Assembly (NCBI GenBank): GCA_902628375.1 | Contig: CACOMS010000013.1 | Location: forward strand, 1 to 32,895 | Direction of reading: 5' to 3' | Source of the DNA: an uncultured SAR86 cluster bacterium | GTDB lineage: Bacteria; Pseudomonadota; Gammaproteobacteria; Magnimaribacterales; Magnimaribacteraceae | DNA: 32,895 bases | In this document: positions 1 through 32,895 of the stretch, in pieces | Numbering within the stretch: the stretch's first letter is position 1 | How the letters are laid out: every line of letters starts with the position of its first letter | Translations under genes and position numbers: made by a program | The notes under the pieces: model-generated | The model's input: only the letters and a program-made list of their open reading frames with translations | What the model was told of the DNA's origin: nothing | Databases searched by the model: none

Positions 1-556
1 GGTCTTCAAAGGTAGGTGTTCTGCCTCTCTTTTGCTTGAAGCTCTGAATCAAAGATTCTAAGCCTGCAATGTGAGGTATGTTTATATGTCCAGATTCTGT
101 AGCCACTGGTGTTCCTTTAACTAAACCCGCTAGCCCTAACCCAGTACCTGGAGAAATTAATATCTTGGTAGAGTTATTTAATTGTTGTTCGCCAATTACA
201 GTAACATCTTCTTTAGTTAGGCTATTTAAGGCAAGGACCTGCAGTTCTAAATCATTTAAGACAACTAGGCCATGTTTAAAAAATTTATCTTCTAAGTTCT
301 TTTGGCTAAAGGATAAATTTGCATTAACAAAATTTACTTCATCGCCAATTATAGGTGCAGCAACTCCTAATATTCCCCTCTGCAATTCAGGCTCACCTGT
401 TACTTTTATAAAATCTTCTAATATTTGTTCTAGACCTTCATAATCTTCATGCAAGTAGACTTTCTCATTTACAGTCTTCTTTTTGTTGTCGACTAAGGCC
501 ATACGCGCATTTGTGCCACCTATGTCTGAAATTAAAGTTAATTTACTGGCTGTCAT
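1..556 (-). CDS. glk: Glucokinase (Glk family), C-terminus cut by window edge
   Basis: The first 185 residues of a bacterial glucokinase, which phosphorylates glucose with ATP in the cytoplasm to feed glycolysis. The N-terminal phosphate-binding loop DIGGTNARMAL is at residues 11-21. An LND motif places the likely catalytic Asp at 102, the second nucleotide-binding loop SPGTGLG is at 135-141, and ESGH at 154-157 matches the sugar-binding EGGH-type motif. The family is usually about 320 residues, so roughly 135 are missing beyond position 1. The ATG overlaps the sdhE stop in an ATGA arrangement, so the two genes are probably translationally coupled on one minus-strand transcript. The motifs favour Glk over the ROK family. 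Substrate specificity for glucose is taken from the family and not shown here. Confidence 0.88.
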   Translation of the reverse strand, partial: MTASKLTLISDIGGTNARMALVDNKKKTVNEKVYLHEDYEGLEQILEDFIKVTGEPELQRGILGVAAPIIGDEVNFVNANLSFSQKNLEDKFFKHGLVVLNDLELQVLALNSLTKEDVTVIGEQQLNNSTKILISPGTGLGLAGLVKGTPVATESGHINIPHIAGLESLIQSFKQKRGRTPTFED

Positions 557-804
557 ATTGATTCTAAATGCTTGTCTAAAATTAGAGTTATCATCCCAGA
601 AAAGATATCTGGTGACTTTACGCCTGTAACTATCCAATCCATTAAATCTATATCTTCGTTTTTAAGTAACTCCAACAAATTTAGTTTTTGATCTTCAGAT
701 AAATAGAGTAGATGATTTTCTGAAAAAGGTATCAATATTGCATCTAGTTCCCAAAGCCCTCTCCTGCACTGCCATTTAATTCTTTTATCTAACTCAGTTG
801 TCAT
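553..804 (-). CDS. sdhE: SdhE, FAD assembly factor for succinate dehydrogenase
   Basis: A small cytoplasmic protein (83 aa, typical of the family) that helps attach FAD covalently to flavoproteins such as succinate dehydrogenase SdhA. The family RGxxE motif is visible near the N-terminus (RRGLWELD, residues 14-21), and the acidic segment NEDIDLMDWI at 49-58 matches the conserved core of the small helical fold. The open frame extends upstream to 1095, but that extension is antisense to ygfZ; the ATG at 804 gives the family length. The gene is divergent from ygfZ with only 22 bp between the start codons, the same neighbourhood as in E. coli. It overlaps glk by 4 bp downstream. Confidence 0.9.
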   Translation of the reverse strand: MTTELDKRIKWQCRRGLWELDAILIPFSENHLLYLSEDQKLNLLELLKNEDIDLMDWIVTGVKSPDIFSGMITLILDKHLESI

Positions 805-826
805 TACGTGTTTATAATATAAAGAA
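805..826. promoter_or_regulatory. Shared divergent promoter region of sdhE and ygfZ
   Basis: Only 22 bp separate the two start codons. A perfect TATAAT (813-818) lies 8 bp before the ygfZ ATG, and the opposite strand reads TATTAT (819-814) before sdhE. If these are the -10 elements, transcription starts at or within a few bases of both ATGs, giving leaderless or near-leaderless mRNAs. Neither gene shows a Shine-Dalgarno sequence. No convincing -35 element was found, so this is tentative. Confidence 0.4.
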
Positions 827-1699
827 ATGAAAGATAGTGGATTAGTTTTTTTAAAAAATTTTTCAGAGCTAAGCATCACTGGTGAAGGCTCTAAAGATTT
901 CTTGCAAGGACAAATAAGTGCTGATATAGATAAGATAGATGAAAATAATTCTTCTTTAGCCTGTTTGTGTAACGTTAAAGGAAGAGTGATAAGTTCTTTT
1001 ACTTTAATTAAAGATACATCTGGAAAAAATAGATTTTCTTTGATTGGTCCAAAGGAAACCATCCAAAGAACAGAGAGGGAGTTAAGAAAGTACATCCCTT
1101 TTTATAAATCAGAGATGAAAATAAGAAATGAGTCAAATTTGTTTGGCTGTAAAGAAGAAATTTCGGAAATCCTTTTTGGAGATCTTAATTTTTCTGAAAA
1201 TAATACTGTTTCTTTTCAAAACGAAAAATTAATTCGCTTTTTGAACAAGAGTTTTATTCTAATTTATGCTTCATCGGCACTTTCTGATACTTTAAGAGCC
1301 ATTAGTAATGAAGATCCTTCTGAATGGATATTAGATGACATATCAAATAAAAATGTAGAAATTGATGAAAATACATCTGAATTGTATTTACCTCATGATC
1401 TTAATTATCATGAAAATGGAAGAATAGATTTTGAGAAAGGCTGCTATACGGGGCAAGAAATAATTGCACGTATGCAATATAGATCAAAGAACTTGCCTCG
1501 CTTGTATCTTTTGAATTCTATGAAAGAAGTAAAAACAAATATGGTTGTTACTAAAAAAAATTCGGAAAAGAAAATAGGAAGCGTAGTAAGCTCTGTAAAA
1601 AATAGCAACGGATCCTCATTCTTAGTATCTATATCAAAAAATTTAGAGGAAAAGGAAATAAGTATTAGAGAACTGGACATAAACTTATCTATAAATTAA
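827..1699 (+). CDS. ygfZ: YgfZ, folate-dependent Fe-S cluster maintenance protein
   Basis: A cytoplasmic aminomethyltransferase-like (GcvT-fold) protein that binds tetrahydrofolate and supports the assembly or repair of certain iron-sulfur enzymes such as MiaB. The family signature KGCYTGQE is at residues 204-211 with the conserved Cys206, followed by the basic stretch ARMQYRSK. The length of 290 aa is slightly shorter than the E. coli protein (about 326). The N-terminal half (residues 1-100) has the folate-binding-fold pattern, including SITGEGSKDFLQGQISAD. It is divergent from sdhE, another respiratory-enzyme assembly factor. There is no Shine-Dalgarno sequence in front of the ATG. The histidine phosphatase gene follows after 12 bp. 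Confidence 0.92.
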   Translation: MKDSGLVFLKNFSELSITGEGSKDFLQGQISADIDKIDENNSSLACLCNVKGRVISSFTLIKDTSGKNRFSLIGPKETIQRTERELRKYIPFYKSEMKIRNESNLFGCKEEISEILFGDLNFSENNTVSFQNEKLIRFLNKSFILIYASSALSDTLRAISNEDPSEWILDDISNKNVEIDENTSELYLPHDLNYHENGRIDFEKGCYTGQEIIARMQYRSKNLPRLYLLNSMKEVKTNMVVTKKNSEKKIGSVVSSVKNSNGSSFLVSISKNLEEKEISIRELDINLSIN

Positions 1700-1711
1700 C
1701 AAGGAAGGTAA

Positions 1712-2416
1712 ATGAATAAATCCCTAGATGGATTGCAAAGAAAAAGAATATATCTCTTTAGGCATGGAGATGTGAGTTATTTTGGTTCAGGAAAAGTAAC
1801 TGATGACCCAAATATGGTTGACCTAACTGAATTAGGCCGAGAACAAGCCAAGATGATTGATGAAAACACTAAGGATATAAATTTCGATAGAATTCTATGT
1901 TCAGGACTACCTAGAACAGAACAAACAGGCTTCCATATGGCTAAAAGAAGAAACCTTTCCATGGAGGCTTACCCTCAATTAAAAGAATTTCAGTGGGACC
2001 CAAAACTTGGCAGAGAATTTGATATTAAAAAACTAGGATTTTTATTTGAATCAGAGTCAAATGAGGAAGAAATAGGCGGATTAGAAGGTGCACAAGAATT
2101 TTATGATAGGGTCTCGTCTTGCTTAGAGTCTATTATCAAAGAAGAATGGTCCCAAATAGCTATTGTTTTACATGGTGCGGTAAATGCAGCTCTATTATGC
2201 TGGGCTAATGACTTGGAAATTAGGTTTGCATCTAAATTTGAGCAAGATCATGCCTCCATGAATATCCTAGATATTGATATTAACTCAGATGACTCTATAA
2301 AAAGAAAAATAATTAGACGCCTCAATGTTCCTCCAGATTTAAGTAACATAGATGCCGATATAGCTACATCTTGGGAAAAAACAGCAAACCAAATAATGAA
2401 GTTGAGAAATACTTAG
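1712..2416 (+). CDS. Histidine phosphatase superfamily protein (phosphoglycerate mutase-like)
   Basis: A 234-residue phosphatase of the branch 1 histidine acid phosphatase fold. The catalytic RHG is at residues 17-19, where His18 should accept the phosphate. Arg68 (SGLPRTEQT) and Glu92 fill the usual phosphate-pocket and acid roles, and the second catalytic His is His154 (VLHGAVNAA). It probably dephosphorylates a small metabolite; an alpha-ribazole-phosphatase-like or phosphoglycerate-mutase-like role cannot be told apart from sequence. A good Shine-Dalgarno sequence (AAGGAAGG) precedes the ATG, and it follows ygfZ closely, so the two are probably co-transcribed. Its 3' end overlaps the ung stop codon convergently by 4 bp. 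Confidence 0.82.
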   Translation: MNKSLDGLQRKRIYLFRHGDVSYFGSGKVTDDPNMVDLTELGREQAKMIDENTKDINFDRILCSGLPRTEQTGFHMAKRRNLSMEAYPQLKEFQWDPKLGREFDIKKLGFLFESESNEEEIGGLEGAQEFYDRVSSCLESIIKEEWSQIAIVLHGAVNAALLCWANDLEIRFASKFEQDHASMNILDIDINSDDSIKRKIIRRLNVPPDLSNIDADIATSWEKTANQIMKLRNT

Positions 2417-3084
2417 ATACTCCAATCTATGGGCTCTATTTCTTTTTCTGATAAATACTCGTTACATTTTGAGAAATGACTATTACCCAAAAAACCTTTA
2501 TGGGCTGATAATGGAGAAGGATGAGCGCTTTTTAGAATTAAATGTTTAGTTTTATCAATTAATGCTCCTTTTTTTTGTGCGTAACTTCCCCAAAGCATAA
2601 AAACTATGTTATTTCTTTTATTGCTTATAACTTCAATAGCTTTGTCAGTAAATTTTTCCCACCCCTTTCCAGAGTGAGATCCTGCTAAAGACTTCTCTAC
2701 TGTTAGTACACTGTTTAAAAGTAGAACACCTTGGTGGGCCCAGGGCTCTAAATTTCCTGTTGAAGCCCTAGAAGATCCAAAATCTCTTTCTATTTCTTTA
2801 AAAATGTTCCGTAAAGAAGGAGGGACTGGTATTCCTCTTGGAACAGAAAATGACATTCCGTGTGCCTGTCCTGGTCCATGATATGGATCTTGACCCAGAA
2901 TAACTACTTTGATTTTATCTAATGGAGTTGAGTTAAATGAGGCAAATATGAGATTTCCTTTGGGATAAATAATCTTGCCTTTCTCTTTTTCTCTTTTTAA
3001 AAAAGCTTTGAGAGACTTCATATAGTCCTTATTAAACTCTTCTCTGAGTTCATTTAACCAGCTTTGTTCCAACTTTATTGTCAT
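2413..3084 (-). CDS. ung: Uracil-DNA glycosylase, family 1
   Basis: Excises uracil from DNA as the first step of base excision repair. The water-activating motif GQDPYHG is at residues 64-70 (Asp66). The uracil-recognition Asn124 lies in LLLNSVLTV, and the DNA-intercalation and catalytic motif HPSPLS begins at His188. The chosen ATG at 3084 gives 223 aa, close to the E. coli enzyme (229). The frame stays open to a TTG at 3183, but those 33 extra residues are hydrophobic with no match to the family, and the extended start would sit in the DnaA-box palindrome. The gene lies downstream of serA in the same direction, with a 354-bp gap that probably holds its own promoter. Confidence 0.96.
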   Translation of the reverse strand: MTIKLEQSWLNELREEFNKDYMKSLKAFLKREKEKGKIIYPKGNLIFASFNSTPLDKIKVVILGQDPYHGPGQAHGMSFSVPRGIPVPPSLRNIFKEIERDFGSSRASTGNLEPWAHQGVLLLNSVLTVEKSLAGSHSGKGWEKFTDKAIEVISNKRNNIVFMLWGSYAQKKGALIDKTKHLILKSAHPSPLSAHKGFLGNSHFSKCNEYLSEKEIEPIDWSI

Positions 3085-3173
3085 TGTCAGTGATACATTG
3101 AATAAATTAAGAATAATTGATTTCGCTAAGTAATAAAAATTAAAAAGGATTTTTGGTAAATTTCCTTTAAATT

Positions 3174-3196
3174 TTATCCACAATTTCTGTGGATAA
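3174..3196. promoter_or_regulatory. Two perfect DnaA boxes in inverted orientation
   Basis: TTATCCACA at 3174-3182 and its exact reverse complement TGTGGATAA at 3188-3196, separated by 5 bases. Both copies match the strict R1-type DnaA consensus at all nine positions. They lie about 90-110 bp upstream of the ung start. DnaA binding is established for such 9-mers; the effect here (control of ung, or titration of DnaA) is inference. Confidence 0.7.
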
Positions 3197-3366
3197 CTCT
3201 TGGGATAAAATACCTTCTACGTTCTTAAGCCCATTAAACAAACCTTTTACAGCAAATTGATTAAAAATTGTACTAAACGTTATATATTCAATTAAATCAA
3301 TAACTTAGAGTTATACATTTAACTTTTTTTTTAAGATATTAGTTTTTTATGTCCGTAGCAACTTTA

Positions 3367-3385
3367 TTGCACTTAGATTGTGCAA
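3367..3385. repeat. Short inverted repeat downstream of serA
   Basis: TTGCAC at 3367-3372 and GTGCAA at 3380-3385 form a perfect 6-bp stem with a 7-base loop, about 54 bp beyond the serA stop codon. No T-run follows on either strand, so it does not look like an intrinsic terminator. It could be an operator or an mRNA 3'-end stabilising hairpin. Confidence 0.3.
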
Positions 3386-3438
3386 AAACAGAATTTAGAA
3401 AATGACTATATTTTTAGCTGTATTTTGTTAAAAGATTG

Positions 3439-4626
3439 TTAATTTAGAAGCCTAACATTAATAACATCTTCTATTTCTCTCAGTTTATTAAGAGATTTCT
3501 CATCAATCTGATCCTCGATATCAATAATGTTATAAGCTATATCTCCCCTACTTACATTACTCATATCTGCAATATTTAGACCTAAGTTACCAATTTTAGT
3601 TGCTATCTTCCCGATCATTGCTGGTACATTTTTATTGGTTATAGTAATTCTTTTTTCCGTGGACCTAGGTAAAGAGACATTAGGAAAATTAACTGAATTC
3701 TTAATATTTCCATTCACTAAAAAGTCCTTTAACTGATCCACAGCCATGACTGCACAATTTTCTTCAGCTTGCATCGTACTAGCACCAATATGCGGAAGAA
3801 GAATTACATCTGCTTTGCTATTTGCTCTTTTTATTAACTCTGGAGTTGGAAAGTCTGTTACATAATTGGATAGATTTCCTGCATCAAGGGCTTCTAGAAT
3901 ATCTTTATTATTTGTTACTTCATGTCTTGCAAAGTTTAAAAGGCAAGCTTTGTTGGCATTTTTTAATAATTCTTTGTTGATTATTCCTTTTGTTGAGTCT
4001 ATAGCTGGAATATGCAGGGATATATAATCAGACTGAAAGAAAAGATCTTCTAGTGACTCACAAGGTTCTACATTACTAGGTAATCTCCATGCAGCTTCTA
4101 CAGATAGAGCGGGATCAAAACCAAAAACATTCATATCTAGTGAAACACCCATCCCAGCCACTCTGGAGCCTATAGCTCCCAGCCCCACTACACCTAAGGA
4201 TGAATTTGCCAGTTCATTGCCTTTAAATTGTTTTTTATTTTCTTCCAAGAAAGGTTCTAGCTCATTCATATCTGAGAGCTGTTCCAGTCCTCTAACAAAA
4301 TCTATACTTGAATAGATATTCCTGCTAGACAGCATAAGGCCAGCTAAAACAAGTTCTTTCACAGCATTTGCATTAGCACCAGGCGTATTAAATACAACAA
4401 TTCCTTTTTCAGTACACTCCTTAACAGGGATATTGTTTACTCCTGCTCCTGCTCTTGAGATTGCTAGAAGAGAATCATTTAAGTTAGAGCGATCCATTTT
4501 TGTACTTCTAATTAGAATTCCTTCTGGATCATCATTTTTTTCGTCTAGAGTACATAGTCCAGAATCTAGTCTAGTTAATCCTACTTCGGCTACTTTACTT
4601 AATGTCTTTACTGTATATTCTTTCAT
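3439..4626 (-). CDS. serA: D-3-phosphoglycerate dehydrogenase with C-terminal ACT domain
   Basis: Oxidises 3-phosphoglycerate to 3-phosphohydroxypyruvate with NAD, the first step of serine synthesis. The NAD-binding Rossmann loop GLGAIGS is at residues 148-154. The catalytic Arg is 234 (NFAR), the His is 279 (LPHIGAST), and Glu263 (PTPE) is in the place of the usual acidic residue. The C-terminal 70 residues, starting around ITITNKNVPAMIGKI, form an ACT domain, which in this family usually binds serine as feedback inhibitor. At 395 aa it belongs to the shorter class without the intervening domain of long PGDHs. It is divergent from argF across 82 bp. Confidence 0.93.
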   Translation of the reverse strand: MKEYTVKTLSKVAEVGLTRLDSGLCTLDEKNDDPEGILIRSTKMDRSNLNDSLLAISRAGAGVNNIPVKECTEKGIVVFNTPGANANAVKELVLAGLMLSSRNIYSSIDFVRGLEQLSDMNELEPFLEENKKQFKGNELANSSLGVVGLGAIGSRVAGMGVSLDMNVFGFDPALSVEAAWRLPSNVEPCESLEDLFFQSDYISLHIPAIDSTKGIINKELLKNANKACLLNFARHEVTNNKDILEALDAGNLSNYVTDFPTPELIKRANSKADVILLPHIGASTMQAEENCAVMAVDQLKDFLVNGNIKNSVNFPNVSLPRSTEKRITITNKNVPAMIGKIATKIGNLGLNIADMSNVSRGDIAYNIIDIEDQIDEKSLNKLREIEDVINVRLLN

Positions 4627-4659
4627 GCCTTAAAAAAAAGGAGCGAAGGATAACATTAT

Positions 4660-4688
4660 TTGAATGCTTTAACGATAACCTTTATTAT
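4660..4688 (+). promoter_or_regulatory. Candidate sigma-70 promoter of argF
   Basis: TTGAAT (4660-4665) and TATTAT (4683-4688) are separated by 17 bp, ideal spacing, and predict a start about 4695, 14 bp before the argF ATG. The TGAAT within the -35 also matches half of an ArgR box, but no second half-site is visible. No Shine-Dalgarno sequence precedes the ATG. Confidence 0.45.
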
Positions 4689-4708
4689 GCTCGACCTTTT
4701 TAATAAAC

Positions 4709-5590
4709 ATGAGTAAACATTTTTTAAATTTAAAAGATTTAACTAAAACTGAAATATTAGATTTAGTTAAACAAGCTATAGACCTGAAAGGTTCAGAGAA
4801 AAATTCTGATTACCTTCATGGAAAATATCTTGCATTAATCTTTGAAAAATCTTCAACTAGAACAAGAGTTTCTTTTGAGGTAGCCATGTCGCAACTTGGT
4901 GGAACTGCTAGCTTTTTATCAACCAAAGATTTGCAACTAGGAAGAGGCGAACCCTTAGAAGATACTGCTAAAGTCATAAGCTCCATGGCTGATGCAATTG
5001 TTCTAAGGACAATTAATCATTCAACAATTGAAATTTTCGCAGAGAATTCATCTGTACCTATCATTAATGGACTCTCAGATTTGTCTCATCCGTGTCAACT
5101 GTTAGCTGACTTAACAACATACCAAGAAGAAAATGGAGACATAGAAGGAAAAGCAGTCGCATGGATCGGTGATTATAATAATGTCTGCCATACTTATCTG
5201 GAAGCAGCCGAAATACTAGATTTTGAGCTAAGAATAGGCTGTCCTAATCAATTTCTTCCAAGTCATTTAAAAGAAAATAAAAATCTAAAGATTTTTGACA
5301 ACCCCAACGAAGCTGCTTCTGGAGCTTCATTGATTTCCACAGATGTTTGGGTTTCGATGGGAGATGAAGAAGAAATAGATGAAAGAACCAAAGCCTTTAG
5401 TAAGTTTCAAGTTACTACTGAACTATTGGATGAAGCAGACGAAAATGTAATCTTTCTTCACTGCTTACCAGCAATTAGAGGACAAGAAGTAACATCTGAA
5501 GTTATGGAAGATGAAAGAAGTAAGGTATGGCAACAAGCAGAAAACAGACTCCACGCTCAGAAGGCCCTACTTATATCTCTTCTTGGTTAG
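4709..5590 (+). CDS. argF: Ornithine carbamoyltransferase
   Basis: Makes citrulline from ornithine and carbamoyl phosphate in the arginine pathway, in the cytoplasm. The carbamoyl-phosphate loop SSTRTR is at residues 48-53, HPCQ at 127-130, the ornithine-binding segment DVWVSMGDE at 212-220, and HCLPAIRG at 251-258. Together these separate it from aspartate carbamoyltransferase, which lacks the HCLP motif. The length of 293 aa is slightly shorter than the average (about 305-335). It stands alone on the plus strand between divergent serA and convergent glpK, and its last 20 bp overlap the 3' end of glpK. Confidence 0.94.
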   Translation: MSKHFLNLKDLTKTEILDLVKQAIDLKGSEKNSDYLHGKYLALIFEKSSTRTRVSFEVAMSQLGGTASFLSTKDLQLGRGEPLEDTAKVISSMADAIVLRTINHSTIEIFAENSSVPIINGLSDLSHPCQLLADLTTYQEENGDIEGKAVAWIGDYNNVCHTYLEAAEILDFELRIGCPNQFLPSHLKENKNLKIFDNPNEAASGASLISTDVWVSMGDEEEIDERTKAFSKFQVTTELLDEADENVIFLHCLPAIRGQEVTSEVMEDERSKVWQQAENRLHAQKALLISLLG

Positions 5591-7067
5591 ATTTTATTAA
5601 CTTTATAGCCTCTACGGCCTTTAACCAATTCTTGTATTTTAATTCTAAGGAAACTTTTTCAGCTTCCATGGGAGAAATTTCTTTATCAACTAATATCGAG
5701 TTTTGTAAATGATTGAAATCATCTACTAAGCCAGAAGAGATTCCTGCAAGATAAGCAGCCCCCAAAGCTGTAGTTTCGAGGAATTTTGGTTTTAGTATTT
5801 TTACACCTAACAAATTTGATAGTTGCTTATTAAACCAATCATTAGCTACCATGCCGCCATCTACTCTCAGTTCTTTTATCACGGCTCCATCTTTTGCTGA
5901 TGCTTCTATAAGGTCTCGTGTTTGGAAAGCTATAGACTCTAAAGTTGCTGTGGTAATTTCATTTATTCCTGTTGCTCTTGTAATTCCAAATATTGCCCCT
6001 CTTGCTTCGGGATCCCAATGAGGTGCACCTAAACCGGTAAAAGCAGGAACAACTAAAACATTAGATGTTTTATCTCTTAAAGAGACTAAGCTTTCTGTAT
6101 CAGAGGCATCCTCAAAAAACTTCAATTCATCTCTTAACCATTGAACAGATGATCCAGCTACAAATACACTTCCTTCTAGTCCATAAGTAATCTTGTCCTT
6201 AAATCTGTAAGCTATGGTTGAAAGCAGTCTGTTTGTAGAAACTATTTTTTTATCCCCTGTATTGATAATCAAAAATGCCCCTGTTCCAAAAGTACACTTA
6301 GCCTCTCCGGTATTAAAACAACATTGTCCTATAAGTGCTGACTGTTGATCTCCTGCCATTCCTCCTATCTTTATTTTTCCTCCAAATAAAGAAGTATGTC
6401 CATACTCATCTACGTTGTTAGAGACTTCTGGCATCATTTTTAATGGTATATCAAATAGATTTAGTAACTCTTCATCCCAACAATCTTCATTAATGTTATA
6501 CAGCATTGTCCTAGAGGCATTAGTTGCATCACTTTTATGAACTCTTCCTTCTGTCAATTTCCAGACTAAAAAAGAATCAATTGTTCCAAAAGCCAACCTA
6601 CCCTCTTCTGCTTTCTTTTTTGCACCAGGAACATTATCTAATATCCATTTTATTTTTGATGCCGAGAAATAAGGATCAATAATTAGACCAGTTTTTTTAC
6701 TTACCATTCCTTCCAGTTGATCGTCCACAAGAGAATTACAAAAATCTGTCGTTCTTCTGTCTTGCCAAACTATAGCTGGATATACTTCCTTGCCTGTCTC
6801 TTTATCCCATATAACAGTTGTTTCTCTTTGGTTTGTTATACCTATAGAAGCTATTTCATTTATGTCAGCAGGACAATTTTTTAGAACATCTTCAACTACA
6901 TCAAATACGCTTCTCCAAATTTCACTGGGATCATGTTCTACCCAGCCCTCATTTGGAAAATATTGGGTAAATTCCTTTTGACTTGAGTGTACAGCACGGA
7001 AGGACTCATCAAAGAGTATAGCTCGAGAACTTGATGTTCCTTGGTCTATTGAAAGAATATAAGACAT
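5571..7067 (-). CDS. glpK: Glycerol kinase
   Basis: Phosphorylates glycerol to sn-glycerol 3-phosphate, a cytoplasmic FGGY-family kinase. The N-terminal phosphate loop SIDQGTSSSRA follows the start directly. The glycerol-binding QRET is near residue 80, DPYFSASK carries the conserved Tyr, and GMAGDQQSAL carries the catalytic Asp. FGTGAFLI lies in the ATP-site region. The ATG at 7067 gives 498 aa; an in-frame ATG at 7073 adds only two residues and is an equal alternative. A TATAAT at 7081-7076 would start transcription near 7069, favouring the inner ATG. No glpF or glpD is adjacent. It is convergent with argF (overlap) and divergent from nrdA. Confidence 0.94.
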   Translation of the reverse strand: MSYILSIDQGTSSSRAILFDESFRAVHSSQKEFTQYFPNEGWVEHDPSEIWRSVFDVVEDVLKNCPADINEIASIGITNQRETTVIWDKETGKEVYPAIVWQDRRTTDFCNSLVDDQLEGMVSKKTGLIIDPYFSASKIKWILDNVPGAKKKAEEGRLAFGTIDSFLVWKLTEGRVHKSDATNASRTMLYNINEDCWDEELLNLFDIPLKMMPEVSNNVDEYGHTSLFGGKIKIGGMAGDQQSALIGQCCFNTGEAKCTFGTGAFLIINTGDKKIVSTNRLLSTIAYRFKDKITYGLEGSVFVAGSSVQWLRDELKFFEDASDTESLVSLRDKTSNVLVVPAFTGLGAPHWDPEARGAIFGITRATGINEITTATLESIAFQTRDLIEASAKDGAVIKELRVDGGMVANDWFNKQLSNLLGVKILKPKFLETTALGAAYLAGISSGLVDDFNHLQNSILVDKEISPMEAEKVSLELKYKNWLKAVEAIKLIKSNQEEI

Positions 7068-7117
7068 TGGCATTTATTATAAGAAAACAAAAAAACAATG
7101 AAAGTCTAGGAATTAAC

Positions 7118-7150
7118 TTATCCACAAGAAATCCACAAAAAATATTCACA
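7118..7150 (+). promoter_or_regulatory. DnaA-box cluster upstream of nrdA
   Basis: A perfect DnaA box TTATCCACA (7118-7126) is followed in the same orientation by AAATCCACA (7129-7137, two mismatches) and ATATTCACA (7142-7150, one mismatch to TTATNCACA). They lie immediately upstream of the candidate nrdA -35. In E. coli DnaA binds upstream of nrdAB and couples its transcription to replication; the same role is inferred here. Confidence 0.6.
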
Positions 7151-7159
7151 TTTGTTGTA

Positions 7160-7188
7160 TTGATTTATAGGTAAAAACACAGTATCTT
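7160..7188 (+). promoter_or_regulatory. Candidate nrdA promoter
   Basis: TTGATT (7160-7165) and TATCTT (7183-7188) with a 17-bp spacer predict a start about 7195. The -10 lies inside NrdR box 1 and the start point between the two boxes, an arrangement that fits repression by NrdR. Confidence 0.45.
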
Positions 7189-7192
7189 GTGT
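7177..7192. promoter_or_regulatory. NrdR box 1
   Basis: ACACAGTATCTTGTGT matches the published NrdR palindrome (acaCwAtATaTwGtgt) at nearly all positions. It overlaps the candidate -10 of nrdA. NrdR is a zinc-finger/ATP-cone repressor of ribonucleotide reductase genes that binds pairs of such boxes. Confidence 0.75.
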
Positions 7193-7208
7193 TCTAATAA
7201 AGAAAAGA

Positions 7209-7224
7209 ACACTATATATAGTAT
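7209..7224. promoter_or_regulatory. NrdR box 2
   Basis: ACACTATATATAGTAT matches the NrdR consensus with mismatches only near the right end. Its centre is 32 bp from that of box 1, three helical turns, which is the usual NrdR pair spacing. It lies 19 bp before the nrdA ATG. Confidence 0.78.
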
Positions 7225-7243
7225 TTTAAGGGATAAAAGAAAA

Positions 7244-10111
7244 ATGGAAACTAGACAGGAAGTAGAGAAAAAAGAACAACAAGAACAACAAATACAACAA
7301 GAAGCACCAGCAATAACTCCAGGAAGATTAAGGGTTATTAAGAGGAATGGATCTGTTGTTCCATACGATGAAGAAAAGATATCAATTGCAATCACTAAAG
7401 CTTTTTTGGCAGTAGAAGGGGGAACGGCAGCTGCCTCAACCAGAATACATAATAAAGTAAATCAGCTAGCTCATAGAGTAACAACAACTTTCAATACTCG
7501 CATGCCTTCAGGCGGAACTCTACATATAGAAGAAATTCAAGATCAGGTAGAACTAGAATTAATGAGAAGCGAAGAGAGAGAAGTAGCAAGAGCATATGTC
7601 TTGTATAGAGAAGAAAGAACGAAAGCAAGACAAGAAGCAGAACCCCAAAAAGAACAAACAAAAACTAAAGAAGAACCAGGAATCAAAATAACCCTTGATG
7701 ATGGAAGTGAATCAACACTAGATATTGAAAGGTTAAATAGGATGGTACAAGAAGCCTGTGAAGGACTTCAAGACGTATCAGCAGCAGAAATAGTAGAAGA
7801 GGCAAAAAGAAATCTATATGACGGAGTATCTATGGCCGATATAAGGACTTCTTTGGTAATGACCGCAAGAACCCTAGTGGAACAAGAACCTAACTATACA
7901 TACGTAACAGCAAGAATATTATTAGATAATTTAAGGAGCGAAGCATTATCCTTCTTGAACTTAGCAGAGCAAGCAACACAGTCTGAAATGACAAAAATAT
8001 ATCCCGAAGCATTCAAAGCTTTTATACATGCGGGCATAGAAAACGACATAATAAATCCAGAACTTGCCAAAATGGATCTAGATAAACTAGCGCAAGCAAT
8101 AGATCCAAATAGGGACAACAACTTCACATACTTAGGACTGCAAACACTTTACGACAGATACTTTATTCACAAAGATGATGTAAGGTATGAGCTTCCTCAG
8201 ATATTCTTTATGCGTGTTTCTATGGGGCTAGCAATTAATGAAGAAGGAAGAGAAGAAAGAGCAATAGAGTTTTATAACTTACTATCTAACTTTGATTATA
8301 TGAGCTCTACTCCTACTCTGTTTAATTCAGGAACCCTTCATTCACAGCTTTCTTCTTGCTACTTAACTACGGTTCCTGATGACCTTCATGGAATATATGG
8401 TGCGATACAAGATAATGCCATGCTATCTAAATGGGCAGGAGGGTTAGGAAATGACTGGACTCCAGTAAGAGGATTAGGTTCAAAAATAAAAGGAACAAAT
8501 GGAAAATCTCAAGGCGTAGTGCCTTTCTTAAAAGTTGTAAATGATACTGCTGTAGCCGTTAATCAAGGAGGTAAAAGGAAAGGAGCTGTTTGTTCTTACC
8601 TTGAGACTTGGCATATGGATATAGAAGAATTCTTAGAACTCAGAAAAAATACGGGTGACGACAGAAGAAGAACCCATGACATGAATACAGCGAACTGGGT
8701 GCCTGATCTTTTTATGAAGAGAGTATCCGAAGGAAAGCATTGGACATTATTTACTCCTAGTGATACTCCAGACTTACATGATTTATATGGAAAGGATTTT
8801 GAGGAAAGATATGAATTTTATGAAAGTCTAACAGAATCAGGACAAATAGAATTTTATAAGAAAGTAGATGCGGGTGAGCTATGGAAAAAAATGCTTTCGA
8901 TGCTTTTTGAAACAGGTCATCCATGGATAACATTTAAGGATGTTTGTAATCTAAGGTCTCCTCAGCAGCACGTAGGAGTGGTGCATTCATCTAACCTGTG
9001 TACTGAAATAACATTAAATACTAATCAAGATGAGATAGCTGTATGTAATCTGGGGTCTGTAAATTTAACGAGACACTTAAATGAAAATGGCTTGGATCTA
9101 GAAAAACTAGAGAAAACTATTAATACGGCAATCAGAATGCTAGATAACGTAATAGACATAAATTATTACGCAGTTCAGTCTGCAGAAAACTCTAATATGT
9201 TACATAGACCTATAGGAATGGGAATAATGGGATTTCATGATTCTCTATACATGATGAATATTCCATATGCTACAGATCAAGCCGTAGATTTTGCCGATAA
9301 ATCTATGGAGGCAGTAAGCTACTTTGCTATAAAAGCATCAAGTGACTTAGCAAAAGAAAGAGGAAGCTACAAAACCTTTGAAGGGTCTTTGTGGAGCAAA
9401 GGAGAGTTGCCAATAGACTCTATAAGGGCTCTAAGGGAAAGCCGAGGAGAAGGCTATCTAGAATTGGACGAAAGCACCACTTTGGACTGGGATACTTTAA
9501 GAAAACAGGTAGTAAGCGAAGGAATGAGAAATTCAAATGTAATGGCGATAGCGCCAACAGCAACCATTGCTAACATTACAGGAGTCTCACAATCAATTGA
9601 ACCTACGTATCAAAACTTATATGTAAAATCTAATCTCTCAGGTGAATTTACAGTGACTAATCTCCACCTAGTGAATGCCTTAAAAGAGTTAGGTTTATGG
9701 GATACCGTTATGGTAAATGATCTTAAGTATTACGATGGAAGCGTAAAAGAAATATCAAGAATCCCTCAAGAAATAAAAGAGGTATACGCAACGGCATTTG
9801 AAATAGAACCAAGATGGTTGGTTGATGCAGCCAGTAGAAGACAAAAATGGATAGATCAAAGCCAATCTTTAAATCTTTATATAGACCGACCAAGTGGAAA
9901 GAAACTAGACGTAATGTATAGGATGGCCTGGCTAAGAGGTCTAAAAACAACATATTACTTACGTTCAAGAGCGGCAACGACAACAGAGAAATCAACAATA
10001 GCAACAGGAGAGCTAAATGCTGTGTCTGCAAATGCACAACCAGAACCAACGCCAGCAACAGATGCGTCAGCTTGTTCTATTCTTGATCCAGATTGTGAAG
10101 CTTGCCAATAA
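7244..10111 (+). CDS. nrdA: Ribonucleotide reductase class Ia, large (alpha) subunit
   Basis: Reduces ribonucleoside diphosphates to deoxyribonucleotides. Two ATP-cone regulatory domains lie at about residues 28-120 and 147-235, as in Pseudomonas aeruginosa NrdA. The catalytic barrel follows: redox Cys372 (SSCYL) pairs with Cys601 (VCNLGS), the radical Cys586 sits in NLCTEI with Asn584 and Glu588, and Tyr904-Tyr905 carry the radical transfer path. The C-terminal tail ends with Cys944, Cys951 and Cys954, which pass electrons from thioredoxin. An E/Q-rich N-terminus (residues 5-20) precedes the first cone. The ATG at 7244 (955 aa) is preferred because an upstream in-frame start at 7187 would lie inside NrdR box 1. 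nrdB follows after 15 bp. Confidence 0.97.
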   Translation: METRQEVEKKEQQEQQIQQEAPAITPGRLRVIKRNGSVVPYDEEKISIAITKAFLAVEGGTAAASTRIHNKVNQLAHRVTTTFNTRMPSGGTLHIEEIQDQVELELMRSEEREVARAYVLYREERTKARQEAEPQKEQTKTKEEPGIKITLDDGSESTLDIERLNRMVQEACEGLQDVSAAEIVEEAKRNLYDGVSMADIRTSLVMTARTLVEQEPNYTYVTARILLDNLRSEALSFLNLAEQATQSEMTKIYPEAFKAFIHAGIENDIINPELAKMDLDKLAQAIDPNRDNNFTYLGLQTLYDRYFIHKDDVRYELPQIFFMRVSMGLAINEEGREERAIEFYNLLSNFDYMSSTPTLFNSGTLHSQLSSCYLTTVPDDLHGIYGAIQDNAMLSKWAGGLGNDWTPVRGLGSKIKGTNGKSQGVVPFLKVVNDTAVAVNQGGKRKGAVCSYLETWHMDIEEFLELRKNTGDDRRRTHDMNTANWVPDLFMKRVSEGKHWTLFTPSDTPDLHDLYGKDFEERYEFYESLTESGQIEFYKKVDAGELWKKMLSMLFETGHPWITFKDVCNLRSPQQHVGVVHSSNLCTEITLNTNQDEIAVCNLGSVNLTRHLNENGLDLEKLEKTINTAIRMLDNVIDINYYAVQSAENSNMLHRPIGMGIMGFHDSLYMMNIPYATDQAVDFADKSMEAVSYFAIKASSDLAKERGSYKTFEGSLWSKGELPIDSIRALRESRGEGYLELDESTTLDWDTLRKQVVSEGMRNSNVMAIAPTATIANITGVSQSIEPTYQNLYVKSNLSGEFTVTNLHLVNALKELGLWDTVMVNDLKYYDGSVKEISRIPQEIKEVYATAFEIEPRWLVDAASRRQKWIDQSQSLNLYIDRPSGKKLDVMYRMAWLRGLKTTYYLRSRAATTTEKSTIATGELNAVSANAQPEPTPATDASACSILDPDCEACQ

Positions 10112-10126
10112 CAAAGGAGACAAAAG

Positions 10127-11362
10127 ATGTTAAATTGGGATGAATATGATGAATCAAAGCAACAGAAGCAAAAGGAACAGCCAGCTCCTCAAAAAATAGC
10201 TCCTGTCGTAGAAACTAAAGAAGAAAAGGAAGAAATTTCTTCTGTTCCCTCCTCCGTAGAAGCAGGAGAAAGATCTAAGTTAGCTAAAGAAGCACTAGAA
10301 AATCTCGATACCAGAGAAGGCGAAGAAGAACTAGAAGGTCAATCAGGAAGAGTACAGGTAGATGATAAGGCCATGATAAATTGTAGGGCCGATCTTAATC
10401 AGCTTGTGCCCTTTAAGTACGACTGGGCTTGGCAAAAATATCTTGATGGAAGTGCTAATCATTGGATGCCCCAAGAAATAAATATGACCGGAGATATAGC
10501 CTTGTGGAAGTCCGAAGAAGGTTTAACGGAAGATGAAAGGATGATTGTGATGAGAAACCTTGGTTTCTTTTCAACGGCAGATTCTTTAGTTGCTAATAAC
10601 CTTGTTCTTGCCATCTATAGATTAATTACTAACCCAGAATGCAGACAATATATCCTTAGACAAAGTTTAGAAGAGGCTATTCACACTCATGCATATCAAT
10701 ATTGTATAGAGTCTCTTGCTATGGATGAGGGGGAAATATTTAATATGTATAGAGAAATACCTAGCGTAGCAAAAAAGGCTTCGTGGGGATTGAAATATAC
10801 AAAAGAAATATCAGATCCTAACTTCCAAACAGGGACGGAGGAAACAGACAAAAAACTTCTAAAGAATCTTATTGCTTTTTACTGTGTATTAGAAGGAATC
10901 TTCTTTTATTGTGGATTCACACAAATACTATCTATGGGAAGAAGAAATAAGATGACAGGAACAGCAGAACAATTCCAATACATACTTAGAGATGAATCAA
11001 TGCATGTGAATTTTGGCATAGATATGATTAACCAAATAAAGTTAGAGAACCCTCATCTCTGGGATGAAGAAATGCGTCAAGAGGCAGCACAAATGATACT
11101 GGAAGGCACAGAGTTAGAAATCCAATATGCCAGAGATACTATGCCAAGGGGCATCTTGGGAATGAATGCAAACATGATGGAGGAATATCTACAGTTTATA
11201 GCCAACAGGAGACTCGTTCAGATAGGCTTAGAGGAAGAGTTTGTTGGAGCAACAAATCCTTTTCCTTGGATGTCAGAAATAATGGATCTAAGAAAAGAAA
11301 AGAATTTCTTCGAGACAAGAGTCATTGAATATCAGACTGGCGGTGCTTTAAGCTGGGATTAA
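10127..11362 (+). CDS. nrdB: Ribonucleotide reductase class Ia, small (beta) subunit
   Basis: A ferritin-like subunit that generates the tyrosyl radical for NrdA. All metal ligands can be read: Asp152, Glu183, His186 (EAIH), Glu256, Glu290 and His293 (RDESMH). Tyr190 lies four residues after His186, exactly the place of E. coli Tyr122, so this is a radical-tyrosine enzyme and not a tyrosine-less variant. The C-terminal [11 protein letters not shown] is the tail that docks on NrdA. The first 75 residues form a low-complexity E/K/Q/P-rich extension absent from E. coli NrdB, giving 411 aa instead of about 376. A strong Shine-Dalgarno (AAAGGAGA) precedes the ATG. No ferredoxin gene (yfaE) follows. 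Confidence 0.97.
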
Positions 11363-12087
11363 GTCCAGATATCATAGCCCATAGAGGTTCTTCTAAAGAA
11401 GCACCAGAAAATACCATTTCTGCCATAAATCTATCTTGGTTGCATCTTTCTGATGGAGTAGAGGTAGATATAAGATCTACAAAAGATAATGTTCTATTGT
11501 GTCTACACGACAAGTCCCTCCTTCGAACAGGAGGATTAGATAGAAAACTTAAAGACTTAAAATATGAAGAAGTAAAAAACATAGACGTAGGTTCTTGGTT
11601 TAGTTCCAAATGGTCAGAGGAAACTTTACCTCCAATAGAAAAAGTACTTAGACACATACCGGAAGGGAAAAAAATATTTATAGAAGTAAAAGAAGAAGGT
11701 TTAACTGATAACTTAATAGAAGAAATTAATAAGAGCCCAGTAAATAACGATTGCATTAGAGTAATTTCATTTTATGAAAATGTAATTAGAGAAATTAAAG
11801 AAAAGACAAATCTAAAAGCTAATCTATTAATTTCATTCACACAGCAAAATATTTCTGTAAATGCATTAAAAGAAAAATTAGTTGAATTAAAGGCAGATGG
11901 GATAGGAGCAGAGAATCATAAATTATTGAATAAGGAATTCGTAAACGAAATGACAAGCGTAAACAAAGAAACTCATGTATGGACTGTAGATAACTCCGAC
12001 GAAGCACTAAAATACCTAAAAATGGGAATCGCTTCTATTACGACTAATATCCCTAAAAAGATAAAAGAAACTATACAAAAAAACTAA
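11353..12087 (+). CDS. Glycerophosphodiester phosphodiesterase family protein, non-canonical start
   Basis: Hydrolyses glycerophosphodiesters to glycerol 3-phosphate and an alcohol, a TIM-barrel GDPD. Numbered from a CTG at 11353, the catalytic pair His10-Arg11 lies in IIAHRGSS, followed by APENT, the metal ligands Glu37 and Asp39 (VEVD), His52 (LHD) and the conserved IFIEVKEE. The first ATG/GTG/TTG codon in the frame is TTG at 11440, which would remove HRG and PENT and destroy the active site. Upstream the frame is open only back to a TGA at 11326. The start is therefore probably CTG 11353, or another rare codon, overlapping the end of nrdB by 10 bp. No signal peptide is visible, so it is probably cytoplasmic. 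About 244 aa. Confidence 0.78.
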
Positions 12088-12112
12088 AAAGTATTTATTA
12101 TCTCCAACTGTA

Positions 12113-12481
12113 ATGAAAAACCACGCTAAAGGTTTCTTAGATTTAGTTTCCGATGCTTTAAATAAAGTGCCGGAAGTGGATGTTTTTGAAGTTAAATCAA
12201 AGATAGAAACTGGACAAGATATCTACCTTATCGATGTCAGAGAAGACCATGAATGGATAGAATCCAAGATCCCGGCTTCCATCCATATAGGAAAGGGCGT
12301 CATAGAAAGAGACATAGAGTCAATTATCCCGCAAAAAGAAAAAGAAATAATTCTTTATTGCCAAGGAGGATATAGATCTGCTTTAGCAGCTGAGAGTCTA
12401 AAAAAAATGGGATATAGCAATGTCTATTCCATGCAAGGAGGTTTTGGTTACTGGGTAAGTAATAACTTTGAAACTTTATAA
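12113..12481 (+). CDS. Single-domain rhodanese-like sulfurtransferase
   Basis: A 122-residue protein with one rhodanese domain covering about residues 22-118. The substrate-binding DVRE motif is at 41-44, and the active-site loop CQGGYRS starts with Cys83, which should carry the persulfide sulfur. The GYSNVYSMQGGFGYW segment is the typical family C-terminus. It probably moves sulfur to thiols or cyanide in the cytoplasm; the natural acceptor is not predictable. The ATG has no Shine-Dalgarno sequence, but a TATTAT lies at 12096-12101, so a separate promoter with a very short leader is possible. Otherwise it sits 25 bp after the GDPD gene in the nrdA-led gene row. Confidence 0.87.
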   Translation: MKNHAKGFLDLVSDALNKVPEVDVFEVKSKIETGQDIYLIDVREDHEWIESKIPASIHIGKGVIERDIESIIPQKEKEIILYCQGGYRSALAAESLKKMGYSNVYSMQGGFGYWVSNNFETL

Positions 12482-12489
12482 GGAAAAAT

Positions 12490-13104
12490 ATGAAACTTTA
12501 TACAACCACATTAGCTCCAAATCCTAGAAGAGTAAGGATCTTTATGGAAGAAAAAGGAATTGAAATACCAGTTCAAGAGATAAGCATTATGGAAGGAGAA
12601 CATAAACAAGAAGAATACAAAAAGATATCTCCTTCGAGCAAAGTGCCCGCACTTGAATTAGATGATGGAACTGTTATTACAGAAAGTATGGCTATCTGTA
12701 GGTATCTAGAGTTATTGCATCCTGAGCCTGCTTTATTTGGTTCTTCAAAAGTTGAACAAGCAAAAATTGAAATGGAAAGTAGAAGGATAGAGCTTGAATT
12801 AATGCTTCCTATAGCTTCTGCTTTCAGACATACACATCCTGCTGCTGCTGCTTTAGAAAACCCACAAATTGAGGAATATGGAATAGCTCAAAGGGAAAAT
12901 GCTATTAATAGATTAAATCTACTGGATGAGGAGTTAGGAGAACAAAAATTTATCGCTGGCGATGATTACTCTGTTGCTGATATAACAGCTCTTTGTGCAA
13001 TAGATTTTGGTGGATTAGCTCAAATAGAAGTGCCCTCTTCTCTAGTTAACTTAAGTAGATGGCTAGAGAATATGAGATCAAGGCCTTCTTCAGCTCAACA
13101 ATAA
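12490..13104 (+). CDS. Glutathione S-transferase family protein
   Basis: A 204-residue cytoplasmic protein with the two-part GST architecture. The N-terminal thioredoxin fold (residues 1-80) contains the cis-Pro loop SKVPALELDDG and the glutathione-binding TESMAICRYLE. The C-terminal helical domain (about 85-200) contains the N-capping box segment GDDYSVADITALCAIDF. The N-terminal APNPRRVRIF matches GST classes that use Ser or no conserved catalytic Tyr. The likely role is conjugating or reducing an electrophile with glutathione. A Shine-Dalgarno AAGGA precedes the ATG, 8 bp after the rhodanese gene. The MDR oxidoreductase that follows after 15 bp suggests a detoxification pair. Confidence 0.86.
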   Translation: MKLYTTTLAPNPRRVRIFMEEKGIEIPVQEISIMEGEHKQEEYKKISPSSKVPALELDDGTVITESMAICRYLELLHPEPALFGSSKVEQAKIEMESRRIELELMLPIASAFRHTHPAAAALENPQIEEYGIAQRENAINRLNLLDEELGEQKFIAGDDYSVADITALCAIDFGGLAQIEVPSSLVNLSRWLENMRSRPSSAQQ

Positions 13105-13119
13105 AATAAAGGAATAAAA

Positions 13120-14220
13120 ATGAAAACAAGTAGACAAATAAGATCATTAATAACAGAGGAAGCTAAGCTCGAACTATCAATACAAGAACACGAAGTACCA
13201 GACCCTAAAGATGATGAAGTACTAATAAAAGTTGAAGCTTCGCCTATCAATCCTTCAGACCTAGGCCTTTTATTGGGCCCGGCAGATGTAACCACCATGG
13301 AGTCAAACGGCGAGGTAGTAACTATGGATGTGCCTCAATCACTTTTGAGATCTGTGGGAGCTAGAATTGGTCAATCTTTACCTGTGGGTAATGAAGGCTC
13401 AGGAACTGTTGTAGAAGCAGGAAAAGATGCAGAGCACCTAATTGGCAAAATGGTTGGTTTGGCAGGTGGATCTATGTATTCCGAATACCGTTGTGTTAAA
13501 GCAAATGCTTGTCTTGAAATGAACGAAGGAACTTCAGCTGCTGATGCAGCTTCGTGCTTTGTTAATCCATTAACTGCGTTAGGCATGGTAGAAACCATGA
13601 GAATGGAAAATCACACAGCACTCATTCATACTGCTGCGGCATCAAACCTTGGGCAGATGCTTATTAAGATATGCATAGATGAAGGAGTACCATTAATTAA
13701 TATAGTTAGAAAAGACGAACACGTAGAGCTTCTAAAATCTTTAGGTGCTACTCATGTATGCAACTCATCTTCAGATAATTTTATGTCGGATCTAGTAGAA
13801 GCACTCGTTGATACGGGTGCAACGATTGGTTTTGATGCAACTGGAGGTGGAAACCTTTCAAGCCTTCTATTAACTGCTATGGAAGTCGCTGCGAACAAAA
13901 CAGCTACAGAATACAGCAGGTATGGTTCTGATTCATTTAAACAAGTCTATATTTATGGTGGATTGGATAGATCTCCAACTACTTTAACTAGATCTTTTGG
14001 TTTTTCTTGGAGCTTAGGTGGCTGGCTTCTAACTCCATTTATTGGGAAAATTGGTCCTGAAAAATTTCAAGAATTAAGACAAAAAGTTGCAGATGAAATC
14101 CAAACGACCTTCAAAAGCAATTACACGAAGGAAATAAGCCTTGAAGGCGTGCTTGAAATAGAAAATATCGCAGAATATGCACAACAAGCTACGGGTCAGA
14201 AATATTTAATTACTCCTTAA
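13120..14220 (+). CDS. MDR-superfamily NAD(P)H-dependent oxidoreductase (quinone reductase/enoyl reductase-like)
   Basis: A 366-residue medium-chain dehydrogenase/reductase. The N-terminal GroES-like domain contains the SPINPSDLGLL and GNEGSGTVVEAG motifs. The Rossmann domain contains HTAAASNLGQMLIKIC as its nucleotide loop and ends in GLDRSPTTL and a C-terminal EISLEGVLEI segment. The Cys/His zinc ligands of alcohol dehydrogenases are absent at the expected places, so it is closer to quinone oxidoreductases and enoyl reductases than to zinc dehydrogenases. The substrate is unknown. It sits between the GST gene and the redoxin-cytochrome-monooxygenase gene, only 1 bp before the latter, and may supply reductant or act on a shared substrate. 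Confidence 0.83.
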   Translation: MKTSRQIRSLITEEAKLELSIQEHEVPDPKDDEVLIKVEASPINPSDLGLLLGPADVTTMESNGEVVTMDVPQSLLRSVGARIGQSLPVGNEGSGTVVEAGKDAEHLIGKMVGLAGGSMYSEYRCVKANACLEMNEGTSAADAASCFVNPLTALGMVETMRMENHTALIHTAAASNLGQMLIKICIDEGVPLINIVRKDEHVELLKSLGATHVCNSSSDNFMSDLVEALVDTGATIGFDATGGGNLSSLLLTAMEVAANKTATEYSRYGSDSFKQVYIYGGLDRSPTTLTRSFGFSWSLGGWLLTPFIGKIGPEKFQELRQKVADEIQTTFKSNYTKEISLEGVLEIENIAEYAQQATGQKYLITP

Positions 14221-14221
14221 C

Positions 14222-15985
14222 ATGAAAAGATTAGTACTTTTTCTTAACTTCTTTTGTTTATCTACTTATGCGGTGACTCCTGGAGAAACTGTAGAAAACT
14301 TTAGACTTGAAGATCATAAGAGAGACTCTCATGAACTTTATTATTATAGAGAATCTAAGGCCATAGCATTTATGGTTCAAGGAAATGGATGTCCTATAGC
14401 TAGAAATGCTGCTGTTGATTATCACAAACTTAAAGACCAATACGAAAGTAAGGGAATAAAGTTCCTGATGATTAATTCTAATCTTCAGGATAGTGTTAAA
14501 TCAATTAGAGATGAAGCTCAAGAGTATGAGTATGAAATTCCTATACTTAAAGATGAAACTCAATTAGTAGGAGAATCCTTACTTCTAACAAGAACCGGAG
14601 AGGTTTTTTTAATAGATACTTCTGATTGGAAGATAGTCTATTCAGGTGCGCTAAACGACCGACTAACTTATGAAAACCAAAAAGAAGTAGCAACTAAATT
14701 TTTTCTTGAGGATGCAATTAAGAATACTCTTGCAGGCAAAGAGGTAGAAGTAAAACAAACTGAAGCACTAGGATGTCTCATGAATTTTCCAGAACAGAGA
14801 AATCTTCAGAAACACACTAAAATTTCTTATTCTGATGAAATAGCCCCAATACTAATTTCAAATTGTGTTGGCTGTCATAGAAAAGGAGGCATAGGCCCCT
14901 GGGCTATGACTGACTACAAGATGATTCAAGGATTCTCTCCAATGATAAGAGAAGTGCTTAGGACCAAAAGAATGCCCCCTTGGCATGCAGATTCTGAAGT
15001 TGGTCATTTTTCTAACGACAGATCTCTTACGGAAAAGGAATTTAAAACTTTAGTACATTGGATAGAAGCAGGTTCTCCTAGAGGAAAAGGCGAAGATCCT
15101 TTAGCCAAGCTTCAAGTCTCAGAAACTAAATGGGCAAATGAACAAATTTTTGGAAGACCTCCTGACTATGTGGTTAACTTACCTAAAGTAGAAATACCCT
15201 CTTCAGGAGTTATAGATTACAAATATTTGACGAAGAAAAACCCTATTACTGAAGATATCTGGGTTGGCGGTGTCGAATATTCACCTGGCGATTCTCAAGT
15301 ACTTCACCACATAATTACTTCTTTTGGAAAGAATCTGAATAGAAGAGAAATGGAAGGATTTAGTGGGTATGCTCCTGGAATTACAAACGGGCCTTTTCCA
15401 GATAACACAGGCATCTTCTTACCTAAAGATGTAACCTTTTTATTTCAAATGCATTACACAGCAGTTGGCAGAAAAACTTCAGATCAAACTCAAATGGGAA
15501 TTTGGACTTTAGATGAACCTCCTAAATATGATCTAGAGTCTATCACTATGATTAATACACGAATTAAGATACCTGCTAATTCCAATAATCATGTAGAGAG
15601 AGATACTCATAAATTGAAAGAAGACGCATGGCTTTATTCGATGTTGCCTCATGCGCATTATAGAGGCAAGTCAATGAGAATATACGTCGTATACCCAAAT
15701 GGAACTAGAGAAGTGCTTCTTAATGTACCTAACTATGACTTTAATTGGCAGACTGATTACTCTCTTGACGAACCGAAACTACTTCCGAAAGATTCAATAT
15801 TGGTCCAAATTAACATGTGGGATAACTCATCATCTAACAAATCTAATCCCAACCCTAACAGGGATGTTTATTGGGGAGAACAGTCCTTTGATGAGATGCT
15901 ATTTGGAAACTATTTAATTAGATATGCTAGTGCAGAAGAGGTAGAAGAGAATAAAGAAAAGCTTAGCTTGTTATCTAAGAGATAA
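14222..15985 (+). CDS. Redoxin / cytochrome c / PHM-like copper monooxygenase fusion protein, exported
   Basis: A 587-residue exported protein. A signal peptide covers residues 1-17. A thioredoxin-like redoxin domain (about 18-185) has a lone active-site-type Cys57 (GNGCP) and another Cys185. A c-type heme motif CVGCH lies at 215-219, with Met251 (RMPPWH) a possible axial ligand. The remainder resembles copper type II ascorbate-dependent monooxygenases (PHM/DBH family), and all six copper ligands can be matched: His362-His363 and His411 (QMHY) for the first copper, His477-x-His479 (LPHAHY) and Met559 (DEM) for the second. It may hydroxylate a C-H bond in the periplasm, with electrons coming through its own heme and thiol domains. 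It starts 1 bp after the MDR gene with no Shine-Dalgarno, implying coupled translation. The domain calls are firm; the function is inference. Confidence 0.82.
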   Translation: MKRLVLFLNFFCLSTYAVTPGETVENFRLEDHKRDSHELYYYRESKAIAFMVQGNGCPIARNAAVDYHKLKDQYESKGIKFLMINSNLQDSVKSIRDEAQEYEYEIPILKDETQLVGESLLLTRTGEVFLIDTSDWKIVYSGALNDRLTYENQKEVATKFFLEDAIKNTLAGKEVEVKQTEALGCLMNFPEQRNLQKHTKISYSDEIAPILISNCVGCHRKGGIGPWAMTDYKMIQGFSPMIREVLRTKRMPPWHADSEVGHFSNDRSLTEKEFKTLVHWIEAGSPRGKGEDPLAKLQVSETKWANEQIFGRPPDYVVNLPKVEIPSSGVIDYKYLTKKNPITEDIWVGGVEYSPGDSQVLHHIITSFGKNLNRREMEGFSGYAPGITNGPFPDNTGIFLPKDVTFLFQMHYTAVGRKTSDQTQMGIWTLDEPPKYDLESITMINTRIKIPANSNNHVERDTHKLKEDAWLYSMLPHAHYRGKSMRIYVVYPNGTREVLLNVPNYDFNWQTDYSLDEPKLLPKDSILVQINMWDNSSSNKSNPNPNRDVYWGEQSFDEMLFGNYLIRYASAEEVEENKEKLSLLSKR

Positions 15986-16029
15986 ATCTCATAGCATCAT
16001 AATCTTCATTAACAGGCAATGGCATGGAC

Positions 16030-16887
16030 TCAATGATTTAATGCCAATTCTGAGCTTTTATCACCTGCTATTCTCGAGTGAAACATAATTCTAGGCTCTT
16101 CATAATTCCATGGACATGCTTGATGCATAAGACATCTGTTATCCCAAATGACCGCATCTCCTTTCTTCCAATTATGGTGATATATCCATTCCTGGTTGCT
16201 CAGCGAAAATTCTTCCAGCTCCTTAGCGAGACTTCGAGCTTCATCATCTTCCATACCTGGAATCTTATAAATATGCCTTCCGATAGTAAGACATTTGATG
16301 CCAGTTTCAGGATGGGTTTTTACTAATGGCCTTAAAGGTTTTGGGTCCACGTCAAAGCCATAACCGCTAAACTCACTTTCTTCTTTTGATTTGTGACCAT
16401 ATCTTTCTTTTTGACTATATTCATAAGAATGGTAAGCATTTAAATTTTTTAATTTTTCTTTCATTTCATTTTCTAATGCTGCATATGATGCCCTGCAATC
16501 CACCCAACCTGTTTCTCCACCAGAAGAAGGGACAGTGTGCGCTGTGAATACAGATCCTTTAGCCTGGATAGGCATGTAAGTACTATCATGATGCCATTCG
16601 ATATTCCCTTTCAACATTTTTACATAATCATCATTGCTTGGATCTCTAACGGATCCATCCTTTTTGACATTACTTAGTTCAGAAATATCATATTCCATCT
16701 CACCGAACCTCTTAGCAAAATTAATTTGTTCTTCATTCGTAAGATGTTGTTGAGGGAATATGAGTAAAGCATATTTCAACCAATCACTGTAAAGCGAATC
16801 AAAATCTGAATCTTGAATATTAACTAGATTTATTTCAGTAATGACAGCACCAAAAGATCTTTCTAAAGGTTCTAATTTGTAAGCCAT
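16030..16887 (-). CDS. TauD/TfdA-family 2-oxoglutarate-dependent dioxygenase
   Basis: A 285-residue non-heme iron oxygenase that couples 2-oxoglutarate decarboxylation to hydroxylation of a substrate. The iron ligands are His99 and Asp101 (WHHDSTY) and the distal His255 (LMHQA). Arg266, eleven residues later, should bind the 2-oxoglutarate carboxylate. Family members act on taurine, 2,4-D-type aryloxyacids, carnitine precursors and similar acids; nothing here decides which. It is the last gene of the long minus-strand row, 9 bp after an HSL-type esterase, and ends convergently about 44 bp from the copper monooxygenase gene. The context suggests that it processes an acid released by the upstream hydrolases. 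Confidence 0.9.
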   Translation of the reverse strand: MAYKLEPLERSFGAVITEINLVNIQDSDFDSLYSDWLKYALLIFPQQHLTNEEQINFAKRFGEMEYDISELSNVKKDGSVRDPSNDDYVKMLKGNIEWHHDSTYMPIQAKGSVFTAHTVPSSGGETGWVDCRASYAALENEMKEKLKNLNAYHSYEYSQKERYGHKSKEESEFSGYGFDVDPKPLRPLVKTHPETGIKCLTIGRHIYKIPGMEDDEARSLAKELEEFSLSNQEWIYHHNWKKGDAVIWDNRCLMHQACPWNYEEPRIMFHSRIAGDKSSELALNH

Positions 16888-16896
16888 ACAATTACT

Positions 16897-17898
16897 CTAT
16901 ATATGTCTTAAAAGTTCAGCACAAAGTTCATCTAGAGCTTCATCTGTACCAGGAATAAAGCCCATGCTAGCGAAGCCGTGTATGTAACCTGGATATTCTA
17001 TATAGGAGACGCTAACTCCAAATTCTTTTAATTTTTCTGAATATTCATAGCCTTCATCTCTAAGAGGATCGAAGCCTGCGGTGGTAATAACTGCCGGAGG
17101 ATGATCAGTTAAATTTTCAGCAAGCAGAGGTGAACAAAGCGGGTTTGTTCTTTCTTCTGTGGAATTTAGATAATGCTCTCTAAACCACTCCATAGACTTT
17201 TTTGAAAGGTAAAACCCTTCTTCACATTCTTGATAAGAATCAGTTTCCATGGAAGAAAGGTTTGTTACAGGGTATATCAATAATTGAGACTTAGGCATCG
17301 ATCTGGATTCTGACTTTCTTAGTAGGCAAAGGCAAGCTGATAAATTTCCTCCTGCACTATCACCTCCCACGGATAGTCTTTCTGAATCAATTCCTAGGTC
17401 TTCAGCATTATTAAGAATCCAATCGAAAGCAGTATTACAATCATTTAGAGGAATAGGAAATTTATATTCTGGGGAAAGTCTATAATCCACAGAAAATACC
17501 TTTACTCCTAATTTTTTACATAAATTGGCAGTGAGCTCATGGTGACTATCTACATCTCCTATAACCCAACCCCCACCGTGAAAATAAACTAATGCCGGAG
17601 ATTTATCTTCCGCAACAGGTGGTTGATATTCCCGTATTTTTATTGATCCACCATCTACATCTATTTCATGATCCTTCCATGTAATGTCTTTAGGTAACTT
17701 TTTAGGAACTATATCTTGAGAAAAAGCTGATCTAAATTCTTCAGGTGTTATGGAGTCATAATCTACTGCAGCATTTTCATTTAATTTAAGAAGTAGTTGA
17801 TATGGAGGATGCAAAGCCCTTTTTCCAATTTCTATTAGTTTCTTTCCTGAAATTTTAATTAATAACCAGTTAGGTAACTTAAAAATATACTGAAGCAT
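16897..17898 (-). CDS. Alpha/beta hydrolase, HSL (hormone-sensitive lipase) family esterase
   Basis: A 333-residue esterase of family IV. The oxyanion-hole motif HGGG is at 107-110, the nucleophile Ser181 in GDSAGG, the acid Asp277 in GFDPLRDEG and the His307 in YIHGF, giving a complete catalytic triad. A cap region occupies the first 70 residues. The N-terminus is mildly hydrophobic but not a clear signal peptide, so a cytoplasmic location is likely. Such enzymes prefer short acyl esters and sometimes amides. Its ATG overlaps the stop of the NTF2-like gene by one base (TGATG), so the two are translationally coupled. Confidence 0.9.
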   Translation of the reverse strand: MLQYIFKLPNWLLIKISGKKLIEIGKRALHPPYQLLLKLNENAAVDYDSITPEEFRSAFSQDIVPKKLPKDITWKDHEIDVDGGSIKIREYQPPVAEDKSPALVYFHGGGWVIGDVDSHHELTANLCKKLGVKVFSVDYRLSPEYKFPIPLNDCNTAFDWILNNAEDLGIDSERLSVGGDSAGGNLSACLCLLRKSESRSMPKSQLLIYPVTNLSSMETDSYQECEEGFYLSKKSMEWFREHYLNSTEERTNPLCSPLLAENLTDHPPAVITTAGFDPLRDEGYEYSEKLKEFGVSVSYIEYPGYIHGFASMGFIPGTDEALDELCAELLRHI

Positions 17899-18323
17899 CA
17901 GCCTTTCATCCTTTCAAGCATCTTGCCCATCATCTCATGTAAAGTATTAACTGCCTGTAACGGTCTAATAAAAACTTTAAATTCTGTAATCTTTCCTTCT
18001 TCATTCCATGAAATTAAATCTATACCATTTACATACTTACCATTTAGCTCTGATTCAAATTCTAGTATGGCATTTTTATCACCTACTATTTCTTTTACAT
18101 ATCTAAAAGCTGAATCTTTTTTATCCTCTTCTTCTTTCGAGGATTCATTTTTATCTGAAAATACTCCACCTGCGGCCATCAAATATGCCTTGGTTAGATC
18201 AATGCCTTTTTGTGGAGTAAAAACTACAGGAGAATAAAATACCACATCCTTATCTAATAGCTCATCATAAAGACTAATATCTTTGGTTTTTACAATTTGG
18301 TGCCACTTTTCTATAGGGTTCAT
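17898..18323 (-). CDS. SnoaL/NTF2-like protein
   Basis: A 141-residue protein with the pattern of the NTF2-like cone fold: an N-terminal helix (MNPIEKWHQIVKTKD), the family turn LLDKDVVFYSPV, and a C-terminal strand set ending in KVFIRPLQAVNTL. Members include SnoaL-type cyclases, ketosteroid isomerases and many proteins without known activity; no catalytic set can be assigned. An acidic/lysine-rich insert (about residues 54-69, ESSKEEEDKKD) is unusual. A strong Shine-Dalgarno (AAGGAGA) precedes the ATG. The 52-bp gap upstream is the widest in the gene row and could hold an internal promoter. It is coupled to the following esterase, which suggests a shared substrate. Confidence 0.7.
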   Translation of the reverse strand: MNPIEKWHQIVKTKDISLYDELLDKDVVFYSPVVFTPQKGIDLTKAYLMAAGGVFSDKNESSKEEEDKKDSAFRYVKEIVGDKNAILEFESELNGKYVNGIDLISWNEEGKITEFKVFIRPLQAVNTLHEMMGKMLERMKG

Positions 18324-18375
18324 GCAATTTCTCCTTTTGGACTAGTTTACTATTTTTTCAAATATCTTAATAAGT

Positions 18376-19317
18376 TTAATCTGCAATTCTTCCATTAGTA
18401 CTGTATAAAGAAAGAAAGTTCCATATAACTTCTGCTCCATTAATCTCATCTCCTCTTCTTGTTTCGGGCCAAGAATGTCCAAAATTATTTAAGACCCACA
18501 GTTCAACTGAAACATCATTTAAACAATTTTGATGAGATTCTGAGGTACTTCCAGAAGTAAAATCTCCAATCGCAAGAGAGGTACATTGGTTGTAGTTCTT
18601 CCAATATTCTATAACTTCTGGGATTGGTTTCATTCCAGCATTACCTTGATATGGAACTACTGAGTCATTAATTCCATGTATTTGCATTATTGAGGTGGGA
18701 TGTACAGGATTGCAGTCATTATAGGTGCCGGGAGTCATAGATCCAGTTACTGAAGCTATAGCTGCTATTCTTGAACTTAGGTTACAAGCAAGATGGTAGC
18801 TCATAAAACCTCCGTTAGACATTCCTGTTGCATACACTCTTGTTAAATCTATCGAATATTCTGCTGATATCCTATCAATCATCTCAGAAGTAAAATCTAT
18901 ATCATCTGTTGTACTTGCTGAAGTCCAACCTTTTACATTCCAGTGAGAAGTACCTTGCAATAAAGATCCCTGAGGAATAACTATTATAAAGTTATGTTGT
19001 TCGGATAAATCTCTAAAATCACCGTATCCTATTTGGGCATAGGCACTACTTCCATAACCATGAAAGTTAAACAAAAGAGGTACCTGTGTACCTTCTTCAT
19101 AAGATTGAGGAATATAAACAGTAAATTCACGATTTAATCCATCATGGGTAAACTCGCAAAATAACCCCCAACTATAATATGAACAAATATCCTCTAGCGT
19201 TTCAGTGGTAGTGGGAGGAATCGGAGGAGTAATTACGTCATCATTACTTGATCCGCCTCCACCTCCACATGAAACTATAAATAAAGTTAACAAAATTATA
19301 GAACTAAGAAATTTCAA
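18376..19317 (-). CDS. Secreted lipoprotein esterase, PHB depolymerase/feruloyl esterase (LpqC-like) family
   Basis: A 313-residue lipoprotein with signal peptide and lipobox (FIVSC, lipidated Cys17), then a glycine run and a Pro/Thr-rich linker to about residue 40. The alpha/beta-hydrolase domain has an HGYGS oxyanion region near 86, nucleophile Ser167 (GMSNGG), Asp218 (HGINDSVVPY) and His281 (GHSWP), a complete triad typical of COG3509 extracellular depolymerases. Paired cysteines fit disulfides in an oxidising compartment. It probably sits in the outer membrane or periplasm and cleaves polyesters or hydroxycinnamate-type esters. The gene lies 3 bp after the flavoprotein gene, so the two are surely co-transcribed. 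Confidence 0.87.
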   Translation of the reverse strand: MKFLSSIILLTLFIVSCGGGGGSSNDDVITPPIPPTTTETLEDICSYYSWGLFCEFTHDGLNREFTVYIPQSYEEGTQVPLLFNFHGYGSSAYAQIGYGDFRDLSEQHNFIIVIPQGSLLQGTSHWNVKGWTSASTTDDIDFTSEMIDRISAEYSIDLTRVYATGMSNGGFMSYHLACNLSSRIAAIASVTGSMTPGTYNDCNPVHPTSIMQIHGINDSVVPYQGNAGMKPIPEVIEYWKNYNQCTSLAIGDFTSGSTSESHQNCLNDVSVELWVLNNFGHSWPETRRGDEINGAEVIWNFLSLYSTNGRIAD

Positions 19318-19320
19318 AGG

Positions 19321-20946
19321 TTATCTCTCCATCCAATGCTTATGTGAGTAACCTTTTGGATCTATAAGGACTCCAGGATTTAAGATTGAGTTTGGATCAA
19401 TTTTTTCTTTTGCAGCTAATAACATATCTTTATAGCCTTCTGGTCTTTGCAAATCATATCCTTTAACTCTGTGGTCTCGTCCAACTGCATGATGATGAGT
19501 AACTGTTCCCTGCTCTGAAACACATATCTCATTTGTGGCTATTTTTATTTCTTTCCATACATCAATCATTGTATCTGGCGTGGCAAAAGCAGAATAGGTA
19601 AAGTAAGGAGCTAATCCGTCCGGATAAGTATGAGTGAGTCTACAGGTAACAGTAGTATCTCTATTGGTTATCTCTTTTATAGCTTCTTGAGCCCTTCTTT
19701 TAAGTGTCTCTATAAAATCATAACCTTTATCCCAAGTTATGGATGTTTCAAAAGTGTCTTGTACTACACCTCTTCTTATTGAAGCCTCTCTGTAATAGGG
19801 TGCTCTTATGAAACTGTTTCTCCAATTTCCTGATGCTCCAGATTTATGTGCATCTTTTTCTTTAGGAAGCTCAAATTCACCTCCTTCAGATTTAGCTATC
19901 TCCAATGCTCTATCTAACCAAGGTTGCATATCGTGATCAGCAGATTCAAAATTTATAATTAATAAATGTTTAGATCCGTCTCCAGCGCCATTAAACATGG
20001 CTTCATTTGCATCCAATAACCTACAGTTTGCAGGAAATAAAGCTGCCTGACTTATTAATCTGGTTGCATTTAATGCTTGAGCATAATCCGAAAAATGTAC
20101 AGAACAAGAAGATCTAAAAGTTGGTCTATTTTGCAATCTTATCCAAGATTCTGTAATTACTCCTAAAACACCTTCAGAGCCTATAATCATCCTATCTGGG
20201 CTAGGTCCAGCACCTGAACCTGGCAATCGCCTTGATTCAATTACTCCCGAAGGGGTAACAGTTGTAGTGGATTCTACAAAATCATCTATATGAGTATATA
20301 GGGTAGCATAATGACCGCCTGACCTTGTTGCTATCCATCCACCTAAGGTTGAATGTTCAAAACTTTGAGGAAAATGCCTTAATGTTAAATCATGCTCCTT
20401 TAGCTGATTTTCTAGATCTGGCCCCAAAATTCCTGCTTCTATTCTTGCTGCTCTACTCTCCTTATCTATTTCCAAGATCTTATCCATTTTTCTCATATCC
20501 ATTGAGATTACAGCCCTAAAGTCATCACCTACATCTGTTTCTACTCCTCCACAAACACTAGATCCTCCGCCATAAGGTATAACAGCTATTTTATTTTGAT
20601 CAGCCCAATCCAACGTACTTTCAACTTCTGTCTGGCTTTTAGGGTAAGCAACTAAATCAGGAGGGCTTGGAAAAATTCCTAAGATAGATCTGGCTATATC
20701 TGGAAAAGATTTACCATACGAATGATTGAGTCTTTCTAGGTGATCTTCCGTTAACACCTCACTCAGATTAGAAGGAATTGAAACTCTAGATTTAGGTAAT
20801 TCTATCTCTTCCGCTTTGGGTATTGGTACAGACTTAACTTCATCTAAAGAAAAATTCTGGGCAATTCTTCTTTCTATAGATTTATCTTCTTCCTCAGTTA
20901 ATAACTGATCTTCATATCCCCATCCCCAAAACTTTCTTTTTTTCAT
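19321..20946 (-). CDS. FAD-binding oxidase resembling alkylglycerone-phosphate synthase (AGPS)
   Basis: A 541-residue flavoprotein of the VAO/PCMH type. The N-terminal FWGWG (residues 6-10) is a hallmark of AGPS relatives. The FAD-binding part includes YGGGSSVCGG (125-134), STLGGWIATRSGG (199-211) and GSEGVLG. The C-terminal half carries DTFETSITWD and, at 484-486, the HHH of THHHAVG, both lined up with AGPS active-site segments. AGPS exchanges an acyl for an alkyl chain on dihydroxyacetone phosphate to make ether lipids, but many bacterial relatives are of unknown function. A perfect AAGGAGG precedes the ATG. No acyl-DHAP transferase is adjacent. The family call is firm; the reaction is not. 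Confidence 0.85.
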   Translation of the reverse strand: MKKRKFWGWGYEDQLLTEEEDKSIERRIAQNFSLDEVKSVPIPKAEEIELPKSRVSIPSNLSEVLTEDHLERLNHSYGKSFPDIARSILGIFPSPPDLVAYPKSQTEVESTLDWADQNKIAVIPYGGGSSVCGGVETDVGDDFRAVISMDMRKMDKILEIDKESRAARIEAGILGPDLENQLKEHDLTLRHFPQSFEHSTLGGWIATRSGGHYATLYTHIDDFVESTTTVTPSGVIESRRLPGSGAGPSPDRMIIGSEGVLGVITESWIRLQNRPTFRSSCSVHFSDYAQALNATRLISQAALFPANCRLLDANEAMFNGAGDGSKHLLIINFESADHDMQPWLDRALEIAKSEGGEFELPKEKDAHKSGASGNWRNSFIRAPYYREASIRRGVVQDTFETSITWDKGYDFIETLKRRAQEAIKEITNRDTTVTCRLTHTYPDGLAPYFTYSAFATPDTMIDVWKEIKIATNEICVSEQGTVTHHHAVGRDHRVKGYDLQRPEGYKDMLLAAKEKIDPNSILNPGVLIDPKGYSHKHWMER

Positions 20947-20955
20947 ATTTCCTCC

Positions 20956-23193
20956 TTATATTGAGATTCTTTGAATTAAGACCGCCTGATCACCTCTATG
21001 CACAGGTGAAAACAAACCAGACCTAAGTTGAAGTAAATTGTCTAAATGTGAAGGAAGCTTACTACTTATGTCGATTAAGTATGCTTCATCCATCTTAGTG
21101 TAATCTTCAAATCTTAAAAGAACCTCAATCTTGTTGTCATATACCCCGCTAAAAGATATTGAATATATCGCGTTAGATCCCATTCTATCTTTAACAGGCC
21201 TCTCCTCTCCTCTGCCTAAATCAAATGAAAGCAAACCTGAGCTTGTGGGTATGATTAAAGCCATTCTGTCAGCTGACCTTAAACTACTCAATGTCAGCTT
21301 AACCAAACCATTAGCCATATATTCAGTTTTATAAATTGGTGCTTGCCAATTACTAATTTCACTTTCTGTCCAATTTGAAAAACCTCGAGATGAATAAGGT
21401 ATGAGCTGTTGAGTAGTATCAACATCAACAAAAGACCTTAAAGGTTCCAAAAGGGGTTCTTGACTAGATAAATGTACGTATGATTTACCAGTATCTAAAT
21501 TTTGATAGTAATTGATATTTACATGTTGAGGTCTATGTTCTGTATATAAATTTATGTTGCTAGCCACAACTACACAAAAGATGGAAATTAAGGCAGCACC
21601 GATACTTAAGGGTTTAGCTCTTAAACAAAACAAAAAAGGAGAAATTAATATCGCATATAAACCAATTAAAGGAAGAACGGCAAAGACTAGCTTATAACCT
21701 TGACTTTGTTCTAGTGAGAAAATTAAACCAATTGTTGTTGGAATTGCCAAAACAAGAGTCAGAAGACAGACAGAAAGTTTTTTATCTCTTGCTACAAAGT
21801 CAGAAATGAATAAGACTAAAGAACCAGCTAATAATGGAATTATGAATGTATTAGCTGCATCAGGGAGATATAAAACAGTTATAAAGCTTAGTATCGACCA
21901 AAAAATCCATGCTCCGTATAACATTTGAGTAGGATCTAAATAACGTCTAACTATAGATATGCCTACAAAAGCTCCCAGCAAAGAAGAACTCAGCAATAAC
22001 AATCTATAAGGCCACTCAATTCCTGGCCAACTTATAACTTTTCCAGAAAAAATAGATAAGAATTGAAAAGCTCCATAAGCTGCAATTACAGTTGAGGCAA
22101 GTATTAAGGGCGAGGACAAAACTCCATAAATAACTTTAATAATATTGAGTTTAGACCTAAACAAACTAACGATTATCAGCACAAAAGCTAGTACCGTAAG
22201 TAAAAAGCTATAACTTGAATTCCATTGAGTCCAAACTCCATAGAGCTTTCCTCCATATACATATTGACCGCCCATGCTAGTCCAGTCACTGTTCGCTAAA
22301 CTTCTAGCAAGAGGAAGAATATTTTCTCCATGATGCTGCAATGTCCTTAAATCAAGATTCTCGATAGTGTCATTAGGTGTATGGTAATGATTTCTTTCTC
22401 CTGCAAATGCAAAATCTATACCTGGGATATTTGCTCTTTGAACAACACTAAAGTCAGTGTCATTAGGCATTCTTTTAAATAATTCTTTTACAAAAGAAAA
22501 ACCATAGGCACTTGAAGTTTCATTAGAGTAGCTTTTAATTAAAAGTTCGTTATTTTCAGAGGTCCTTAAAACTAAACTGCTACCCGAAGTACCACTCCCC
22601 TCTACATTAAGAACTACACCTACCTTTTTTGCTAAAGGGTGCTGTTTAAAGAATCCTTCTGCCCCAATTAAACCAACCTCTTCAGCGTCTGTGAAAATTA
22701 TCATTATTGGATGTTTGAAAGGTGCTTCTAATTTTAAAGCTCGAGCAGTCTCAAGTATTGCTACTAGACCTGCTCCGTCATCTCCTGCACCTGGAGCCAT
22801 AGGAACGGAATCATAATGAGCCATTAAAGCTAGATAAGGAAGGTCAGATTTCCCTGGAATGGTAGCAATAAGATTCTCAACTTCAGCGCAACCTGAATAT
22901 CTGGTAGCACATGCCCAAGTTTTTTGTTCTTCATAATCCAAACCAAGTTTTTCAAACTCTTCTATTAGCCTTTCTTTTACTACTTTATTTAGATCTGAGC
23001 CTACAGGATGAGGTTTATTCTCCTGCAAAAGCACTTCTAATATAGAAAAAGCCCTCGCAGCTGAAAATTCGTCCTTTGGAGCATCAAATCCCTTAGGATT
23101 TGGCGGTAGAAGCATAAAATGCTGAAGCAAATATAGAATCAGAGTAAGTAAACTTGCTGCAGTAGCGAGATTAAATTGCTTCCTAAGCTGCAT
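20956..23193 (-). CDS. Membrane-bound M28 metallopeptidase with C-terminal multi-spanning region
   Basis: A 745-residue protein. One N-terminal membrane segment (about 10-30) is followed by an M28 aminopeptidase domain (about 42-300) with a complete zinc set: His126 (AHYDS), Asp138 (GAGDDGAG), catalytic Glu171 and ligand Glu172 (DAEEVG), Glu198 and His271 (HYHTPND). About eight hydrophobic segments follow between residues 327 and 560, then a C-terminal soluble domain of about 180 residues. This layout resembles eukaryotic ERMP1/Fxna and some bacterial membrane M28 proteins. The peptidase domain should face the periplasm and trim peptides or N-terminal residues. It lies 5 bp after an esterase gene and 9 bp before the AGPS-like gene. 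Confidence 0.88.
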   Translation of the reverse strand: MQLRKQFNLATAASLLTLILYLLQHFMLLPPNPKGFDAPKDEFSAARAFSILEVLLQENKPHPVGSDLNKVVKERLIEEFEKLGLDYEEQKTWACATRYSGCAEVENLIATIPGKSDLPYLALMAHYDSVPMAPGAGDDGAGLVAILETARALKLEAPFKHPIMIIFTDAEEVGLIGAEGFFKQHPLAKKVGVVLNVEGSGTSGSSLVLRTSENNELLIKSYSNETSSAYGFSFVKELFKRMPNDTDFSVVQRANIPGIDFAFAGERNHYHTPNDTIENLDLRTLQHHGENILPLARSLANSDWTSMGGQYVYGGKLYGVWTQWNSSYSFLLTVLAFVLIIVSLFRSKLNIIKVIYGVLSSPLILASTVIAAYGAFQFLSIFSGKVISWPGIEWPYRLLLLSSSLLGAFVGISIVRRYLDPTQMLYGAWIFWSILSFITVLYLPDAANTFIIPLLAGSLVLFISDFVARDKKLSVCLLTLVLAIPTTIGLIFSLEQSQGYKLVFAVLPLIGLYAILISPFLFCLRAKPLSIGAALISIFCVVVASNINLYTEHRPQHVNINYYQNLDTGKSYVHLSSQEPLLEPLRSFVDVDTTQQLIPYSSRGFSNWTESEISNWQAPIYKTEYMANGLVKLTLSSLRSADRMALIIPTSSGLLSFDLGRGEERPVKDRMGSNAIYSISFSGVYDNKIEVLLRFEDYTKMDEAYLIDISSKLPSHLDNLLQLRSGLFSPVHRGDQAVLIQRISI

Positions 23194-23198
23194 TTTCT

Positions 23199-24242
23199 TT
23201 AACGTCTAACAAAGTTAGCTATACTTGAAGCCGTCTCATCGCTTACTTCCATACAACCCAAGAAAATTTCTGTGCCGTGGATAGTTCCCATAACTTGTCT
23301 GCATTGTGCTTCGACATCTGCCTCTCTTAGTAATCTGTAAAAGTTTACTCCTTCATCTCGAAGAGGATCGCATTCATTTACTACGATGTAAGTTCTTGGC
23401 AATCCTTTTACGTCTTCAACACTGCAAAAGCCTGGCCAAGCTAGGGGATTTTTATTATTAAATTCTTCAATCCCATAAATTATTGCCCCATGCGAAATAC
23501 CAGAAGAAGAATGCAAAGATAATAATAAACCTTCATTTTCTTCTGAAGAAGGATTTTCAGGTAAAGGCCAAGCTCCAGCAATATATGGGCATATTGGATA
23601 CATTCCCGTTATCAAATCAAGCTTCCCTTCTAATTTTAATCTTAGGGTAGTGGCAATAGTTAAATTACCTCCACCACTCTCTCCAGCTATAATGATTTTA
23701 TTTGGGTCTATATTTAACTCTGAACTATTGGCATGAACCCATTTAATTCCAGAGACACAGTCATTTAATCCAGCAGGATAAGGAGCAATCTCTTCAGCAG
23801 AAGAAGGCCACCTTGCATTTCGAAAATCTACCATAGCAACTGCAACACCTTGACGTGCTATACACCTTCCCCATGCTTGATACATCTCATCAAAGCAAGA
23901 GGAAATTTCCATACCTCCTCCATGTATATAATAAACACAAGGTAATGTTTCATTATTATCCGGTCTTATATATTGAATTTTTATGGTATTGCCATCAGGA
24001 TCAGAAATAAATTCTTTGGTAGCGGTACTAAGTCCATCACTAGGAACTACTTCTTTGTAATGAGGAGCATTATTTATTTGCTCCATAATTGCCTTACCCA
24101 TTTTTGCTTCTTCTGTTTCTTCGAAAGCTAACATTTCTTCTCTGGTAGTATGTTCAGTCATAACCATATCAACTTCCAATAAGCCGAACACATCCTTAAT
24201 TCTTTTATCTATCCTAGGATCCTCTGAAATCTTATTTGCCAT
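23199..24242 (-). CDS. Alpha/beta hydrolase, HSL-family esterase (second copy)
   Basis: A 347-residue esterase of the same broad family as the one at 16897-17898 but clearly divergent from it. HGGG is at 107-110, nucleophile Ser189 lies in GESGGG in place of the usual GDSAGG, and the acid Asp (NECDPLRDEG) and His (TIHGTE) follow near the C-terminus, so the triad is intact. An acidic 70-residue N-terminal cap is rich in Glu and Met. No signal peptide is seen. Its start codon overlaps the end of the small secreted gene by 11 bp. The presence of two distinct HSL esterases in one operon suggests successive ester cleavages or different chain preferences. Confidence 0.88.
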   Translation of the reverse strand: MANKISEDPRIDKRIKDVFGLLEVDMVMTEHTTREEMLAFEETEEAKMGKAIMEQINNAPHYKEVVPSDGLSTATKEFISDPDGNTIKIQYIRPDNNETLPCVYYIHGGGMEISSCFDEMYQAWGRCIARQGVAVAMVDFRNARWPSSAEEIAPYPAGLNDCVSGIKWVHANSSELNIDPNKIIIAGESGGGNLTIATTLRLKLEGKLDLITGMYPICPYIAGAWPLPENPSSEENEGLLLSLHSSSGISHGAIIYGIEEFNNKNPLAWPGFCSVEDVKGLPRTYIVVNECDPLRDEGVNFYRLLREADVEAQCRQVMGTIHGTEIFLGCMEVSDETASSIANFVRR

Positions 24243-24627
24243 TTATTCTCTCCTCCATTTTAAATTTATACCAAGCATCTCTTCTTTGTATTAAGTTTTC
24301 TAGACTTAATAAGGAACATTTATATTTTCTACTTCTAGACTCTTTATTAGACCAACTAAGCTCTAAATTATCTCTAAATAAAACAAATACTCTGTCTCCC
24401 CTCTTCCAGATAATTCTACTCGAAGTTTCCTCTAAACTCCTTCCTTTTATAGTCCTAGGAATTGATTTAGAAAAAGGTTGAGAGGTGTGATTCCAAATCA
24501 CCTCTTTATTTTCTAAATCTATCTGAAACCAAATTTTGTTTTCATAATCAGCAAAACACTCAAGGCCTCTTATTTCTGAGAAAGCATGAAAAGTTATTAA
24601 TAAAGAACTTATTAATAACTTCTTCAT
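24232..24627 (-). CDS. Small secreted protein of unknown function
   Basis: A 131-residue protein I do not recognise. The start at 24627 (MKKLLISSLLITFHAFS) gives a clear signal peptide, cleaved probably near residue 17; an earlier in-frame start at 24672 would bury it and overlap the amidase gene. The mature part is Trp- and charge-rich (KIWFQIDLENKEVIW, IIWKRGDRVFVLF) with a beta-strand pattern, and two cysteines (24 and about 106) could form a disulfide. It is probably periplasmic. It is sandwiched between the amidase (5 bp) and the second HSL esterase (overlap), so it is expressed with them and may be an accessory or binding protein. Confidence 0.68.
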   Translation of the reverse strand: MKKLLISSLLITFHAFSEIRGLECFADYENKIWFQIDLENKEVIWNHTSQPFSKSIPRTIKGRSLEETSSRIIWKRGDRVFVLFRDNLELSWSNKESRSRKYKCSLLSLENLIQRRDAWYKFKMEERINGK

Positions 24628-24632
24628 AAAAA

Positions 24633-26066
24633 TTACTTTGTTATGTGTATTTCTGGTGTTCTGCCAGCCCAAGGGTCAGATTCTTCTAATTGTCTAGCTA
24701 TATCAATTAAGATCCTTTCTTTTCCCATGCCAGCAAAAAAATGCATACCTAAAGGCAGTTTGCCTGGCCCTACAGCACACGGTATAGATATAGCAGGAAG
24801 GCCTGTCATATTTGATAAAGGCGTTCCAGGTATCAATTTACTGCACTCCTCAAACCATTCATCTAAGCTTTTTCCGGAGTTTAAGGTTACTGAGCTTTCT
24901 AATTTTGGTGTTCCCTGTATAAAGGTTGGTGAAAGTAATAAATCATAATCCTCAAAGAACTGGCCAAGTTGATTATTTATTTGTCCTGCCATACCTAAGA
25001 CTAGGTTTTGATCAAAAGCAGAAATTTTCTCTCCGGCCTCTACCATTTGAAGAGTTATAGATTCTAGATGATCAGAATTAGCTTCTCTATTGGTTACTGG
25101 AGCTGTCATTTTTACTACAAAGTTTGCCATCGAAAACCAAATGGTTTTAAAAGCATCAAAATAATCCATAGTTACAACTTCTGGAGTGAATTCTTCTACT
25201 TGATGCCCATTCTCTCTAAGAGATTCAGCTACTCTTTCAAGCTCAGATTTGATTTCAGGATGCATGGGATGAGGACCCCAATCGTCCAAACTAACTGCTA
25301 TCTTATATTTCTTAGGCGAGTCATTGATTATCGACAAAAATGATTCTTCTTTATAACTGTTAATTATTCCTTCACCTATAGCTGGTTTAGAAACGGCATC
25401 CAAAAATGCTGCTGTATCTCTAACTGTTTTGCTATTACACCCCTCTGCAATAATTGGAGAAGAAATATCGTTTGCTATAGGACCTAGACTTATTCTCCCT
25501 CTACTAACTTTTAACCCCACATTTCCACAGCAACTTGCAGGTATTCTGGTCGAACCACCTCCATCGTTAGAATGAGCAAGAGGCACAACACCAGAAGCAA
25601 CCAACGCAGCAGATCCACCACTTGAACCTCCAGCTATATGCTCTGTATTCCAAGGGTTTTTTGTTGCTCCTTTAGCTACAGATTCAGTTGTTAACGTTAG
25701 ACCAAACTCTGGACAAGTACTTCTTCCCATGAATTGAAATCCTGCATCAATCATATTTTGTGCGAAGTTAGTTGTTATCGGCGCTACAAATCCTTCTGTG
25801 AGTCTTGATCCTTGTTCTTGTTTAAGGCCTGCTATGGAAGCCCCTAAATCCTTAATGAAGGTAGGAACTCCTGAAAAAGGGGCATCTTTATCATGATCCT
25901 CTTCATAAGGCTGACTAAAAACCTCAACTACTGCATTTAAATCTCCATCGACTTTGTTTAAACCTTGTTGGGCCAAAGAAGCTAATTCCTCTTTAGTAAC
26001 TTCACCTTTCTTTACAAGCTCTGCTAGGCCAAGAGCATCATATTTTGAATATTCTTCCAAATTCAT
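24633..26066 (-). CDS. Amidase signature (AS) family amidohydrolase
   Basis: A 477-residue enzyme with the full Ser-cisSer-Lys triad: Lys72 (FIKD), cis-Ser148 in GGSSGGSAA and nucleophile Ser172 in DGGGSTRIPAS. The glycine- and serine-rich core spans residues 140-190, and a C-terminal LPAISIPC-like segment follows. It hydrolyses a carboxamide; family members range from GatA to fatty-acid amide hydrolases. The absence of gatB/gatC neighbours and the catabolic surroundings argue against the tRNA amidotransferase role. A Shine-Dalgarno AAGGT precedes the ATG. No signal peptide is present, so it is cytoplasmic. It lies 16 bp after the AhpD-like gene. Confidence 0.92.
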   Translation of the reverse strand: MNLEEYSKYDALGLAELVKKGEVTKEELASLAQQGLNKVDGDLNAVVEVFSQPYEEDHDKDAPFSGVPTFIKDLGASIAGLKQEQGSRLTEGFVAPITTNFAQNMIDAGFQFMGRSTCPEFGLTLTTESVAKGATKNPWNTEHIAGGSSGGSAALVASGVVPLAHSNDGGGSTRIPASCCGNVGLKVSRGRISLGPIANDISSPIIAEGCNSKTVRDTAAFLDAVSKPAIGEGIINSYKEESFLSIINDSPKKYKIAVSLDDWGPHPMHPEIKSELERVAESLRENGHQVEEFTPEVVTMDYFDAFKTIWFSMANFVVKMTAPVTNREANSDHLESITLQMVEAGEKISAFDQNLVLGMAGQINNQLGQFFEDYDLLLSPTFIQGTPKLESSVTLNSGKSLDEWFEECSKLIPGTPLSNMTGLPAISIPCAVGPGKLPLGMHFFAGMGKERILIDIARQLEESDPWAGRTPEIHITK

Positions 26067-26082
26067 ATTTTTACCTTATTAG

Positions 26083-26673
26083 TTAAATGTGTTTACCTTT
26101 ATTCCATCCATTTTTTGATAGATATTTTTCTGCTGAATTTACAGCCTCCGCTTCTAAGCTTGTTCCCATCGTATCGTTCCACCTATTTAAAAAACCAAAT
26201 AAAGATATCACACCCAAAATTTCTACTACCTCGCCATCATTCCAATAGGTTTTTAGTCTATCTTCAAGATCCTTATCTACAGAATTAGGTATTTGAGAAG
26301 AAGCTAAAGCAAAGTCTAGTGCAGCCCTCTCGGCATCGTTAAAAGCTTCATGAGTTTTATAATCCCATATGTTATCTAGTTTCTCGGTGTCTGCTCCATA
26401 TCGTTCAGCTGCTCTTATTGCATGCGCCTGACAATATCTACATCCTGTTGCATTGCTGCTTACCCAGGCGATCATCCTTTTTAAAGATGAAGTAACTCGA
26501 CCTTTATTTTCCATTACTGCTTTATTTAGATTAATGAAAGCTAATGCAATGTCAGGTCTAATTTGCATGGTTAAAACAGAGTTTGGACAGAAGCCTAGAG
26601 TTTCATTGAAAAACTTTGCTAATTCTTTTACTTCTGAATTATTCTCGGGGCTAAGAGGCTTTACAAGAGGCAT
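26083..26673 (-). CDS. Carboxymuconolactone decarboxylase/AhpD-like protein (peroxidase-related)
   Basis: A 196-residue all-helical protein of the AhpD-like superfamily. The redox motif CRYCQAH (Cys78, Cys81, His84) matches the CxxC-xx-H active site of alkylhydroperoxidases; pure decarboxylases usually lack this pair. The GxxNR-type C-terminal helix FGFLNRWNDTMGT is also typical. It may reduce peroxides or act as a disulfide relay. The start at 26673 (MPLVKPL) lies 2 bp after the stop of the upstream gene. The frame is open to 26823, but that extension is antisense-like sequence within the preceding gene with no family match. It may protect the pathway from peroxide made by the flavoprotein or oxygenases. 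Confidence 0.86.
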   Translation of the reverse strand: MPLVKPLSPENNSEVKELAKFFNETLGFCPNSVLTMQIRPDIALAFINLNKAVMENKGRVTSSLKRMIAWVSSNATGCRYCQAHAIRAAERYGADTEKLDNIWDYKTHEAFNDAERAALDFALASSQIPNSVDKDLEDRLKTYWNDGEVVEILGVISLFGFLNRWNDTMGTSLEAEAVNSAEKYLSKNGWNKGKHI

Positions 26674-26675
26674 TT

Positions 26676-27905
26676 TTACTGAGGCATAAGAGCAGAATAA
26701 ACAAGAGATCTTAATTCTCTCCTCACCTGATAAGTTGATGAAGGCAGTAATTGAGTTAAAAATATTACTACCATTTCTTCTTTTGGATTTATCCAAAAAG
26801 TTGTGCTTGCCGCGCCGCCCCATCCATACTCTCCAATATCTGTTAAAGACTGTGACTTATTAGGATCTAGAACGGTTGAAAATCCCAATCCAAACCCTAC
26901 TCCTTGATAAGGAGTTTCACTAAATGCAGATTGGCTCATTTCAGTTAAATCTTTATTATCAGGTAAGTGATTTGTTGACATCATTTCTATGGTTTTTCTT
27001 CCAATGATTCTATTTCCATTTAATTCACCTTGATGATAAAGCATGGAACAAAACTGATAATAGTCATGCATGGTTGAAAGAAGACCTCCTCCGCCGGAGA
27101 GCATAACTCTCTCTTTTGTTCTTCCTGCTTCTTTTCCAGAGGGATCTAAAAGTTTTGGCCCATCCGAGGGGTTATGTTCATAAAGACAGGCTAATCTATC
27201 GGCTTTATCTTTAGGGCAATAAAATCCTGTATCAATCATGCCTAATGGCTCAAAGATATTCTTTTGGAAATATTCATCTAATTTCATCCCTGAAAAATGC
27301 TCAACTAGATAGCCACAAACATCTGTAGAAACAGAATAATTCCATTGGTCTCCGGGAGAAAATTCCAGCGGCAATTCAGAAAGTGTTTCAATGAAAGTAT
27401 TTAAATCACCGTTCATTTGAACTTTAGTTTTTCTGTATGCTGCATCTACATTAGATTTATACATAAAATCATAAGTAAGACCTGACATGTGACTTAATAA
27501 GTCCCTTATAGTCATAGGCCTCTTGGGCCTAGAAGTAATAAAATTAGGATAAACACCAGATTCATAAACCCTTAGATTCTTCCAAGAAGGAATATGCCAA
27601 TGCACTGGGTCATCTAATCTGAATAGGCTTTTTTCATACAGTTGCATTAAAGCAATACTAGTTATTGATTTAGTCATTGAATAAATACTAAATATTGCAT
27701 CTTCTTGCATTGGTTTTTTATTTTCTCTATCCATAAAACCTAGCCCTTCCAAATAGGCTACTTCTCCTTTTCTGGCGACTAAGGTTAATGTGCCCACATA
27801 CTTACCTGGTTCTACGTATACTTTATTTAAATAATCTCCTATATTCGGTAATATCTTGCTGTCTAATCCAACTGATTCTGGTGATACTTTTTTAATGGAA
27901 GTCAT
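26676..27905 (-). CDS. Serine hydrolase of the beta-lactamase/EstB family
   Basis: A 409-residue penicillin-binding-protein-fold hydrolase. The nucleophile motif SxxK is Ser76-Met-Thr-Lys79. Tyr190 lies in YSV, the place of the YxN motif, as in class C beta-lactamase-like esterases. The third motif is HTG/KTG-like but degenerate (near WGGAASTTFW). The hydrophobic N-terminus expected of an exported beta-lactamase is missing, so it is probably cytoplasmic and more likely an esterase, D-aminopeptidase or 6-aminohexanoate-dimer-hydrolase relative than a resistance enzyme. It is the first gene of the eleven-gene minus-strand row and is divergent from the amidohydrolase gene across 112 bp, where the operon promoter should lie. 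Confidence 0.86.
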   Translation of the reverse strand: MTSIKKVSPESVGLDSKILPNIGDYLNKVYVEPGKYVGTLTLVARKGEVAYLEGLGFMDRENKKPMQEDAIFSIYSMTKSITSIALMQLYEKSLFRLDDPVHWHIPSWKNLRVYESGVYPNFITSRPKRPMTIRDLLSHMSGLTYDFMYKSNVDAAYRKTKVQMNGDLNTFIETLSELPLEFSPGDQWNYSVSTDVCGYLVEHFSGMKLDEYFQKNIFEPLGMIDTGFYCPKDKADRLACLYEHNPSDGPKLLDPSGKEAGRTKERVMLSGGGGLLSTMHDYYQFCSMLYHQGELNGNRIIGRKTIEMMSTNHLPDNKDLTEMSQSAFSETPYQGVGFGLGFSTVLDPNKSQSLTDIGEYGWGGAASTTFWINPKEEMVVIFLTQLLPSSTYQVRRELRSLVYSALMPQ

Positions 27906-27976
27906 GTTTAAGTCCTTTTTAAATTTTTTTGTTTAGAAACATTAACAAGAAACTTTGTTTTCTCAAAATCAAAAAA

Positions 27977-27993
27977 AAGCTATTATTTAGCTT
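27977..27993. repeat. Inverted repeat in the divergent promoter region
   Basis: AAGCTA (27977-27982) and TAGCTT (27988-27993) form a 6-bp stem with a 5-base loop. On the minus strand it is followed by a run of eight T, giving a weak terminator-like shape upstream of the long operon; on the plus strand it covers a possible -10 (TATTAT, 27981-27986). It could be an operator, an attenuator for read-through transcription, or chance in AT-rich DNA. Confidence 0.3.
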
Positions 27994-28017
27994 CAAATCA
28001 ATAAAAAAGAGAAGCTC

Positions 28018-29727
28018 ATGCATGATTTAGTTATTAGAAATGGATTAGTAGTAGATGGTAGCGGTGGAAAGCCTTTTGTAGGCGACATAGCTATTGATAA
28101 AGATAAAATAACAAAAGTTGGTTCTGTTGAAGAAAAAGGCAAAGAAGAGATAGACGCAGAAGGCCAAATGGTCACCCCTGGATGGGTAGACATCCACACT
28201 CATTATGATGGTCAAGTGTGTTGGGATTCCTACTTAACTCCTTCATGTTGGCATGGAGTCACTACCGTTGTTATGGGTAATTGTGGAGTTGGTTTTGCTC
28301 CAGTTAAACCTGGATCAGAAGAATTTTTAATCCAATTAATGGAAGGTGTTGAAGACATACCTGGAACTGCTTTACACGAAGGGATAGATTGGGGATGGGA
28401 AACATTTCCTGAGTATTTGGATACTATAGAAAAGAAAGAATTAGTTATGGACGTAGGCGCTATGATTGGCCATGGACCTATTAGGTCTTACGTTATGGGC
28501 TATGATAAATGCCAAGGTAAAGAAGATGCTTCTGAAGAAGAAATGGAAGAAATGGCTAAAATTACAAAAGAAGCTATAGAAGCAGGAGCTTTAGGATTTA
28601 GTACTTCTAGAACATATTTACACACGGATAAATTCGGAGAGTACGTACCTGGAACAGAAGCCAGTGCTGAAGAGATGAGAAAAATAGCAAATTCTATTGC
28701 TGATCTAGGCAAAGGAACTTTGGAAATAGTTTCTGATTGGATGGACAAAGACATAGAGTTAGACTGGGTTAAAGAGTTCGTGGAAGAATCTGATAGAACT
28801 TTAACTTATGCACAAACAAGTGGAGACCCTTTTAGCGTCTGGAGGTATTGTGAAGAGAATTTTTCTAAAGGTGTAAAAATTAGGCCTCAATATGCTGGTA
28901 GACCGACTGGCATGCTTTTTAGTCTTGAATCTTCTATTCACCCTTTCATATCTCACCCTAGCTATGCAGAATTAGTTAATAAATCCTTAGAAGAAAAAGT
29001 AGAAATAATGAGAACTCCTGAATTCAAAGAAAAGATTCTAAGTGAGGAGCCTGGAGTAGATAAGAATCACATGGTCTACAGATTAATTGCCTCTTTTGAT
29101 CAACAATTCCCAATGGATCATGTTCCTGATTATGAACCACCCAGAGAATTAAGTATTGCAGGTATTGCTGAATCGGAAGGAAAGGATGTAATGGAAGTTG
29201 CCTATGATGAGATGCTGAAGAATGATGGTAAAACTTTTATCTGGGCACCTTTTGGGCCCTACCCCAATCATAACTTAGATTTCTATAAAATGATGATTGA
29301 ATTTGAGAGCTCTGTTGCAGGTTTAAGTGATGGAGGAGCCCACTGCGGTCTTATCTGTGATGCTAGCATGCCTACATGGAATGTTGCTCATTGGAGTAGA
29401 AATAGAACAAGAGGAGAAAAAATACCTGTTGAATTCGTTGTTAATAAACAAACTAAGGCTACTGCAGAGACTTTTGGGTTGCACGATAGAGGAGAAATTA
29501 AGGAAGGTCTTCTTGCTGATATCAATATCATTGATTATGACAACCTGAAAGTATTTAAGCCTGAGATGGTTCATGATCTGCCTACAGGTAGCAGAAGGAT
29601 TATCCAGAAATCATCTGGTTATAAAGCTACCATCAAAAGTGGTGTTGTTACTTTTAGAGATAGTGAGGCAACAGGTGCTATGCCCGGAAATCTAATCAGA
29701 GGTGAAAGACTGGCAGAATCTGCGTGA
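28018..29727 (+). CDS. Amidohydrolase, N-acyl-D-amino-acid deacylase (D-aminoacylase) family
   Basis: A 569-residue metal-dependent hydrolase of the amidohydrolase superfamily. An N-terminal beta-sandwich part (NGLVVDGSGGKPFVGDIAID) precedes the metal-binding HTH (His60, His62). GNCGVGFAP near 87-95 carries the Cys that often bridges metals in D-aminoacylases, and the distal Asp lies in LSDGGAHCG. The family removes acyl groups from N-acyl-D-amino acids, though many members have unknown substrates. A Shine-Dalgarno AAGAGAAG precedes the ATG. It is divergent from the eleven-gene hydrolase row and coupled by a 4-bp overlap to the RraA-like gene, so it probably belongs to the same metabolic unit. 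Confidence 0.88.
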   Translation: MHDLVIRNGLVVDGSGGKPFVGDIAIDKDKITKVGSVEEKGKEEIDAEGQMVTPGWVDIHTHYDGQVCWDSYLTPSCWHGVTTVVMGNCGVGFAPVKPGSEEFLIQLMEGVEDIPGTALHEGIDWGWETFPEYLDTIEKKELVMDVGAMIGHGPIRSYVMGYDKCQGKEDASEEEMEEMAKITKEAIEAGALGFSTSRTYLHTDKFGEYVPGTEASAEEMRKIANSIADLGKGTLEIVSDWMDKDIELDWVKEFVEESDRTLTYAQTSGDPFSVWRYCEENFSKGVKIRPQYAGRPTGMLFSLESSIHPFISHPSYAELVNKSLEEKVEIMRTPEFKEKILSEEPGVDKNHMVYRLIASFDQQFPMDHVPDYEPPRELSIAGIAESEGKDVMEVAYDEMLKNDGKTFIWAPFGPYPNHNLDFYKMMIEFESSVAGLSDGGAHCGLICDASMPTWNVAHWSRNRTRGEKIPVEFVVNKQTKATAETFGLHDRGEIKEGLLADINIIDYDNLKVFKPEMVHDLPTGSRRIIQKSSGYKATIKSGVVTFRDSEATGAMPGNLIRGERLAESA

Positions 29728-30206
29728 AACTAAGCACTCCAGATATCTCAGATAAATACCCTGAGGCGAAAGCATTAAAGCCTATCCTTAAAAATCTAGG
29801 AGGAAGGCAATCGTTTTTTGGTCCTATTGAGACATTAAAATGTCCAGATGATAATTCTTTTGTAAAAGAACAACTCAATAGCTCTGGAGATGGAAAAATC
29901 TTAGTGGTAGATGCTAATGCTATAGACACTGTTGCTTTATTAGGCGATATGATTGCTGAAGCAGGAGTCAAAAATGGCTGGTCTGGTATTGTAATTAATG
30001 GATATATAAGAGATATAGATATCGTAAAAACTTTAGATATAGGAGTTCAAGCTTTAGGTACAGTGCCTGTAAAAAGTGAAAAAAAGAATCAAGGAACTTT
30101 AGGAGGTGAGATTTCCTTTGGAGGTCTAACCTTTAAACCTGGGAATTATATTTATGCTGACAACAATGGACTACTACTCAGTGATACAGAATTAGATCTT
30201 TCCTAA
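29724..30206 (+). CDS. RraA-like protein (possible HMG/oxaloacetate aldolase or RNase E regulator homologue)
   Basis: A 160-residue RraA-fold protein. The conserved substrate and metal segment INGYIRDIDI (Arg96, Asp97) and the GDMIAEAGVKNGWSGIV stretch before it are present, as in 4-hydroxy-4-methyl-2-oxoglutarate aldolases and in E. coli RraA; sequence alone does not separate these. The catabolic neighbours favour an aldolase or other small-molecule role, but a plain RraA regulator remains possible. Translation starts at GTG 29724, whose last two bases and the next A form the TGA of the amidohydrolase gene, so translation is coupled. Its stop overlaps the ABC permease stop convergently. Confidence 0.83.
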   Translation: MKLSTPDISDKYPEAKALKPILKNLGGRQSFFGPIETLKCPDDNSFVKEQLNSSGDGKILVVDANAIDTVALLGDMIAEAGVKNGWSGIVINGYIRDIDIVKTLDIGVQALGTVPVKSEKKNQGTLGGEISFGGLTFKPGNYIYADNNGLLLSDTELDLS

Positions 30207-31387
30207 ATCGATCTTAAAGCTTCTGTTATATCTCTTCTGGCTGCGTTCCAAGCTGGAAATAAACCTCCCACGAGTCCCACAAAAAGGGCTAGAGTTAATC
30301 CTTGTTCAATAACTTCACCTGTAACCGCAAAAGCAAAGGCAGTTTGAGAAAAAGAACCACCTGCTAAAGTTGAAACTGTATATCCATTAAATAACAAATA
30401 AGAGATTCCTGCGCCCAATAGACCACCTATCATGGCCAAAATTAAGGCTTCTATCATTAAAGCTGCGAGAACTGTAAGACCATCAAAGCCTAATGCTCTA
30501 AGAGTGCCAATTTCAACCAGTCTAGTTGAAACCGCACTATACATAGTATTTAAAGCAGCAAATACTGCTCCTATTGCCATTATGTAACCAACAACAACTC
30601 CAAAGACTTTGATTAATTCTGAGCCTGAGGCTTGATCTTCAAAAAATTTATCTTCGGTAACTACACTTAGTTCTAAATTAGGATAACTTTCAATGTAGAT
30701 TCTTAAATCATCAAATGTTTCCTTACTTTCTAATCGTGCTATAGCACTTGACACATTTCCTTCTCTTCGAAATACACTTTGTAGGGTAGATACGTCTCCC
30801 CATATCTCAGATTCATGTACGTCTCCGCCGGTACTAAATATACCAACCACTGTGCCTTCCCCGTCTCTTGCTTTTATTTTGTCACCGATCTCAACGCCTT
30901 GATATTGGTCATAAGCTCCTTTCCCAACAATAAGTTCTGCTGTACCTGAGGTAATATTTCTTCCCTTTATAATTTCAAATTCTGGTCTTATAGAAAAACT
31001 CATAGGTACTACTCCCCTTACCGGAAGATTTGAAGTAGATTCTGCACCTTTCTTCTTTAAGTCAATAATGGCAAAGAGCTCTCCAGCAACCATTGATTCA
31101 TCTTCAAATTTCTTTATTCCTGGAGCACTAAATAAAATGTCTATTTCTTGATTTCCTATTCCACTGCTCAGTTCAGACCCAGATCCATCTCTAAGAATAA
31201 TAACTCTGTCGTCTTCACCTGTACTGGAAATAGTCTTCTCTAGCCCTTCTGCCATGGCCAAAAGAGAAACCATAACTGCTACAGATCCTGCTATCCCAAC
31301 AATAATAACTATTGAAGCGCCTGATCGTTCTAGGACCGTCTTCAAATTCATGCTGGTTATAGATAATACTTGTTTAAAAAATCCCAT
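30203..31387 (-). CDS. ABC transporter permease, MacB/FtsX family (third in tandem)
   Basis: A 394-residue inner-membrane protein. One N-terminal membrane helix (about 20-45) is followed by a large periplasmic MacB-type domain (about 50-265) and three C-terminal helices with the FtsX signature STRLVEIGTLRALGF between the first and second of them. This is the four-helix topology of LolCE/MacB transporters, which move lipids, peptides or drugs across the envelope using a separate ATPase. It ends in NAARRDITEALRSI. The nearby ATPase and fusion protein are not in the window and probably lie upstream on the minus strand. The gene starts 1 bp after the preceding permease. The substrate is unknown. 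Confidence 0.87.
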   Translation of the reverse strand: MGFFKQVLSITSMNLKTVLERSGASIVIIVGIAGSVAVMVSLLAMAEGLEKTISSTGEDDRVIILRDGSGSELSSGIGNQEIDILFSAPGIKKFEDESMVAGELFAIIDLKKKGAESTSNLPVRGVVPMSFSIRPEFEIIKGRNITSGTAELIVGKGAYDQYQGVEIGDKIKARDGEGTVVGIFSTGGDVHESEIWGDVSTLQSVFRREGNVSSAIARLESKETFDDLRIYIESYPNLELSVVTEDKFFEDQASGSELIKVFGVVVGYIMAIGAVFAALNTMYSAVSTRLVEIGTLRALGFDGLTVLAALMIEALILAMIGGLLGAGISYLLFNGYTVSTLAGGSFSQTAFAFAVTGEVIEQGLTLALFVGLVGGLFPAWNAARRDITEALRSI

Positions 31388-31388
31388 A

Positions 31389-32537
31389 TCAATGTTTCCT
31401 TAAGGCATCTACTACATTCAAGCGCATTGCTGAATAAGCAGGCATAAGTCCTGATAAACAAGCAGTAATAAAGGCCAGGACAAAAGCACTTATTACTATA
31501 GAAATTGAAAAATTAAGCTCTCCTGCAAATCCACCAGCTAATTCTGAGAAACCAGGAAACATAGAATAAGCCACTATAAGACCTATCAAAGCTCCAAAAA
31601 AGCAAAGCAGAACTGATTCCAATAATACAAAAAACATTATTAGATAATCTGAATAGCCTATTGATTTTAAAACACCGAGTTCTGAAGTTCTTTCTCTCAC
31701 AGCTTGACTCATGGTGTTTGCCGTAAGAAGTAATATAGTGAAAAATGAAGCGGCCAGAACTGAGTTAATAATTAATCCTATGTTTCCATATTGTTCTGCA
31801 AACATACGACTAAATGCCTCTTCTGTAGAAGTCTTGGTTTCATCAGAAGAATTTGCAAAAAGCGAGTCTATCTCCTTGGCTATGAAGTCAGCTCGGCTAG
31901 GGTCATCTATCCTAACAATAAAGTTCCCCACAAGACCATTTTCGAAAGCCCTAGCTTCATCGAAATATTTCCATCTCATGAAAGCTTCTCCAGTTTCATT
32001 GCCACTTGGATCTGAAATAATACCTACCAAATCAAACTCCCATACAGTACCATCAGCTTTAGGCCATATATCTGGAATTATTGGAATTCTATCTCCTATC
32101 TTCCATCCAAACTTTTCAACCAGGTCTGCTCCTGCGACCATGCCCATTAAATTTGTTGAAAAAGCTCTTCTTTGATCTTCACTAATTTCCCATTCAGGAT
32201 AAACATCAAAATAATTATCTGGAACAGGCCACTTAGGAAAAAAGTTCTGCCTTTCTTTATAAGTTCCTCCAAACCATTGTCTCCATACAACCTTATCTAC
32301 ACCTTCTATGGCTTCTATCCTATTTTTATGTGACATAGGTAAGGCTTGTGTAAAAGATAAGCTTGAGACCACCACCAATCTATCATTTCCAGCAAATTCC
32401 ACTTCGCTGTTAAAGGCAACCGCAACTGATCTTCCTAAAGAGAAAAGCAAAAAAGCAACTGCAATAGAAAGAATTGTTAATGAAGTACTAACTTTCTTTC
32501 TACCCAGTCCTGCTTTAATTATAGTTAAGTACTTCAT
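31389..32537 (-). CDS. ABC transporter permease, MacB/FtsX family (second in tandem)
   Basis: A 382-residue permease with the same four-helix plan: an N-terminal helix (about 18-38), a periplasmic domain to about 250, then three helices with the signature NTMSQAVRERTSELGVLKSIGY. The ATG at 32537 is preferred because GGAAGG lies 6 bases before it; a TTG at 32543 would add two residues and overlap the previous stop. Its C-terminal FtsX part is clearly similar to that of the first permease (NTMAQSIRERRSDIGVLKCLGY and VVDALRxG/H ends), so these two probably arose by duplication. The third permease is more distant. The export substrate is not predictable. Confidence 0.88.
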   Translation of the reverse strand: MKYLTIIKAGLGRKKVSTSLTILSIAVAFLLFSLGRSVAVAFNSEVEFAGNDRLVVVSSLSFTQALPMSHKNRIEAIEGVDKVVWRQWFGGTYKERQNFFPKWPVPDNYFDVYPEWEISEDQRRAFSTNLMGMVAGADLVEKFGWKIGDRIPIIPDIWPKADGTVWEFDLVGIISDPSGNETGEAFMRWKYFDEARAFENGLVGNFIVRIDDPSRADFIAKEIDSLFANSSDETKTSTEEAFSRMFAEQYGNIGLIINSVLAASFFTILLLTANTMSQAVRERTSELGVLKSIGYSDYLIMFFVLLESVLLCFFGALIGLIVAYSMFPGFSELAGGFAGELNFSISIVISAFVLAFITACLSGLMPAYSAMRLNVVDALRKH

Positions 32538-32539
32538 CT

Positions 32540-32895
32540 TCAACCTTCCCTTAATGCATCAACAACTTTTAATCTCAAGGCTTGATGAGCAGGAAAAGCA
32601 GCAGCCATAAATGCTATAAGAAGACCTATAAGGCTTGCACCAATTACAGTAGACCCTTTTAAGCCAAGAACATCATCCAATAAGCCTCCTGAAGCCACTT
32701 CGATTAGAGGTATTAATAAAAGGGTAAAAATTAAACCTGCGATAACCGCAGCAAAACAGATGGTGATAGCTTCTAAAATTACTCCAATAAAAATTGCCTT
32801 ATCTTCGTAACCTAGGCACTTCAATACACCTATATCACTTCTTCGTTCTCTAATTGATTGGGCCATGGTGTTTCCTGATACTAGTAAAATAGTAA
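32540..32895 (-). CDS. ABC transporter permease, MacB/FtsX family, N-terminus cut by window edge
   Basis: Only the C-terminal part (about 118 residues) of a permease lies in the window. The first residues TILLVSGNTMAQSIRERRSDIGVLKCLGY are read without an initiator, as the frame runs through the last base, so the ATG at 32866 is internal. Two further hydrophobic segments and the end VVDALREG complete the FtsX domain. It is a close relative of the permease that follows. The stop lies 3 bp before the start of the next gene's frame. The transporter ATPase should be beyond the window. Confidence 0.83.
   Translation of the reverse strand, partial: TILLVSGNTMAQSIRERRSDIGVLKCLGYEDKAIFIGVILEAITICFAAVIAGLIFTLLLIPLIEVASGGLLDDVLGLKGSTVIGASLIGLLIAFMAAAFPAHQALRLKVVDALREG

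Follow-up and report, generated by a model that had tools for sequence, protein, structure and literature searches.

The gene at positions 14222-15985 (+) of the window, the 32,895-nucleotide stretch of SAR86 cluster DNA analysed here, encodes a protein of 587 amino acids that joins a redoxin, a cytochrome c and a domain resembling peptidylglycine monooxygenase (PHM). The protein is probably a periplasmic dicopper C-H monooxygenase of the PHM/DBH fold (DBH, dopamine beta-hydroxylase) with an attached electron-transfer domain. This reading draws on the domain make-up, the fold, the register of the copper ligands, their conservation and the constant association of the heme with the PHM domain, which were established in the analysis. 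The protein belongs to a large, widespread bacterial family and is not a one-off fusion.

The gene was delimited by its ORF, Pfam, AlphaFold2 and homologs; it starts with ATG and lies on a contig from a genome of 1.13 Mb that is 67% complete. The closest named relatives among the matches listed from GTDB genomes are gammaproteobacterial, a SAR86 bacterium among them, and homologs align over the full length at 39-60% identity. The order of signal-like N-terminus, redoxin, heme-c site and C-terminal PHM/DBH-type domain is confirmed. Three domains had been proposed in the first-pass annotation, an architecture now backed by profile-profile alignment, AlphaFold2 with Foldseek and conservation, and the residue positions given there (H362-H363, H411, H477/H479, M559, C57, C185 and 215-219) are all correct. 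Residues 1-19 (MKRLVLFLNFFCLSTYAVT; 14222-14278, +), read directly from the letters, have a basic start and a hydrophobic core followed by A-V-T; this signal-peptide-like N-terminus, which is of low confidence in the AlphaFold2 model, suggests export to the periplasm. The five cysteines of the protein are C12 in the signal region, C57, C185, C215 and C218.

A set of 79 proteins, consisting of the window protein and its homologs from GTDB genomes, was aligned. Residues C57, C185, C215, C218, H219, M251, H362, H363, Q409, H411, H477, H479 and M559 are identical in 79/79. The loci had been retrieved with sequence patterns near the heme (MPPWHAD and GGxxPWAM), which do not include the copper ligands, and unbiased evidence therefore comes from the copper and thiol residues alone. 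The conservation of M229 and M251 in this set is for the same reason partly selected. Chance is ruled out as the origin of the architecture and the redox residues.

The PHM/DBH-like dicopper domain comprises residues 306-572 (15137-15937, +), as judged from Cu2_monoox_C matches in relatives, hhalign and Foldseek. The CuH site corresponds to H362-H363 (15305-15310, +; PHM H107-H108) and Q409-x-H411 (15446-15454, +; PHM Q170-x-H172), both found in 79/79 proteins, and the CuM site to H477-x-H479 (15650-15658, +; PHM H242-x-H244) and M559 (15896-15898, +; PHM M314), both found in 169/169 distinct relatives. All six ligands are present in 161 of these 169, and across several bacterial phyla there is almost no change at the two copper sites. 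Copper is predicted to bind at both. In six relatives on a distant branch (L167, L168, L169, L225, L226 and L227) the first CuH histidine is replaced by Tyr or Phe, while the CuM ligands and the other two CuH ligands are kept.

Neither the whole protein nor the copper-domain profile found a PHM chain when the PDB was searched by sequence, and hhalign and Foldseek were therefore needed for the distant homology. With hhalign, a profile of the 306-572 region built from 60 sequences matched rat PHM (a sequence checked to be identical to PDB 1yip) with an E-value of 1.1e-4 over 223 columns; the six ligands and Gln170 were all in register, in the motifs HH, QxH, HxH and EM. A MAFFT alignment of 169 bacterial domains with PHM gave the same register, so the match of six residues to the PHM copper sites that the first-pass annotation had put forward holds in both alignments, and the residues are conserved. 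The AlphaFold2 model obtained with 60 sequences (pLDDT 90.5, pTM 0.85) replaced one from 11 sequences (pLDDT 69). Structure prediction had been suggested as a check, and the C-terminal half of the model has the PHM fold of two jelly-roll halves, the top Foldseek match being PHM 3mll (E 1.1e-14, 284 columns), with human DBH 4zel also matched (E 7.8e-12). The TM-score to PHM is about 0.6 (by target) with an rmsd of 4-6 Å, and the two half-domains may therefore sit differently than in PHM. A profile search, likewise suggested, gave a divided result: the window protein itself stays below the Pfam cut-off for Cu2_monoox_C (16.2 bits against 23), whereas 58 of 60 aligned relatives match the family at E<=0.1, at best 7e-6. 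Taken by predicted fold and ligand sets, membership of the C-terminal domain in the PHM/DBH copper type II monooxygenase superfamily is supported.

The cytochrome-c domain, residues 195-304 (14804-15133, +), is recognized by the CxxCH motif (CVGCH, 215-219), the conservation of M251 in an MPPW motif and a Pfam Cytochrome_CBB3 match below threshold (16.6 bits against a cut-off of 27). The CxxCH motif is found in 167/169 distinct relatives, the remaining two being cut by contig ends. When relatives were collected through the copper domain alone (n=81), 79 had CxxCH and 17 a redoxin, the two lacking CxxCH being those cut by contig ends. M251 is kept in 162/167 relatives and M229 chiefly in those that have the redoxin, which makes M251 the better candidate and the likely distal heme ligand. 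The same genome encodes CcmF (E 1e-72), which is needed for periplasmic attachment of heme c, and the predicted attachment to the window protein is therefore plausible.

The redoxin (AhpC-TSA) domain, with C57 and C185, covers residues 20-192 (14279-14797, +) according to Pfam, PDB matches and conservation. It is the sole domain of the window protein above the Pfam cut-off (AhpC-TSA 4e-10, Redoxin 2e-8, at residues 20-147), and it matches PDB 2ywi, 2cvb and 3u5r both by sequence and by fold, with a TM of 0.82 to 2cvb in Foldseek. A redoxin is present in 105/169 distinct bacterial relatives and absent from 62 that carry the heme. On the copper-domain tree the redoxin label needs two changes, compared with about 50 if shuffled, when three contig-truncated rows are left out, and four gains or losses with all rows; with two changes, the redoxin is essentially confined to a single part of the tree. 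The redoxin is thus optional and was probably added or lost later than the partnership of heme and PHM domain was formed. In about 40 relatives of the redoxin type (L003, L066, L085, L110, L149 and others) the protein ends in an extension of some 70-95 amino acids with EF-hand-like calcium motifs, which the window protein lacks.

The lasting domain partnership is that of heme and PHM domain. As these are constant and the redoxin is optional, the heme is a likelier electron port to the coppers than the thiol pair. The first-pass annotation had proposed that electrons come from heme and thiols together. Its heme part is favoured indirectly, since every untruncated relative found with the PHM-domain profile has a heme-c site; its thiol part is not, given the 62 heme carriers without redoxin, and the C57/C185 pair was set aside as a feeder of the coppers. 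The pair is ordinary in free-standing redoxin relatives (C57 in 21/21, C185 in 19/21) and so gives no special evidence for such a role.

In PHM, ascorbate supplies electrons one at a time to two coppers that are 11 Å apart (PMC6123673). In the proposed mechanism for the window protein, a periplasmic cytochrome or similar donor would reduce the tethered heme c, which would pass single electrons to CuH (H362, H363 and H411) and so take the role of ascorbate in animals. CuM (H477, H479 and M559) would bind O2 beside the substrate and hydroxylate it. The redoxin would be an accessory of one sublineage that the core reaction does not require; it may maintain the reduced state of the domain or the copper, or have a thiol or peroxide as its target. 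Transfer from heme to CuH is inferred from the co-occurrence of heme and PHM domain and from the fact that each copper of PHM requires one electron (PMC6123673); hydroxylase activity is a prediction. A broader proposal has about even chances: that bacteria have a widespread, uncharacterised class of hydroxylases with the PHM fold whose covalently tethered heme c supplies CuH with single electrons instead of ascorbate, and whose periplasmic O2-dependent C-H hydroxylation acts on new substrates.

The neighbourhood of the gene was compared among 80 loci and five SAR86 relatives, and no general conserved neighbour that would point to a pathway was found; the neighbours vary from lineage to lineage. 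In the window a gene for a protein like zinc-type alcohol dehydrogenases or quinone oxidoreductases (Pfam; 13120-14220, +) ends one base before the target gene and is probably co-transcribed with it; this neighbour is missing from the neighbourhoods of the five SAR86 relatives. It is the last of a group of tightly packed upstream genes on the same strand (11440-14220), encoding GDPD, rhodanese, glutathione S-transferase and the zinc-type dehydrogenase, that possibly form one transcript with the target. Some SAR86 relatives have genes for an M28-like peptidase and an SDR as neighbours. In one SAR86 group (L053:4105-5135, L231:6391-7668 and L232:7404-8681) a secreted protein with the MsrA motif GCFWG is encoded directly downstream on the same strand.

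Other roles for the protein were considered. The copper domain could be real without being a heme-fed hydroxylase, with electrons flowing in reverse, as in an oxidase or dehydrogenase that feeds the heme, or with H2O2 driving a peroxygenase whose redoxin handles peroxide. The redoxin is of the AhpC-TSA type and has a Cys pair, the gene adjoins a secreted methionine sulfoxide reductase in one SAR86 group, and H2O2 can bypass the reductant requirement of PHM (PMC6123673). However, the MsrA neighbour is found in three loci only, the redoxin is missing in the 62 heme carriers, and the CuH ligands are kept although a peroxygenase does not need them; this explanation is considered unlikely.

Somewhat less likely again is a protein mainly concerned with thiol redox or copper handling, with His/Met clusters that store copper or deliver it and a heme c that senses redox state. 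The copper, thiol and heme proteins of the cytochrome-oxidase assembly route (Sco, PcuC) combine such domains, and the one domain above the Pfam cut-off is the redoxin, but the whole two-domain PHM fold and both sites are conserved, far beyond what copper carriage needs, and no cytochrome-oxidase assembly genes were found as neighbours at the loci examined. That the domain is a degenerate, inactive PHM relative retained as a binding module is very improbable: the PHM substrate residues R240, N316 and Y318 are not conserved, but inactive relatives usually lose ligands, and here several bacterial phyla have kept both copper sites almost without change.

The family is widespread. At least 567 related loci were found in GTDB genomes. 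Of the 34 further genomes searched within the same family, seven have full-length relatives and an eighth the N-terminal part; when the class was sampled evenly, full-length relatives were found in only three other genomes. With a copper-domain probe, matches were obtained in 76/141 genomes of the phylum of G333 (Myxococcota), with up to 14 per genome, in 31/64 genomes of the phylum of G334 and in 17/148 genomes of the phylum of G335 (Bacteroidota). Paralogs have expanded strongly in some of the Myxococcota genomes G970, G963, G874, G928 and G944, with 9-14 copper-domain matches per genome, and Steroidobacter and Peristeroidobacter (G337 and G338) have three each. Initial scans with a single protein found no relatives on genome or viral contigs, and a plasmid search gave only free-standing redoxins and one heme-less PHM-like protein of an Actinomycete. 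A full-text search of the open-access literature found no paper describing the fusion family. The family is thus a widespread variant of the PHM/DBH kind, abundant in public genomes, for which no characterised member was found.

PHM and DBH are usually regarded as animal proteins fed by ascorbate, PHM making animal peptide hormones, and how electrons are delivered to and shared between their distant coppers is a long-debated question. If the bacterial family does have both copper sites and a built-in heme donor, electron entry could be followed by heme spectroscopy. Replacement of ascorbate by heme, if true, would mean periplasmic O2-dependent C-H hydroxylation independent of a small-molecule reductant. 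The family also points to as yet undescribed hydroxylation chemistry in the periplasm of SAR86-like marine bacteria, Steroidobacter, Myxococcota and Bacteroidota, and some of these carry many copies.

Compared with known systems, the window domain has the fold, both ligand sets and Gln170 in common with PHM (EC 1.14.17.3; Pfam PF01082 and PF03712). The window protein differs in being bacterial and in its tethered heme c and redoxin, and its copper domain is without cysteines and hence has none of the PHM disulfides. Arg240, Asn316 and Tyr318 of PHM, which we take to be its peptide-binding residues, are replaced by Leu475, Phe561 and Asn563; these positions vary in the family, with no Arg at the R240 position among the relatives tallied. 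Because the three residues are not conserved, peptide C-termini are improbable as substrate, which is probably not a peptidyl-glycine. A PHM-like protein of Nonomuraea gerenzanensis (L234:2138-3466), an ORF in an unannotated stretch, has the HH, QxH, HxH and M motifs of the window protein, but it is lipoprotein-like and has neither CxxCH nor redoxin; the link to heme is therefore not universal among bacterial PHM-like proteins. Human DBH (4zel) shares the copper-monooxygenase fold by Foldseek at about 13% identity and differs from the window protein in its DOMON domain and in lacking both heme c and redoxin. The free-standing AhpC-TSA/thioredoxin-like redoxins (2cvb, 2ywi and 3u5r) have the same fold and the same CP...GC cysteine pair as the N-terminal domain, but they are single-domain proteins, whereas the window redoxin is fused to heme c and PHM domains.
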